A DNA stretch of 64,000 bases from an uncultured Pseudomonadota bacterium (GTDB lineage: Bacteria > Pseudomonadota > Gammaproteobacteria > Steroidobacterales > Steroidobacteraceae), in contig CALGVD010000122.1 in NCBI GenBank assembly GCA_937920275.1, positions 1 through 64,000 of the forward strand, read 5' to 3'. Below the pieces are notes generated by a model that was given only the letters and a program-made list of their open reading frames with translations, ran no database searches and was not told where the DNA came from. This document shows, in pieces, positions 1 to 64,000 of this stretch (the stretch's first letter is position 1; every line of letters begins with the position of its first letter). The position numbers and the translations under genes were made by a program.

Positions 1-933
1 GCGCAATCGCACGCGCCGCAGCGCCGCGACCGGATCCGGTGCGGCCTTCAGACCTTCGATCACCGCGATCGCGCTCGGTCGATGGTTGCAGACCGGGAGC
101 ACATCGCAGCCGGCGGCGAGCGCACGCTCGGCACGCTCGACGATGCCGCCCACGGCTGCGGCACCGACCATCGAGAGGTCATCGGCGAACACCACGCCTT
201 GGAAACGCAGCTCATCGCGCAGGATGCCGCGGATCCACCGCGCCGAGGCGCTTGCCGGCACCGCATCGACCTCGGGATAGAGCACATGCGCCACCATCAC
301 GCCGGCGAGCCCGTTGGCGATCAACAGTCGATAAGGCGCGATGTCGGCATCCAGGTCGACGAGCCTGCGACGGTCCACCGGCAGCGCATGGTGCGAGTCC
401 GCCACGACCGCCCCATGACCCGGGAAATGTTTGGCCGTCGCCGCCATGCCGGCGCTGCGCATTCCGGCCTGATAGGCGACCGCCAGCGCACCGACCACCG
501 CCGGGTCGGCATGCAATGCCCGGTCGCCGATGACCTCGCTCACCCCGTAGTCGAGATCGACGCAGGGCGCGAACGACAGATCGACGCCGTGTGCGCGCAG
601 TTCCGCCGCCATCAGCCAGCCGAGCTCCCGCGCCAGCGCCGCCCCGGCCTGCGGGTCGGCATCATGTTCATGGCCGATACGGCGCAACGGCGGCAACTTG
701 GAGAACCCCGCGCGGAAGCGCTGGACCCGCCCGCCTTCGTGATCGACGCCGACGATCAACGCCGGCGAACGCACCGCATGGATATCGGCGACCAACCGGG
801 TCAGCTGCTCGGGTTCGGCGTAGTTGCGCGCGAAGAGGATCACGCTGCCGACCGACGGGTGCGCCAACAGTTCGCGCTCCTCAGGCTGCAGCACCGTACC
901 CTCGAGATCGATCATGAGTGGACCGAGGGTCAT
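1..933 (-). CDS. nagZ: Beta-N-acetylhexosaminidase NagZ (3' end cut by window)
   Basis: NagZ is the cytoplasmic glycosidase of peptidoglycan recycling that removes N-acetylglucosamine from 1,6-anhydro-muropeptides. The first 311 codons are present; the C-terminus, probably 25-35 residues, lies outside the window. Visible family motifs are VDHEGGRVQRF from about residue 63, KHFPGHG at 168-174 (the family catalytic-dyad loop) and ADDLSM around 250-255, where the aspartate nucleophile is expected at 251 or 252. The ATG at 933 overlaps the rlmD stop (ATGA), so this is the last visible gene of the lepA-to-nagZ operon and is probably translationally coupled to rlmD. Confidence 0.95.
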   Translation of the reverse strand, partial: MTLGPLMIDLEGTVLQPEERELLAHPSVGSVILFARNYAEPEQLTRLVADIHAVRSPALIVGVDHEGGRVQRFRAGFSKLPPLRRIGHEHDADPQAGAALARELGWLMAAELRAHGVDLSFAPCVDLDYGVSEVIGDRALHADPAVVGALAVAYQAGMRSAGMAATAKHFPGHGAVVADSHHALPVDRRRLVDLDADIAPYRLLIANGLAGVMVAHVLYPEVDAVPASASARWIRGILRDELRFQGVVFADDLSMVGAAAVGGIVERAERALAAGCDVLPVCNHRPSAIAVIEGLKAAPDPVAALRRVRLR

Positions 934-2297
934 CGGGTACGCTCCAGAACTGCCATGGATTCCACATGCGTCGTGTGGGGGAACATGTCTATCACGCCGG
1001 CCGCCTCGAGGCGATAGCCGTGGACATGGCAGAGCTGCTCGAGATCGCGGGCGAGCGTACCGGGATGGCAGGAGACATAGACGATACGCTCGGCGCCGAG
1101 CGCAGCGATCCGCGGCAACACCTCGAGCGCACCCGCGCGAGGCGGATCGAGCAGCACACGGCTGAAGCCACCGGCCAACGCCGCCGCACCACCCTCGGCG
1201 GACGCGAGGTCGGCCGCATGGAACACCGCGTTGCCGATGCCGTTGAGGGCGGCGTTCTGGTTACCACGCGCCACCAGCGCAGTATCCCCTTCGATGCCGA
1301 CCACCTCGCGTGCGCGCAACGCGAGCGGCAGCGTGAAGTTGCCCAGACCGCAGAAGAGGTCGAGCACCCGGTCTTCAGGGCCGACCTCAAGACACTCGAT
1401 CGCCTGCGCGACCAACATCCGGTTCACCGCAGCATTGATCTGGATGAAGTCGGTGGGCCTGAAAGCGAAGCGCAGGTCTTCATCGCGACCGACGACGGGT
1501 AACGAGTAGTGCAACCACGGCTCGTCGGCCGCCGCTGCAGCGGCCCACTGCGCATCAGGTCCGCGCAATAGTCGGATGCTGTCGTTGCCGGCGGGCTGCA
1601 GGTGGATGCGAAGCCCGTGGGCCTCGCCGAAGGCATGTAGTGCCGCGAGGTCGGCCATCCCCGGTGGTTCGAGCACCCTGAAAACGAGCGCCACGGCATC
1701 CTCGCCGACCGCGACCTCCACCTGCGGGATGGTGCGCCGGCTGTCGAGCCCGGTGAGCAGCTCCGACAAGGGCGTGATCAGACCATCGAGCGGCGGCGCC
1801 AACACCGCGCAGGCCTCGAGCGCCGCCACATAGGGTTTGGACCGTTCCCGGAACCCGACCAATACCCGCCCGCGCTTGGGGACGAACTTCGCACCGAGAC
1901 GCGCACGGCGCCGATAGCCGAGAGTCGGCCCACGCAAAGGTTCGAGCCAACGACGCGGCTCCACGCGGCCGATACGCGCGAGCGTCGCCGCGATCTCCGC
2001 CTGTTTCGCGACGATCTGGGCGACCGGGTCGATGTGCTGCATCGCACAGCCCCCACAGACGCCGAAATGCGCGCAGGGCGGCGCCACCCGCGAAGGGGAC
2101 GCTGTCACGACCTCGATCAGTTCCGCCTCATCGTGCTGCCGGTGACGGCGCACCCGGCGGAAGCGGATCTGCTCACCGGGCAGCGCCCCCGGAACGAAAG
2201 CGGTCTTCTCGCCGCGCAGCACCCCCTCGCCATCGTGGTTGAGTGCGGTCACGACGCCCTCCTCGGGCGGACCGGGTGGCATCGACCCGCGGGTCAT
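930..2297 (-). CDS. rlmD: 23S rRNA (uracil-1939-C5)-methyltransferase RlmD
   Basis: SAM-dependent rRNA methyltransferase of about 455 residues. An N-terminal TRAM domain (roughly residues 10-65) is followed by iron-sulfur cysteines in a C-x5-C-x2-C pattern near 75-84 and a fourth near 163. The Rossmann-like catalytic domain contains DLFCGLGNFTLPLA and the nucleophile motif YVSCHPGTLARD, as in the RlmD/RumA family. A GTG start at 2315 is open, but the ATG at 2297 is preferred because it forms an ATGA overlap with the upstream exonuclease stop. The downstream end overlaps the nagZ start in the same way. Confidence 0.95.
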   Translation of the reverse strand: MTRGSMPPGPPEEGVVTALNHDGEGVLRGEKTAFVPGALPGEQIRFRRVRRHRQHDEAELIEVVTASPSRVAPPCAHFGVCGGCAMQHIDPVAQIVAKQAEIAATLARIGRVEPRRWLEPLRGPTLGYRRRARLGAKFVPKRGRVLVGFRERSKPYVAALEACAVLAPPLDGLITPLSELLTGLDSRRTIPQVEVAVGEDAVALVFRVLEPPGMADLAALHAFGEAHGLRIHLQPAGNDSIRLLRGPDAQWAAAAAADEPWLHYSLPVVGRDEDLRFAFRPTDFIQINAAVNRMLVAQAIECLEVGPEDRVLDLFCGLGNFTLPLALRAREVVGIEGDTALVARGNQNAALNGIGNAVFHAADLASAEGGAAALAGGFSRVLLDPPRAGALEVLPRIAALGAERIVYVSCHPGTLARDLEQLCHVHGYRLEAAGVIDMFPHTTHVESMAVLERTR

Positions 2298-3073
2298 GTC
2301 GCCGGCATATCCCACGCGGCCAAGAACTCGGCGAGATGCGGCTCGGTCGATCCGGCCAACAGGTCACGCACGCGCTGGTGCTCATCGGCGAGTTCGGTGG
2401 TGTCGATGCGCCCACGCATGTGCTGGAAGCGCAGGAACACGAGCCAAGTATTGAGCACATCGGTCTCGCAGTAGCGGCGGATGCCCTGCAGGTCGCCTGC
2501 CTGATAGGCGGGCCAAACCGCAGCGCCCGAGAAGCCGAGTTTGCCCGGCAACCCGAGCAAATACGCCATGTCCATGAGGCTCGCCTTGGCGCGCGGTTGG
2601 AAGCCCGACAACACATCCATGAGGTCGGTGTGCCGCTCGTGGTACCGGCTCTGGTAGTTGTTCCAGCGGAAACTGGAATCACTGTGCCCGTTCTCCCAAT
2701 ACCGCTGCGCCACGATGCCATGCTTGAGCGCTCGATAGTGCAGCACTGGCAGATCGAAGCCGCCGCCGTTCCACGACACGAGATCGGGCGTATGGCGCTC
2801 GATGCCATCGAAGAAACGCCGCACCAGTTCGTCCTCGCCCGAATCGAGGTCGCCGAGGCTCCAGACGCTCAGCGTCCCGGCTTGGCGCAGAACACAAGAG
2901 ATCGCCACGATTCGATGCTGTTCATGCGGCAGGAAATCGCTCCCCGAATGCCGCCGGGCTTGGGCGAACATCGCCTCGGCCACTTGAGCATCGTCCAGAC
3001 CTTCCAAGCCGAACGTGCGTCGTCCGAGCTCGATATCGGGGATAGTCTCGATGTCGAACACCAACACGGTCAT
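2294..3073 (-). CDS. Predicted 3'-5' exonuclease (PolB-exonuclease-like)
   Basis: A 259-residue protein with the three DEDD exonuclease motifs: FDIET at residues 6-10 (Exo I), [12 protein letters not shown] in the middle (Exo II) and YCETDVLNT near residue 200 (Exo III). This matches the stand-alone family related to the proofreading domain of family B DNA polymerases (PF10108-like). It is presumably a cytoplasmic, metal-dependent nuclease, but the physiological substrate is unknown. It overlaps pdxJ upstream and rlmD downstream by ATGA junctions. It occupies the position next to pdxJ where acpS sits in E. coli. Confidence 0.85.
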
Positions 3074-3852
3074 GCCGTCGTCCTCCCATGGCTGGCCGCG
3101 ATCCGAGCGGCGGTCATCAGCCCGCGCATCTCGGCGACCGCCGCTGCGAAACCGATGAACACGGCGCGTGCGACGATGGAATGGCCGATGTTGAGCTCGA
3201 CCACCTCGGGGATCGCCGCCACCGCGGCGACATTGTCACCGTTGAGACCATGACCGGCGTGCACCTCGAGACCGTGCTCGACCGCGATCCGCGAAGCGAG
3301 ACGCAGCCGCGCAAGCTCGCGGGCCATCTCTGCACCGGACGCCTCGCAGTACCGACCGGTATGCAGCTCTACGACCGGCGCACCGACCCGCGCTGCGGCC
3401 TCGATCTGCAGCGGATCGGGGTCTATGAACAAGGCGACGCGGATGCCCGCAGCGGCGAGCTGCGCACACTCGGCGCTCAACCGCCCCACCTGCGCGACGA
3501 TGTCGAGGCCACCCTCGGTCGTGATCTCCGCGCGACGCTCGGGCACCAGACAACAATCCGCCGGACGGATCCGGCAGGCGAAGCGGATCATCTCGTCGGT
3601 GACCGCGACTTCGAGGTTCATGCGGGTCGCGAGCGATGGCCGTATCGCCTCGACATCGGCATCTTGGATATGGCGACGATCCTCGCGCAGGTGCAGCGTG
3701 ATGTTGTCGGCTCCTGCGCGCTCGGCGACCAAGGCCGCCTCCAAGGGGCTCGGGTAGTGGATACGACGCGCCTGACGCAGGGTCGCCACATGGTCGATGT
3801 TGACGCCGAGCGCCAAGTGACCCAGACCGTTCGTCGTCGCAGCGACCGTCAT
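3070..3852 (-). CDS. pdxJ: Pyridoxine 5'-phosphate synthase PdxJ
   Basis: PdxJ condenses 3-amino-2-oxopropyl phosphate with deoxyxylulose 5-phosphate to make pyridoxine 5'-phosphate. The 260-residue protein has the PdxJ hallmark [16 protein letters not shown] near residues 14-29, [13 protein letters not shown] around 50-62, and the phosphate-binding end [11 protein letters not shown]. The length is slightly above the usual 240-250. ATGA overlaps join it to recO upstream and the exonuclease downstream. The substrate deoxyxylulose phosphate is shared with the dxr isoprenoid pathway further along the window. Confidence 0.97.
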
Positions 3853-4658
3853 GACGGCGTCTCCTCGGAGGGCGGTTTGACCGCCGGCAGGGCGGCGGGC
3901 GACGCCGAGACAGACGATGCCGCGGCGCGCGCGGCGCTGCGCGTCACCGCCCGTGCCACGCCGCGGGTGCGCAATTCGCGGCCTTCCAGCGCGTCATCCA
4001 ACGCGGTGCGCATCAGGCGTCGGGCATCCTCGAGCACGGCATCCTCCTGCAGATCGTCATCCGCCAACGCGAGCAGCGATCGGCCGGCGTAAGCCGCCTC
4101 CGCATCGTCGCCGGTCGCGACGAAGCCGAGGCTGGGATGGAAATGATAATACCTGTCGGCCTGCAGCGGCGCGCCACCCTGCGCCTCGCGCCCGAGTTCG
4201 AGACCGAACCCGAGCAGCACGAGCAGGTCGCGCTCGAAACCGCGCAGCACCGCGGGGACCGCTTGCCGGTCGCGCAGCCGATCGAGCGTGCGGGCGTAGA
4301 GGTCGAACACAGCCGGCTGGGGGTCGGCGCGCAGCACCAGCTTCAACAGCAATTCGTTGAGATACCAACCGGAGAGCAGCGCCCCAGCGGGCAGGCTCGC
4401 GACAGGTCCGCCGGGGGCGGCTTCGACCTGGGTCAGCTGTGCGGTCTCGCCCGATCCGGTCCACGATGCGAGCAAGGGCACGAACGGCTGCAACAACGAA
4501 GCGCTGCGCGATCTCGGACCGCGCACCCCGCGCGCGAACAGCATCAGTCGCCCGTGCTCCCGCGTGAACACATCGAGCATCCGGCTGGTGTCGCGCCACG
4601 GTCGGTGGTGCAGCACGAACACGGCGTCGAGTTCTACGCGGCGCCCGCGCACCGTCAC
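3849..4658 (-). CDS. recO: DNA repair protein RecO
   Basis: RecO of the RecFOR pathway, which loads RecA on SSB-coated single-stranded DNA. The annotated start is GTG at 4658, overlapping the era stop (GTGA); a longer frame to 4721 would overlap era by 67 bases. From this GTG the protein is 269 residues. It begins with the RecO N-terminal OB-fold pattern ([20 protein letters not shown], then [18 protein letters not shown]). An alpha-helical middle follows, with [19 protein letters not shown] and the [15 protein letters not shown] segment. The C-terminal 40 residues are an Ala/Pro/Ser-rich tail beyond the usual family end. Confidence 0.93.
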
Positions 4659-5599
4659 TCCAGTCCGAGCGATCGCAGTGCGGCGGCGTTGTCGGCCCAG
4701 TTCTCCCGGACCTTGACCCAAAGCTCGAGGTGACAGCGTCCGTCGAGAAGCGCTGAGATCTCACGACGCGCCGCCGTTCCGACCCGCTTCAGACGGGTGC
4801 CTCCGGCGCCGATCACGATCGGCTTCTGGCCTTCGCGGTCCACCCATATGACCACATGCACGACCGGTCTACCGTCCTCTATCTCGAAGCGTTCGACCCC
4901 CACGGCGATGCCGTAAGGCACTTCTTGGTTGAGCTCGAGCGTGAGCTTTTCGCGGACGATCTCCGATATGCGGAAATGCAGGTCGCGGTCGGTACGGTCC
5001 TCGGCATCGAAGAGCGGCGGCGACTCCGGCAGCAGCGCCGCGATCGCGGAGACCAGCGGCTCGAGGTTCTCGTCGCGGCGTGCCGACACCGGCACGATGC
5101 CGAGGAACGGATGTCGGGCTGCCAGTTCGGCGATGAACGGCAACAAGAGTTGCCGCGGTTGGATGAGGTCCGCCTTGCTCACCACCGCGAGCGCCGGGCG
5201 TCCTGAGTCGCGGATGCGCTGCATCACGGCTTCATCCTCGGCATACCAACGCAGGGCTTCGACGACGAACACGACGATATCGGCGTCCACCAAGGCTGCG
5301 CCGGCCGTCCGGTTCATCGCGCGGTTCAGCGCCCGCTTGCCCCCGACATGCAAACCCGGCGTGTCGACGAACGCGATCTGGGCCTCGGGTCGATGCACCA
5401 GGCCGACGATGCGATGGCGCGTCGTCTGCGGACGAGGTGTGACGATCGAGAGCTTCTCGCCGACCAGCGCGTTCAGGAGCGTGGACTTTCCCACATTGGG
5501 CCGTCCGACCAAGGCCGCGAACCCGGCGCGGAACGGCGCCGCGCTTGCTGCAGGCGCACCTGCAGACAGGTCGTCTATATCTGTCGACGGATCGTTCAT
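4655..5599 (-). CDS. era: GTPase Era
   Basis: Essential GTPase that binds the 3' end of 16S rRNA during 30S maturation. In 314 residues it shows the P-loop GRPNVGKST near 32-40, the switch region TTRHRI, DTPG, the specificity motif as SKAD (NKxD class), and a C-terminal KH domain with the IGAGGTRLKRVG RNA-binding loop. It is part of the rnc-era-recO cluster conserved in Gammaproteobacteria. The ATG at 5599 overlaps the rnc stop by four bases. The N-terminal 20 residues are an Asp/Ala-rich extension. Confidence 0.97.
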   Translation of the reverse strand: MNDPSTDIDDLSAGAPAASAAPFRAGFAALVGRPNVGKSTLLNALVGEKLSIVTPRPQTTRHRIVGLVHRPEAQIAFVDTPGLHVGGKRALNRAMNRTAGAALVDADIVVFVVEALRWYAEDEAVMQRIRDSGRPALAVVSKADLIQPRQLLLPFIAELAARHPFLGIVPVSARRDENLEPLVSAIAALLPESPPLFDAEDRTDRDLHFRISEIVREKLTLELNQEVPYGIAVGVERFEIEDGRPVVHVVIWVDREGQKPIVIGAGGTRLKRVGTAARREISALLDGRCHLELWVKVRENWADNAAALRSLGLE

Positions 5600-6300
5600 C
5601 GGACCTCCCCGGTCAAGCCATCAAGCACGCGTTGTGCCGCATCCTGTTCTGCACGGCGACGGCTCGAACCTTCACCCACCGTCGCGATGTGCAGTTCAGG
5701 CACTTCGCAACGCACTGAAAAATGTTGCAGGTGGGGCTCGCCCGAGACCTGCTCGACGCGGTACTCCGGCAACGCAAGACCGCGACCCTGCAAGAGCTCC
5801 TGCAGCCGCGTCTTCGGATCCTTCAGATCCTCCGGGGGCGGCAACGAATCGATCAAGGGCTCGCAAAAACGCACCACCACGGCGCGGGCCGCCTCGAGGC
5901 CGGCATCAAGATAGACCGCCCCGATCAGCGCCTCGAGGGCGTCGGCGAGGATGGACTCGCGGCGGAAGCCGCCGGTCTTGAGTTCACCCGAACCGAGCCG
6001 CAGCGCATCGCCGAGCCCCAGCGACTGCGCCGCCTCGGCGAGGGGTCCCGTGCTGACCAACCGCGCCCGCAAGCGGCTGAGGTCGCCCTCGCTCGCCGTC
6101 GGGAAACGCTGATAGAGCAGTTCGGCGGCCAGCAGGTTGAGCACTGCGTCGCCGAGGAACTCGAGCCGTTCGTTGTTGATGCGTCCGGGCGCGCTGCGAT
6201 GGGTGAAGGCCGCCTCGAACAGCGCCATCTCACGCGGCACGATCTCGAGGCGATCGCGCAGCCATTTGGCAGGGAAACCGGGCGTGATGGCGTGGGTCAA
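5596..6300 (-). CDS. rnc: Ribonuclease III
   Basis: Double-strand-specific endoribonuclease for rRNA and mRNA processing. The signature NNERLEFLGDAVLN carries the catalytic acidic residues, followed by the helical endonuclease domain (ESILADALEALIGAVYLDAG) and a C-terminal double-stranded RNA-binding domain ending SSRRRAEQDAAQRVL. The frame is open to 6414 inside lepB. The TTG at 6300 makes a TTGA overlap with the lepB stop and gives 234 residues, close to the 226 of E. coli, so it is the preferred start. It is coupled to lepB upstream and era downstream. Confidence 0.95.
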   Translation of the reverse strand: MTHAITPGFPAKWLRDRLEIVPREMALFEAAFTHRSAPGRINNERLEFLGDAVLNLLAAELLYQRFPTASEGDLSRLRARLVSTGPLAEAAQSLGLGDALRLGSGELKTGGFRRESILADALEALIGAVYLDAGLEAARAVVVRFCEPLIDSLPPPEDLKDPKTRLQELLQGRGLALPEYRVEQVSGEPHLQHFSVRCEVPELHIATVGEGSSRRRAEQDAAQRVLDGLTGEVR

Positions 6301-7391
6301 TCGATGCGGGTCCCGATGCGTGACCAATCGGGACCGCCGCTGCGTTGCAGGTCCCAGTTGAACCAGACCAAGGTCGCGCGTCCCACCAAGTGGTCCTCGG
6401 GGATGAAACCCCACGCACGCCCGTCGCTGCTGTTGTCGCGGTTGTCACCGATCGCGAGGTAATGGCCGAGCGGCACCTGCAGCAGTTTGTCGCCGGTATC
6501 GGCGCTGATCCCTGCGGTCGCCTCGTTGCAGAGATACCCTTGGGGGATGTCGCGGTTGCAGGCCGCGAGCGGCGCGACCGGCAGGAAGTCCGCGGAGAGG
6601 CAATGCATCACCTGATGCTTGCGCCCGTCCAAGGTCTCCTCGGCGATCCGCATGTTGAGGTAACAGCCGTCCGAATAGCGCCCCTTCTGCTCGAGCGGCA
6701 CAGCGACGCCGTTGATGATGAGTTGATCGGAACGGACTTCGACCCGATCCCCAGGCAGACCGACCACGCGCTTGACGAAATTCACCGAGCGATCCGGCGG
6801 ATAGCGGAACACTGCGACATCACCCCGACGCGGCACACCGTCCCCCCAGAAGCGGGTGTTGAGCACCGGCCACCGGAGCCCGTACGCATTTTTGTTGACC
6901 AGGATGAAATCGCCGTCGAGCAGCGTCGGCATCATGGAATCCGAGGGGATGCGGTACGGTTCGTAGAAGAACGAGCGCAGCACCAACAAGACCGCCATCA
7001 CCGGGAAGAAACTGCGCGCGTAATCGACCGTACCGGGCAGTTCGATGCTCGCAGGATCGCGGTTCGCCGCGCGGGCGGCGGCATCGCGCCGCGGTCGCAA
7101 CAGCCACCGATCGATGAGGAGCACCAGGCCCGACACCGCCACCACTGCCACCAGCACCAAGCTGAAATCCGCCCGCTCGGCGGTGTAGAGGCTGAAGAAG
7201 AGCCCCAAGATCGTCACCGGCAAGAGCCCGTACAGGACCCGCATCAGAGGAGGATCCGGCAGCGTCTGCCCTGCGGGCGCGCGTAGCTGCCGCTTCGGTC
7301 GCAGCACCCAGTCGTCGACCACGCAGGCGATCGTGACCGGCACAGCCAGCAGCGACAGGAGCGCGGCGATCACGGTGAGATAGCCGCTCAT
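6297..7391 (-). CDS. lepB: Signal peptidase I
   Basis: Inner-membrane serine protease that removes signal peptides from secreted proteins. The 364-residue protein has hydrophobic segments at about residues 5-25, 52-70, 77-93 and 128-142. The catalytic serine block [13 protein letters not shown] contains the nucleophile near Ser152, and the general-base lysine lies in [12 protein letters not shown] near Lys207. The closing box is [15 protein letters not shown]. It is longer than average because of extra N-terminal hydrophobic segments. It sits between lepA and rnc with ATGA/TTGA overlaps on both sides. Confidence 0.97.
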
Positions 7392-9181
7392 CGGCGACCC
7401 AACTGGAGGACGGCGAGGAACGCTTCCTGCGGAATCTCCACCGACCCGACCTGTTTCATGCGCTTCTTACCCGCCTTCTGCTTCTCGAGAAGCTTGCGTT
7501 TACGGCTGAGGTCACCGCCGTAGCACCTCGCGAGGACGTTCTTGCGCAGCGCCTTGACCGTCGCACGCGCGATGACATGCGATCCGATGGCGGCCTGCAC
7601 CGCCACCTCGAACATCTGCCGAGGTATCAGCTCCTGCATCTTGTCGACGAGTTCGCGGCCGCGTTGGTAGGCGCTGTCACGATGGACGATGATCGAAAGC
7701 GCATCGACCTTTTCGCCGTTGATGAGGATATCGAGCTTGGAGAGCGGTGCAGCGGCGAAATGGCTGAACTCGTAGTCGAACGACGCATAGCCACGGCTCA
7801 CCGATTTCAGACGATCGAAGAAATCGAGCACCACTTCGGCGAGGGGCAGTTGATACTGCAGCGACACCTGGTTGGCGAGGTACTGCATCTTCTTCTGCAC
7901 ACCCCGTTTCTCGGTGCACAACTGCAGCACCGACCCCACATAGTCAGGCGGCACCAAGATGTTGGCGATGATGATGGGCTCGCGGATCTCGGCGATGCGG
8001 TTCGGCGACGGCAGCTTGGCCGGATTGTCCACGAACTCGCTGGTGCCGTCGATGATGCCGACCTCGTAGATCACGGTCGGCGCGCTGGTGATGAGGTCGA
8101 GGTTGTATTCCCGCTCGAGCCGTTCCTGCACGATGTCCATGTGCAGCAGGCCGAGGAAGCCGACGCGGAAACCGAAGCCGAGCGCACCGGACACCTCCGG
8201 CTCGTAGTGCAGCGCCGAATCATTGAGCCTGAGCTTCGCCAGCGCATCGCGGAACGACTCGTAGTCGTCGGAGTTGAGCGGGAACAAGCCGGCGAACACC
8301 CGCGGCTGCACCTGCTTGAAGCCGGCCAACGGCGCAGCGCAGGGACGCGCATCGAGGGTGATGGTATCGCCGACCGGCGCACCGTCGATCTCCTTGATGC
8401 CTGCGATCACGAAGCCGACCTCGCCCGCCGACAGCTCGCTCGCGCCGAGCGATTTCGGCGTGAAACGGCCGAGCTTGTCGATCTGCCACGCGCGGCCGGT
8501 GGACATCACGCGGATCTTCTCGCCCACGCGCAGCGCCCCGTTGACCACCCGCACCAGCGATACCACACCGACATAGTTGTCGAACCAGGAGTCGATGATG
8601 AGCGCCTGCAACGGCGCCTGCGGGTCGCCCTTGGGCGGCGGGATGTGGGTGACGATGGCCTCGAGCAGTTCGGGCACATTCTCGCCGGTCTTCGCGGAGA
8701 CCCGCACCGCATCCTGCGCGTCGATGCCGATGATCTCTTCGATCTCGCGGATGACCTTCGGGGGATCGGCCGAAGGCAGGTCGATCTTGTTGATGACCGG
8801 CAGGACCTCGAGCCCCTGCTCGAGGGCCGTGTAGCAGTTGGCGACGCTCTGCGCCTCGACGCCCTGCGAGGCGTCGACCACCAGCAACGCGCCATCGCAG
8901 GCGGCCAGCGAGCGTGAGACCTCGTAGGAGAAGTCCACATGGCCCGGCGTGTCGATGAGGTTCAGTTGGTAGCGTTGACCGTCTTTCGCGTTGTAGTACA
9001 GCGTGACGCTCTGCGCCTTGATGGTGATGCCGCGCTCGCGCTCGAGCGCCATAGAGTCGAGCACCTGGCTCTGCATCTCGCGGGCGTCGAGCCCGCCGCA
9101 CAGCTGTATGAGACGATCGGCCAGCGTCGACTTGCCGTGGTCGACATGGGCGATGATCGAGAAATTGCGGATGTTCTGCAT
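7388..9181 (-). CDS. lepA: Elongation factor 4 (LepA)
   Basis: Ribosomal back-translocase/assembly GTPase of 597 residues, the standard length. The G1 motif [13 protein letters not shown] lies at about residues 12-24, then RGITIKAQ (G2), DTPGHVDF (G3) and NKIDLP (G4). The C-terminal EF-4-specific domain ends with the basic [21 protein letters not shown] region. It is the first gene of the operon running to nagZ; a perfect TATAAT lies about 55 bases upstream. The stop overlaps the lepB start by ATGA. Confidence 0.98.
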
Positions 9182-9235
9182 CGGTTCCAGGTGATCCCCC
9201 GCGCCGGAGGCGGCGAGGCTTTTGCTAAGTGGATG

Positions 9236-9264
9236 ATTATACCGGCTGGGCGGTCAGCCGTCCG
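9236..9264 (-). promoter_or_regulatory. Candidate lepA operon promoter
   Basis: On the minus strand a perfect TATAAT lies at 9241-9236, about 55 bases before the lepA ATG. No convincing -35 is found at 16-18 bp. Instead the spacer contains a 6-bp inverted repeat, CGGCTG/CAGCCG (9243-9248 and 9255-9260), which might be the terminator stem of the upstream rpoE operon or an operator. It lacks a T tract. Confidence 0.45.
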
Positions 9265-9269
9265 GCACC

Positions 9270-9521
9270 TCAGCGGCTGCGGAACAGTCTTTCGATCTCC
9301 GCGGGATCGAGCCGAGTCGCCGCGACCGCCACGCCGTCCCATAACAGCACCGGGATCCGATGACCGTGGCGGCGCAGCAATTCCGGGTCAGAGTCGACAT
9401 CGAGGCACTCGAGCGGCGGCATCTCGAGCCTCGTGCCGAGCGCGGCGAGATCCTCCGCCATCTCCTCGCAAAGACCACAGCCTTCACGGGTCAGCAGCGT
9501 GAGCCGCCCAGCCGCCACCAT
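9270..9521 (-). CDS. Glutaredoxin-like thiol-disulfide protein
   Basis: A small 83-residue thioredoxin-fold protein with the redox motif CGLC near residues 15-18 (REGCGLCEEM) and the cis-proline region HRIPVLLWDG. This fits the glutaredoxin-like DUF836 family (PF05768-like). Its electron donor and targets are unknown. It begins five bases after rseB, so it is probably the last gene of the rpoE-rseA-rseB transcript and may rise with envelope stress. No export signal is visible, so it should act in the cytoplasm. Confidence 0.85.
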   Translation of the reverse strand: MVAAGRLTLLTREGCGLCEEMAEDLAALGTRLEMPPLECLDVDSDPELLRRHGHRIPVLLWDGVAVAATRLDPAEIERLFRSR

Positions 9522-9526
9522 TCAGG

Positions 9527-10630
9527 TCACCTCGACGCGCTGGGCGTCGAAGCTGCGTCCGTCACGGCCTGCGGAGCAGGCGCAGGCGTCGCCACCCTGG
9601 GGGTGGTCATCGGCACAGCGCGCCGCACCTGCGCAGCGATGAAGCGTGCGGTGCGCAGCGGCACTTCACCGACCACGGTGAGCGGACGCCCCTCGACCCT
9701 CGTGACATAGGTCGTGGAAGCCCCCGCAAGCCCGGTGCCGACCCCAGGCACCCGCGCGGTCGGCGGCGCCGGCGAACCGATGAACACGGATACCGACGCA
9801 AATCCGTCCGAGAACACCAGATGCTCGACCTCGCCCTCTGCGCCTGGCAGGTTCTGCCGGCTGCTCTGCGTAAGCCGGAACCCGGGCGGCAACTGACCCG
9901 CGACCCAAACGGGGGCCGGCGCACGGGCCGCTGCGACGACCGGCACCGGCGCACTGCGATACCAACGCAGATTGGCTGCCGACACCGACGGTTGGAAGGC
10001 GCTGTCCGGGATGTCGACGAACAGGCTCAGTTCGTTGAACGAGGTCTCCTCGATCACCTGACCGCTCGCATCGCGCAGCTCGGTCTTGATCGGCATCGAT
10101 GTCCGATCGTCGATCCAGACACGATAGCCGTAACGGAAACCATCGCGGGGCACGAGCGACACGAGGTGGGCGATACGACCCTGCTGGCGCACGCGCTTGA
10201 CCGCCTGCAATTCATAGGTCTGACTGGAGCGCGCATCGAGCTTCGGCAAGGTGTTCAGCATGCCGCCGACGCGGGGCCGTCGCTCGACCAACACGATGCC
10301 TTGGTCCGGCAAGAAACAGAAGAGCTCTCGACCGCGACGGATGAATTCGCGGCGCGATCCGTCGAGCGGCACGATCCGTTCAGCGACCTCGCCGTTCCGG
10401 ACACGATGGATGATGCGCAGCGTCTCGGAACGCCCGTTGCGGTCGTGGCGCAAAGTGCCGATGTAGTTGCGCTGCGCGAGCGCCTCGTTCATGCGGTGCA
10501 GCAAAGCGTGGGCATCGGCGTTCGCGGCGACGGACGGTCGATCGCGCGCCGGGTCGGCGTTTGCCACGGCGACGAGACCCACGCAAGCGACCCACGCCAA
10601 GAAGTGCAGACGACCCAGCACGGCGTTCAT
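9527..10630 (-). CDS. rseB: Sigma-E regulator RseB/MucB
   Basis: Periplasmic sensor that binds RseA/MucA and protects it from proteolysis until lipoproteins or LPS displace it. The 367-residue protein starts with a signal peptide (cleavage likely after ANA near residue 25), followed by the LolA-like lipid-binding N-terminal domain (NYIGTLRHDRNGRSETLRII). A MucB C-terminal domain follows (GFRLTQSSRQNLPG, HLVFSDGFASVSVFI). The last 40 residues are a Pro/Ala/Thr-rich tail. The ATG at 10630 overlaps the rseA stop. Confidence 0.93.
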   Translation of the reverse strand: MNAVLGRLHFLAWVACVGLVAVANADPARDRPSVAANADAHALLHRMNEALAQRNYIGTLRHDRNGRSETLRIIHRVRNGEVAERIVPLDGSRREFIRRGRELFCFLPDQGIVLVERRPRVGGMLNTLPKLDARSSQTYELQAVKRVRQQGRIAHLVSLVPRDGFRYGYRVWIDDRTSMPIKTELRDASGQVIEETSFNELSLFVDIPDSAFQPSVSAANLRWYRSAPVPVVAAARAPAPVWVAGQLPPGFRLTQSSRQNLPGAEGEVEHLVFSDGFASVSVFIGSPAPPTARVPGVGTGLAGASTTYVTRVEGRPLTVVGEVPLRTARFIAAQVRRAVPMTTPRVATPAPAPQAVTDAASTPSASR

Positions 10631-11367
10631 CGTACCGTGCCCGCCTCTGGCGATGGCGGCGGGAACTCGCCCGGCGCTGGGGCATCGATCTCTTCGTACC
10701 GCGCCTCGGGATCGGCCACGAGGGACGACAGTGCGTTACGACGCAGCAAGGGGGCGGCGACCTCACTGTGGGCCAAGACGAAGTTCGCCATCGCGGCGCC
10801 TCCCATCAGGACCGCCGGAGCGTTGGAGGGCGGTGGCACCGTGTAACTGTCCGGCGCGGAGGCGGCACCCTCTGCCGAGAGCGGCTCCGGCGCAGGGAGC
10901 ACCGTCACTGCAGTCGCGATCCGCACCGGGGCGGGGACGACCGCCGCGACCGACGCAGCTCCGGGCGCATCGAAACGCAGCCACAAGATCGCCGCTGCGG
11001 CGACGCTGGCTGCGACCCCGACACCGCTCAGTGGCACGGCCCAGCGTGGCAGGCGCGGGCCTCGTGTGACCGGCGCGGCGATCGCTGAATCGGCGTCGTC
11101 GGTCGGGGAGACGGGCCCGGAATCCGCGTTGTCCGACCGGGCGATCGCAGCCGCGACACGCTCGGCGAAACCGTCGCGTCCACCGCCGCGGGCCTGCCCT
11201 GCCAGCGGTTCGCCGCGGATCGCCGCACCGATGAGGGCGTACCCCGCCCACTGGCGCCTCAAGCCCTCATCGCGGGCCAGACGACGCGCCAAAAGTTCGC
11301 ACTCGGCGGCCGAAAGCTCGCCGTCATACATCGCCGACAGCTGGCTGTCGCGTTCCTGCCCGCTCAT
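10627..11367 (-). CDS. rseA: Anti-sigma-E factor RseA/MucA
   Basis: Single-pass inner-membrane anti-sigma factor that sequesters RpoE and is destroyed by DegS and RseP during envelope stress. The 246-residue protein has the N-terminal RseA domain (LSAMYDGELSAAECELLARR; LRRQWAGYALIGAAIRG), one transmembrane segment at about residues 110-130 (WAVPLSGVGVAASVAAAAIL) and an Ala/Pro-rich periplasmic part. The cleaving protease rseP lies about 35 kb away in the same window. ATGA overlaps connect it to rpoE and rseB. Confidence 0.92.
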   Translation of the reverse strand: MSGQERDSQLSAMYDGELSAAECELLARRLARDEGLRRQWAGYALIGAAIRGEPLAGQARGGGRDGFAERVAAAIARSDNADSGPVSPTDDADSAIAAPVTRGPRLPRWAVPLSGVGVAASVAAAAILWLRFDAPGAASVAAVVPAPVRIATAVTVLPAPEPLSAEGAASAPDSYTVPPPSNAPAVLMGGAAMANFVLAHSEVAAPLLRRNALSSLVADPEARYEEIDAPAPGEFPPPSPEAGTVR

Positions 11368-11972
11368 CCGACCACCTCACCACGGCCCAACCCACCATCG
11401 AAGATCTTTCGCAGCTGCTCGTCCACGGCCTCGCGCGCGCGGAAGATGCGCGAGCGGACGGTGCCGACGGGACAATCCATGGTCTTGGCGATCTCCTCGT
11501 AGGAGAGCCCTTCGAGTTCGCGCAGCATGATCGCGGTGCGCAGATCCTCGGGCAACCGATCGATGGCCGCGCTCACCGTGGCGCGGATCTCCTCCGTCAA
11601 GGCGAGCGCCTCAGGAGTGGCGGTATCGATCATGCGTTCCTCCAAGCTTGGACGGTCTTCATCGCCGCTCCCGTTGGAGTCGAGTTGGACGGGGTTGCGC
11701 GCCCGCGCGGCAAGCGAATTCTTGGCGGTGTTGATCGCGATGCGGTAGAGCCAGGTGTAGAAGGCGCTGTCGCCGCGGAACCTTGGCAGTGCGCGGTAGG
11801 CCTTGATGAACGCATCTTGGGCAATGTCCTCAGCCTCGGTCGGATTCCTGACATAGCGCATCACCAGTTTGACGACCTTGTGCTGGTAGCGGCGCACCAG
11901 GGCATCGAAGGCCCCGGACTCGCCACGCTGGGCTCGCTGCACCAGACTGAGATCGCTTTCCTCCGCGCTCAT
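11364..11972 (-). CDS. rpoE: RNA polymerase sigma factor RpoE (AlgU/sigma-E)
   Basis: ECF sigma factor for envelope stress. From the ATG at 11972 the protein is 202 residues and begins like AlgU/RpoE (LSLVQRAQRGESGAFDALVR). Region 2 is VMRYVRNPTEAEDIAQDAF and AFYTWLYRIAINTAKN; region 4 is LRELEGLSYEEIAKTMDCPV followed by GTVRSRIFRARE. The frame is open to an ATG at 12065, but that extension covers a sigma-E-like promoter and is not family-like, so the shorter start is chosen. The stop overlaps the rseA start. Confidence 0.95.
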   Translation of the reverse strand: MSAEESDLSLVQRAQRGESGAFDALVRRYQHKVVKLVMRYVRNPTEAEDIAQDAFIKAYRALPRFRGDSAFYTWLYRIAINTAKNSLAARARNPVQLDSNGSGDEDRPSLEERMIDTATPEALALTEEIRATVSAAIDRLPEDLRTAIMLRELEGLSYEEIAKTMDCPVGTVRSRIFRAREAVDEQLRKIFDGGLGRGEVVG

Positions 11973-12025
11973 CGGCGAGAGGCTCCGCGGGGAACCGCAA
12001 CGCCGTCGATGACGCGGTACGAGCG

Positions 12026-12053
12026 GATAGACCGGGGTAAGCACGAAAAGTTC
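12026..12053 (-). promoter_or_regulatory. Candidate sigma-E autoregulatory promoter of rpoE
   Basis: On the minus strand GAACTT (12053-12048) is followed after exactly 16 bases by TCTATC (12031-12026), about 54 bases before the rpoE ATG. The AlgU/RpoE consensus is GAACTT-N16-TCnnA. The -35 is perfect and the -10 partial. Autoregulation of rpoE is usual in this family. Confidence 0.5.
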
Positions 12054-12153
12054 GCGCTCGGACATTCATAGTCGGTCAGGTTGCTCGGGTGCCGGTCCAC
12101 GCGTCGCAGTGTACCCGCTGGGAGGACGGTCTGCCGACGGCGGACCCGGCCGC

Positions 12154-12318
12154 TCAAAGGCCCGGCCGCCCTGGCCATCCGTGCCCGGCGGCCCGGCAAC
12201 GGCGCCCGAAATCAGCGGCCAGGCGCGGGTCGAGCCCGCGCCGCGAGAGCCATCGGGCCTCGCCTCCCCAGGCTCCCGTGCGGCGGTAGAGCCACCACCC
12301 GAGCCCCGGGAACTCCAC
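12154..12318 (-). other. Possible small ORF or gene remnant downstream of sdhE
   Basis: This frame continues just after sdhE and ends at 12154. From a GTG at 12318 it would encode 54 residues. It reads naturally (EFPGLGWWLYRRTG, RWLSRRGLDPRLAADFGRR), is rich in Trp and Arg, and about four fifths of its codons end in G or C. E. coli has ygfX directly after sdhE, but this product lacks the two membrane helices of YgfX and is much too short. It could be a decayed ygfX, an unrelated small protein, or chance. No clear ribosome-binding site is visible. Confidence 0.3.
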
Positions 12319-12361
12319 GATCCGCTCCCACGCCTGTGACAGCTCCGGGGGCGGCTGGACA

Positions 12362-12643
12362 TCAGGTCCGCCCGGAGACGCTGTCGAGGAACGGCAACTC
12401 GCGGATGATCGCCGCCAACGCAGCCAATTCGGTATCGATGGGGATTTCATCACGCAAGAGATAGCCGGCGAGTTCGGGGTCTGGCAACTCCAACAAGCGG
12501 GTGAATCGGGCCAATTCACCGGCGTCTGCCGACCGCCCCGGACCCTCGAGCCAGCGCACCAGCAGGACATCGAGCTCTTTCATGCCCCGCCGACAGCGCC
12601 AACGCAGCCGGCCGGTGTCCGGAGATCCGAGCTCCGCGCTCAA
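12362..12643 (-). CDS. sdhE: Succinate dehydrogenase flavin assembly factor SdhE
   Basis: SdhE (YgfY/CptB, DUF339) promotes covalent flavinylation of SdhA. The protein is 93 residues and carries the family signature [17 protein letters not shown], containing the RGxxE motif. It then has [20 protein letters not shown]. An internal ATG would delete half of the signature, so the TTG at 12643, which overlaps the sdhB stop as TTGA, is the likely start. It is the last clear gene of the sdh operon. Confidence 0.93.
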
Positions 12644-13428
12644 AGATGCTCGCGCTCGACCATCATCTTCTTGACCTCGGCGATCGCCTTCGCAGGGTTG
12701 AGGTCCTTCGGGCAGGCCTCGGTGCAGTTCATGATGGTGTGGCAGCGATAGAGCCGGAACGGATCCTGGAGGGCATCGAGACGCTCGCCGGTGGCGTCAT
12801 CGCGGCTGTCGACGATCCAGCGATAGGCGGCGAGCAGCGCCGCAGGGCCGAGATAGCGATCACCGTTCCACCAATAACTCGGGCAGGACGTCGAACAACA
12901 AGCGCAGAGGATGCAGGCCGACGGACCGTCGATCTTCTCCTGGTCCTCGGGGGACTGCAGCCGCTCGCGGTCGGGCTGCGCCGGCGTGCGCGACTGCAGC
13001 CACGGCTTCACCGAGGCGTACTGGGCATAGAACTGCGTGAGGTCGGTGACCAGATCCTTCACCACCGGCATGTGCGGCAGCGGGTAGATCTTCACATCCG
13101 CCTTCACATCGACGCAGCTCATGGTGCAGGCGAGGGTGTTGGCGCCGTCGATGTTCATGGCGCAGCTGCCGCAGATGCCCTCACGGCAGGAGCGACGGAA
13201 GGAGAGCGAGGGGTCCACCTCGTTCTTGATCTTGATGAGGGCGTCGAGGACCATCGGCCCGCAATCGTCCATGTCGACCTTGTAGGTGTCGACGCGCGGG
13301 TTGGCGCCACCGTCAGGGTCGTATCGATAGATCTTGAAGGCGCGGACATTGGTCGCGCCGGCGGGCGCCTCATGTACCTTGCCTTCGCGGTTGATACGGG
13401 AATTCGGGGGCAGGCGGAATTCGGCCAT
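12640..13428 (-). CDS. sdhB: Succinate dehydrogenase iron-sulfur subunit SdhB
   Basis: Subunit carrying electrons from FAD to quinone in complex II. The 262-residue protein shows the [2Fe-2S] ligands in [15 protein letters not shown] and TLAC. The [4Fe-4S] and [3Fe-4S] ligands lie in [16 protein letters not shown] and [17 protein letters not shown]. The ATG at 13428 is 11 bases after the sdhA stop; the frame is open further upstream, but only as a shadow of sdhA. It overlaps sdhE by TTGA. Confidence 0.98.
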
Positions 13429-13439
13429 GGCGTCTGTCC

Positions 13440-15224
13440 TCAGTAAGTCCGGGCCTTGGGCGGGATGGCCTCGACATCCGCGGTCAAGGTGCCTTGGTGC
13501 ACCGGCCGGTAGTCGATGCGCACCTGACCTTTCTCGTCGACCCAACAGAGCGAATGCTTCATCCAGGCCGCATCGTCCCGGTCCTGGAAATCCTCGCGTG
13601 CGTGTGCACCGCGGCTCTCTTTGCGGTTCTCTGCGGAGCGCACGGTGGCGACCGCTTGCCCGAGCAGGTTGTCGAGTTCTAGGGTCTCGACGAGGTCGGT
13701 GTTCCAGATGAGCCCGCGGTCGCTGGTCCGCACATCCGCGAACGAATCGACGGTGCGCTGCAGCTTCTCGCAACCTTGCCGCAACGACTCGCCGGTGCGG
13801 AACACCGCGGCGTCGGATTGCATGATCTTCTGCATCTCGAGCCGGATCTGCGCCGTGGAGCGTTCGCCATCGGCGTGACGGACCCGATCGAGCCGTGACA
13901 ACGCGAGATCGCCGGCGTCCTTCGGCAGCGGCTTGTGCGGCTGGCCGGGACGGACGGTGGTCGACGCATGGCGCGCCGCCTCGCGCCCGAACACCACGAG
14001 ATCGAGCAAAGAATTCGAGCCCAAGCGGTTGGCGCCGTGCACCGACACGCAGGCCGCCTCGCCGACCGCCATCAGGCCCGGCACGACGGACTCAGGGTCG
14101 CTGCCCTTAAGCGTGACGACCTCACCGTGGTAATTGCAGGGGATGCCGCCCATGTTGTAGTGCACGGTCGGCAGCACGGGGATCGGCGCCTTGTTGACAT
14201 CGACGCCTGCGAAGACGCGCGCGGTCTCGGCGATGCCGGGCAGCCGCTGCTTGATGACATCGGGGCCGAGGTGCTCGAGATGCAGGTGGATGTGGTCCGC
14301 GTCCTTGCCGACGCCGCGGCCCTCACGGATCTCGATGGTCATCGAGCGCGACACCACATCGCGCGAGGCGAGGTCCTTGGCGTTCGGCGCGTAGCGCTCC
14401 ATGAAACGCTCGCCGCGCGAGTTGGAGAGGTAGCCGCCCTCGCCCCGCGAACCCTCGGTGATGAGGCAGCCGGCCCCGTAGATGCCGGTCGGGTGGAACT
14501 GGACGAACTCCATGTCCTGCAGCGGCAGGCCGGCACGCAGCGCCATGCCGCCACCGTCACCGGTGCAGGTGTGCGCGGAGGTGCAGGAGAAGTACGCGCG
14601 ACCGTAGCCGCCCGTCGCGAGGATCACGAGGTGGGCGCGGAAGCGGTGCAGCGTGCCCTCGGCGAGGTTGAGCGCCACCACACCGCGGCACTCGCCACCT
14701 TCCATGATGAGGTCGATGGCGAAGTATTCGATGAAGAACTCGGCTTCGTTCTTCAGCGACTGCTGGTAGAGCGTGTGCAGCATCGCGTGCCCGGTGCGAT
14801 CGGCAGCGGCGCAGGTGCGCTGCGCGACGCCCTTACCGTACTGGGTGGTCATGCCGCCGAAGGGCCGTTGGTAGATGCGACCGTCGGGCGTGCGCGAGAA
14901 CGGCACGCCGTAGTGCTCGAGTTCGATGACGGCCGCCGGGGCTTCCTTGCAGAGGAACTCGATGGCGTCCTGGTCGCCGAGCCAGTCCGCCCCCTTGATG
15001 GTGTCGTAGAAGTGGTAGCGCCAATCGTCCTCGCCCATGTTGCCGAGCGCGGCCGAGATACCGCCCTGCGCCGCGACCGTGTGGCTGCGGGTCGGGAAGA
15101 CTTTCGTGATGCAGGCGGTGGAGAGGCCGGCCTCGGCGAGGCCCAAAGTCGCGCGTAGCCCGGCACCGCCGGCGCCGACCACGATGACGTCGTAGGTGTG
15201 GTCGATGAAATTGTAGGCGGCCAT
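13440..15224 (-). CDS. sdhA: Succinate dehydrogenase flavoprotein subunit SdhA
   Basis: Catalytic subunit oxidising succinate to fumarate. The 594-residue protein begins with the FAD-binding fold [14 protein letters not shown] and the covalent-FAD histidine in [13 protein letters not shown] (His48). Active-site regions include [20 protein letters not shown] and [20 protein letters not shown]. The ATG at 15224 shares one base with the sdhD stop (TGATG). The same frame reads on to 15749 across sdhD and into sdhC without family sequence, so the shorter start is used. Confidence 0.98.
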
Positions 15225-15625
15225 CAGAAGGATCCCGTTGTGAAGGCGATGCGCAACACGGCGTACACGCCGGCCACGGCAAGCAAGGCATGAAGGAGGG
15301 TCGATGCCAAAAGCGCAGCGAGCTTCAGTCCTTTGGCGTGGACATAGTCCTCGAGCACCACCTGCACGCCGAGCGCGGAGTGCCAGGCGAGCGCGCCGAT
15401 GAGCAGCACGAGCAGCACAGGGGTCAGACCACTTGCGACCCAAGCACGCACCGACTCGAGACCGAGGCCCGCGGGGACGCTCGCAAGACCGGCGAGTTGG
15501 ACGACGAACCATACCGTGAGCGGCACCAACGCGACCGCCGTGAGGCGTTGTGACCACCAATGCGACACGCCGGATTTCGCCGAGCCGCGGCCGAGCACGC
15601 TTGCGAGGGGACTGCGCAGGCTCAT
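15224..15625 (-). CDS. sdhD: Succinate dehydrogenase membrane anchor SdhD
   Basis: Hydrophobic anchor of complex II, 133 residues with three membrane segments (about 34-53, 70-88 and 105-125). The quinone/heme region contains [12 protein letters not shown] and the second-helix motif [16 protein letters not shown], typical of SdhD. The ATG at 15625 overlaps the sdhC stop (ATGA); upstream sequence in frame belongs to sdhC. Confidence 0.93.
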
Positions 15626-16032
15626 GGCGTACCGCCGATGAGGCCGCCGGCTCTGATGAACAACGCCCAGGCGAGCGCCGCGAACAGCACCAGTGTGCCC
15701 ACGACGACCCAACCGGCGCTGCGGCGGGCTTCAGCCTTCTCGAGACCACGACCGAGATCCCAGTGGAGGTGGCGGAGGCCGTTGCAGAGGTGGTAGCAGA
15801 ACGCGAGCAGCCAGCCGGCGAGCAGAAGTTTCACGAAGACGCTGGACAACACGGCAGTGGTGGCCGCGTAGGCCTCAGCGCCGAGCGCGGCAGCGAGCAG
15901 CCATGCCACGAGCAACAGCAGCCCCGCCGACAGGACGATGCCCGTGATGCGATGGGCGATCGAGGTCGCCATCGTGTACATGAACCGATAGATGCCAAGG
16001 TGCGGCGATAGTGGTCGCGGTCTCGTGCTCAT
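15622..16032 (-). CDS. sdhC: Succinate dehydrogenase cytochrome b556 subunit SdhC
   Basis: Membrane anchor carrying one heme b ligand and part of the ubiquinone site. The 136-residue protein starts with the SdhC signature [12 protein letters not shown] and SIAHRITGI, followed by three membrane segments. The histidine of [13 protein letters not shown] (about residue 80) is the expected heme ligand. It is 18 bases downstream of the SDHAF4-like gene and overlaps sdhD by four bases. Confidence 0.96.
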
Positions 16033-16050
16033 GCGCGTGTCCTGAGTCGG

Positions 16051-16242
16051 TCAAAAATCGATGCAGCGGCCGTTCTTTTCCCAATCGCCGTAACGCGTCG
16101 GTTCGGGGCCCGGCGGGCCGCCGATCTCACGCTGCGGGGCAGCGGGCGTCGGGGGCAGCGGCAACGGCAGCGCCGAGGTTGGCGGCGACTCGGCAGGAGG
16201 CGACGAGGCCTGCGGACGAGGCGCGTGGGAGTTGTTCTGCAT
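16051..16242 (-). CDS. SDHAF4-like succinate dehydrogenase assembly factor (DUF1674)
   Basis: A 63-residue protein whose last 25 residues carry the DUF1674/SDHAF4 (Sdh8) signature: REIGGPPGPEPTRYGDWEKN followed by GRCIDF at the very end. Mitochondrial SDHAF4 binds free flavinylated SdhA and helps join it to SdhB. The first 38 residues are a Pro/Ser/Ala-rich, probably disordered leader. The ATG at 16242 is the most likely start, although no strong ribosome-binding site precedes it. It is the first gene of the sdh operon, 18 bases before sdhC, which supports the role. Confidence 0.85.
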   Translation of the reverse strand: MQNNSHAPRPQASSPPAESPPTSALPLPLPPTPAAPQREIGGPPGPEPTRYGDWEKNGRCIDF

Positions 16243-16305
16243 CAACGAAGAGTCTGCCAGAATCCGCGGTGTCCGACCACCTTCCACGACCGCTTCCGCA
16301 TCACC

Positions 16306-17304
16306 ATGACGATGTCCGTTCCGCCTTCCGCACCGCCTTCCGATCGGCCCGTCGTCATGCTCGATGACCTCGGCGTGCTCGCCGTGCGTGGCGCGGAGGC
16401 GCGCAAGTTCCTCAACGGCCAACTCTCGCAAGATGTGCTCGCCTTGGACCGCACTCTGGTGCGGCTGGCCGGGCTGCACAACCCGCAGGGTCGCAACCTT
16501 GCGGTGATGCGGTTGCTCGCCTGGGATGCCGACACGGTGCTCTGCGTGCTGCCCCGCGCGCTCATCGCCGAGACGCGTGCTCTGCTCGTCCGCTTCCTGC
16601 TGCGCTCCAAGGCCGAGCTTCAAGACGTATCGGAGGCCTGGTGCATCGAGGGCTTATGGGCCGAGACCCCGCTCGCCGGCCCTCCGCTCAGCTCTGTGGT
16701 CGGCGCGACAGCGCATCAGGACGGCGCGGTCACCTGGCGTCACACGCCTGACGGGCGCTGCCTTCGGCTCACTCCGCGACCTGCGCTCGCCCCCGCCGGA
16801 TCGCCCACCCCTCCGGCAGACCCTACCCCGGCGCAACCTGCCGCTGCTGCCGCCCGAACGGCATGGCGGCTGGCCGATGTCGCCGCAGGATTGCCCGAGG
16901 TGCTGCCGACGACCCGGGCCTCGTTCGTCGCCCAGATGCTGAACCTCGACCTCTTGGATGGGGTCTCCTTCACCAAGGGCTGCTACACGGGGCAGGAAGT
17001 GATCGCCCGCGCCCACTACCGGGGTCGGGTGAAGCGGCGCCTACAGCGCTTCGAAGCGCGACCTGCCGACCCGTCTGCAGCACTGCCGACACCCGGTGAG
17101 ACGCTGCGCTTCGTCGATGGCCGCAGCGCACAATGGGTCGAAGGCGCGAAGCGCCCGGATGGTGCTTGGGAATTCCTTGCCGTCGCGCCGTTGCCTGAGC
17201 AGGCGTCCGCCGACGAGGCGACGAACGAGGAACCGTCGCCCACCGACGCCGCGACGGAGCGGCTCGTCGCGACCGCGCTGCCGTTGCCCTACGCCCTGCC
17301 CTGA
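16306..17304 (+). CDS. ygfZ: Folate-binding iron-sulfur maintenance protein YgfZ
   Basis: Tetrahydrofolate-dependent protein of the GcvT-like fold that supports assembly or repair of [4Fe-4S] proteins. The signature FTKGCYTGQEVIARAHYRG (K-G-C-x-T-G-Q-E) is near residue 225, and an N-terminal GAEARKFLNGQLSQDV region matches the family. A Pro/Ala linker at about residues 165-190 and an acidic C-terminal region are extra. The ATG at 16306 is chosen (332 residues); the frame opens at 16225 inside the divergent gene. It is divergent from the sdh operon, as ygfZ is from sdhE in E. coli. Confidence 0.92.
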   Translation: MTMSVPPSAPPSDRPVVMLDDLGVLAVRGAEARKFLNGQLSQDVLALDRTLVRLAGLHNPQGRNLAVMRLLAWDADTVLCVLPRALIAETRALLVRFLLRSKAELQDVSEAWCIEGLWAETPLAGPPLSSVVGATAHQDGAVTWRHTPDGRCLRLTPRPALAPAGSPTPPADPTPAQPAAAAARTAWRLADVAAGLPEVLPTTRASFVAQMLNLDLLDGVSFTKGCYTGQEVIARAHYRGRVKRRLQRFEARPADPSAALPTPGETLRFVDGRSAQWVEGAKRPDGAWEFLAVAPLPEQASADEATNEEPSPTDAATERLVATALPLPYALP

Positions 17305-17328
17305 AAAACCAGGCCGGTCACTCCGGCC
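17304..17328 (-). terminator. Intrinsic terminator of lysS
   Basis: On the minus strand GGCCGG and CCGGCC form a 6-bp stem around an AGTGA loop, then TGG and five T residues. The lysS stop codon lies in the loop. The hairpin sits in the 13-base space between the convergent ygfZ and lysS genes. The T tract faces the lysS direction only. Confidence 0.7.
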
Positions 17329-18802
17329 GCATCTGCGGGAACAGCAGCACGTCGCGGATCGAGGGCGAACCGGTCAACAGCATCGCCAAACGGTCGATCC
17401 CGATCCCGAGACCGGCGGTGGGCGGCATGCCGTACTCGAGCGCACGGATGTAATCGGCGTCGTAGAACATCGCCTCTTCATCACCCGCGTCCTTGCGCTC
17501 GACCTGCGCGCGGAAGCGCGCCGCCTGATCTTCGGCGTCGTTGAGTTCGGAGAAACCGTTGGCGAGTTCGCGACCGCCCACGAAGAACTCGAAGCGGTCG
17601 GTGAGGAAGGGGTCGAGATCGTTGGCACGCGACAACGGCGACACCTCCGCCGGATAGGCGTAGACGAAGGTCGGTTGGACGAGGGTGTGCTCCCCGGTCT
17701 TCTCGAAGATCTCGATCTGCAGCTTGCCAGCGCCGTCGCCGGGCTTCCACGGGATGCCGCGCGCCTCGCAGGCCGCACGCAGGTAGGGCACATCACGCAG
17801 CCGAGCCCGCTCGAGCCCCGGATTACAGCGCAGGATCAGATCCTCGACGGTGACGCGCTCGAACGCGTCGCGCAGGTCGTGGTGCTGGCCCTGCGAGTCG
17901 AACTGCAATGTGCCAAGCACGGCCTCGGCTGCGCCACGCAGCATCTGCTCGACGAGATCCATCAGGTCGCGGTAGTCCGCATACGCCTGGTAGAGCTCGA
18001 GCATCGTGAACTCGGGGTTGTGGCGCGTCGAGAGCCCTTCGTTGCGGAAGTTCCGGTTGATCTCATACACACGCTCGAGACCGCCGACCACCAGTCGTTT
18101 CAGGTAGAGCTCCGGCGCGATGCGCAGGTACATGTCGATGCCGAGCGCGTTGTGATGCGTGACGAACGGCCGGGCCACCGCACCGCCCGGGATCGGCTGC
18201 ATCATCGGCGTCTCGACCTCGAGGAAGCCCCGTGCATCGAGCATGTCACGCAAGAAACGCACGAGGGCGGTGCGCTTCTGGAACACCGCACGGCTGTCCT
18301 CGTTCATGATCAGATCGACATAGCGCTGCCGATAGCGCGCCTCGGTATCTGCGAGGCCATGCCACTTGTCGGGCAAGGGCTGCAACGACTTCACCAACAG
18401 ACGCAGTCCCTCCACGCGCACCGAGAGCTCGCCGGTCTTGGTGCGGAACAGCACGCCCTCGGCGCCCAAGATGTCGCCGACATCCCAGCCCTTGAAATCA
18501 TCGTAAGGCTGCTCGCCGAGCGCCTCGCGCTGCACGAAGATCTGGATCTGCCCGGAGGAGTCCTGCAGCTTGGCGAAGCTCGCCTTGCCCATGATGCGTC
18601 GCAGCATCATCCGGCCGGCGACCTTCACCCGTACCGCCGACGCCTCGAGGGCTGCATCGGAGAGCGCGCCGTAGCCGAGCAGCAACTCGTTGGCGAGCGC
18701 ATCCCGGCGGAAATCATTGGGGAACGCCGGGCCGCCCGTCGCACGCAGGGCGGCGAGCTTGGCGCGGCGCTCGGCGACCAGCTTGTTGTCGTCTTCGGTC
18801 AC
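17318..18802 (-). CDS. lysS: Lysyl-tRNA synthetase, class II
   Basis: Charges tRNA-Lys. The 494-residue protein has an N-terminal OB-fold anticodon domain ([20 protein letters not shown]) and the class II catalytic core. Motif 2 is [18 protein letters not shown] and motif 3 is [15 protein letters not shown]. The length is normal (E. coli about 505). Its ATG overlaps the prfB stop by four bases, the same prfB-lysS order found in E. coli. Confidence 0.98.
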
Positions 18803-19897
18803 AGGCCCGCCTTGAGTGAGGCTTCGAGGAAGGGATCGAGATCACCATCGAGCACCGCGGTGGTGTTGCCCACCTCGATGTCGGTCCGCAGATCCTTGAT
18901 GCGCGACTGGTCGAGGACATAGGAGCGGATCTGGTGACCCCAGCTGACATCCGACTTGGAGTCCTCGAGCACCTTCGCCGCGGCATTGCGCTTGTTGACC
19001 TCGAGCTCGTAGAGCTTGGCCTTCAGCATCTTCATCGCGGTGGCGCGGTTCTTGTGCTGGCTGCGCTCGTTCTGGCACGCGGCGACGAGGCCCGTGGGCA
19101 TATGGCGGATGCGCACGGCCGACTCGGTCTTGTTGACGTGCTGTCCGCCGGCGCCGCTCGAGCGATAGACATCCGTCTCGAGATCCGCAGGGTTGATGTC
19201 GATGTTGATGTCGTCGTCGACCTCGGGCGAGATGAACACCGACGCGAACGAGGTATGGCGGCGGTTGCCGGAATCGAAGGGTGATTTGCGGACCAGACGG
19301 TGGACACCGGTCTCGGTGCGCAGCCAGCCGTAGGCATGATCACCACGCACCTCGATGGTGGCGCTCTTCATGCCCGCCACTTCGCCCGGGCTGGAGTCGA
19401 TGACCTCGGCGGAGAAACCGCGCGATGCGGCCCACTTGAGATACATGCGCAGCAACATCTGCGCCCAGTCCTGGGCCTCGGTGCCACCGGCGCCCGCCTG
19501 GATGTCGAGATAGGCGTTACGCGGGTCCATCTCGCCGCGGAACATCCGACGCAGCTCGAGCTTGCGGACTTCAGCCTCGACCTTGGGCAGGTCACGCTCG
19601 ACCTCGATGGCCACCCCCTCGTCGCCCTCCGCTTCGGCGAGTTCGAGCAGTTCGACGGAGTCGACGACGGCGCGGGTCGCGGAGTCCATCTGCGAGATCT
19701 CGGTCGCGAGCTTGGCGCGCTCCTTGCCGAGCTCCTGCGCCTTCTCCGGCTTCTGCCAGATCGCGGGGTCTTCGAGCTCCCGGCTGACCTCTTCGAGACG
19801 TTCCTTCTTCAGGTCGTAGTCAAAGAAACCCCCGTAAGGAGCGCACGCGCTCCTGGAGGTCGGTGAGGGAACGCTTGACGAGGCCGAGTTCGATCAT
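18799..19897 (-). CDS. prfB: Peptide chain release factor 2 (with +1 programmed frameshift)
   Basis: RF2 terminates translation at UGA and UAA. It starts with ATG at 19897; codon 26 is an in-frame TGA at 19822-19820, and a +1 shift on CTT restores the main frame, giving 365 residues, the same as E. coli. The tripeptide recognition motif SPF lies in [14 protein letters not shown] and the catalytic GGQ in [15 protein letters not shown]. Upstream, recJ ends only four bases away; downstream the gene overlaps lysS. It must be annotated as a joined ORF, because neither frame alone is the protein. Confidence 0.96.
19818..19840 (-). promoter_or_regulatory. prfB autoregulatory +1 frameshift site
   Basis: On the minus strand a Shine-Dalgarno-like CGGGGG is followed by TTTCTTTGAC. 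The shift codon CTT, the TGA and the following C match the conserved RF2 frameshift site. Low RF2 slows decoding of TGA, which favours the shift and raises RF2. Confidence 0.93.
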
Positions 19898-19901
19898 GGG
19901 C

Positions 19902-21659
19902 CTATTCTAGCAGATGATCGACCAGCAACTGCAGCCGACGCTCGCCCGCGTACTCGTTCACATCGAGCCGGTACACCAGCAATGCCTCGGCGGGCAGCGG
20001 GCGGCCGGCGTCGCGCCCCTGGAAGAAGTTGAACGCGATGGCATCGAACCGTCGTCCCTCACCGGGCACCTCGACCCACATCTTGAGGTGCCGCTCACCG
20101 ACGGTGCGCGTACGCAGGATCCGGAAGCGTTGGTCGAAGCTCGGCTCTGGGAATGCCTGGCCCCAAGGGCCGGCCGCACGCAGCGCCTCCGCGGTGACCA
20201 GCGAGATCTCATCGATCGTGAGCGGCCCATCGGTCTCGACGCGATCGGCGAGCGAACCGCCCGTCTGCCACCGCGCCACCTCGGTATCGAAGGCCTCGGC
20301 GAACTCATCGAGACGGTCGCGCGCCAGCGTCAGCCCCGCCGCCATCGCATGGCCGCCGAACCGGCCGAGCAATCCCGGATGACGCGTGGCGACGGCATCG
20401 AGCACATCCCGGATGTGGACCCCGGTGACCGAACGGGCCGAACCGCGCAGCTCTTCGGCACCGGCGTCGGCGAACGCGATCACCGGGCGGCGCATACGGT
20501 CCTTGAGCCGGCCCGCGACCAGCCCGACGACGCCTTGGTGCCAGCCGGGATCGTAGAGACAGAGTCCGTGACGGCGACGCACGCGGGACCCCGATGAGGC
20601 GCGCCCATCGGGCGCCGAACGATACCCGTCATCGTCGGGATCTTTGAGGTGCCGCACCGCAGCGATCGCCTCCTCCTGCATACGGCCTTCGATCACGCGA
20701 CGCTCTTTGTTGAGCTCGTCGAGGCGCGTGGCGAGCGCCTCGGCTTCGGCGGGGGAATCCGTGATCAGGCAACGGATGCCGATCGACATGTCATCAAGAC
20801 GCCCGGCGGCGTTCAACCGTGGCCCGGCGGCGAAACCGAGGTCAGCGGCGACCAACCCGGCGAGCGGACGACCCCCGATCTCGAGCAGCGCACGCAGACC
20901 TGGGGTGCAACGACCGGCACGGATGCGTTGCAAGCCCTGCGCGACCAACACCCGGTTGTTGTGGTCGAGCGGCACGACATCGGCGACGGTGCCGAGCGCC
21001 ACCAGATCCAACCAGGTCGCGGGCGATGGCAAGGCCGGATCACCGAGCGCACGGTGCAGCGCGGACATCACGTAGAACGCGACGCCCACACCGGCGAGAC
21101 AGCGTGAACCGAAGGTCGCACCCGGCACATTGGGGTTGACGATCACGTTGGCATCCGGCAACTCGGCGCCGGCGAGGTGGTGGTCCGTGACCAGCACCTC
21201 GATACCGCGCGCGCGTGCGGCCGCGACGCCGGTGATGCTCGAGATGCCGTTATCGACCGTGACGATCAGCGTCGGTGCGCGCTCCGCTGCGAGCGCGACG
21301 ATCTCGGGCGTGAGTCCGTATCCGTATTCGAAGCGGTTGGGCACGAGGAAGTCGACGGCAGGCCAACCCCAGGCCTGCAGCGCCCGCACGATCAACGCGG
21401 AACTCGTCGCCCCGTCCGCATCGAAGTCGCCGACCACGAGCACGCGGCCCTCGACGCGGCGGTGCGCGAGCAACAGGTCGACGGCTGCCGCGACGCCCTC
21501 GAGCGAACCGACCCGCAGCAACCGATCGAGGGAGTGTGCAAGTTGCGAAGGATCCTCGATGCCGCGCGCCGCGTACGCGCGCGCCAACACCGGTGGCAGC
21601 CCGGCGAGCCCGGCGAGACCGGCGGGGTCCACCGCCCGATGGACGACCGAGAGCTTCAA
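19902..21659 (-). CDS. recJ: Single-stranded-DNA-specific exonuclease RecJ
   Basis: 5'-3' exonuclease of recombination and mismatch repair. The DHH-family motifs are DFDADGATS, DNGI, TDHH and a DHHA1 domain with GRFGGHAMAAGLTL. The start is TTG at 21659, in TTGA overlap with the upstream gene, giving 585 residues; the frame is open to 21707. A charged insertion of about 25 residues (DPDDDGYRSAPDGRASSGSR region) interrupts the area before the DHHA1 domain. It ends four bases before prfB. Confidence 0.95.
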   Translation of the reverse strand: MKLSVVHRAVDPAGLAGLAGLPPVLARAYAARGIEDPSQLAHSLDRLLRVGSLEGVAAAVDLLLAHRRVEGRVLVVGDFDADGATSSALIVRALQAWGWPAVDFLVPNRFEYGYGLTPEIVALAAERAPTLIVTVDNGISSITGVAAARARGIEVLVTDHHLAGAELPDANVIVNPNVPGATFGSRCLAGVGVAFYVMSALHRALGDPALPSPATWLDLVALGTVADVVPLDHNNRVLVAQGLQRIRAGRCTPGLRALLEIGGRPLAGLVAADLGFAAGPRLNAAGRLDDMSIGIRCLITDSPAEAEALATRLDELNKERRVIEGRMQEEAIAAVRHLKDPDDDGYRSAPDGRASSGSRVRRRHGLCLYDPGWHQGVVGLVAGRLKDRMRRPVIAFADAGAEELRGSARSVTGVHIRDVLDAVATRHPGLLGRFGGHAMAAGLTLARDRLDEFAEAFDTEVARWQTGGSLADRVETDGPLTIDEISLVTAEALRAAGPWGQAFPEPSFDQRFRILRTRTVGERHLKMWVEVPGEGRRFDAIAFNFFQGRDAGRPLPAEALLVYRLDVNEYAGERRLQLLVDHLLE

Positions 21660-22633
21660 GCCTCGCCCTCGAGCAAGGCTTCGAGCAGGTTGCGCGCCGG
21701 CCGCCAAAAACGATGGCGGTCGCCGGCCGTGACGCTGACCGCGCGATCACCAGCGGCCAAGGTCAATCGCTCGAGCCGCCCGGTGCGCAGCGCCTCGGCA
21801 GCGGGCAGGATATATTCTTGGTCGATCGCCGCGACGCCTCGTCCGAGCACCGGCAGCACCGCACACCCAGCGTCGGATCCGGCTGCCAGCAGCGGTGCGA
21901 GGCCCGACGGCAAGCCCTCGACACTCTGCCCAGCCAGTCGACCGAGCGACTCCACCCACACATCCTCCGACCACACCACAGGCCAACGCGACTCACCGTG
22001 GGACACCGCCAACGGCTCGCGCAGCGGCTGGCCGCCGCCCCAGGGCCAGAGGGTCGTCACCGGGGGCTCGCCGCGCAAAGCTCGCTGCCGATTGAGCGGC
22101 AGCGCGTGCAACCACATCTCGCACTCCGTCAGGAAAGCCCGCAACACTGCGCCACCCGCGCCGCCGGGCAACGCCTCATCGAGCGCGCCGCCGAGCAATC
22201 GCGACGGCTCCACCGTCAGCGCACCCGCCGCATCGAGTCCTTCGAGCAGGAAGCCCGCGGAGCGGGCGGGCCTCAAACGCAGGGCATCACCGCCGAGATC
22301 ACGTGCGAAGACGACGCACAGCTCAGCCGCCTCCTCTGCCGGTAGGCGAAGCAGCCCCCCCGGCGCCAGATGTACCGTCTTCAGGCCGGGTACGAGGTGC
22401 AGCGGTGACAGCAGCCACGGATCGGACGCGCCGACTTCTGCGGCCACCACCTCGGCGGGATCGACGGCCACCAGATCAGCCCGACCCAAGCCGCGCGCCA
22501 AAAGGCCGCGCCAACCGCCGCGCAGCGGCGTCGATCGCGCGAAACGCAGTCGGGCGAGCCCCGGACCGCGGGCTGAGGCGGCATCGGAGTCGAAGAGGAA
22601 AAGGTCCGGCAGTATGAGCACGAGGTCGCGCAC
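21656..22633 (-). CDS. Conserved recJ-linked protein, often labelled phosphoglycerate mutase-like
   Basis: A 325-residue protein from the GTG at 22633 (the frame opens at 22687). It resembles a conserved family adjacent to recJ in many Gammaproteobacteria, recognised by MWLHALPLNRQRALRGEPPV and TLWPWGGG. Databases often name it a cofactor-independent phosphoglycerate mutase. I see no clear metal-ligand set of that enzyme family, so the function is open. No signal peptide or membrane segment is evident. Its stop overlaps the recJ TTG start, implying coupled synthesis with RecJ. Confidence 0.7.
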   Translation of the reverse strand: MRDLVLILPDLFLFDSDAASARGPGLARLRFARSTPLRGGWRGLLARGLGRADLVAVDPAEVVAAEVGASDPWLLSPLHLVPGLKTVHLAPGGLLRLPAEEAAELCVVFARDLGGDALRLRPARSAGFLLEGLDAAGALTVEPSRLLGGALDEALPGGAGGAVLRAFLTECEMWLHALPLNRQRALRGEPPVTTLWPWGGGQPLREPLAVSHGESRWPVVWSEDVWVESLGRLAGQSVEGLPSGLAPLLAAGSDAGCAVLPVLGRGVAAIDQEYILPAAEALRTGRLERLTLAAGDRAVSVTAGDRHRFWRPARNLLEALLEGEA

Positions 22634-22653
22634 TTCGGCTATGGTACCGAAGC

Positions 22654-23106
22654 ATGGCCCTTGATGTTCCGCCGCCGAGCGCGGCACTCCTCATCCGCAG
22701 CTACTCCGATGGCGAGATCCGCATCGGTGAACAACGCTTGCGTACGGCGATCTGCCTCGATTCACTCGGCGGGATCAGACTCTTGCGGCCACAACACCCC
22801 GCCGAGCTCTGCGAGGCCGACCTCGAGCCGTTGTTCGCCGCCCCACCGGAACTCGTGATCATCGGCTGGGGTGGTGGCCAGAGCTTCTTGCCGGCCGCTC
22901 AGCGGCAGTGGTTCCTCACCCGCCGCGTCGGTCTCGAGATCATGGCGCTCGGCCCTGCTTGCCGCACTTTCAACCTGCTCGTACAGGACGGCCGGCGCGT
23001 GTCGGCGTTTTTGTTCCCTGCGGCGGAGCCTCGTCAGCCGAGCGACCCCACCACTCCTGCGAGCATCGGCACGAACGATACCGCACCGAGATCTTCGGGC
23101 TCGTAG
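22654..23106 (+). CDS. Mth938/NDUFAF3-like domain protein
   Basis: A 150-residue protein of the Mth938 (DUF498, PF04430-like) family: PPELVIIGWGGGQSFLPAA, FLTRRVGLEIMALG and ACRTFNLLVQDGRRVSAFLF are characteristic. A eukaryotic relative, NDUFAF3, assists complex I assembly; the bacterial role is not established. The real fold ends near residue 125. The last 25 residues are low-complexity and are encoded over the 3' end of convergent pcm, a 73-base tail-to-tail overlap. It is divergent from the recJ-linked gene with about 20 bases between starts. Confidence 0.8.
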   Translation: MALDVPPPSAALLIRSYSDGEIRIGEQRLRTAICLDSLGGIRLLRPQHPAELCEADLEPLFAAPPELVIIGWGGGQSFLPAAQRQWFLTRRVGLEIMALGPACRTFNLLVQDGRRVSAFLFPAAEPRQPSDPTTPASIGTNDTAPRSSGS

Positions 23107-23705
23107 ACCGTGCCGCGACGGGTGTATCGCAGCAGACGCTGACGGCCGTCGGGGCCGATGGGCATGACCAGACGCCCGCCCGGCGCAAGCTGCGCGAGCA
23201 GTTCTTCCGGCACCTCGGCGGGCGCGGCCGCGACCAAGATGCTGTCGTAGGGGCCCATCGCCCGCCAACCCTCGAAGCCGTCACCATGTCGGAACCGCAC
23301 ATTGGCGATGCCGATCTCGCGCAGGTTCGATTTGGCGCGCTGCAGCAAGGGCTCGATGCGCTCGATGGTGAAGACCTGCGGCACCAACCCAGCCAGTACG
23401 GCCGTCTGGTAACCGCAGCCCGTACCGATCTCGAGCACACTGCGCACCGCTGCGCCCGCCCGCAGTGCCTCGGTCATACGCGCGACGATGTACGGCTGTG
23501 AGATGGTCTGGCCATGACCGAGCGGCAGCGCGGTGTCCTCGTAAGCACGGCTCGCCAAGGCCTCGTCGACGAAGATATGACGCGGCACCGATCGGATCCG
23601 CTCGAGCACGGCGGCATCTTGGATGCCTTGTTCAGCAAGACGGAGGATGAGCCGTTCGCGCGTCCGCGCCGAAGTCATGCCGATGCCGTCGAGACGCGTG
23701 TCCAT
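23034..23705 (-). CDS. pcm: Protein-L-isoaspartate O-methyltransferase
   Basis: Repairs isoaspartyl residues in damaged proteins using SAM. The 223-residue protein has GQTISQPYIVARMTEAL, SAM motif I VLEIGTGCGYQTAVLAGL and motif III PGGRLVMPIG. An alternative ATG ten codons in (23678) is possible. It follows surE by 21 bases, the normal surE-pcm pairing; the nlpD-rpoS genes that follow pcm in E. coli are absent, and a convergent gene lies there instead. Confidence 0.96.
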   Translation of the reverse strand: MDTRLDGIGMTSARTRERLILRLAEQGIQDAAVLERIRSVPRHIFVDEALASRAYEDTALPLGHGQTISQPYIVARMTEALRAGAAVRSVLEIGTGCGYQTAVLAGLVPQVFTIERIEPLLQRAKSNLREIGIANVRFRHGDGFEGWRAMGPYDSILVAAAPAEVPEELLAQLAPGGRLVMPIGPDGRQRLLRYTRRGTVYEPEDLGAVSFVPMLAGVVGSLG

Positions 23706-23726
23706 GCGGAGTCGACGACCCCGCGC

Positions 23727-24482
23727 TCAGCCGATGCCGTCGAGCCAGCGCGCGATCGGTTCGATCGCGCCGTGCCGGGTGAGATCGACCTGCAAGGGCG
23801 TCACCGAGACGAACCCCTCGGCGACGGCGTGGAAATCGGTGCCCGGACCATCGTCCTCGCCCTCGCCCGCCGCACCGACCCAGAAGACCTGCCGACCACG
23901 GGGATCGGTCGCCGGAACGACCCGGTCAGAGCGGTGACGCGCGCCGAGCCGCGTGCTGCGGAAGCCGCGCAGCGCCTCGAACGGCAGGTGCGGGATGTTG
24001 ACGTTCAGGATCATCGTGCGCTCGAGCGGCGCCAGCAACAACCGCTGTACGATGAGGCGGGCGACCCGCGCGGCAGCGGCGAAATCGGGCTCGCCCGACG
24101 CGGGCCGCCGCAGCGAGAACGCGACCGTCGGCAGACCGAGGAAGCGACCCTCGATGGCGGCGGCGACCGTGCCCGAGTAGAGCACATCGTCACCTAAGTT
24201 CTCGCCATGGTTGATGCCGGAGACCACCATATCGTGCTCGAAAGCGAACAGACCAGAGATCGCGAGGTGCACGCAATCGGTGGGCGTACCACTGACGAAA
24301 AAGGAGTCGGGTGAGACTTCGGTGACCCGCAGCGGCATCTCCAAGGTGAGCGCATTGCTCGCGCCGCTGTGGTTGCGCTCCGGGGCGACGGTGGTGAGCT
24401 CCGCGAGCCCCTCCAGCGACCCACGCAAGGCGAGGATGCCCGGGGCGCGGTAACCGTCGTCGTTGCAGACAAGGATCTTCAT
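23727..24482 (-). CDS. surE: 5'/3'-nucleotidase SurE
   Basis: Metal-dependent nucleoside monophosphatase linked to stationary-phase survival. From the ATG at 24482 it is 251 residues: LVCNDDGYRAPG at the N-terminus holds the metal-binding DD (residues 8-9). PERNHSGASNALT and SGINHGENLGDDVLYSGT complete the active site. The same frame is open to 24800 only as a shadow opposite the Smr gene. It is transcribed toward pcm. Confidence 0.97.
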   Translation of the reverse strand: MKILVCNDDGYRAPGILALRGSLEGLAELTTVAPERNHSGASNALTLEMPLRVTEVSPDSFFVSGTPTDCVHLAISGLFAFEHDMVVSGINHGENLGDDVLYSGTVAAAIEGRFLGLPTVAFSLRRPASGEPDFAAAARVARLIVQRLLLAPLERTMILNVNIPHLPFEALRGFRSTRLGARHRSDRVVPATDPRGRQVFWVGAAGEGEDDGPGTDFHAVAEGFVSVTPLQVDLTRHGAIEPIARWLDGIG

Positions 24483-24552
24483 GGCGCGCCGCAATATACT
24501 GAATACGGCGACCCGGGGACAGTACGAACCCCGAAGCCAGGAGCCCGCGACC

Positions 24553-25089
24553 ATGCGCAAGCCGACCGATGACGACATCAAGGCCTTCCGCGACGCGGTA
24601 GACGGTGCCCGGCCGATCAAGCACGAGCCACGCGTCCCGCCCAAGCGTCGCAAACCCGCGCCGAAAGCCCATTTCCGACGACGCGCCGAAGTCGAGGTGC
24701 TGGAGGACAGCCTGCTGCTCACACCCGAAGATCTCGAGGTCGAGGCCGCCGACGAACTCTCGTTCCGCCGCAACGGCATCCAGGACACGGTGATGCGCAA
24801 CCTGCGTCGCGGCTACTATCGGGTGGAGGATGCCCTAGACCTGCACGGCATGACCCAGCGCGAAGCCAAATCCGAACTGCGTGACTTCCTCGCACGCGCC
24901 ACCGCTCAGCACCTGCGTTGTCTGCGTATCGTGCACGGCAAGGGTCTCGGCTCCGGCCCGCGCGGACCTGTGCTCAAAAATGTCGCCAACATCGTACTGC
25001 GGCGCGACGACTCGGTGCTGGCGTTCTGTTCGGCACGCCGCAGCGACGGCGGCACCGGCGCGATCTATGTGCTGCTGCGCGGCCGCTAG
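24553..25089 (+). CDS. Smr-domain protein (SmrA/SmrB-like nuclease family)
   Basis: A 178-residue protein with a C-terminal Smr domain: ALDLHGMTQREAKSELRDFL, LRCLRIVHGKGLGSG and GGTGAIYVLLRG. These are the DLHG and HGKG motifs associated with endonuclease activity; E. coli SmrB cleaves mRNA at collided ribosomes. A basic linker rich in Lys/Pro lies at residues 20-45. The start at 24553 is supported by CAGGAG ten bases upstream; an earlier in-frame ATG at 24463 lies inside surE. It is divergent from surE. Confidence 0.9.
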   Translation: MRKPTDDDIKAFRDAVDGARPIKHEPRVPPKRRKPAPKAHFRRRAEVEVLEDSLLLTPEDLEVEAADELSFRRNGIQDTVMRNLRRGYYRVEDALDLHGMTQREAKSELRDFLARATAQHLRCLRIVHGKGLGSGPRGPVLKNVANIVLRRDDSVLAFCSARRSDGGTGAIYVLLRGR

Positions 25090-25119
25090 CCCAGGCAGCC
25101 GCGGCGCAGCGTCGATCGT

Positions 25120-25881
25120 TCAGCGCGGCTTGCGGCCGAGCGCCGCCGCCATCTGCACGCGGGTCTCATCGGTGATCCAACCGCCGGCGATCTCGCTGGC
25201 GACGCGTTCCGCCGGGATCTTGAACAGTTCTCCCAACCCGCTGCGCGTCAACGCCCGCGTGCGCCGATAAGTCTGCTGCGGCAGCGACGCGAGTTCGGCG
25301 GCGAGCGCGATGGCCCGTGGCACGACCTCGCCGGGTGTCACGACCTCGTCGATGAGCCCGCAGGCGAGCGCTTCGTCCGGCGTCAACATCGCGCCGCGCG
25401 TCAGCAGCGACGCGGCGCGTCCCGTGCCCACCAACCGTTCCAGGCAGCGGAAGATCACTTCGCCGGGGTACAGCCCCACGCGCACCTCGTTGAGGCCGAT
25501 GTGGAAGTCCCCGGCCGCCATGATGCGGTGGTCACAGAGGATGGCGAGCACGGCCCCGCCCGCGGGTGAATGGCCGGTGATCGCGCTCACCACCGGCAGC
25601 GGCCCGAAGACCAATCGTTGCTGCAGGCGCCAAAAGCCTGTCAGCAAGGCCTGCAACCCGTTCTCTGGTCCGGTGACCTCGCGGATATCGAGCCCCGCAG
25701 AGAACATACCCGGCTGCCCCGAGAGCACCACCGCACGCACGCCGCCCTCGGCCTCCCCGGCGGCATAGGCCGCGGCGAGGGCCTCGTCCAAGGCCATCGT
25801 GAAAGTCGCGCTCAAGGCGTTGACGGGCGCCCGCGCGAGACGGATCTCGCGGACCAGCCCATGGTCGATGATCTCAAGCAT
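25120..25881 (-). CDS. Enoyl-CoA hydratase/isomerase (crotonase) family protein
   Basis: A 253-residue crotonase-fold enzyme. The oxyanion-hole segments are MFSAGLDIREVTG and GHSPAGGAVLAILCDHRIMA, and the catalytic-region glutamate is probably in FHIGLNEVRVGL. The LNEVxxGL pattern resembles delta3-delta2 enoyl-CoA isomerases more than classical hydratases, but the substrate cannot be fixed. The ATG at 25881 overlaps the truD end by eight bases. It is an unusual last gene of the housekeeping run, between truD and the surE-pcm region. Confidence 0.85.
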   Translation of the reverse strand: MLEIIDHGLVREIRLARAPVNALSATFTMALDEALAAAYAAGEAEGGVRAVVLSGQPGMFSAGLDIREVTGPENGLQALLTGFWRLQQRLVFGPLPVVSAITGHSPAGGAVLAILCDHRIMAAGDFHIGLNEVRVGLYPGEVIFRCLERLVGTGRAASLLTRGAMLTPDEALACGLIDEVVTPGEVVPRAIALAAELASLPQQTYRRTRALTRSGLGELFKIPAERVASEIAGGWITDETRVQMAAALGRKPR

Positions 25882-26947
25882 GTTCGTCCTCCGAAGCGAC
25901 GGTCGTGAGGTTGACCAATTCCCGCAGCACCACCGTCGCGAAACTGCCCGAGCGCAACGAAAACCGCAATTCGCAATCCTGTGCGGCAGCGCTGCCCGGG
26001 ACGGCCACGGACGGCGTCCATGCGGATGCAAGATCACGGACCACCGCACGCAGCGGACGCCGCGCGGGCTCCATGCCCTCGACCCGCAACATCTCCTGCA
26101 GCGCGGGATAACGCCCGGCGACGCTCTCTTCGAGTTCGGCCACGGCAGCACGCGTCCCGCCGTCGCCCGCTCCCCACATCGGACCGGTCGGATGCAGGTC
26201 GAGCACAGCGAGCCGTTGCTCGAGCTCGCTGTCGACGGCCTCGACCAGGAAGTTGGAGTTCCGACCCTCGAGGTTCGCCCGGTCGCCCTCGAGCAGGCGG
26301 TCCCAAGTGCCGAGTTCGACGCGCTCGGCCAGCACCGCGTTGAAGATCAGGCTGCGCGCCGCCGACAGCACGAAACCACGGCCGTCGCGCGGCGGGGATC
26401 CGCCCGTGAGCACCGCGAGGTTCGAGAGCTCGCGCCCGAAGCGTTGCGGGCCGAAGTAATTGGGGACCCCTTGCTTGCGCAGCCGCTCCAGCCGCGCTTC
26501 GATCGCAGCCGGCTCGCCCGTGACGCCACGCAGCATGATGCGGAAATCATTGCCGGCGAGCGCGCCGCGCGGCAGCTTACGGCGATGGGCATGCGCCTCG
26601 AGCACCTCGAAGCCCTCACCCCCTGCACCCACGAAGTCCGCGGCAGTCCGTTTCCGTGCCGGCAGGCTGAACCACTGGGTCGTCACCGCATTGCGGTCTT
26701 TCAACCCGGCGTAACCGACATCGTGCTGTCGGACATCCGCCAGACGCGCCAACTCCCGCGCCACCCACGCGGTGTTCTGACCGCGCTTGCGCACCCGCAG
26801 CAGCAGGTGCTCCCCGGATCCGGACGGTTCGAAACCGAGCCGCTCATCGACCTGGAAGTCCTCGGGCGTCGAACGGATCACCGCGCTGCCGAGCGGCGCA
26901 CCGGCGGCGCGGGGCGGATCGAGCGCGAGTTCGGTCGGGGTATGCAC
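25874..26947 (-). CDS. truD: tRNA pseudouridine(13) synthase TruD
   Basis: Converts uridine 13 of tRNA-Glu to pseudouridine. The 357-residue protein contains the catalytic-aspartate motif GLKDRNAVTTQWFS (Asp84) and GVPNYFGPQRFGR. Family features such as TPEDFQVDE at the N-terminus and GNDFRIMLRGV are present. It begins seven bases after ispF, keeping the ispD-ispF-truD order known from E. coli. Confidence 0.97.
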   Translation of the reverse strand: MHTPTELALDPPRAAGAPLGSAVIRSTPEDFQVDERLGFEPSGSGEHLLLRVRKRGQNTAWVARELARLADVRQHDVGYAGLKDRNAVTTQWFSLPARKRTAADFVGAGGEGFEVLEAHAHRRKLPRGALAGNDFRIMLRGVTGEPAAIEARLERLRKQGVPNYFGPQRFGRELSNLAVLTGGSPPRDGRGFVLSAARSLIFNAVLAERVELGTWDRLLEGDRANLEGRNSNFLVEAVDSELEQRLAVLDLHPTGPMWGAGDGGTRAAVAELEESVAGRYPALQEMLRVEGMEPARRPLRAVVRDLASAWTPSVAVPGSAAAQDCELRFSLRSGSFATVVLRELVNLTTVASEDEHA

Positions 26948-26954
26948 GCCTGCC

Positions 26955-27437
26955 TCAGCCTACCGCAACCAGCAGTACGGTCGCCTGCGCGGCCAAGCCC
27001 TCGCCACGGCCGATGAATCCGAGTCTCTCGGTCGTGGTGGCCTTGAGGTTCACGGCATCAGGGGCGATGCCGAGCAACTGCGCGACCTGTCGGCCGATCG
27101 CCTCGCGATGTGCGCCGATGCGCGGCGCCTCCGCGATCAGGGTGAGATCGGCGTTCACCACCCGCCAGCCCCGCTGCTCGAGCAGCGCGATCACGGCGGT
27201 CACGAAGCCCGAACTCGGCGCGCCACGCCAACGCGGGTCGGTGTCGGGGAAATGCTGGCCGATATCGCCGAGCCCTGCCGCCCCGAGCAGGGCATCGCAG
27301 AGCGCGTGCAGCAGCACATCGCCGTCCGAATGCGCGAGCACACCGCTCGAATGCGCGATCCGCACCCCGCCGAGCATCACATGCTCGCCCGGCCCGAACG
27401 CATGGACATCGAATCCCGATCCGACCCGCATGGTCAT
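26955..27437 (-). CDS. ispF: 2-C-methyl-D-erythritol 2,4-cyclodiphosphate synthase
   Basis: Fifth step of the MEP isoprenoid pathway. The 160-residue protein has metal ligands in GFDVHAF (Asp10, His12) and the [17 protein letters not shown] motif, then [12 protein letters not shown]; the end has [18 protein letters not shown]. The ATG at 27437 makes an ATGA overlap with ispD; a second ATG lies two codons in. The trimeric enzyme works directly on the product of the IspD/IspE steps. Confidence 0.97.
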
Positions 27438-28168
27438 ACCTCTGCTCCTCGGTCCCGGGCGGCGACGAGTATCGCCTCTGCGAGCCGCACATCCCCGGCG
27501 GTGGTGACTTTCAGGTTCGTCGGTTCGCCGGCGACCAAGTGCAAGGCAAAGCCCTGCCATTCGAGCGCCTGCGCCTCGTCGGTCGGTTGGCGTCCGCTCG
27601 CGAGCGCAGCCTGCAGCGCCGCTCGGAGGTCGCCGAGCCGGGACATCTGCGGCGTCATCGCGCGCCACAGCGACTCGCGCGGCACAGTCGCTGAACTGCG
27701 GACCGCAGCGCCGGACAGATCGGCACGCTTCAAGGTATCGGCGAGGGGCAGCGCCAGCAGGCCGCCCACCGCGTCCGACTCCGCAGCCACGGCGCGGCGC
27801 AGCGCCGCGATCTCCGCAGCGGTGATGCAGGGCCGCGCGGCATCGTGCACCAGCACCCAATCCTGCGCATCGGCACCGGCGAACGACAACGCGTCGAGCC
27901 CCGCACGCACCGATTCCGCGCGCGTCGCTCCACCTCGGGCCTCGATCACCTCGCGGCCGAGACCGGCGCGCAGGTCGGCCCAGTGCGGATCACCGGGCGC
28001 CACGGCGACGGCGATGCCACGACAAGCCGCATCCACGATGAACGGCTCCAGCGCCCAACCGAGCATCGGTCGACCGTGCAGCGGCAGATATTGTTTGGGG
28101 ACTGCGCCGCCGAGACGCTCGCCCCGCCCGGCCGCCGGCATGACGAGCCAATAGGACGAGGGCGCCAA
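27434..28168 (-). CDS. ispD: 2-C-methyl-D-erythritol 4-phosphate cytidylyltransferase
   Basis: Third step of the MEP pathway, attaching CMP to methylerythritol phosphate. The nucleotide-binding loop [19 protein letters not shown] opens the protein, followed by [13 protein letters not shown] and the C-terminal [18 protein letters not shown]. No ATG precedes the loop. The TTG at 28168, eight bases after the ftsB stop, gives 244 residues beginning APSSYWLV, close to the usual IspD N-terminus. It overlaps ispF downstream. Confidence 0.95.
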
Positions 28169-28176
28169 CCCGGGAC

Positions 28177-28548
28177 TCAGCGCTGCGCCGTGCGGGTGCG
28201 CTCGGCACCGGCAGGCGCGCCTTGCGGTACCGGTGCGGGTTCCAACGACGGTGTGGCCGCGGGCGACGGTGGCGCCACCTTCGCGACCACCTGATAGAAG
28301 GTTTCGTTGGGGCCGATCATGCCGAGTTCGCTGCGCGCACGCTCCTCGACCGCGACCAGCCCGCCCTTCAGGTCTGCGACCTCGGCTGCCAGCTGATCGT
28401 TGCGGCGCACGAGTGAGGCGTTGGTGCTTTGCTGCGCGGCGACCGCCTGCTCCAGACGCCAGACCTCGCTGAGCCCATCGTCGGAGACCCAGATGCGGGC
28501 GTTGAGGGCCAACGCCAGGACGAGCAGGATTCCGGCATACCACTTCAT
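28177..28548 (-). CDS. ftsB: Cell division protein FtsB
   Basis: Divisome protein that pairs with FtsL and FtsQ. From the ATG at 28548 (123 residues) it begins KWYAGILLVLALALNARIW, a single membrane helix. A periplasmic coiled coil follows (LEQAVAAQQSTNASLVRRND, then LAAEVADLKGGL), and then RSELGMIGPNETFYQVV, the FtsB hallmark. A Pro/Ala-rich tail of about 30 residues extends past the usual end. It lies 48 bases after eno, in the conserved eno-ftsB-ispD order. Confidence 0.95.
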   Translation of the reverse strand: MKWYAGILLVLALALNARIWVSDDGLSEVWRLEQAVAAQQSTNASLVRRNDQLAAEVADLKGGLVAVEERARSELGMIGPNETFYQVVAKVAPPSPAATPSLEPAPVPQGAPAGAERTRTAQR

Positions 28549-28596
28549 GACGGGTGCAAGGTTAACGCCGCATCGAGTCAAAGGAAAGCATCGGCC

Positions 28597-30710
<2,114 letters not shown>

Positions 30711-30712
30711 CG

Positions 30713-32449
<1,737 letters not shown>

Positions 32450-32454
32450 TCAGG

Positions 32455-33885
32455 TTAGCAAATCGCAGCATTCTCCTCAACGCGGAACTCAGGGGGGTCG
32501 ACCCATTCAAGGCGCAGGCGCCCGCCGCGCCCTGGACCCGTCGCCTGATAGGGGGCGGTGACGAAGAGGCCGCCCACCGACACGATCTGCGCGCCATCGC
32601 ACACCACCGGCAAGCGGTCGCGCTCCCAGGGCAGGATGCCCCGCACACGCAGCAGCTCTTTCACGGCGTGGGTCGGACCGCCCGGATGCAGCGTCACCGT
32701 GGCCCCGGGCACCCGGGCGCGCACCCAGAGGCGCGGCGGCAGTGTGTCGCGGGCGATCGATCCCTGCGGGTCGACGAGCAGACGCAGCGCGCCGCGACCC
32801 GGCCCGAGCTCGTACGGCCTGCCCCGGGTCCAGCGCCACTCACCCGGCACAGTGCACCGGGCGTCCGACCGCGAGGCGGCCAGTGGCGGGAAAAAGTACA
32901 GGCGCGCGCGGAATCGCCGCACCTCGCCGCCTTGCCAGCGGACGAAGGGTTGCGCATCGCGCCGTGCCGCGGGCAACTCGACCCGGATACGCTCGAGGTG
33001 CACCTCATCGGGCAGCAGGGCGCCCTGCCCTCGCAGCCAAGCCCGCAAGGCGTTGCGCTGGCGGGCCGCAGTCAAGCTCGCGAGCCCCGGCAGCCCGAGG
33101 CTACGCCGCGCCGACGCCTCGGCTGGACGCGCGGGATCGGTCTGCGCGGGATCGATCCGCGCGGGATCGATCCGCGCAAGGTCAGCCTGCGCCAACTCAT
33201 CGAGCAATCCACGCGCTTCGCCGAGCAGGCGCGCACTGCGGGCGACGGCGCGCGCTGCACCGGGCCAACGGGTCTCGAGCAGCGGGGTCACCTGGTGCCG
33301 CAGGTAGTTGCGGTCGAACCGCTCGTCGGCGTTGCTGGCATCGATGACCGAGGCGAGACCCCGTCGGGCGACGAAGGCCGCAAGTGCCGAACGCGGCTCC
33401 TCGAGCAGCGGGCGCAACAACCAGCCCTTGCCGAAGGGCTGCGCTGGCGGCATCGCCGCGAGACCGTGCACACCTGACCCGCGCAGCAACATCAGGAGCA
33501 CGGTCTCGAGCTGATCGTCCAAGTGGTGAGCGGTCAACAGCGCCTCGCCGGGCCGCAGCGCCGCGACGAAGGCACCGCGTCGGGCTTCACGCGCCGCGGC
33601 CTCGAGCGAACGACCTCGACCTGCGGTGACCTCGACCTCCCGCACCGACACGGGGACGCCCACCGCACGACCGAGCTTGCGGCACTCGCGCGCCCATCGG
33701 TCGGCTTGCGGTTGCAGACGATGATTGACATGCAGCGCGCGCAAGGGCAACCGCGCGGACGACGCGCGCCCGTGTCGCGCCATCGCCAACGCCGCCAAGA
33801 GCGCTACCGAATCCGGCCCCCCGCTCAACGCCACGCACAAGCGGCTCACCGGGATCGCCTGCAACAACCCGTCCAGTCGCTGCAT
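32455..33885 (-). CDS. tilS: tRNA(Ile)-lysidine synthase TilS
   Basis: Modifies C34 of the CAU-anticodon tRNA-Ile to lysidine so that it reads AUA. The 476-residue protein has the PP-loop ATP motif ALSGGPDSVALLAAL near residues 19-33. The N-terminal family motif LLTAHHLDDQLETVLLMLLR and the C-terminal substrate-binding domains follow. An acidic-basic insertion (ARIDPARIDPAQTDPAR) is encoded by 15-bp tandem repeats and lies near the junction with the middle domain. The ATG at 33885 is the only good start. It is 59 bases from accA and from pyrG. Confidence 0.94.
   Translation of the reverse strand: MQRLDGLLQAIPVSRLCVALSGGPDSVALLAALAMARHGRASSARLPLRALHVNHRLQPQADRWARECRKLGRAVGVPVSVREVEVTAGRGRSLEAAAREARRGAFVAALRPGEALLTAHHLDDQLETVLLMLLRGSGVHGLAAMPPAQPFGKGWLLRPLLEEPRSALAAFVARRGLASVIDASNADERFDRNYLRHQVTPLLETRWPGAARAVARSARLLGEARGLLDELAQADLARIDPARIDPAQTDPARPAEASARRSLGLPGLASLTAARQRNALRAWLRGQGALLPDEVHLERIRVELPAARRDAQPFVRWQGGEVRRFRARLYFFPPLAASRSDARCTVPGEWRWTRGRPYELGPGRGALRLLVDPQGSIARDTLPPRLWVRARVPGATVTLHPGGPTHAVKELLRVRGILPWERDRLPVVCDGAQIVSVGGLFVTAPYQATGPGRGGRLRLEWVDPPEFRVEENAAIC
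33129..33188 (-). repeat. 15-bp tandem repeat inside tilS
   Basis: Four consecutive 15-base units starting at 33129, 33144, 33159 and 33174. The second and third are identical on the plus strand (GCGCGGGATCGATCC); the first and fourth are degenerate. They encode pentapeptides of the A-R-I-D-P type. The 15-base length keeps the reading frame. Confidence 0.85.
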
Positions 33886-33944
33886 GAGCGCTGCAACCCA
33901 AGGATCGGTGGTGGTGGGCGCGATCGCGCCCGCAGACCGGCGGT

Positions 33945-34916
33945 TCAGCCGGCGACCTCGGTGTAGGCACCGAAGCCCGCGATGCGCTGCTGGCGCTCGG
34001 CCAAAAGCTGGTCGATGGGCTTGGCCGCGAGCGCAGCGACATGCCGCTCAAGGGCGGCACCGAGCGCGGCACTGGTCGTATCGACATCACGATGGGCGCC
34101 ACCGAGCGGCTCAAGGATGAGCTCGTCGATGAGACCGAGCCGTTGCAGCCGGTCCGCCGTGAGCCCCATGGCCTCGGCGGCGGCCTCTTTCTTGTCGGCG
34201 CTCTTCCAAAGGATGCTCGCGCAACCTTCGGGCGAGATGACGGAATAGGTGCTGTATTGCAGCATCAACAAGCGGTCGCACACCCCGATCGCGAGTGCAC
34301 CGCCCGAGCCGCCCTCGCCGATCACCGCGCTGACGATCGGCACCCGTAACCGAGCCATCACGAAGAGGTTGCGTGCGATGGCCTCGCTCTGCCCCCGCTC
34401 CTCGGATTCGAGACCGGGGTAAGCGCCCGGCGTGTCGATGAAGGTGATGAGCGGCAGCCCAAAACGCTCGGCGAGGCGCATCAGACGAAGCGCCTTTCGA
34501 TAGCCCTCGGGCTTGGGCATGCCGTAGTTGCGTCGCACCCGCTCTTTGGTGTCGCGGCCCTTCTGGTGCCCCACGACCACCACCGGCCGACCGCCGAGCC
34601 GCGCGAGTCCCCCCACCAGGGCCCGATCATCCGCGAACATCCGGTCGCCGTGCAGCTCTTCGAATTCCGTGAACGCCCGCGATAGATGATCGAGGGTGTA
34701 GGGCCGCTGCGGATGCCGCGCGAGCTGCGTGATCTGCCAAGGCGAGAGCTTGCCGAAGATGCTGCGCGTGAGCCGGTCGCTCTTCGCTTGCAGACGGCCG
34801 ATCTCTTCCTGCAGGTCGACGTCGACGCCGCCGCTGCTCGTCACATGACGCAGCTCCTCGATCTTCGCCTCCAGCTCGGCGATCGGCTGCTCGAAGTCGA
34901 GGAAGTTGATACCCAT
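33945..34916 (-). CDS. accA: Acetyl-CoA carboxylase carboxyltransferase alpha subunit
   Basis: Transfers the carboxyl group from biotin to acetyl-CoA, the first committed step of fatty acid synthesis. The 323-residue protein starts [20 protein letters not shown] and includes [20 protein letters not shown] and [20 protein letters not shown], typical of AccA. The length is normal (E. coli 319). It begins three bases after dnaE, the conserved dnaE-accA order. Confidence 0.98.
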
Positions 34917-34919
34917 GGT

Positions 34920-37900
34920 TCAGATTACACCGTAGGCCGAACCTGCGGTACCGGTCGGCGGTCCGTAGGCCACCCGCAGGCCTTCGGCACCCACCAACTG
35001 CTCCAGCGCTTCGAGCAGCACCGGGTTCGCGCGGACCCGCCACTCGTCGCCGAGCTCGAGCGACACGCCCGCCTGCTCGCCGGAGTAACGCACGCCCACG
35101 GCGCAAGGACCGGGCCGATGCGGCCCCAAGACCTCGGCAAGCCGCTGCAGCAGCAGACGATGGTCGGCACCCGGTGCACGCGGCCAAAGCAGCACGATGC
35201 GTTGCGCCTGCTGCTCGCGGGCGCGGTCGAGCTCGGAGATGCGGCGGGCCGACAACCGCCAGGCATCGCCCGTCTCGTCGAAACGCAGTTGGCCCTCGAC
35301 CAGCACCAACGCATCTTTGATGACGAGTTCGCGGTGCCGCTGCATGACCTCGTCGAACAGCGTGACCTCGATGCGCCCGGTACGATCGTCGATGACCATG
35401 GAGGTGCGGTTGCCGCGCTTGCGGACCTCGTGGACATAGCCCGCCACCGATACGGTGCGACCCCCGAAATAGCCGCGTTCGGGCGAACCGGTCGCCGGCC
35501 GATCGCTGACGAGATCGGCGATGCGACCGCTGACGAAGCGTGCGAGGTCGCGCTCGTAGCGGCTGATCGGGTGGCCGGTGAGGTACAAGCCGAGCGTCTC
35601 GCGTTCCCCCGCAAGACGCAGGGTCTCGCTCCATTCCGGCAGCGCTGGCGGCGCTCCGATCTCGAGGCCGTCGATGGGCGCAGCGTGCGCGGCGGCGCCG
35701 CACGATGCCGTACCGCCGCCCGCAGGGGCGCCGAGCCCGAACAGGTCGTCTTGACCGGTCTGCACCGCACGGGTCGTCTGTTCACCGAGCTGCATCGCCG
35801 CGGGCAGCCGTGCCATGAGCGTCGCGCGGTTCGGGCCGAGGCCATCGAGGCTGCCGGAACGGATGAGCGCCTCGAGTACGCGACGGTTGACGCGGTTCAG
35901 ATCGACCCGCCGACAAAGATCGTCGATCGATCTGAACGGACCGCCCGCCGCACGCTGCGCGACGATGTTCTCCGCAGCGCCCTCGCCCATACCCTTGATG
36001 GCGCCGAGCCCATAGCGCACGCGCCTCGCGCCGGCGGACACGAACGCCCATGCCGAGGTGTTGACATCGGGCGCCAGCACCTCGAGCCCCATACGGTCGC
36101 ATTCATCTTTGAGGGTCACGATCTTATCGGTGTGCGCCATATCCGCCGACAGCACGGCCGCCATATAAGCCTCTGGATGGTGCGCCTTCAGCCAAGCGGT
36201 CTGGTAGGCGAGCAAAGCGTAGGCGGCCGAGTGCGATTTGTTGAAGCCGTAGCCCGCGAACTTCTCCATCAGATCGAAGATATGCGCCGCCTGAGGCTCG
36301 GGCACGCCGCGGCCTTTGGCGCCATCGACGAACACGCTGCGCTGCTTGGCCATCTCCTCGGCCTTCTTCTTGCCCATCGCGCGGCGCAGCAGGTCGGCTC
36401 CGCCGAGCGTATAGCCGGCGAGCACCTGCGCGATCTGCATGACCTGTTCCTGGTAGAGGATCACGCCGTAGGTCGGCTTCAGCACGGTCTCGAGGCTCGG
36501 GTGCAGGTAGTCGATCGGTCCTTGGCTACGGCCGTGCTTACGGGCGATGAAGTCATCGACCATACCCGACTGCAGCGGCCCGGGTCGGAACAACGCGACC
36601 AACGCGACGATGTCCTCGAAGCGGTCGGGCTGCAAGCGTCGCACCAGATCCTTCATGCCGCGCGATTCGAGCTGGAACACCGCGGTCGTCTCGCAGGCTT
36701 TGAGCAAGGCGAAGGTCGCGGCGTCGTCCATCGGCAGATCCGCCATGTCGAGCGGCGGACCGACCTCGCCCGCCGCGACGCGCGCCGCGTTGATGGTGCG
36801 CACGGCGTGGTCGATCACGGTCAGCGTGCGAAGGCCGAGGAAATCGAACTTGACGAGGCCCGCGGCTTCGACATCGTCCTTGTCGAACTGCGTCACCACC
36901 GAGCCGCCACCGGCTTCGCAGTAGAGCGGAGCGAAGTCTTCGAGCATCGACGGTGCGATCACGACGCCACCGGCGTGCTTGCCGGCGTTGCGCGTCAACC
37001 CCTCGAGCGACTGGGCGAGATCGAGCAACGCACGCACCTCCTCGTCGGAGTCGCGCAACTTGCGCAGCTCCGGCTCCTTCTCGAGCGCGGCCTCGAGGGT
37101 GATGTCGAGCTCGAAGGGCACGAGTTTGGCGATACGGTCCACCCAGCCATAGCCGTGGCCGAGCACGCGCCCCGTGTCGCGCACCACCGCCTTCGCCGCC
37201 ATGGTGCCGTAGGTGATGATCTGCGAGACGCGGTGGCGTCCGTACTTGTCGGCGACATAGTCGATCACGCGGTCGCGGCCGTCCATGCAGAAGTCGATGT
37301 CGAAGTCCGGCATCGAGACGCGCTCGGGATTGAGGAAACGCTCGAACAGCAGGTCGTACTGCAACGGGTCGATGTCGGTGATACCGAGCGAGTAGGCGAC
37401 CAAAGATCCCGCACCCGAACCGCGGCCAGGTCCGACCGGCACGCCGTTGGCGCGGGCCCAGCGGATGAAGTCGGCGACGATGAGGAAGTAGCCGGCGAAG
37501 CCCATGTTGCAGATGACCTCGAGCTCGGCACCGAGGCGCGCTTCGTACGCAGCGCGGTCGATGCCCGCCGACAGACGCAGGAAACGCATCGTCAGGCCGC
37601 TGGCCGCCTCAGCCCGCAGGAAATCCTCGGCACTACGCCCATCGGGCACCGGGAAAGCCGGTAAGCGGCTTTCACCGAGCTTCAGCGGCAGGCTGCACCG
37701 CCGCGCGATCTGCACGCTGTTGGCGATCGCCTCGGGCAGATCGGCGAACAGCTCCGCCATCTCCGCCGGCGTGCGCAGGTATTGCTGCGGCGTGTAGCGC
37801 CGCTGGCGCGAGGCATCGGCGAGCTGCGCGCCGTCGTGGATGCAGACCCGGGCCTCGTGGGCCTCGAAGTCCTCCGCCGCGAGGAAGCGCACATCGTTGG

Positions 37901-38492
37901 TCGCGACCAAGGCCACCCCTTCCGCAGCCGCCAACGCGGCGGTCGCCGCCACCAACGGCTCTTCGCCCTCGCGGCCGACCCGGGCGACTTCGAGATAGAA
38001 GCGATCACCCAAGAGTTCCCGCCACGCCGCGAGGTGACGCACCGCCTCCGGGCCACGGCCCGCCGCCAACGCCCGCCCCACATCACCCTCCGCGCCGCAG
38101 GACAACGCGACCAGACCTTCCAGACTCGCCGCGCTCAACCAGGCCCGATCGATCTGCGGCACCCCGCGCTGCTGGCCCTCGAGATAGGCCCGCGACACGA
38201 GCCGGTTGAGGTTCAGGTAGCCCGTCTCATCAAGGCACAGCAAGGCGATCCGCGTCGGCACCGCCCGCTCACCGCGCTCGGCGACCAGCAGGTCGACACC
38301 GATGATCGGCTTCACGCCCTGCGACATCGCCTCGCGGTAGAACTTCACCATCGCGAAGAGGTTGTTCTGGTCGGTGATGGCGACCGCCGGCATCCCCGCG
38401 GCGACCACGGCCGCCGCAAGCTCCGGGATGCGCACCACGCTGTCGACCAGCGAGTACTCGGTGTGGAGGCGGAGGTGGACGAATCCGGTCAT
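34920..38492 (-). CDS. dnaE: DNA polymerase III alpha subunit
   Basis: Replicative polymerase subunit of 1190 residues (E. coli 1160). The N-terminal PHP domain has [15 protein letters not shown]; the catalytic acidic residues are in [14 protein letters not shown] near residue 400. The finger region holds [13 protein letters not shown] and [16 protein letters not shown], and [20 protein letters not shown] precedes the helix-hairpin-helix. A C-terminal OB-fold has [21 protein letters not shown] overlap with rnhB upstream; accA follows. Confidence 0.98.
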
Positions 38493-39073
38493 GACGAATG
38501 GAATCTTACCGGCCTGAAGCTCATGCGGTGCACGGGTGAGGGCCCGTGCGCCCGTAACGCCGCGAGATGCAGGGCCGTTGGATAGCCCTTATGGATCGCG
38601 AAACCATATGCAGGAAATCGCGTATCCATATGTTCCATAAGCGTATCGCGGACCGTCTTGGCGAGGATGGAGGCGGCGCTGATGGCCGCTCGGCTGGCGT
38701 CACCCCGGACCACCGCCTCAGCCGAGACGATCCCCGGCAGACCCTCCAAGCGGGGCAACCGATTACCGTCGATCTCGACATGGCCGGGTGCGAGCGCAAG
38801 CCCAGCCACTGCCCGTCGCATCGCCAGCAAAGTGGCCTGCAAGATGTTGAGGGCATCGATCTCCGCCGGGCTCGCGAGGCCGATGGACCAACCGAGCGCA
38901 CGCGAGCGAAGCGCCGCCGCCAGTTCACGGCGTACCGCGGGCGTCAGCGCTTTGGAGTCGGCGAGCCCCGCCACGGGACGCGTCGGGTCGAGGATCACGG
39001 CCGCGGCGACCACCGGTCCTGCGAGCGGGCCGCGCCCCGCCTCATCGACCCCGGTCGTCAGTACACCGCTCAT
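38489..39073 (-). CDS. rnhB: Ribonuclease HII
   Basis: Removes RNA from RNA-DNA hybrids, including single ribonucleotides. From the ATG at 39073 (194 residues) it shows [20 protein letters not shown], with the DEAGRG active-site motif near residues 10-15, then [14 protein letters not shown] and [13 protein letters not shown]. It overlaps lpxB and dnaE by ATGA, preserving the lpxB-rnhB-dnaE order of E. coli. Confidence 0.97.
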
Positions 39074-40254
39074 CGTGCCAGCAGTTCGATCACCGCATCG
39101 GCGGCGAGCTCCGCGCCACCGCAACGCAGCCGTTCGTGGATCTCATCGAAGGCCGCTTGCAAGGGTGGCAGCCGTTCCGGGGAATCGAGCCAACCGAGCA
39201 GCGCAGCCCCGAGCGCCTCTGGGGTCGCGGCGGCCTGGAAGAACTCGGGGACCACCTCCCGACCCGATAACAGGTTGGGCTGTGAGAAATGCTGGACCTT
39301 CACGAGGCCGAGCCGCTGCAGCAGGAAAGCGGTGACGGCACCCAATCGGTAGGCGACCACCATCGGCCGCTTGCTGAGCAGCGTCTCGAGCGTTGCCGTG
39401 CCGGAGGCGACCAGCACCACATCCGCCGCGGCCAAGACCTCACGCGAGCGACCCTCCACGCCATGCAGGGGGACACCGGGCGCCTCGCTCGCCCAAGCCG
39501 ACTCGAAGCGGGTGCGCACCGCGGCGTTCACCAGCGGCGCCACGAACCGCAGACCCGGCCGGCGCGCGGCCAACCACCCGGCCGCGCCGGCGAACGGCTC
39601 AGCGAGCCGCGACACCTCGCCCTTGCGACTGCCCGGCAGCACTGCGACCACCGTGTCGGTGGCACCCAGCCCGAGCGCCGCGCGCGCCGCATCGCGATCC
39701 GGGCGCATCGGGAACTGGTCCGCGAGCGGATGACCGACGAACCGCGCCGCGATGCCGTGCCGTTCGTAGAAAGCCGGCTCGAACGGCAGCAGGCAGAGGA
39801 TGCGGTCACAGGCCTCGCCGATGCCGCGCACCCTGCCCTGCCGCCAAGCCCAGACCTGCGGGCTGACATATTGGACCGTACGCATCCCCCGCGCCTTCAT
39901 GCGCGCGGCGAGCCCGAGGTTGAACTCCGGTGCATCGATGCCGACGAACACATCGGGACGCAACTGCGTCAACTCCGCGACCAAGCGGCGACGCAACTTC
40001 AGGAGCCGCGGCAGATGCCGAAGCACCTCGGTGAGCCCCATGACGGCGAGTTCCTCGGCGTCGGCCAGCGCTTCGCAGCCCGCGGCCCGCATGCGCGGCC
40101 CTGCAACGCCCACGATGCGCACGCCCGGCAACCGCGCACGCAGTACCTCGATCAATGCGGCACCGAGGTTGTCGCCCGAGGCCTCGCCCGCCACCAGGGC
40201 GATCACGGGCGCCGACCTCGCAGCAGGATCGGCCGGCGGGACGGTCGCGGCCAT
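39070..40254 (-). CDS. lpxB: Lipid-A-disaccharide synthase
   Basis: Inner-leaflet glycosyltransferase (GT19) joining UDP-diacylglucosamine and lipid X. The 394-residue protein has [32 protein letters not shown] and [17 protein letters not shown], and the donor-site region [20 protein letters not shown]. The length is close to E. coli (382). It starts 11 bases after lpxA and overlaps rnhB. Confidence 0.97.
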
Positions 40255-40265
40255 GCTGCGCTCGC

Positions 40266-41039
40266 CTAACGGATGATGCTGCGGGTCGAACGGCCGATGA
40301 AGTCGATCATCGGCTGGATCTCAGGCTGCGTCGTCGCCGCCTCGCGCAGCCGCACGAGCGCATCATCGAGCGTGAGCTCCGAGCGATAGAGCGTGCGGAA
40401 GGCCTGCTTGATGTTACGCACCTGGTCGGCGCTGAAACCGCGGCGCAACAATCCGGTGCCGTTGATGGAATGCGGCTCAGCCGGATGCCCGACCGCCATG
40501 ATGTACGGCGGGACATCGCGGGTGACGGCGGTGTTGTTGCCGATGAAGGCATGCGAGCCGATCTTGCAGAACTGGTGCACACCCGTGAAACCCGCGAGGA
40601 TCACGTGGTCCCCGATCTCGACATGCCCAGCCAGCGTCGCCAGATTGGCGAACACGCAGTGATCGCCGATCACGCAGTCGTGCGCCACATGCGAAGAGGC
40701 CATGAAGAGGTTGTCGTGCCCGATCCGCGTCACACCCTTGTCGTGGGTGGTGCCGCGGTTGACGGTGACATACTCGCGGAACACATTGCCGTCGCCGACC
40801 TCGAGCCGCGTCGGTTCGCCAGCGTATTTTTTGTCTTGCGGTGCATCGCCGATCGAGGCGAACTGGAACACGCGGTTGCGCGCACCGAGCCGGGTCCAAC
40901 CCGTGACCACAGCATGCGGTCCGATGATGCAGCCTGGTCCGAGTTCCACATCGGGCCCGATCACCGCGAAGGCACCGACCTGCACATCGGGCGCGAGCTT
41001 CGCGCCCTCCGCCACCACCGCGCGTGGATCGATGCTCAT
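40266..41039 (-). CDS. lpxA: UDP-N-acetylglucosamine acyltransferase LpxA
   Basis: First step of lipid A synthesis, 3-O-acylation of UDP-GlcNAc. The 257-residue left-handed beta-helix protein has hexapeptide repeats through residue 190 and the motif [13 protein letters not shown], in which His120 corresponds to the E. coli catalytic His125. An alpha-helical C-terminal bundle follows ([20 protein letters not shown]). Its ATG overlaps the fabZ stop. Confidence 0.97.
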
Positions 41040-41503
41040 GACGCCGCCGCCTTGCCGGACTCCGGCGCCACCATGAGCGAGGCCGAGGCGACCTCGGTGT
41101 CGCCGACCAACGCGACCGCGCCGAACTTCCAGATGCCGCGCATCTGCCGCTGCAGGGTCGCCGTCAGGATCAGCTGGTCGCCAGGCTCCACCGGGCGGCG
41201 GAAACGCGCCTCATCGATACCGACGAAATAGAACCGGGTGTTGTCATCGGGGAAGACGCCCGCCGTGACGAACGCGAGGATCCCCGCGGTCTGCGCCAAG
41301 GCCTCGATGATGAGCACGCCGGGCATCACCGGCCGTTGAGGGAAATGCCCCGGGAAGAACGGTTCGTTGTAGGTCACATTCTTGAGCGCGCGGATGCTCT
41401 GGCCTTTGTGGCACTCAAGCACACGGTCGACCAACAGAAAGGGATAGCGATGCGGCAGCTGCCGCAGGATCGCGTTGATGTCGAGGGTGATGGGATCGTT
41501 CAC
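41036..41503 (-). CDS. fabZ: 3-hydroxyacyl-ACP dehydratase FabZ
   Basis: Dehydrates 3-hydroxyacyl-ACP in fatty acid synthesis, competing with LpxA and LpxD for the same substrate. The 155-residue protein starts at GTG 41503, preceded by GAAGGAGCC with ideal spacing. Motifs are [13 protein letters not shown] and [20 protein letters not shown], with His53 and Glu67 as the expected catalytic pair. The frame is open to 41635 inside lpxD. It overlaps lpxA by ATGA. Confidence 0.97.
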
Positions 41504-41532
41504 GCAGGCTCCTTCAGAGATCAAGATCGAAG

Positions 41533-42570
41533 TCATTCGCCGGCGTCGGAGCCGGCTCCGGCACCGCGCTCGAGGTCCGCGACGCGGCGCGCCAGACCAT
41601 CGAGACGCTTGAGCCGTCCGACCACGCGCCGCCAATCGGTCGCAGCGGCGGCGGGGATACCCCCGGAATAGACACCCGGCTCACGGATGTCGGAGATCAC
41701 GAGGCTGTACGCAGTGACCGTCACATCGTCGCAGAGTGTGAGGTGGCCGGCGAGACCGACACCGCCACCCACACGGCAGCGGGCACCGACATGGGTACTG
41801 CCCGCAAGGCCCGCACACCCGGCGATCGCCGTATGGTCACCGACGGTGCAGTTGTGGCCGATCTGCACCAGGTTGTCGATCTTCACGCCGTCACCGATCA
41901 CCGTGTCGGTCAACGCACCTCGATCGATGGTGGTATTGGCGCCGATCTCGACGTCTTGCCCGATACGCACCGTGCCGACCTGCGGGACATGCACCCACAC
42001 CGGACCTTCTGGCGCGTAGCCGAAGCCCTCCGAGCCGACCACCGAACCCGGATGTAGGATGCTGCGGGCGCCGATCGTGACCCGCGCGAGCACTGTCACC
42101 CGCGCCACCAACCGGACATCCTCGGCGAGATCAGCGTCTTCATCGACGACGCAGCCCGCACCGACCACGACACGCGCGCCGATGCGTACGCGCGCGCCGA
42201 TGACGCTGAGCGGTCCGATGTGCGCCTCGGGATGGATGCGGGCGTCCGAGGCGACCACAGCGGTGGGATGTACGCCGGGCGCCGCGGTCGGCAACGGATG
42301 CAGGACCGCGGCGATGCGGGCGAACGCCGCGTGCGGGTTGTCCGACAAAAGACAATCGACCGGGCTCGCACTTTGCGCGGCCGGATGCAGGACCACCGCG
42401 CCCGCCCGGCAACGGGCGAGCCGATCGGCAAGTCGGGGGTCGGCGAGGAACGCGACCTGCCGCTCGCCTGCCGATTCGAGCGTGCCGACACTTTCGACCA
42501 CTCGGGCGGGGTCGCCACGCAAGGCGAGCCCGAACCTGACCGCCAGCTCCCCGAGGGTGACCTGCGCCAT
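41533..42570 (-). CDS. lpxD: UDP-3-O-(3-hydroxyacyl)glucosamine N-acyltransferase LpxD
   Basis: Third lipid A enzyme, N-acylating UDP-3-O-acylglucosamine. The 345-residue protein has the N-terminal uridine-binding domain ([16 protein letters not shown]), a long run of left-handed hexapeptide repeats, and the catalytic-region motif [20 protein letters not shown]. The C-terminus is Gly/Ala-rich. It lies 44 bases after skp and 29 bases before fabZ. Confidence 0.96.
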
Positions 42571-42614
42571 CGTCTGCGCGGCCGGCGAGTCAGGTCCGTC
42601 TGACGGGCGCGAGA

Positions 42615-43154
42615 TCAGCGCCCGGCCGGCTTGGCCGCCGCCGGTCGCGACTGCAGGGACTGCAGCAGCGCCGGCGTCATGTCCATGGCCTGCGTGGCGT
42701 AGATCACGCCTTCAGTGATCACGACATCGTAATTCTGCGCCTTGGCGTAAGCCCGGACCGCGAGTATCAGGTCGCGCTGCAGCTTACCCATCTCTTCGTT
42801 ACGACGGTCGTTGAGCTGATCCTGCGCCTCGGCCTGCCGGCGGGCGAGATCGCGCTCGCCGTCGCGCAGTTCGCGCTCCGCACGCGTGATCTGGTCGGGC
42901 GACATCGTGGCGCGGTCTTTCGCGAGCTTGTCGCGCTTGGTCTGCAGCGAGGTCGCCGCACCCTGCAGATCACGACGCTTGGCTGCCGCTTCGTTGCCGA
43001 GCGACTCGAGCAGGACCTTGCCCTGGGGGCTCTCCTCGAGGAGACGACCGAAATCGAGCACACCGATCTTGGTCTCGGCGTGGGCGGGGACACCGGCGAA
43101 CAGACCGATGACCGCGACCGCTGGCAAAAGGAACTTGGTTTGGAACGCGCGCAT
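42615..43154 (-). CDS. skp: Periplasmic chaperone OmpH/Skp
   Basis: Holdase for unfolded outer-membrane proteins on the way to BamA. The 179-residue protein has a signal peptide cleaved probably after AHA (residue 26), then TKIGVLDFGRLLEESPQGK and a long charged coiled coil (about residues 60-130) forming the tentacles. A C-terminal segment DVVITEGVIYATQAMDMTPA completes the fold. It sits directly after bamA, as in E. coli. Confidence 0.93.
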   Translation of the reverse strand: MRAFQTKFLLPAVAVIGLFAGVPAHAETKIGVLDFGRLLEESPQGKVLLESLGNEAAAKRRDLQGAATSLQTKRDKLAKDRATMSPDQITRAERELRDGERDLARRQAEAQDQLNDRRNEEMGKLQRDLILAVRAYAKAQNYDVVITEGVIYATQAMDMTPALLQSLQSRPAAAKPAGR

Positions 43155-43185
43155 CTTGCTTGGAGCCTCTTGCGTGGAGATCGGC

Positions 43186-45651
43186 TCAGAACGCCTGGCC
43201 GATGGTGAACTGGAACCTTTCCTCTTCGTCCGGGAACAACACGTTGTCCCCTCGATAGGCGTTCAACGGGAACGCATAACTGAAACGGAACACGCCGAGG
43301 GGCGCGAGCCACTGCACCGCAACACCCGTGGAATGCTTCAATTTATCATACTTGAACCGGTAATCGACCGGGGTGACCCCGTCCACGCCGGTGAACAGAT
43401 AGCGGTTGCCCGTGGAGAACACGTTACCGATGTCGTAGAACACGGTGGCACGGGCCGAGGTCGCCCACTTCTCGGGGGTCGGGATGATGAGTTCAGCCCG
43501 AGCCGCCACTTTCAGGTTACCGCCGAAGGGGTTGCCGAAAGTGTCCTTCGGACCGAGGCGGCTTTCGCGATAGCCACGCACGGTGTCCGGGCCGCCCGCA
43601 AAGAAATTCCGGTAAGGCGGCGAAGCCGTGGTGGGGCCGATGTCCATGGCGAACCCGAGCTCGGCCGCCATCGCCAATGTCCAGCGGCCGACGAGCGGCA
43701 CGAACTGCAGGTAGTCGTAATTGACGGAGTAATACTCCACATCGCTGAACGGCAGCGTGTAGCTGAGCGAGAGCGTGTGCCGCATGCCGCGATCGGCGAA
43801 CAAGGCCCGGTTGCGAGAATCGTAGCTCCAGCCGAGAACGAGCTCGTAGGTGTCGAACTGGGTGGTGTCGAGCACGGTTCCGGGGACGATGAAGCCGTTG
43901 CCGTAGTCCTGTTCCGGGATGATCTGTTGCCGGTAATCACCGTTGTTGCGGACCCACTCGCGCGCCTGCTCCGCGCTGCCATCGCCGGTGATGAGCGAGG
44001 AGCGCTGTGCCGAGATCCCGAGCCGCAACGCCTGGAACTCCGAGATCGGATAGCCGTAGTCGACGCCGAGCGACAAGGACTCCGAGGAGAAATCGGACGA
44101 TGCGGAGACGAACTGCGTGACATCGCGGTAGGTGAAGGACATCGTGCGCGCAACGCCATCGATGTTGGTGTACGGGTCGGTATGCGAGAAGCCGTAGACC
44201 TTCGAAAAACGGCCGGAGTTCAGGTCGACCGAGATGCGCTCGCCGGAGCCGAGAAAGTTGCTGTCGGCATAGTTGCCGTTGAGGATGAAGGATTGCGACT
44301 CGGAATAGCCGATGCCGCCGCCGAGCTGGGCGGACGGACCTTCCTTGATGTCGAACTCTACATCGACGAGATCCGCAGAACCCGGCACCGGCTTGGTCTC
44401 GGACTCGACCCTCTCGATGTACGGCAGCCGCTGCAGACGCTGTTTGGATCGTTCGAGCAAGACGTTGGACAGCCAAGCGCCCTCTAGTTGGCGCATCTCG
44501 CGACGCAGCACATCGTCGTTGATCTTGGTGACGCCGTTGAAGAGGATCTGGCGGACATATACGCGGTTGCCCGGATCGACGAAGAAGGTGAGTGCGACCT
44601 CGCCGGTCTTGGGGTCCGGGGTCGGCACGGGGTCGACCTTGGCGAACGCGTAGCCCTCGAGGCCGAGCCGGTTCTGGATGAATTCTTGGGTGGTCGTGAT
44701 CTGCTTCTTCGAGAAGGTGTCGCCCGGCTTGACCAGCAGATAGTTCCGCAGCTCTGTCTCCGGCACGACGAAGGTGCCCGCGAGCTTGACCTCGCTGATC
44801 TTGAAGACCTCGCCCTCGAGGATGTTCACCGTGATGAAGATGTCGTCCTTCTCGGGCGCTATCGCCACCTGCGTCGAGTCGATGTCGAAGTTGGCGTAAC
44901 CGCGATCCATGTAGAACGAGCGCAGTTTCTCGAGGTCTCCCTGCAGGGACTCGCGCGAATAGCGGTCGTCCTGACGGTACCAAGAGAGCCAGTTCGGCGT
45001 CTTGAGCTCGAAGTCCTCGAGGATCTCGTCCTCGGTGAAAGTCTCGTTGCCGACCACATTGATCTGGCGGATCTTCGCGCGCTTACCTTCCTTGATGTCG
45101 ATGTTGACGCGCACACGGTTGTCCGGCAGATCATCGACACGGGTATCGACCCGCACGGCGTACTTGCCTCGGCTGAAGTACTGGTCGGTGAGGTACTGCT
45201 TGACCTCATCCAGCACGGAGCGATCGAAGTTCTTGCCGTTCGCGAGACCGACATTGCGCAGGCTCTTGCTGAGATCCTCGGTCTTGATGTCTTTGTTGCC
45301 CTTGATCTCGAAGCTGTCGATGGTCGGACGCTCGAGCACAGCGACCACCAGCGTACCCCCATCCCGGCGCAGTTCGACATCGCGGAAGAAGCCGGTGTCG
45401 TACAAGGCGCGGATCGCTTCGCGGGTGCGTTGCGGGGTCAGGCGATCGCCGATGTTGACGGGAAGATAGTTGTACACCGTGCCCTCGGAGACACGCTGCA
45501 GACCCTCGACACGGATGTTCTCGACCCGGAACGCATCGGCGCCGGGCGGGGTCTGCGCCGCGACCGGCGTCGCCAAGGGCAGGACCCCGAGCGCAGCGAC
45601 CATCGCGAGCAGACTGGAACCGAGCATCGCCCGGATGCGGCGGAAGGTCAT
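43186..45651 (-). CDS. bamA: Outer membrane protein assembly factor BamA
   Basis: Omp85 insertase of the BAM complex. The 821-residue protein has a signal peptide (about 32 residues), five POTRA domains (first begins FRVENIRVEGLQRVSEGTVY) and a 16-strand barrel from about residue 435. The loop motif is DTVRGYRESRLGP, with VRGY in place of the common VRGF. The C-terminal residue is Phe, the usual beta-signal. The ATG at 45651 overlaps the rseP stop; the upstream open frame is rseP shadow. Confidence 0.97.
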   Translation of the reverse strand: MTFRRIRAMLGSSLLAMVAALGVLPLATPVAAQTPPGADAFRVENIRVEGLQRVSEGTVYNYLPVNIGDRLTPQRTREAIRALYDTGFFRDVELRRDGGTLVVAVLERPTIDSFEIKGNKDIKTEDLSKSLRNVGLANGKNFDRSVLDEVKQYLTDQYFSRGKYAVRVDTRVDDLPDNRVRVNIDIKEGKRAKIRQINVVGNETFTEDEILEDFELKTPNWLSWYRQDDRYSRESLQGDLEKLRSFYMDRGYANFDIDSTQVAIAPEKDDIFITVNILEGEVFKISEVKLAGTFVVPETELRNYLLVKPGDTFSKKQITTTQEFIQNRLGLEGYAFAKVDPVPTPDPKTGEVALTFFVDPGNRVYVRQILFNGVTKINDDVLRREMRQLEGAWLSNVLLERSKQRLQRLPYIERVESETKPVPGSADLVDVEFDIKEGPSAQLGGGIGYSESQSFILNGNYADSNFLGSGERISVDLNSGRFSKVYGFSHTDPYTNIDGVARTMSFTYRDVTQFVSASSDFSSESLSLGVDYGYPISEFQALRLGISAQRSSLITGDGSAEQAREWVRNNGDYRQQIIPEQDYGNGFIVPGTVLDTTQFDTYELVLGWSYDSRNRALFADRGMRHTLSLSYTLPFSDVEYYSVNYDYLQFVPLVGRWTLAMAAELGFAMDIGPTTASPPYRNFFAGGPDTVRGYRESRLGPKDTFGNPFGGNLKVAARAELIIPTPEKWATSARATVFYDIGNVFSTGNRYLFTGVDGVTPVDYRFKYDKLKHSTGVAVQWLAPLGVFRFSYAFPLNAYRGDNVLFPDEEERFQFTIGQAF

Positions 45652-47021
45652 CCGAACTGCCTCGCAAGATCGTTGAACAGCGCGACCCCCATCAGAAGGA
45701 ACAGCAGCGCGATGCCGAGGCTCTGCCCTGCGGCCTGGATGCGTTCGGACAGAGGGGAGCCTTTGATCCATTCGATGGTCTGGTAGACGATCTGGCCGCC
45801 ATCGAGCATCGGGATCGGCAGCAGGTTCAGGAACCCGAGGCTCAATGAAATGAGCACGAGGAAGCCGATGAACCCGATGAGGCCGCTGCGCGCGGAGTCG
45901 CCGGCGTACTCGGCGATGGTGATGGGCCCCGACAGATTCTTGAGCGAGACCTGCCCGGTGATCATCCGCGCGAACATCTTGGCCTGCAGGACCGTCATCT
46001 CCCAGGCGCGCTGCAGGGACTCGCCGAGCGCCTGCACCGGTCCGAAACGGCGATGCACGATCATGGAGTCCGGCAACGGCGCGGGCGGCAGGGTCTCGAT
46101 CCGGATCCGTCCCACCTCACGGCCGTCGATCAGGTCCGCCGAGGTGCGCACCGTCGTGGTGGCGAGCGCGCCGCCGCGCTCGTAGCGGATGACGACTTCG
46201 CGGTTCGGACGGACCGCCAAGGCCTCACCCATCGCCACGAAATCACCGATGGGTTCACCGTCGATGGCGGTGATGAGATCGCCCACCTGCAATCCGGCCT
46301 GATCGGCGGGCCCGGCGGGCAACACCCGTCCGATCCGCGCCGGGACCGGCTGCGACCAGAAGCGCAAGCCCACGCCGCGCATCAGCGCCGAGGGTTCCGT
46401 CAACGCCCGGCGTTCGGCCGGGTCGTCGACGCGCAGTTCGAGCTCGCGCTCCGCACCGCTCGCCGAACGCACCGCGAGACGCGTGACGCCATCGCCCGAC
46501 ATGGTGTCGATGAGGCCGAGCACGACATCGCCCCGTCCCTGCACCGGCGCGTCATCCATCCGGAGGATCTCATCGTCCGCCCGAAGGCCCGCCCGCGCGG
46601 CAGGTGAACCCGCAGCGACGCTGCCGACCACCGCCCGTACATCGGGGGAGCCGACGACCCAGAGCATCCCCCAAAGCAGCAGGATGGCGAACGCGAAGTT
46701 GAAACCCGGACCTGCGAGCAGCACGAGGATGCGCTGCCAAGGGGGCCGACGAGTGAACGCACGGGAGACTTCGGCGGCATCCACCGGCCCCTCGCGCTCG
46801 TCGAGCAGTTTGACGTAGCCGCCGAGCGGCAGCGCCGCAAGGACATATTCGGTGCGGTCGGCGCCCGCGACGCGACTCCACAGAGCCGGTCCGAACCCCA
46901 CCGAGAAACGCAGGACCTTGAATCCGAGCTTGCGGGCGGCCCAGAAATGGCCGTACTCGTGCACCGCGACCAGCAGGCTGACCGCCACCACGAACCCGAG
47001 TACCGACCAGAGAAGAGTCAT
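45648..47021 (-). CDS. rseP: Site-2 intramembrane zinc protease RseP
   Basis: Cleaves RseA within the membrane during sigma-E activation. The 457-residue protein has the zinc motif HEYGH at 21-25 in the first membrane helix, two central PDZ domains (AAGSPAARAGLRADDEILRM and LPAGPADQAGLQVGDLITAI), and a third metal ligand in NLLPIPMLDGGQIV near residue 405. It forms a functional chain with rpoE, rseA and rseB at 9.5-12 kb. ATGA overlaps join dxr and bamA. Confidence 0.97.
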   Translation of the reverse strand: MTLLWSVLGFVVAVSLLVAVHEYGHFWAARKLGFKVLRFSVGFGPALWSRVAGADRTEYVLAALPLGGYVKLLDEREGPVDAAEVSRAFTRRPPWQRILVLLAGPGFNFAFAILLLWGMLWVVGSPDVRAVVGSVAAGSPAARAGLRADDEILRMDDAPVQGRGDVVLGLIDTMSGDGVTRLAVRSASGAERELELRVDDPAERRALTEPSALMRGVGLRFWSQPVPARIGRVLPAGPADQAGLQVGDLITAIDGEPIGDFVAMGEALAVRPNREVVIRYERGGALATTTVRTSADLIDGREVGRIRIETLPPAPLPDSMIVHRRFGPVQALGESLQRAWEMTVLQAKMFARMITGQVSLKNLSGPITIAEYAGDSARSGLIGFIGFLVLISLSLGFLNLLPIPMLDGGQIVYQTIEWIKGSPLSERIQAAGQSLGIALLFLLMGVALFNDLARQFG

Positions 47022-48223
47022 CCCGTCGCTCCTGTACGCCCGAGGCGCGCCACTTCGCGCACCGCCCGCTCACGCGCGACGGCATCGGCCGCCAAGACGC
47101 TGTCGAGATCGGTGGCCGTACCCGACGGACCGGCGCCGACCACCGTTTCAATGACCTGGGAGATCCCGCAAAAGTTCAAACGACCCTCCAGAAATGCAGC
47201 GACCGCGACCTCGTTGGCGGCGTTCAACACCGCCGGCGCCAGTCCGCCTACCCGAGCGGCCTCGCGCGCCAGCGAGAGACAGGGGAAGCGCACGGTGTCC
47301 GGCGGCTCGAACTGCAACGAGCCCGCCTGTGCGAGATCGAGCGATTGTACACCGGAGTCGATGCGCTCCGGCCAACCGAGCGCGTAGGCGATCGGGGTAC
47401 GCATGTCAGGCGAGCCGAGTTGGGCGAGCAAAGAGCCATCGACATACTCGACCAGCGAGTGCACGAGACTCTGGCGATGGACCACGACATCGATCCGGTC
47501 GGCCGCAAGCCCGAACAAGATCCGGGCCTCGATGACCTCCAGCCCCTTGTTCATGAGCGTCGCGGAGTCGACGGAGATCTTGCGCCCCATCACCCACTTG
47601 GGATGCTTGCAAGCCTGCGCGGGCGTCGCTGTGGCGAGCTGCTCGGCGCTCCAGTCGAGGAAAGGCCCTCCCGAGGCGGTGAGCAGGATGCGACGCACGC
47701 CCGGCGGCTCACAGCCCGGGGCGAGCCCCGGTGGCAAGCATTGGAAGATGGCGTTGTGCTCGCTGTCGATCGGCAGCAGCATCGCGCCTGAGGCGCGCGC
47801 CTGCGCGAGCAACAACGGTCCCGCCATCACCAACGATTCCTTGTTGGCGATCATCAACCGCTGACCAGCCCGCGCGGCGGCGAGCGTCGAGGCGAGACCC
47901 GCTGCACCGACGATCCCAGCCATGACGGCCGGGGCCTCCGGCAACGCCGCGATGTGTTCGAGCGCTCCCGGCCCTGCCAGCACACGGGTCGGCAGACCGC
48001 GCTCCCGCAGCGCCCGCTCCAGGTCGGCAGCCGCCTCAGGTTCGGCCAAGGCCGCATAGTCCGGACGGAACCGCTCACATTGGGCCAGCAGCTTGCCGAC
48101 ATCACGCCGCGCACCGAGTGCCACGGCGCGGAACCGCTCCGGATGCCGCGCGATCACATCGAGCGTGTTCTCGCCGATGGTGCCGGTCGCACCCAGGATC
48201 GCGACGCCCATCGGTCCGCTCAT
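47018..48223 (-). CDS. dxr: 1-deoxy-D-xylulose 5-phosphate reductoisomerase
   Basis: Second MEP pathway enzyme, the target of fosmidomycin. The 401-residue protein has the NADPH motif ILGATGTIGENTLDVI, LMIANKESLVMAGPLL, the metal/substrate loop LLPIDSEHNAIFQCLP and the active-site GKKISVDSATLMNKGLEVIE-like region (here starting GR). The ATG at 48223 forms an ATGA overlap with cdsA; one three codons earlier is open but less likely. Confidence 0.97.
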   Translation of the reverse strand: MSGPMGVAILGATGTIGENTLDVIARHPERFRAVALGARRDVGKLLAQCERFRPDYAALAEPEAAADLERALRERGLPTRVLAGPGALEHIAALPEAPAVMAGIVGAAGLASTLAAARAGQRLMIANKESLVMAGPLLLAQARASGAMLLPIDSEHNAIFQCLPPGLAPGCEPPGVRRILLTASGGPFLDWSAEQLATATPAQACKHPKWVMGRKISVDSATLMNKGLEVIEARILFGLAADRIDVVVHRQSLVHSLVEYVDGSLLAQLGSPDMRTPIAYALGWPERIDSGVQSLDLAQAGSLQFEPPDTVRFPCLSLAREAARVGGLAPAVLNAANEVAVAAFLEGRLNFCGISQVIETVVGAGPSGTATDLDSVLAADAVARERAVREVARLGRTGATG

Positions 48224-49059
48224 GACGGCCACCGCGCGCTGAGCAGGCCGAGCTGCAGCAGTCCGAGCACGAATATCGGTACGCCAGCGGTCAGGCTGTC
48301 GATCCGATCGAGCACGCCGCCATGACCGGGCAAGATCTGCCCGCTGTCCTTCAGACCCGAGTGCCGCTTGAGCAGACTCTCCATGAGGTCACCGACCACC
48401 GAGAATGCAGCGGCGCCGAGCGCAAGCGGGATGACGGTGAAAGCCGACCACCCGAGCAGCACGGCACCCCCCCAAGCGACGAGCGCAGACAGCGCCAGCC
48501 CACCGATCACGCCCTCCCAGGTCTTGCCGGGGGAGATGCTCGGCGCGAGCTTGAGGCGTCCCCATCGATGCCCCGCGAAATATGCGCCGACATCCGCCGC
48601 CATGATGACGGCAAGCACGAACAGCAAGAGCCACGCGCCCTGCGGCTCGAACAAGCGCAAACGCCCGAGCGCCACGGCGGCGGGGACGAGCGCCGCCAGA
48701 CCGGCGACCGCGACGAACACGGCACCGAGCCGTCCGGGGCCGCGCGCGATCCAGAGGAGCGATGCCAGCCACCACACACCGGCAGCGACCAACAGCAGGA
48801 CGAAGTCCGCCTGCACCTCGCTCGCCTGCCACGCCACCATGATGCCGAGACCGACCAACGCGACGAATGCCGCACGGAGGCTGCGCCGATCGCGGGCGAA
48901 GAAAGCCGACCACTCCCAAGCGCCCACGAGGAACGCCACGAAGATGAGCGCGAGCGTCGCGATGGGGGGCAGCCAGAACAGCACCCCGCACACCACCGCG
49001 AACAGCACGAGGGCGGTCGGCAGGCGTTGCCGTAGACCCGTCGGCGAGGAGCCGCTCAC
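48220..49059 (-). CDS. cdsA: Phosphatidate cytidylyltransferase
   Basis: Makes CDP-diacylglycerol for phospholipid synthesis. The 279-residue integral membrane protein has about eight hydrophobic segments and the C-terminal CDP-alcohol signature SLLKRHSGLKDSGQILPGHG followed by GVLDRIDSL. It lies between uppS and dxr, joined by ATGA overlaps on both sides. Confidence 0.96.
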   Translation of the reverse strand: MSGSSPTGLRQRLPTALVLFAVVCGVLFWLPPIATLALIFVAFLVGAWEWSAFFARDRRSLRAAFVALVGLGIMVAWQASEVQADFVLLLVAAGVWWLASLLWIARGPGRLGAVFVAVAGLAALVPAAVALGRLRLFEPQGAWLLLFVLAVIMAADVGAYFAGHRWGRLKLAPSISPGKTWEGVIGGLALSALVAWGGAVLLGWSAFTVIPLALGAAAFSVVGDLMESLLKRHSGLKDSGQILPGHGGVLDRIDSLTAGVPIFVLGLLQLGLLSARWPS

Positions 49060-49790
49060 GAGGCCCCCTCCGAGCCCGTGCCGCGCTGCTGACCGGTCAG
49101 CCCGAAACGGCGTTCGCGGCTCGCGAAATCAGCGATCGCCTCGGCGAGCACCGTCTCATCGAACTGCGGCCAGAGCACATCGGTGAAGAAGAGCTCGGCG
49201 TAGGCGATGTTCCAGAGCAAAAAATTGCTGACCCGATGGTCGCCACCGGTACGGATGAACAGATCCGGGTCAGGCAGGTCCGCCAATTGCAGCTCCGCAG
49301 CCAAGGTCGCCTCGTCGATCGCGGACGGCTGCAAGGCACCGCTCGCCGCGCGCGCCGCAAGCCGTCGCGCCGCCTCCACGAGATCCCAGCGCCCCCCGTA
49401 GCTCACGGCGACCTGCAAGCACAGCCCACCGTTCGACGCGGTGAGCGCCTCGGCCTCGGCGATGCGCTGCTGCAGACGCACCGAGAGCCGTCGGCGATTG
49501 CCGATGACGCGCAGACGCACGCCGTTGGCGTGCAACTCCTCGACCTCGCGATCGAGCGCTTCCATGAAAAGACCCATCAGCGCCGCCACTTCGGTCTCGG
49601 GGCGCCGCCAGTTCTCGCTGGAGAACGCGAACAGCGTCAACGCCTGCACACCGAGGCGGGCGCACTCGCGGATGACGCGGCGCACAGGTTCGATGCCCGC
49701 ACGATGACCGGCGGCACGCGTCTCGCCTCGGGCCTCGGCCCAGCGGCCGTTGCCATCCATGACGATCGCGATGTGGGCAGGCAGAGCCAC
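49056..49790 (-). CDS. uppS: Undecaprenyl diphosphate synthase
   Basis: Cis-prenyltransferase that makes the C55 lipid carrier of peptidoglycan and O-antigen. The 244-residue protein begins at GTG 49790 with HIAIVMDGNGRWAEARG (catalytic Asp12) and RAAGHRAGIEPVRRVI. It has FAFSSENWRRPETEV and the C-terminal DLFIRTGGDHRVSNFLLWN and AYAELFFTDVLWPQF motifs. It is 36 bases after frr and overlaps cdsA. Confidence 0.97.
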   Translation of the reverse strand: MALPAHIAIVMDGNGRWAEARGETRAAGHRAGIEPVRRVIRECARLGVQALTLFAFSSENWRRPETEVAALMGLFMEALDREVEELHANGVRLRVIGNRRRLSVRLQQRIAEAEALTASNGGLCLQVAVSYGGRWDLVEAARRLAARAASGALQPSAIDEATLAAELQLADLPDPDLFIRTGGDHRVSNFLLWNIAYAELFFTDVLWPQFDETVLAEAIADFASRERRFGLTGQQRGTGSEGAS

Positions 49791-49826
49791 TTCGATGCTG
49801 GAGTGAAGGATGCAGGTCGGAGCGCG

Positions 49827-50384
49827 TCAGACCTGCATGATCTCCTTCTCTTTGGCGGCCAAAACTTGCTCGATCTCGGCCACGTACTTGTCCGTGAGCT
49901 TCTGGATCTCCTCCTGCGACTTTCTTTCCTCGTCCTGGGAGATCATCTTCTCCTTGAGCGCTTCCTTCACATCCTGAAGGACATCACGCCGCACGTTGCG
50001 CACCGCGACCCGGGCGCCCTCGGCATCGCCCCGCACGACTTTCGTGATGTCGCGTCGACGCTCCTCGGTGAGCGGCGGCAACGGGATGCGGATCACGGTG
50101 CCTGCGGTGTTCGGCGTCAGACCGAGATCGGACTTGTAGACGGCCTTCTCGACCGCCTGCACGGCGGCTTTATCCCAAGGCGTGACCACCAGCGTGCGCG
50201 CATCCTCGATGCCGATGTTGGCGAGCTGTTGCAGCGGCGTCTCGGTGCCGTAGTAGTCGACCTTCAGGTTCTCGATGAGGCTCGGATGGGCGCGGCCGGT
50301 GCGCAGCTTCTTGAGGTCTGCGTGGAACTGCTGCACGCACTTGGCCATGCGGTCCGTGGCATCTTTCTTGAAATCTTCGATCAT
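49827..50384 (-). CDS. frr: Ribosome recycling factor
   Basis: Splits post-termination ribosomes with EF-G. The 185-residue protein is the standard length, with [34 protein letters not shown] and [20 protein letters not shown]. The last helix is [20 protein letters not shown]. It follows pyrH by 18 bases, the conserved tsf-pyrH-frr order. Confidence 0.98.
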
Positions 50385-50402
50385 GTCCGTTCCCCGCGCC
50401 GA

Positions 50403-51125
50403 TCAGTTGGTGACGATGGTACCGACATCCTCGCCGCGCGCGATGCGCAGCAGGTCGCCGGCGTTGAACAGGTTGAACACCTTGAGCGGCAGCCCGTTGT
50501 CGCGGCACATCACGATGGCGGTCGCATCCATGACATTCAGCCGCTCATCGAGCACCCGGTCGTAGGTGAGGCGCGCATAGCGCACAGCCGAGGGGTCCAG
50601 CACCGGATCGGCCGAATAGATGCCATCGACCTTGGTGCCCTTCACCAGCAGGTCGGCGCCGACCTCGATCGCCCGCAGTGAAGCGGCGGTGTCGGTGGTG
50701 AAGAAAGGGTTGCCGGTGCCGGCCGCGAACAAGACCACCCTGTCCTTCTCGAGGTGGCGGATGGCGCGCCGTCGGATGTAGTCCTCGCAGACCTCGTTGA
50801 TGCGTATCGCAGACATGACACGGGCGTGGGTGCCGATCGACTCGAGGGCATCCTGCATCGCGAGGCAGTTCATGACCGTCGCCAGCATCCCCATGTGGTC
50901 ACCCGTGACACGGTCCATGCCCGCACGCGCGAGCCCTGCACCGCGGAAGATGTTGCCACCGCCGATCACCAAGGCCACCTGTACGCCGAGTCCGAGCAGT
51001 TCCTGGACCTCGAGCGCGATGCGACGCAGCATGACGGGATCGACGCCGTAGTCGGCATCCCCCATCAGCGCCTCACCGGAGATTTTCACGAGGATGCGCT
51101 TGTAACGCAGTTCGCCGTCCGACAT
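50403..51125 (-). CDS. pyrH: Uridylate kinase
   Basis: Hexameric UMP kinase supplying UDP. From the ATG at 51125 (240 residues; AGGAG about ten bases upstream) it shows [41 protein letters not shown] and [16 protein letters not shown]. The frame is open ten codons further upstream without family sequence. It lies after the tsf terminator and before frr. Confidence 0.97.
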
Positions 51126-51164
51126 CTTTGGAGACTCCTGAGAGGTGCGGTCCACCTATGAAGA

Positions 51165-51186
51165 AAACCCCGCCGGGGCGGGGTTT
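51165..51186 (-). terminator. Intrinsic terminator after tsf
   Basis: A perfect 10-bp inverted repeat, AAACCCCGCC / GGCGGGGTTT, with a two-base centre (in practice a four-base loop) and T runs on both strands. On the minus strand TTTT then CTTC follows the stem, 18 bases after the tsf stop and 39 before pyrH. It should separate the rpsB-tsf transcript from pyrH, at least partly. Confidence 0.85.
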
Positions 51187-51204
51187 GCTGGATTGTCTCG
51201 GCCG

Positions 51205-52095
51205 TCAGCCGGCGGCGCTGCTGGCCTTCACTTGGGCCATCACCTCGCCGACGAAGTCATCCTGCTTCTTCTCGATGCCGTCACCGACCTCGAAACGCTG
51301 GAAGGACTTGACCTCGGCCTTCGCGGCCTTGAGCAGCTTTTCGATGGTCTGGTCCGGATCCTTGACGAACGGCTGACCGAGCAGCACCTTTTCGTTGAGA
51401 GTCTTGCGGATGCGGCCTTCGACCATCTTCGCGACGATGTCGGCAGGCTTGCCCTCGGCGAGCGCCTTCGCGGTCTCGATCTCACGCTCCTTGGTGACCA
51501 CCTCGGCGGGCACATCGTCCACCGACAGGAACGCGGGATTGGTCGCCGCCACGTGCATGGCGAGATCGTGCGCCAAAGCGGCATCACCGCCGGTGATGGC
51601 GACCAAGGCGCCGATCCGGGTGCCATGACGGTATGCACCGAGATGGTCGGCCGACTCGAGCGTCGCGATGCGGCGCACCGAGATGTTCTCGCCGATCTTG
51701 GCGATAAGGGCACGACGACGCTCGTCGACCGAACCGCCGGACGGCAACGCCGCCGCTGCGAGCGCCTCGACCGAGGCGGTGCGCGAGGCGAGCGCGACCT
51801 TTGCGACATCCGCACAGAAACCCTGGAACTCGGGCTCACGGGCGACGAAGTCGGTCTCGCAGTTCACCTCGACCATCGCGGCCGATCGACCATCCGCAGA
51901 TTTCTCGAGTGCGAGGATGCCCTCGGCTGCGACGCGGGCCGCCTTCTTGTCGGCCTTCGCGAGACCTTGCTTGCGCATGAGCTCGGCAGCGGCATCGAGG
52001 TCACCGTTCGTCTCGACCAGCGCGCGCTTGCATTCCATCATGCCCGCACCGGTGCGCTCGCGCAGCTGCTTGACCGTGTCAGCAGTGATGCTCAT
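51205..52095 (-). CDS. tsf: Elongation factor Ts
   Basis: Nucleotide exchange factor for EF-Tu. The 296-residue protein starts with the UBA-like domain VKQLRERTGAGMMECKRALV and contains MVEVNCETDFVAREPEFQGF. It ends with VLLGQPFVKDPDQTIEKLL and the coiled C-terminal part. The length is close to E. coli (283). It begins three bases after rpsB and ends at an intrinsic terminator. Confidence 0.98.
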   Translation of the reverse strand: MSITADTVKQLRERTGAGMMECKRALVETNGDLDAAAELMRKQGLAKADKKAARVAAEGILALEKSADGRSAAMVEVNCETDFVAREPEFQGFCADVAKVALASRTASVEALAAAALPSGGSVDERRRALIAKIGENISVRRIATLESADHLGAYRHGTRIGALVAITGGDAALAHDLAMHVAATNPAFLSVDDVPAEVVTKEREIETAKALAEGKPADIVAKMVEGRIRKTLNEKVLLGQPFVKDPDQTIEKLLKAAKAEVKSFQRFEVGDGIEKKQDDFVGEVMAQVKASSAAG

Positions 52096-52098
52096 GGC

Positions 52099-53145
52099 TC
52101 AACCTCGACGACGCGGCGCTGCCGCAGCGGGACCCGTACGGCGACGCGGCGCCGAGGCGCTCGCGACCGGTGCGACCTCGCCATCGGCAGCCTCGACGCC
52201 CAGATCGACATCGACGACCGAATCACCGACGACCGCATCACCGGCGACTCCGGCGACGGCTTCCACGGCGACATCGGTCGGCGCAGCCACGGACGGTGCC
52301 GGGCGACGGCGTGCCGGTGCAGCAGGCGCCGCGCCACGGCGGGCGGGGGCGGGACGCCCCGGCGCATCGCGGTTCGGACGACCGCCACGCGCGGGCCTCT
52401 GTTTCGGGTTGCCCTGCTCGTCGAGCTCCACGAACTCGTCTTCGCTCACCGCGAGCCGCGGGGCGGAAGTGCGACCTTCGAGGACGGCATCGGCGATGCC
52501 GGAGGCGTAGAGCTGGATGGCGCGCATGGCGTCATCGTTGCCGGGGACGACATAGTCGACGCCGTCCGGCGAGCAGTTGGTGTCGACGATGGCGACGATC
52601 GGGATGCCGAGCTTGTTGGCTTCGTGGATCGCGATCTTCTCGTGGCCGACATCGACCACGAACAGCACATCCGGCAGCCGCTCCATGTCCTTGATGCCAC
52701 CCAGGCTGCGCCCGAGCTTGTCCATCTCGCGACGCAGCATGGTGCCTTCTTTCTTGCCGCGCTTGTCGAGCGAACCGTTGGCCTTCATCTCGGTGAGGTC
52801 GGCGAGACGCTTGATCGACTGGCGCACCGTCTTGAAGTTGGTGAGCATGCCGCCGAGCCAGCGCTGATTGACGAACGGCATGCCGGCGCGGACGGCTTCC
52901 TTCTGGATGGGCTCACGCGCCGAACGCTTGGTTCCGACGAACAGCACGGTGCCGCCATCGGAAGCGATGTTCTTGATGAAGTCCGCGGCTTCCGCGTAGA
53001 GCGGCTGCGTCTTCTCGAGGTTGATGATGTGGATCTTGTTGCGCTCGCCGAAGATGTACTCGGACATCTTGGGGTTCCAGAAGCGGGTCTGGTGTCCGAA
53101 GTGGACTCCCGCCTCCAGCATCTGTCGCATGGACACGCTGGCCAT
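52099..53145 (-). CDS. rpsB: 30S ribosomal protein S2 with long C-terminal extension
   Basis: S2 binds late on the 30S head-body junction and recruits S1. Residues 1-225 are a normal S2: [37 protein letters not shown] and [20 protein letters not shown]. After about residue 245 there are roughly 100 extra residues, first Arg/Pro/Ala-rich ([18 protein letters not shown]), then Val/Ala/Asp-rich, ending in a basic PRRRG cluster. E. coli S2 is 241 residues. A strong AAGGAG precedes the ATG. Confidence 0.96.
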
Positions 53146-53260
53146 CGTCGTGGTCTCCTTGTCGGGTTGGGCCTCCGCACATCCTCGATCGCCATCCCGC
53201 TCCCGAAGGAACAGGACACCCAGCGACCGATGAAACGATGTGCGTGTGGGTTGGTTGTCG

Positions 53261-53289
53261 TTGCCAAAAATGGCCGCGCTTTATACCAT
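53261..53289 (+). promoter_or_regulatory. Candidate map promoter
   Basis: TTGCCA (53261-53266) and TACCAT (53284-53289) are separated by 17 bases, about 86 bases before the map ATG. The -35 matches five of six consensus bases and the -10 four of six. It overlaps the rpsB -10 on the opposite strand, so the two promoters probably compete. Confidence 0.5.
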
Positions 53290-53308
53290 GCAGAGGCCGT
53301 AAAAACAA
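53280..53308 (-). promoter_or_regulatory. Candidate rpsB promoter
   Basis: On the minus strand TTGTTT (53308-53303) and TATAAA (53285-53280) are separated by exactly 17 bases, about 135 bases before the rpsB ATG. The resulting long leader would carry the region where S2 autoregulation acts in other Gammaproteobacteria. The -10 overlaps the map -10 on the other strand. Confidence 0.6.
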
Positions 53309-53320
53309 CGCTTTACGGCC
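53295..53320. repeat. Perfect 9-bp palindrome over the rpsB -35 region
   Basis: GGCCGTAAA (53295-53303) and TTTACGGCC (53312-53320) are exact inverted repeats around an 8-base centre. The element covers the candidate rpsB -35 (53303-53308). It could be an operator for a dimeric regulator or a hairpin in the map leader RNA. Confidence 0.65.
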
Positions 53321-53374
53321 ACCCAGTCCGCCCCCCTCCCCGACCGACCCCTCTGGACCTCCTCGCCCACCCCC

Positions 53375-54133
53375 ATGCCGATCACCCTGAAGTCCCCCGA
53401 AGAGCAGCAGAAAATGCGTGAAGCGGGCCGCCTCGCCGCCGAAGTGCTCGACATGATCGGCGAGCATGTGAAGCCCGGGGTCACCACCGACGAGCTCGAC
53501 CGCCTCTGCCACGACCACATCGTGCAGGTGCAGCAAGCCGTACCCGCGAACCTCAACTACCGTGGTTTCCCCAAAACCATCTGCACCTCGGTCAACCATG
53601 TGGTGTGCCACGGCATCCCGAACGACCGGCGCCTGAAGAACGGCGACATCATCAACATCGACGTCACGGTCATCCGCGACGGCTTCCACGGCGACACCAG
53701 CCGCATGTATTTCGTCGGCAAGCCGTTGCCGCACGCGCAACGGCTGGTCGAGGGCTGTTTCGAAGCGATGTGGGAGGGCATCCGCTGCGTGCGACCGGGT
53801 GCGCGCCTCGGTGACATCGGCCACGCGATCCAGCGATCGACCGAATCCCAGAGCTTCACCGTCGTGCGCGAGTACTGCGGCCACGGGATCGGCCGCATCT
53901 ACCACGAAGACCCTCAGGTGCTGCACTACGGCAAGCCCGGCACCGGCCTCGAACTGCGCGCAGGCATGACCTTCACCATCGAGCCGATGATCAACGCCGG
54001 TAAGCGGGATGTGAAGCTGCTGCCGGATGGCTGGACGGTGGTCACGCGCGACCACAGCCTCTCGGCGCAGTGGGAGCACACCGTCCTCGTCACCGGCGAC
54101 GGTTTCGAGGTGTTGACCCAGGGCTCCCGATGA
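53375..54133 (+). CDS. map: Methionine aminopeptidase, type I
   Basis: Removes the initiator methionine from nascent proteins. The 252-residue protein has the metal ligands in INIDVTVIRDGFHGDTSRMY (two aspartates), YCGHGIGRIYHEDPQV (His), TFTIEPMIN (Glu) and QWEHTVLVT (Glu). It is divergent from rpsB as in E. coli and overlaps glnD by ATGA, so glnD is probably co-transcribed. Confidence 0.98.
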   Translation: MPITLKSPEEQQKMREAGRLAAEVLDMIGEHVKPGVTTDELDRLCHDHIVQVQQAVPANLNYRGFPKTICTSVNHVVCHGIPNDRRLKNGDIINIDVTVIRDGFHGDTSRMYFVGKPLPHAQRLVEGCFEAMWEGIRCVRPGARLGDIGHAIQRSTESQSFTVVREYCGHGIGRIYHEDPQVLHYGKPGTGLELRAGMTFTIEPMINAGKRDVKLLPDGWTVVTRDHSLSAQWEHTVLVTGDGFEVLTQGSR

Positions 54134-56793
54134 GCCTGACCGGCTGGCCGCTGCTCGAACTGCTACCGGCGAGACTTGCCGAAGCGGGCGGCACCGCCGC
54201 AGCCTACGCCACGGCGTTGCGTGAGGCGCAGGCCGTGCTCAAATCACGGTTCGAGGCCGAGGAACCGGTCGAGACGCTGGTCCATGCGCGCGCCCAACTG
54301 CTCGATGCGGTGCTGCGCGAGGCTTGGCGTACGCGGTTGCCGGATCACGATGAAGATTGGTCGCTCGTCGCGGTGGGTGGCTACGGTCGCGGCGAGCTGC
54401 ACCCCGCCTCCGATGTCGACATCTTGATCCTGGTGCCCTCTGCGCTGGATGAGACCGGGCGCGCGGCGCTCGAGCCGTTCATCGCCTTCCTGTGGGACAT
54501 CGGCATCGAGATCGGCCACAGCGTGCGCACCGTCGCCGAGTGCGCGGAAGCCGCCGCAGGCGATGTCAGCGTGATGACCACCCTCGTCGAGGCGCGCCGG
54601 GTGGCCGGAGACGCTGCGCTCACCGCGCGGATGACCGAGGCCCTATCCCCGGCGCATCTCTGGCCGGTCAAAGAATTCTTCGAGGCCAAGGTCCGCGAGC
54701 AGGCCGACCGGCACACCAAGGCGAACGACACCGCCTACAACCTGGAACCCAACGTCAAGACAGGTCCCGGTGGGCTGCGCGACATCCAGACCATCGCCTG
54801 GGTCGCCAAGCGCCACTTCGGCGCCGAGACCCTCGACCAGCTCGCCACCCTCGGCTTCCTGACGCCCGCCGAAGTGCGGCGGCTCGAGGCTGCGCAGAGC
54901 TTCCTCTGGAAGGTGCGCTTCGCGCTGCACACCGTGACCGGTCGTCGTGAGGACCGCCTGCTGTTCGACCACCAGGTACGGATCGCAAGGATCTTCGGCT
55001 ACGAGGACGCCTCCTTCACGCTCGCCGTCGAACAGTTGATGCAGCGCTACTACCGCACCGTCATGGATGTCACGCTGCTCAACGAACTGCTGCTGCAGCT
55101 GTTCCGCGAGGCGATCGTCGAGGCGGCGCCCGACGGCGACCAAGAGCCGCAACCGCTCAACGCACGGTTCCAGGTCACCGACGGCTACCTCGAGGCGCTG
55201 CACGACGACGTCTTCGTGCGACAGCCTTGGACGCTGCTCGAGGTGTTCGCGTTGCTGCAGCAGAACGCGGATATCCGCGGCGTGCGCGCCCACACCATCC
55301 GCGGCATCGTCAGAAATCTTTGGTTGATCGACGAGGAGTTCCGCCAGAACCCGCGCAACCATCGTCTCTTCATCGAGATCCTCCGCGCACCGGACGGCGT
55401 CACCAACGAACTGCGCAGGATGAACACCTACGGCGTCCTGGGCCGCTACATACCGTCCTTCGGTCGCATCGTCGGCCGGATGCAGTACGACCTGTTCCAT
55501 GCCTACACGGTCGATGCGCATACGCTGTTCGTGGTCAGCAACCTGCGCCGTCTTGCACTGCCGCGCTTCGACCATGAGCTGCCGAACCTGTCGCGCATCA
55601 TGCAATCCTTGCCGCGCCCCGAGGTCGCCTATCTCGCCGCCCTGTTCCACGACATCGCCAAAGGCCGCGGCGGCGACCACTCCGAGCTCGGCGCCGTCGA
55701 TGCAGAAGCGTTCTGCCTCGAACAAGGGCTCACGCGCTACGATGCCCGGCTCGTCGCCTGGCTCGTCCGCAACCATCTGCAGCTGTCGCTCACCGCGCAG
55801 AAGCAGGACATCGCGGACCCGGAGGTCATCAACGGCTTCGCGCGCTTCGTCGGCGACGAGGCACATCTCGACCACCTCTATGTGCTGACCGCGGCCGATG
55901 TCCGCGCCACCAATCCGCGCCTTTGGAACTCATGGAAAGCCTCGCTCTTCAGCGAGTTCCACGATCGCGTGAAGCGCGCGCTGCGGCGCGGCCTCGAGAG
56001 CCCCATCGACCAGGAGGAGCTCAAGCAGCTCAACCAGGAGGATGCGCGCACGCTGCTCTCCGCGGCGGACATGGACGACGCGCGGATCGCTGCGGCCTGG
56101 TCGCACCTCGCCGACGACCATTTCCTGCGCCATACGCCGCAGGAGATCGCGTGGCACACCGCACTGCTCGCCGGGCGTACCGTCGACGCCGAAGAGCCGG
56201 TGGTGGCGGTACAGGCCGAGAGCGAGCGCGGCACCACCGCCATCACCACCGTCGCGCCGCATCGGCGACACGGTTTCGCACGCACCACCGCGGTGCTCGA
56301 TCAGCTCGGCCTCAACATCGTCGACGCACGCATCACGCCGACGCTCGATGGCGACAGCATCGACCTCTACCATGTGCTGGAGGATGACGGCTCACCGATC
56401 GGCGATGCCGAGCGCCGCGAAGAGATCGAGTACGCTTTGCAGCGCTCTTTGGCGGCGCCACGGGATGCGCTGGTGAGCGTCTCGCGCCGTACGCCTCGGC
56501 AGGCGCGGATGTTCAACACACGCACCCAGATCATTGTCACCGCCGATGGACGGACCCGCCGCTCCATCCTCGAGATCATCGCCGCCGACCGCCCGGGCCT
56601 GCTGTGCGATATCGGCAAGGTGATGGTCGAGGAACGCATCGATCTCATCGGCGCCAAGATCATGACGGTCGGCGAACGCGCGGAGGATGTGTTCCACCTC
56701 CGCGGCGCCGACGGGCTGCCCCTCGCCGAGGACGCCGCGCAGCGGCTGGTCGCGCGCCTGACCGATGCGCTCGACCGACGGCAGGCCGCATGA
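54130..56793 (+). CDS. glnD: PII uridylyltransferase/uridylyl-removing enzyme GlnD
   Basis: Bifunctional glutamine sensor that uridylylates and deuridylylates PII. The 887-residue protein has the nucleotidyltransferase motif GGYGRGELHPASDVDILIL near residues 78-96, an HD hydrolase domain (LAALFHDIAKGRGGDHSELG) in the middle, and two C-terminal ACT domains (HRRHGFARTTAVLDQLGLNI and ILEIIAADRPGLLCDIGKVM). The ATG at 54130 overlaps the map stop; dapC starts in its stop codon. Confidence 0.97.
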   Translation: MSLTGWPLLELLPARLAEAGGTAAAYATALREAQAVLKSRFEAEEPVETLVHARAQLLDAVLREAWRTRLPDHDEDWSLVAVGGYGRGELHPASDVDILILVPSALDETGRAALEPFIAFLWDIGIEIGHSVRTVAECAEAAAGDVSVMTTLVEARRVAGDAALTARMTEALSPAHLWPVKEFFEAKVREQADRHTKANDTAYNLEPNVKTGPGGLRDIQTIAWVAKRHFGAETLDQLATLGFLTPAEVRRLEAAQSFLWKVRFALHTVTGRREDRLLFDHQVRIARIFGYEDASFTLAVEQLMQRYYRTVMDVTLLNELLLQLFREAIVEAAPDGDQEPQPLNARFQVTDGYLEALHDDVFVRQPWTLLEVFALLQQNADIRGVRAHTIRGIVRNLWLIDEEFRQNPRNHRLFIEILRAPDGVTNELRRMNTYGVLGRYIPSFGRIVGRMQYDLFHAYTVDAHTLFVVSNLRRLALPRFDHELPNLSRIMQSLPRPEVAYLAALFHDIAKGRGGDHSELGAVDAEAFCLEQGLTRYDARLVAWLVRNHLQLSLTAQKQDIADPEVINGFARFVGDEAHLDHLYVLTAADVRATNPRLWNSWKASLFSEFHDRVKRALRRGLESPIDQEELKQLNQEDARTLLSAADMDDARIAAAWSHLADDHFLRHTPQEIAWHTALLAGRTVDAEEPVVAVQAESERGTTAITTVAPHRRHGFARTTAVLDQLGLNIVDARITPTLDGDSIDLYHVLEDDGSPIGDAERREEIEYALQRSLAAPRDALVSVSRRTPRQARMFNTRTQIIVTADGRTRRSILEIIAADRPGLLCDIGKVMVEERIDLIGAKIMTVGERAEDVFHLRGADGLPLAEDAAQRLVARLTDALDRRQAA

Positions 56794-58022
56794 ACCCTGA
56801 TCTGTCACGCCTGCTGCCCTACCCGTTCGAGCGGCTCGCCGCCCTTAAAGCCGCGGTGACACCGCCGTCGGGACTCGAGCACATCGACCTCTCCATCGGC
56901 GAGCCCAAGCACCCGCCACCGCCGTTCGTCCTCGAAGTGCTTCAGCGGGAACGCGCGGGCTTCGGCAACTATCCGACCACGGCGGGCACCTCTGAACTGC
57001 GCGCCGCCTGCGGACGCTGGCTGGAGCGGCGCTTCGGACTGCCGGAAGGCGCGGTCCGGGAATCCATGGTGCTGCCTGTGAACGGCACCCGCGAGGCGCT
57101 GTTCGCCTTTGCACAGGCCGTGGTGGACCGCGGCGGCAAGCCGCGCAAGACGAATACCGATCAAGGCGCAGCCGGTACACCGATCGTGGCGATGCCGAAC
57201 CCGTTCTACCAGATCTACGAAGGTGCGGCGTTCCTCGCCGGTGCCGAGCCGCTGTACCTCGACACCCGCGCCGAGGACGGCTTCCTGCCGGACCTCGACG
57301 CCGTACCGGCTGCCGACTGGGAGCGTTGCCAACTTCTCTATCTCTGCAGCCCCGGCAACCCCGCAGGGGCTGTGATGGGCATCGCCTTCCTGCGACGGGT
57401 GCTCGCGCTTGCAGAGCGCCACGATTTCCTCATCGCCGCCGACGAGTGCTACGCAGACATCTACCCCGACGATTCCCGCCCACCGCCCTCGCTGCTCTCG
57501 GCTGCACACGCCACGGGCAACGACACCTTCAAGCGCTGTGTCGTGTTCCACAGCCTCTCGAAACGATCGAGCCTGCCCGGACTGCGCTCAGGATTCGTCG
57601 CGGGCGACCCGCAGGTGCTCGAGCGCTTCCTGCGCTATCGGACCTACCACGGCTGCTCGATGCCGTTGCCGATCCAGCGCGCGAGCCTTGCCGCTTGGGA
57701 CGACGACGCTCACGCCGCCGCCAACCGCGCGCTGTACCGGGAGAAGTTCGCGAAGGTGCTGCCCATCCTCGCGCCCCACACGCAGGTCAGCGCACCGGAT
57801 GGCGGCTTCTATCTTTGGCCGGCGATCGGGCGGGATGATGCGGATTTCGTCCGCGATCTCTACGCCGCCAAGCACGTCACCGTGCTGCCCGGCTCCTACC
57901 TCGCGCGCGACGGGGGCGCCGGGAACCCGGCGGCTGGTCGGGTGCGCATCCCGCTCGTCGCCCCGGTCGATCGATGTATCGAGGCCGCCGAACGCATCGC
58001 CGACTTCCTCCAAGGACGCTGA
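56790..58022 (+). CDS. dapC: Succinyldiaminopimelate transaminase DapC
   Basis: PLP-dependent aminotransferase of the succinylase branch of lysine/diaminopimelate synthesis. The 410-residue class I/II enzyme has [17 protein letters not shown] near the start, [39 protein letters not shown] and the PLP lysine in [16 protein letters not shown]. Its ATG overlaps the glnD stop, and dapD follows after one base, which supports DapC over other aminotransferases. Confidence 0.94.
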
Positions 58023-58023
58023 C

Positions 58024-58857
58024 ATGACCGACACCGCACCGCTGCAAGCCCTCATCGAGACCGCCTTCGAGGAGCGCGCCGAGATCAACCCGCGCAACAT
58101 CACGCGGGAACTGCGCATCGCCCTCGATGACTGTCTCGACCTGCTCGATTCCGGCGCGGCGCGCGTCGCCGAACCCCATGAAGGCGGCTGGCGCGTCAAC
58201 GAGTGGCTCAAAAAAGCCGTGCTGCTCTACTTCCGCGCGCACGACAACCGCCTCATCGAGGGCGGGCACACGCGCTTCTTCGACAAGGTGCCGCTGAAGT
58301 ATGCGGCGATGGACGAAGCCGCGATCCGCGCGGGCGGCGCGCGCATCGTGCCCGATGCCGTGGTGCGTAAAGGCGCCTATATCGGGCCGAACACGGTGCT
58401 GATGCCCTCGTTCGTCAACATCGGCGCTTGGGTCGGCGAAGGTACGATGGTGGACACCTGGGCGACCGTCGGTTCCTGTGCGCAGATCGGGCGGAACGTG
58501 CACCTCTCCGGTGGCGTCGGCATCGGGGGTGTGCTCGAGCCGCTGCAGGCCACGCCGACCATCATCGAAGACGACTGCTTCATCGGCGCCCGCTCGGAGA
58601 TCGTCGAGGGCGTGGTGGTCGAGCGCGGTGCCGTGATCTCGATGGGGGTGTTCATCGGCCAGAGCACCCGGATCTACGACCGCGAGAGCGGCCGTATCAT
58701 CCAAGGCCGGGTCCCCGCAGGCGCCGTGGTCGTCCCCGGCAGCCTGCCCGCCAAGGACGGCTCCCATTCGCTCGGCTGCGCGATCATCGTCAAGAGAGTC
58801 GACGCACAGACCCGCACGAAGACCTCGATCAACGACCTGTTGCGATCAGCCGACTGA
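58024..58857 (+). CDS. dapD: Tetrahydrodipicolinate N-succinyltransferase DapD
   Basis: Succinylates tetrahydrodipicolinate, the step before DapC. The 277-residue trimeric left-handed beta-helix protein starts [20 protein letters not shown] and has [57 protein letters not shown] and [20 protein letters not shown]. coli DapD is 274 residues. It is the last gene of the map-glnD-dapC-dapD operon and ends eight bases from the convergent receptor gene. Confidence 0.97.
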
Positions 58858-58869
58858 GGGTCGCCTCAG
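58854..58869. terminator. Small hairpin between dapD and the receptor gene
   Basis: CTGAGG and CCTCAG form a 6-bp stem around a GTCG loop and include the stop codons of both convergent genes. There is no T tract, so terminator activity is uncertain. Confidence 0.35.
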
Positions 58870-61529
58870 AAGCTCGCCGAGATCGATGCCGAAAACTTCA
58901 CCCCGCGATCGTAGCGGTTGAAGTATATCCGGTTCGGCCCGCGCTCCTGATACTCGCTGTACTCACGACCCAGCAGGTTACGCGCCTCGAACTTGAACTC
59001 CATGCCCTTGCCGAGGAACTGGAAGCCCTGGCGCGCGACGAAATCCACCGAGATGCCGGGGGATTCGTAGATATCCGGGAGACCCGCTGCACCGCGGCTC
59101 GTGACCCGATCGCTGGCGTAGGAGATGAGCAGCGTCTGCTGTGACAGCGCATCCTCATCCTCGAGACCGATCTGCAGATTGACGAGGTGCTCGGACTGGC
59201 CCGTCAGCGGGGCGCCGTCGCGGAAGAAGTTGCTCGCTGGCTGGGTCACCGTACCGAACACATCGGTGGTGTCGCCATCCTTGACGCTGATCTCGGACTT
59301 CGACCAGGTGTAGTTACCGATCAACACCAGTCTGCGCGATGCGAAGAACGCGCGCTCCGTCATGTCCGACAGGAAAAAGTACTTCTGCGACTCGAGCTCA
59401 AGTCCGTACAGGGTCGCCTCAGGCGCGTTGGCGAAGCTCGTGACCGGATTGTTGTCGTTGAAGCCGGTGAACGCTTCGATGGGCTTGTCGATCTCCTTCC
59501 AGAAACCGGCTGCCGACAGGCGCTGATCGCGCGCGAAGTACCACTCCCAGCGCAGTTCCGCATTCTTGAACTCGCTGTCGATCAGCAAGGGGTTTCCACG
59601 ATAGGCGCGGTTGCTCTCGGGGTCGTAGTACGACTGGAACATCAACTCGCGGAACTGGGGACGCGCGATCGTCTGCGAAGCGTTGAAACGCGCTTGCATG
59701 TCGTCCGCGAACTTCCAGGTGAGCGTCAGGGCGGGCAGGATGTAGTCGTTATCAAGACGGGTCACCGCGGACGACCCGGCCTGTGTAGCGAACACCTGTC
59801 GCGGTTCCACCAACTGTTCGGCCTGCTCGTAGCGCACGCCCGCATTCACCTCGAAGCCATCCGTCACCTCAGCCTGCACCTGAAGGTAGGCGGCCTGGGT
59901 TTCAAGCGACGCCGTGAAGGCAGGGTCCGATTCGGTGGTCTCGATGGCCCTGATCCCGTAGAAGTCGACGACCTCGGAACCGAGCAGGTAATCCGGGCGG
60001 AACATCGCGACACCGCTCGGGAAAGTCGAGGGCGCGATGGCCAAAAACTCGCGTCGCTCGGAATCACGCTCGGTGTCCGTACCTTCCAATCCCGCAGACA
60101 TGACGAACTGCGGCGTGATCTCCCACGACGCGTCGGCGCCGTAGGCTAAGAGGTCCTCGTCGAGTTCGGAGAACACGATGCTCGCGAAGCCGGTCTGACC
60201 GTTGTCGAGGCGGTTGATGAAATACGCGCCATAGGGATCGGCGGCGATGTTGGAGCGGGAGTAGCCGAACGCAAGCTCGAAGGGCGCCTTGCGGCTGGAG
60301 TTGGCGTAGGCCGCCCGCAGATCGATCTTGACGGGGTCGAAGTTGAAACCACCGCTGAGCTGTGTGCTCCACACCTGCCGCTCGTACCAGCCGGTCTCCT
60401 GCTCGAGGAAATCCCGGTCAGGGCGTTGGCTGTTCTGCTTGCCTTCCGAGAGGCTGGTGCGCTTCAGGGTGTCGCGGATGATGAGGTTGGTCCACCGGAT
60501 CTTGTTTCCCTCACCGAACTCGTAGCCCAGACCGAACAGTCCATTGACGACGATGCGGTTCTCGGTCGAGACCTGCCTGTAGTCCTTGTCGAGGACCGAG
60601 AGGTCCGCATCCGCGGCGTTCTGCTCGATGTTGTCTTTGGTGAGCCAACTCTGGCTGTAGCCGGCGGTGGCCACGACACCCAGCTCGCCATCGCCGAGTT
60701 CCCGGGAGGTGCCGCCGCTCAACGAGAACGAGGTGTTCACCGGGATCTTGTCGTTGCGTTGGATGAGCCCGGTGTTGGTGTTGGCGAACTCCTTGGCGAG
60801 GTCCCCTGACTCCGTACCGTATCCGCTCAACCGTTGACCGCTCGCGAAGTACGCCGCCATCGCCGGAGGCACATCGCGGACGCCGCTGTCGCTGCCGGTC
60901 CAGTCGTACTTGCTGCCGTAATGGGTGTAGCCGAGATGCCCCGTCGTCTCGCTGTCGCCGCTCAGCCCGAAACCGAACTTGAGGAACGGCTCGCGAGGGA
61001 CCGCGAGCGTCGTGAGATTGATCAGACCGCCGCCGAACTCGCCCGTGAAATTCGCCGAGTAGCTCTTCTGCACGACAGAGGACGCGATGACATCGGTCGG
61101 GAACAGATCGAGCGGCACCGCGCGGCGCAGCGGCTCCGGACTCGGCAGCGGCAATCCGTTGAGGAAGGCCTGCGAGTAACGGTCGCCGAGACCGCGGACA
61201 TAGACGAAGCCGTTGCTGCCGACGCTGAGGCCCGTCACGCGGCTCAGGGCGCCTGCGATGTCGCCCTCGCCCGTCCGTGCGATGTCAGCGGCCGACAGCA
61301 CCGAGAGGACCTGGTTGGCAGCCTGCTGGACGTTGCGGTCGCGACGACCGACGATGACGACCTCGCCGACCGTATCGATATCCACCACCTCCACGGCCTC
61401 TTCCACATCCGCCTCTGTAGCCGGGGTGGGCGGGGCGGCGGGCGGCGCCTCTTGGGCCGCCGCGACGGCCGTGAGCACCGCGAGTGCAGCGATCAGAAGC
61501 GAGCGGTATCCCGCAACTAGATTGTCCAT
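58866..61529 (-). CDS. TonB-dependent outer-membrane receptor
   Basis: An 887-residue receptor from the ATG at 61529, which has GAGGA five bases upstream; a TTG at 61556 is also open. A signal peptide ends near AAAQE, followed by an Ala/Pro/Glu-rich segment and a TonB-box-like GEVVIVG. The plug domain has ALSRVTGLSVGSNGFVYVRG and GLGDRYSQAFLNGLPLPSPE, and a 22-strand barrel follows. The last residue is Phe. It should move a substrate into the periplasm using TonB energy; the substrate is not evident. It follows the lipoprotein gene by 87 bases, behind a PHO-box-like promoter. Confidence 0.93.
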   Translation of the reverse strand: MDNLVAGYRSLLIAALAVLTAVAAAQEAPPAAPPTPATEADVEEAVEVVDIDTVGEVVIVGRRDRNVQQAANQVLSVLSAADIARTGEGDIAGALSRVTGLSVGSNGFVYVRGLGDRYSQAFLNGLPLPSPEPLRRAVPLDLFPTDVIASSVVQKSYSANFTGEFGGGLINLTTLAVPREPFLKFGFGLSGDSETTGHLGYTHYGSKYDWTGSDSGVRDVPPAMAAYFASGQRLSGYGTESGDLAKEFANTNTGLIQRNDKIPVNTSFSLSGGTSRELGDGELGVVATAGYSQSWLTKDNIEQNAADADLSVLDKDYRQVSTENRIVVNGLFGLGYEFGEGNKIRWTNLIIRDTLKRTSLSEGKQNSQRPDRDFLEQETGWYERQVWSTQLSGGFNFDPVKIDLRAAYANSSRKAPFELAFGYSRSNIAADPYGAYFINRLDNGQTGFASIVFSELDEDLLAYGADASWEITPQFVMSAGLEGTDTERDSERREFLAIAPSTFPSGVAMFRPDYLLGSEVVDFYGIRAIETTESDPAFTASLETQAAYLQVQAEVTDGFEVNAGVRYEQAEQLVEPRQVFATQAGSSAVTRLDNDYILPALTLTWKFADDMQARFNASQTIARPQFRELMFQSYYDPESNRAYRGNPLLIDSEFKNAELRWEWYFARDQRLSAAGFWKEIDKPIEAFTGFNDNNPVTSFANAPEATLYGLELESQKYFFLSDMTERAFFASRRLVLIGNYTWSKSEISVKDGDTTDVFGTVTQPASNFFRDGAPLTGQSEHLVNLQIGLEDEDALSQQTLLISYASDRVTSRGAAGLPDIYESPGISVDFVARQGFQFLGKGMEFKFEARNLLGREYSEYQERGPNRIYFNRYDRGVKFSASISASF

Positions 61530-61563
61530 GCAGTCCTCATATCGACAGTCGGTCAAGAGAGGT

Positions 61564-61593
61564 GGGGACGACGACAGAGACCGTCGCCGCCCC
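61564..61593 (-). other. Intercistronic stem-loop between lipoprotein and receptor genes
   Basis: On the minus strand GGGGCGGCGAC pairs with GUCGUCGUCCCC through 11 base pairs (one G-U) with a single bulged U and a seven-base loop. It lies 23 bases after the lipoprotein stop and has no T tract. It may stabilise the upstream mRNA or set the ratio of the two products. Confidence 0.5.
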
Positions 61594-61616
61594 GCACACT
61601 CCGCTGGGCATGATCC

Positions 61617-63209
61617 TTACGGCGTGATCAGGGGCAGGCTCGTGCAAGCAGACCCGGTGGCGCCGAAGTTCGCCGTCGCCGAATTGCAAGACCAGCCGGC
61701 GAACCAGGTGTCCGCCGGATCCTTCACCGCACCGACATAGGTGGTGGTGTCGAAGCGTGAGTCGACCGTCTTCGGGTCGGTCGCGGTCCGCGCCGTCTCG
61801 TTCGCACCGTTGATGAAAGTGTTCGACAGCGTCGCGGTGAACGCCGAGGAGTTGTTGTTGCCCGCGACGTTGAAGGCTGCATCAGCCTGCGCCGCAGTCA
61901 CCCCGCTACCCTCGACGAAGGGCGTCGGTCCCGTCTGCATCACCACCGACTTGAACACCGGCGCGCCGACCTTATCAACCGCTGCGTTCGTCGTGAGGAT
62001 GTTGGCGCCGGACAGGCGAAGACCGGCGATGGGGGTCGTCACCACGCCGTTCACCAACGCGGCATCGGCTTGACCACGGAACAGCATCGCTGCCTTGTTA
62101 CCGGTCGACGGGTTGCGATGGACGAAGGTGAAGTTCGCGAGCTTCATGAAGGTGCGCGGTGTCTGATCTTCAAGGGCATTGGCGCTGTCGAGTTCGATCA
62201 TGGAGTCCGCGGCGCCCGAGGTCTTCTGTACGGCGATGACGTACTGCAGGACGCCCCGGAAGCCGGTGTCGAGATCGATGTTGTCGTCATCCGCGCCGGT
62301 CACGATGACCCGTCGAGCGTTGTGCGTACCGCCAAAGAACTCGAAGCCGTCGTCCGAGCTGTTGTGCGACTGGAAGAACTCGATGGTGGTACCCGAGCCG
62401 ACGCCGCCGGTGGTCAGCGCCTGCAGTTCCGAGTTGCCCGAGAGCACGAACCCTGAGTAGCGGATCTGCACATAACGCAGCGTGCCGCTGTTGTCGGTGG
62501 GGGTCGCGCCGCCGTAGATGGCGGGATCCACGGCACCCTCGACCTGGCGCTCGCAGTTCACGGAGCCCGGCGTCGCGCCCGGCGCGATCGTGCAATCGGT
62601 GATCGGTGCACGACCCGAGAGGACGACACCGCCCCACTGACCCTGTGAGTCGTCGGTCGCGAGACCGAGGACATTGTCACGGCTGGTGAAGATGATGGGC
62701 TGGGTCGCCGTGCCTGCCGCAGTGATGCGGTTGCCACGGTTGACATGCAACCAAGAAACGCCGACCGCGCCGTAGACGATGACGCCCGGCTGGATGGTCA
62801 GATTGACATTACAGGCCTTGCCGGCAGGGCTGCCGACGGCGGCGCCGCAGTCATCGCCGACATCGACGCGACCGCCGAGCGAATAGAGAAGACCGGCCAC
62901 ACGGGGCAGGTTGATGCTGCGGGTGATGCGCGCCGGAAGCTCGCAGTTGCGATAGGTTCCGGTCGTACCGGCGATGGTGCCACGGTCGGTGAGACCCGCG
63001 GGATCGTTGATGGTCGGGCAACCAGCGGCCGGGATCACCAGTGAAGGCGGCGGCGGCGGCGGCGGGGGCGGGGGCGGCGGCGCGGGGTTGTTGATGGTGA
63101 TGTTGCCGCCGCTGCCCGGCGAGGCGATCTCCTCGGCGCCGCAACCGGCGAGCACCGCAACCGAGGCGGCAAGGAAGAACAGATTGCGAGAAGTGGACGA
63201 ACCGTTCAT
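61617..63209 (-). CDS. Secreted lipoprotein of unknown function, receptor-linked
   Basis: A 530-residue lipoprotein: the signal peptide ends in the lipobox LAGC (Cys23), followed by a Gly/Asn-rich spacer and twelve consecutive prolines (residues 44-55). The remainder is rich in Gly, Thr, Asn and Val with recurrent short strands such as NLTIQPGVIVYGAV, QGQWGGVVLSGRAPI and SDDGFEFFGGTHNARRVIV, suggesting a repeat beta-solenoid fold; I recognise no enzyme motif. Several Cys pairs (CPT, NCELP, DDCG, CNVN) fit an oxidising compartment. GGAG precedes the ATG. It is first in the operon with the TonB receptor and probably works with it at the cell surface. Confidence 0.8.
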   Translation of the reverse strand: MNGSSTSRNLFFLAASVAVLAGCGAEEIASPGSGGNITINNPAPPPPPPPPPPPPSLVIPAAGCPTINDPAGLTDRGTIAGTTGTYRNCELPARITRSINLPRVAGLLYSLGGRVDVGDDCGAAVGSPAGKACNVNLTIQPGVIVYGAVGVSWLHVNRGNRITAAGTATQPIIFTSRDNVLGLATDDSQGQWGGVVLSGRAPITDCTIAPGATPGSVNCERQVEGAVDPAIYGGATPTDNSGTLRYVQIRYSGFVLSGNSELQALTTGGVGSGTTIEFFQSHNSSDDGFEFFGGTHNARRVIVTGADDDNIDLDTGFRGVLQYVIAVQKTSGAADSMIELDSANALEDQTPRTFMKLANFTFVHRNPSTGNKAAMLFRGQADAALVNGVVTTPIAGLRLSGANILTTNAAVDKVGAPVFKSVVMQTGPTPFVEGSGVTAAQADAAFNVAGNNNSSAFTATLSNTFINGANETARTATDPKTVDSRFDTTTYVGAVKDPADTWFAGWSCNSATANFGATGSACTSLPLITP

Positions 63210-63423
63210 GGGCTACTCCGTGGGGACCAGTCGATGCCGGGCCGGATGACGCGGCGGGGCGGGTAAGGGATCGGATGCGGCCGAACCCGACCGCTGACGG
63301 CAATCTAAGTGCAGGCCATGACACCGAGATGAACGCTTTGTGACATTTTGATGGCGGACGGTCGTTCGACAGGTCCGGCGCGCAGATGTCAACGATGACC
63401 CCATGCGGATTAGAATCCAGAGG
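63210..63423. other. Divergent regulatory region between lipoprotein and oxygenase genes
   Basis: A 214-base intergenic region with lower GC than its surroundings. It holds the PHO-box-like promoter for the minus-strand operon. For the oxygenase a TAGAAT at 63411-63416 lies very close to the first ATG, with no clear -35, so its promoter is not resolved. Confidence 0.5.
63302..63346 (-). promoter_or_regulatory. Candidate PHO box promoter of the lipoprotein-receptor operon
   Basis: On the minus strand three repeats, ATGTCAC (63346-63340), CGTTCAT (63335-63329) and GTGTCAT (63324-63318), are spaced exactly 11 bases apart. They resemble the PhoB half-site CTGTCAT. Ten bases after the last repeat is a -10 box TAGATT (63307-63302), with no separate -35, as in PhoB-activated promoters. 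The lipoprotein ATG is about 90 bases downstream. Confidence 0.65.
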
Positions 63424-64000
63424 ATGGAGCCGCAGATGGAAGAGACCCCCGAACTGCACCGTTGGGTGATCGCGCAGACCGAGGCGGGGCACGCGCCGGA
63501 TGCGCTGCTCACGCAGTTGATCGAACGCGGTTGGCCGGAAGATCGTGCGGTCGCCGTGTTGACGCGCGCGCTCGAGACACGCCTCGCCCAGTTGCGTGCC
63601 AAAGATCAGTTACGCGCCAAAGATCCGGCCTTGTCGGAGCGACCCGCAGGTGACGGGACGCCGCCTGCGCTGCAAGTGCCTCAACCCTTCGGTCTGACGG
63701 CGCCGCCTGTCGTGCGAGCGCTCGACCGCGAGGTCAAAGTGCTCTTCACCCTGCCCCATCCGCGGGTGATCCTGTTCGGCGGATTGCTGAGCAACACGGA
63801 ATGCGACGAATTGGTCACCCTGTCACGCAGTCGCATGAGCGCGTCGCAGGTGGTCGACAACGACACCGGCGGGGAGACGGCCCACGAGGGACGCACCAGT
63901 TCAGGTTTCGGTTTCGCGCGCGCTGCGACGCCGCTCATCGACCGTATCGAGCGGCGCATCGCCGCGTTGCTCAAGTGGCCGCGCGACCAAGGCGAGGGTC
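63424..64000 (+). CDS. 2-oxoglutarate/Fe(II) oxygenase, prolyl 4-hydroxylase-like (cut by window end)
   Basis: The first 192 codons are present. After a helical N-terminal region (about residues 8-60, with two LRAKD copies) the sequence PRVILFGGLLSNTECDELVT starts a prolyl-4-hydroxylase alpha-subunit-type domain. VVDNDTGGETAHEGRTSSGF and RIERRIAALLKWPRDQGEG continue it. The Fe-binding HxD...H residues would lie beyond 64000, so activity cannot be judged. ATG 63424 or 63436 could be the start; AGAGG lies just before. It is divergent from the lipoprotein operon. The natural substrate is unknown. Confidence 0.82.
   Translation, partial: MEPQMEETPELHRWVIAQTEAGHAPDALLTQLIERGWPEDRAVAVLTRALETRLAQLRAKDQLRAKDPALSERPAGDGTPPALQVPQPFGLTAPPVVRALDREVKVLFTLPHPRVILFGGLLSNTECDELVTLSRSRMSASQVVDNDTGGETAHEGRTSSGFGFARAATPLIDRIERRIAALLKWPRDQGEG

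Follow-up and report, generated by a model that had tools for sequence, protein, structure and literature searches.

A probable PhoB-controlled lipoprotein and TonB-dependent receptor pair, of ElpS/CC0171 type, that follows a pst cluster in an uncultured member of the Steroidobacteraceae

Described systems of the same kind

According to the published account of Caulobacter crescentus, the lipoprotein ElpS (CC0170) is made under phosphate starvation, lipidated and exposed on the cell surface, and the TonB-dependent receptor (TBDR) CC0171 is encoded beside it, with cc0171 reported to be constitutively expressed (PMC2996285). The Caulobacter PhoB regulon is reported to take in both TBDRs and the type II secretion system (T2SS) (PMC11208175). 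In Flavobacterium johnsoniae, the phosphate depletion-induced lipoproteins FI, FII and FIII have been modelled on polygalacturonase, a beta-helix protein; FII lies within the phoBR operon, and two of four such lipoproteins are encoded downstream of low-phosphate TBDTs, with PUSIII and PUSIV nearby. For the comparison of these lipoproteins with the Caulobacter protein, the authors' own figures are 31-36% identity and 50-54% coverage (PMC8115612). The system described here is not new in kind, as the reports on ElpS/CC0171 and on the related Flavobacterium lipoproteins make clear. The literature searched, with most subscription journals outside its reach, yielded no report of the ligand of this family, and among the matches listed we recognised, by titles and abstract openings, no further paper on the pair.

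The DNA analysed here, hereafter the window, comprises 64,000 nucleotides of contig CALGVD010000122.1 (C122) from an uncultured member of the Steroidobacteraceae. We consider it probable, at roughly 0.75, that this locus, which closes a pst cluster, encodes a module for scavenging at the outer membrane that is controlled by PhoB and belongs to the ElpS/CC0171 type.

The lipoprotein and its receptor

The ElpS-type lipoprotein gene occupies 61617..63209 on the minus strand (530 aa, stop codon within the coordinates). Its translation, read directly, has the lipobox LAGC with Cys23 (63152-63141, minus strand), followed by a proline-rich linker at residues ~42-55. The TBDR gene lies directly downstream at 58866..61529 (minus strand) and passes the Pfam cut-offs for PF00593 and PF07715, those two families only. 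The listed reading frame, 58866-61556 (minus strand), opens with a TTG at 61556; translation more likely starts at 61529, where an ATG has GAGG ahead of it and gives 887 aa. The lipobox and the receptor gene directly downstream are both traits of the ElpS system.

No family in Pfam or NCBIfam matched the lipoprotein at E<=0.001; Colicin_D, the best Pfam match at E 0.28, was rejected. Across 47 family members, Pfam recognised the core of none, and the matches obtained were to four PKD or sorting-tail families only, each in a single member. The family is widespread in Pseudomonadota, where 51 of 398 sampled genomes encode a relative (own genome counted), and it also occurs in Bacteroidota (among the best 80 of 472 relatives), yet its core lacks a Pfam model and the window protein an NCBIfam model. 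In other genera of the same family of bacteria, 2 of 13 genomes encode the lipoprotein. Sequence comparison with the PDB gave nothing meaningful (best E 0.38 for the single sequence; none up to E 1 for the profile). The earlier note had called the fold unknown, a description that we can now replace: residues ~63-461 (61827..63023, minus strand) are predicted with high confidence to form a parallel beta-helix. The AlphaFold2 model of this domain has a mean pLDDT of 92.3 and a pTM of 0.93, and VIA-align 2 aligned model residues 8-406 with beta-helix proteins at Z up to 23.1. Foldseek alone found no match to the model at E<=0.001 (best 2pyh, E 0.017), and the fold prediction rests on the strands of the model and on VIA-align 2, which itself re-examines the list made by Foldseek. 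A fold held in common with beta-helix polysaccharide enzymes reveals no function.

Of 472 confirmed relatives, the best 80 were kept as a locus set, 63 of them at orthologue level. The TBDR gene is directly downstream of the lipoprotein gene in 58 of 59 of these orthologue loci, the other four having no room for the test. A gspD match was found downstream in 16 of the 50 orthologue loci with 6 kb of downstream DNA and was absent from 34; because of these 34, we regard the T2SS neighbourhood as a lineage trait and not as a defining one. Across all 80 loci, relatives of the pair precede gspD in 17, all titled Sphingomonadales or its members, and the lipoprotein-TBDR-gspD order is the one described in C. 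crescentus and S. alaskensis (PMC2996285). This order recurs among relatives in three genomes (G256, G311 and G301) that belong to different classes of the phylum from the window's own. Seventeen of the 80 loci are distant (Bacteroidota, Lysobacteraceae, Zhongshania and others); a TBDR match lies upstream in eight of them, downstream in four and is absent from five.

The published model of ElpS would make the lipoprotein chiefly a released exoprotein that boosts extracellular phosphatase, with the TBDR a separate Pho-regulon neighbour by chance. A T2SS-secreted protease would, on that account, cleave the lipoprotein off. This alternative survives best of those that we weighed, and we still regard it as unlikely. 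It is in keeping with gspC-gspD, which this genome encodes, and with the reports that ElpS release in Caulobacter depends on the T2SS and that elpS overexpression raises phosphatase activity in the supernatant. However, the same source reports that ElpS preparations are without phosphatase activity and that deletion of elpS leaves supernatant activity unchanged (PMC2996285). Moreover, the constancy of the receptor, at 58 of 59 loci against 16 of 50 for gspD, argues against a chance neighbour, and the T2SS genes lie here on a separate contig, C25.

Between the two genes, a GC-rich hairpin with a stem of ~13 bp is predicted by folding (61564..61593, minus strand). In gap stretches from the best 80 of 472 relatives, z fell below -2 in 25 of 39, and the window's own value was -1.4. 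The hairpin might conceivably set lipoprotein expression above that of the TBDR, a suggestion that we keep weak because the z values come from mononucleotide shuffles, 60 each, and because of the window's -1.4.

Pho genes and the promoter

On C122, just past the window edge, the pair is adjoined by pstB, pstA and pstC, named by Pfam families and gene order. A second contig, C21, carries phoB, phoR, pstS and a Porin_5 gene, and its end overlaps that of C122 by 55 bp, an exact match inside the porin gene. The phoB product combines Response_reg and Trans_reg_C, its gene stands beside that of a PF11808 PhoR kinase, and pstS is preceded by an exact triple box. Among the best 80 of 472 relatives, the order pstS-porin-pstC-pstA-pstB-oxygenase-lipoprotein-TBDR is contiguous in four loci (L005, L006, L013 and L028). 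The genes phoB-phoR lie directly upstream in L012, with a phoR fragment at that place in L015, and they are also upstream in the distant relatives L064 and L146. OmpR-type regulators near several loci, Erythrobacteraceae included, were weak matches (26-39%) and were not accepted as PhoB. The 2OG-Fe(II) oxygenase neighbouring the pair was left outside the system because it was matched in only 9 of the 80 loci (best 80 of 472). The other flank of the pair is a gene read as dapD; this name, like metAP, glnD and dapC, comes from reading translations without a family scan. The earlier note had proposed phosphate-starvation (Pho) control, and this proposal finds strong backing beyond the window in the adjacent pstB-pstA-pstC, in phoB-phoR-pstS on the end-overlapping contig, in the same order in four relatives and in the reported induction of ElpS under phosphate starvation in Caulobacter (PMC2996285). 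We consider membership of the pair in the Pho regulon to be well supported.

A PhoB-controlled pair might nevertheless carry a non-phosphorus cargo, either iron or another cofactor for PhoX or PhoD, or a glycan for envelope remodelling, and we find this doubtful. The PhoX and PhoD phosphatases need metal, and both families are encoded in this genome. The beta-helix fold is common among polysaccharide-active proteins, and the TBDR profile gave weak matches over short, partial stretches to the colicin I receptor and the YncD/PQQ transporter among solved structures (the single sequence matched nothing in the PDB up to E 0.1). However, the pair adjoins pstB-pstA-pstC, and in Caulobacter FeSO4 is reported to leave ElpS production unchanged and iron depletion of the medium not to upregulate elpS (PMC2996285).

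Upstream of the lipoprotein gene lies a triple PHO-box-like direct repeat, ATGTCAC-aaag-CGTTCAT-ctcg-GTGTCAT (63318..63346, minus strand), a predicted PhoB site in place of a -35 element. The -10 element TAGATT (63302..63307, minus strand) begins exactly 10 bases past the third half-site. On re-reading the minus strand from 63346 to 63302, we recovered what the earlier note had described, namely three 7-bp repeats at 11-bp pitch with a -10 element ten bases on, upstream of a lipoprotein gene that is followed by a TBDR gene. Its counts, 13 of 18 positions of the PHO box for the first two repeats and six of seven half-site positions for the third, agree with a recount against the E. coli PHO consensus. 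The site has two traits of a PhoB-type promoter, CTGTCAT-like direct repeats at 11-bp pitch and a box that replaces the -35 element ~10 bp ahead of the -10 element; the third trait, a genome that encodes PhoB and PhoR, is also present. Against three CTGTCAY half-sites at pitch 11, the repeat scores 17 of 21, and a score >=17 is reached at this one place only in 64 kb on both strands. Dinucleotide shuffles of the site's own 300-bp upstream region never reached 17 (0/2000; maximum 16). In the whole genome, the outer-pair pattern TGTCAY-N16-TGTCAY, picked after the window site had been seen, has three matches without mismatch (0 for the reversed-pattern control): before pstS, at the window promoter and once on C29, within a reading frame whose translation appears MinD-like by eye. 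A two-half-site pattern with <=1 mismatch has 31 genome matches (reversed control 11), including two at pstS and another at C18:6923; the window site is not among them because its middle half-site, CGTTCAT, is degenerate.

The best 80 of 472 relatives were also used for promoter comparison. Starts, set by a simple lipobox rule with a possible error of a few codons, were identifiable in 72, and 60 of the loci combined >=45% identity with at least 150 bp of upstream DNA; removal of regions >=85% identical left 41, or 42 upstream regions with the window. At pitch 11, the mean score was 15.26 with 15 of 42 regions at >=16, compared with a mean of 12.05 and 0.06 of 42 in shuffled controls. Other pitches gave 0-1 of 42 at >=16 (7-9 and 12-15) or 5 of 42 (pitch 10), and the reverse strand at pitch 11 gave 1 of 42. 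The remaining 27 regions scored <16, several of them near background and the lowest 12 (L004); L058 scored 14 and had no TBDR match downstream. The half-site-N10-TA arrangement was present in 36 of the 42 regions, window counted, compared with 2-16 at the remaining spacings from 4 to 17. A de novo motif search without prior reached a log-likelihood of 190 on 13 gamma sequences (94-101 in six shuffled sets) and of 438 on all 42, in which Erythrobacteraceae sequences dominate (119-129 when shuffled), the shuffled sets having fewer starting points than the real ones. A phylum sample comprised 30 loci, the window's own included, six with no or almost no upstream DNA; in the other 24, ten scored >=16 and 14 below (the start of L123 defaulted to the beginning of the frame). 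In a genus and family sample, nine of 15 usable loci out of 17 scored >=16 and six below, two of the 15 being from other genera and several looking like genomes already in the 42-region set. Upstream of orthologues, the repeats are clearly enriched at pitch 11, and a good triple box is absent in many relatives. The first outcome that the earlier note named as refuting its reading, a lack of conservation of the repeats ahead of orthologues, was thus looked for and did not occur.

That the repeats are due to chance or belong to another OmpR-family regulator, with the pair unrelated to phosphate, is very improbable. In its favour, the PHO box is a degenerate motif, the window's middle half-site matches it poorly, and the scores of several relatives are close to background. 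Against it, the site is unique in the window and rare in the genome, the enrichment depends on pitch, the -10 spacing is fixed, pst and pho genes are adjacent here and in relatives, and ElpS is reported to be induced experimentally (PMC2996285).

Proposed mechanism and comparison with known systems

According to the scavenging-module reading, PhoR would phosphorylate PhoB at low phosphate, and PhoB would sit on the three half-sites that replace the -35 element and bring RNA polymerase to the -10 element ten bases downstream, with the lipoprotein and TBDR genes thereby forming one transcription unit. The lipoprotein would be anchored in the outer membrane and face outward, its beta-helix held on the proline-rich stalk. 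Together with the TBDR, it would capture, and perhaps process, a polymer or ester that contains phosphorus; import through the TBDR, with TonB energy, would then supply phosphatases (PhoX and PhoD families) and PstSCAB. Several findings weigh against this reading: the many relatives that lack a good triple box, L058 among them with no TBDR match downstream, the degenerate middle half-site, the small number of genomes from other genera of the family that encode the lipoprotein, and, in Caulobacter, the reported constitutive expression of cc0171 and the unchanged supernatant phosphatase activity after elpS deletion (PMC2996285). We infer both an import function for the pair and a cargo that contains phosphorus; PhoB binding here, co-transcription, complex formation and the nature of the ligand are proposed on the same footing.

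A bolder version, to which we give a small chance, would see in the pair a widespread uptake machine of a third kind, built from a TBDR and a lipoprotein but separate from SusCD, in which the beta-helix surface lipoprotein binds and cuts a phosphorus-bearing polymer and feeds a dedicated TBDR. Phospho-glycan, nucleic acid and polyphosphate are examples of such polymers. The acidic residues that are invariant in the 47-row alignment (D231, D232, E235, D253, D254, D257, E284 and D286 in first-row numbering) might form an active or metal site. If this version were true, large phosphorus compounds would be imported and not hydrolysed outside first.

The question is now narrower: the lipoprotein almost always has a TBDR as its partner and only sometimes type II secretion genes nearby, its promoter resembles those that PhoB classically controls, and its fold is predicted to be a beta-helix. 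What a Pho-regulon TBDR imports thereby becomes directly testable in cultured bacteria, Caulobacter, Sphingorhabdus and Steroidobacter among them.

The window lipoprotein shares its predicted beta-helix with AlgE4, AlgG, polygalacturonases and phage tailspikes (Z ~18-23), but identity is 7-12% in the 50 rows shown, and sequence searches detect no relation. SusCD and PusCD likewise combine a TBDR with a surface lipoprotein partner. The SusD fold is helical, whereas the lipoprotein here is a predicted beta-helix without a Pfam family, no SusD-family match being obtained at E<=0.001, and its TBDR has PF00593 and PF07715 only. FI-FIII of F. johnsoniae, a member of the Bacteroidota, are likened to the window lipoprotein by published description only. 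With ElpS/CC0171, likened by description and gene order, the window pair shares a TBDR gene immediately behind the lipoprotein gene, the LAGC lipobox and control by phosphate, which is probable for the window pair. The two differ in their surroundings: the Caulobacter pair stands ahead of a T2SS cluster, whereas the window pair follows a pst cluster and is flanked by pstB and the putative dapD.

Promoter and genes of the lipoprotein/receptor pair

Three half-sites (ATGTCAC, CGTTCAT and GTGTCAT) follow one another at an 11-bp pitch on the minus strand (63346-63318), and exactly 10 bases past the third lies TAGATT (63307-63302). Downstream on the same strand are a lipoprotein gene (61617-63209; 530 aa, lipobox LAGC, Cys23, proline-rich linker), for which no Pfam or NCBIfam family was found at E≤0.001, and, 3′ of it, the gene of a TonB-dependent receptor (TBDR) matched by PF00593 and PF07715 in Pfam. 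The TBDR gene covers 58866-61556 from a TTG, and the ATG at 61529 is the more likely start. The earlier note described this arrangement accurately, and its interpretation, a probable phosphate-starvation-induced lipoprotein/TBDR uptake system, is correct in outline. The GC-rich hairpin between the two genes (61564-61593), which is statistically weak for the window itself, may reduce expression of the receptor relative to the lipoprotein; stable hairpins (z below -2 against mononucleotide shuffles) occur in 25 of 39 such gaps among the best 80 of 472 relatives.

On the plus strand, a 2OG-Fe(II) oxygenase gene (PF13640; 63403-64000, running past the window) diverges from the lipoprotein gene, and the upstream region is common to both. 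An oxygenase match is present in nine of the best 80 of 472 loci, seven of which are gammaproteobacterial with the same divergent placement.

The predicted PHO box against chance and in relatives

We consider predicted PhoB binding at the triple box, by which the pair would be transcribed at low phosphate, to be the best-supported step of the mechanism (probability above 0.9). Scored against three copies of the half-site consensus CTGTCAY, the window box matches at 17 of 21 positions; it is the single site at that level on both strands of the 64 kb, and when the region upstream of the gene was dinucleotide-shuffled 2000 times, no shuffle scored as high. The exact outer pair TGTCAY-N16-TGTCAY, a pattern picked only once the window site had been seen, occurs three times in the 2.7-Mb genome, and the reversed control pattern does not occur there. 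The three locations are the window box, the region before pstS, where a triple box has all three half-sites intact, and a reading frame on contig C29 that we read as MinD-like.

Relatives of the lipoprotein were collected by a genome_contigs scan, the best 80 of 472 confirmed relatives were kept as loci, and 42 of their upstream regions were scored after dereplication, the window included. The best scores on the forward strand at pitch 11 averaged 15.26, and 15 of these 42 regions reached at least 16; shuffled regions averaged 12.05, with 0.06 of 42 at that level. Pitch 10 brought 5 of 42 to the same level, pitches 7-9 and 12-15 brought 0 or 1 each, and the reverse strand at pitch 11 brought 1 of 42. 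A half-site followed by TA after exactly 10 bases was found in 36 of the 42 (again from the best 80 of 472), and at other spacings from 4 to 17 in 2 to 16. A prior-free motif search on 13 gammaproteobacterial sequences returned aCtGTCACaaA.C.GTCAc..a.CTGTaAtAt (log-likelihood 190 vs 94-101 in six shuffled sets), and all 42 regions gave a motif at 438 vs 119-129, although the real sets were somewhat favoured by having more starting points than the shuffled ones. Because the upstream regions share descent, the counts are not independent. Conservation upstream of orthologues, on which the earlier note had staked its claim, holds as enrichment at pitch 11 but not throughout, since 27 of the 42 regions from the best 80 of 472 score below 16 (lowest 12, at L004). 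At locus L058 the box scores 14, and a receptor match downstream was not found. In a phylum-wide sample, 24 loci (the window's own included) had DNA upstream; 10 of them scored at least 16 and 14 fell below. For close relatives, 9 of 15 usable loci scored at least 16.

Within the genus, 17 of 24 genomes (its own included) encode the lipoprotein, and the seven lacking it are 77-86% complete; in other genera of the family, 2 of 13 genomes have it. Among the best 80 of 472 in genome_contigs, the nearest relative (L003; 91% identity, neighbours 89-97%) belongs to a MAG titled Klebsiella pneumoniae; such closeness indicates the lineage of the window itself, and the record name therefore looks wrong.

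Phosphate genes and the partners of the lipoprotein

The window's contig runs to 68,034 bases; pstB, pstA and pstC lie past the oxygenase gene, on the strand of the pair. Contig C21 holds phoB, phoR (PF11808), a metallophosphoesterase, a glycosyltransferase, pstS and a Porin_5 gene; the ends of C21 and of the window's contig have 55 identical bases in common, within the porin gene. The order pstS-porin-pstC-pstA-pstB-oxygenase-lipoprotein-TBDR is unbroken in L005, L006, L013 and L028, and its portion from pstA to the TBDR is contiguous in L004; L012 has phoB and phoR immediately upstream, with Porin_5 and PhoU on the downstream side. One match to PhoX, three to PhoD and a total of 28 to the TBDR barrel were counted in the genome, which encodes the lipoprotein once. 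From the regulation and the location, it is plausible that the ligand contains phosphorus. The metallophosphoesterase and glycosyltransferase genes between phoR and pstS (L103:8669-11046) form a duo that resembles phospholipid-to-glycolipid remodelling pairs, and several Sphingomonadales loci have matches to the two genes upstream of the lipoprotein.

Among the best 80 of 472, the receptor is directly downstream on the same strand at 58 of 59 orthologue-level loci with room, and a gspD match occurs at 16 of 50 loci with at least 6 kb downstream (17 of 80 overall); thus, the receptor is a near-constant partner and type II secretion (T2SS) an occasional neighbour. Because of this pairing, the lipoprotein and the receptor likely act as one surface unit. 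Of 17 more distant loci of the same 80, 8 have the receptor match upstream of the lipoprotein and 4 have it downstream, whereas 5 have none. In eight fetched stretches (L141-L148), the receptor adjoins the lipoprotein in all except L148, and gspD follows it in L142-L144; L141 and L145-L148 contain no gspD match. L020 has the order lipoprotein, TBDR, gspC, gspD, gspE. A two-domain form of the lipoprotein, in which two matches succeed each other in a frame of some 900-980 aa, occurs in several genomes belonging to the window's class and to other classes (L132, L136, L138, L146 and others); in L146 it lies downstream of phoB-phoR.

Predicted fold and comparison with known systems

A model of the lipoprotein from residue 56 onward, built from 47 relatives, consists mostly of strands (mean pLDDT 92.3, pTM 0.93). 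VIA-align 2 matched it with Z up to 23.1 to parallel beta-helix proteins, namely tailspikes, alginate epimerases and lyases, and polygalacturonases; with Foldseek alone, no match reached E≤0.001. Identities are 7-12% in the rows shown, so no firm statement on activity follows from the fold. The invariant acidic residues D231, D232, E235, D253, D254, D257, E284 and D286 (first-row numbering) form a candidate site.

According to one report (PMC2996285), ElpS (CC0170) of Caulobacter crescentus is a surface-exposed outer-membrane lipoprotein made under phosphate starvation, its gene adjoins the TBDR gene cc0171, followed by gspC-N, and the organisation is similar in Xanthomonas campestris, S. alaskensis and Hyphomonas neptunium. 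The same report describes T2SS-dependent release of ElpS, increased phosphatase activity on its overexpression, isolated ElpS without activity, a deletion without effect and constitutive expression of cc0171. TBDRs and the T2SS belong to the Caulobacter PhoB regulon in a second report (PMC11208175). In the genome studied here, gspC-gspD lie on contig C25, apart from the pair, whereas in Caulobacter gspC-N follow cc0171; Caulobacter-style T2SS release of the lipoprotein is possible, although the gene neighbourhood here does not suggest it. A third report (PMC8115612) presents FI-FIII of Flavobacterium johnsoniae as low-phosphate lipoproteins modelled on polygalacturonase, with 31-36% identity to the Caulobacter protein over 50-54% coverage, and places two of four low-phosphate lipoproteins downstream of low-phosphate TBDTs. 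Gene order, phosphate control and a shared lipobox link the window pair to ElpS/CC0171, and the pair belongs to this already known ElpS/Flavobacterium kind of lipoprotein-TBDR system.
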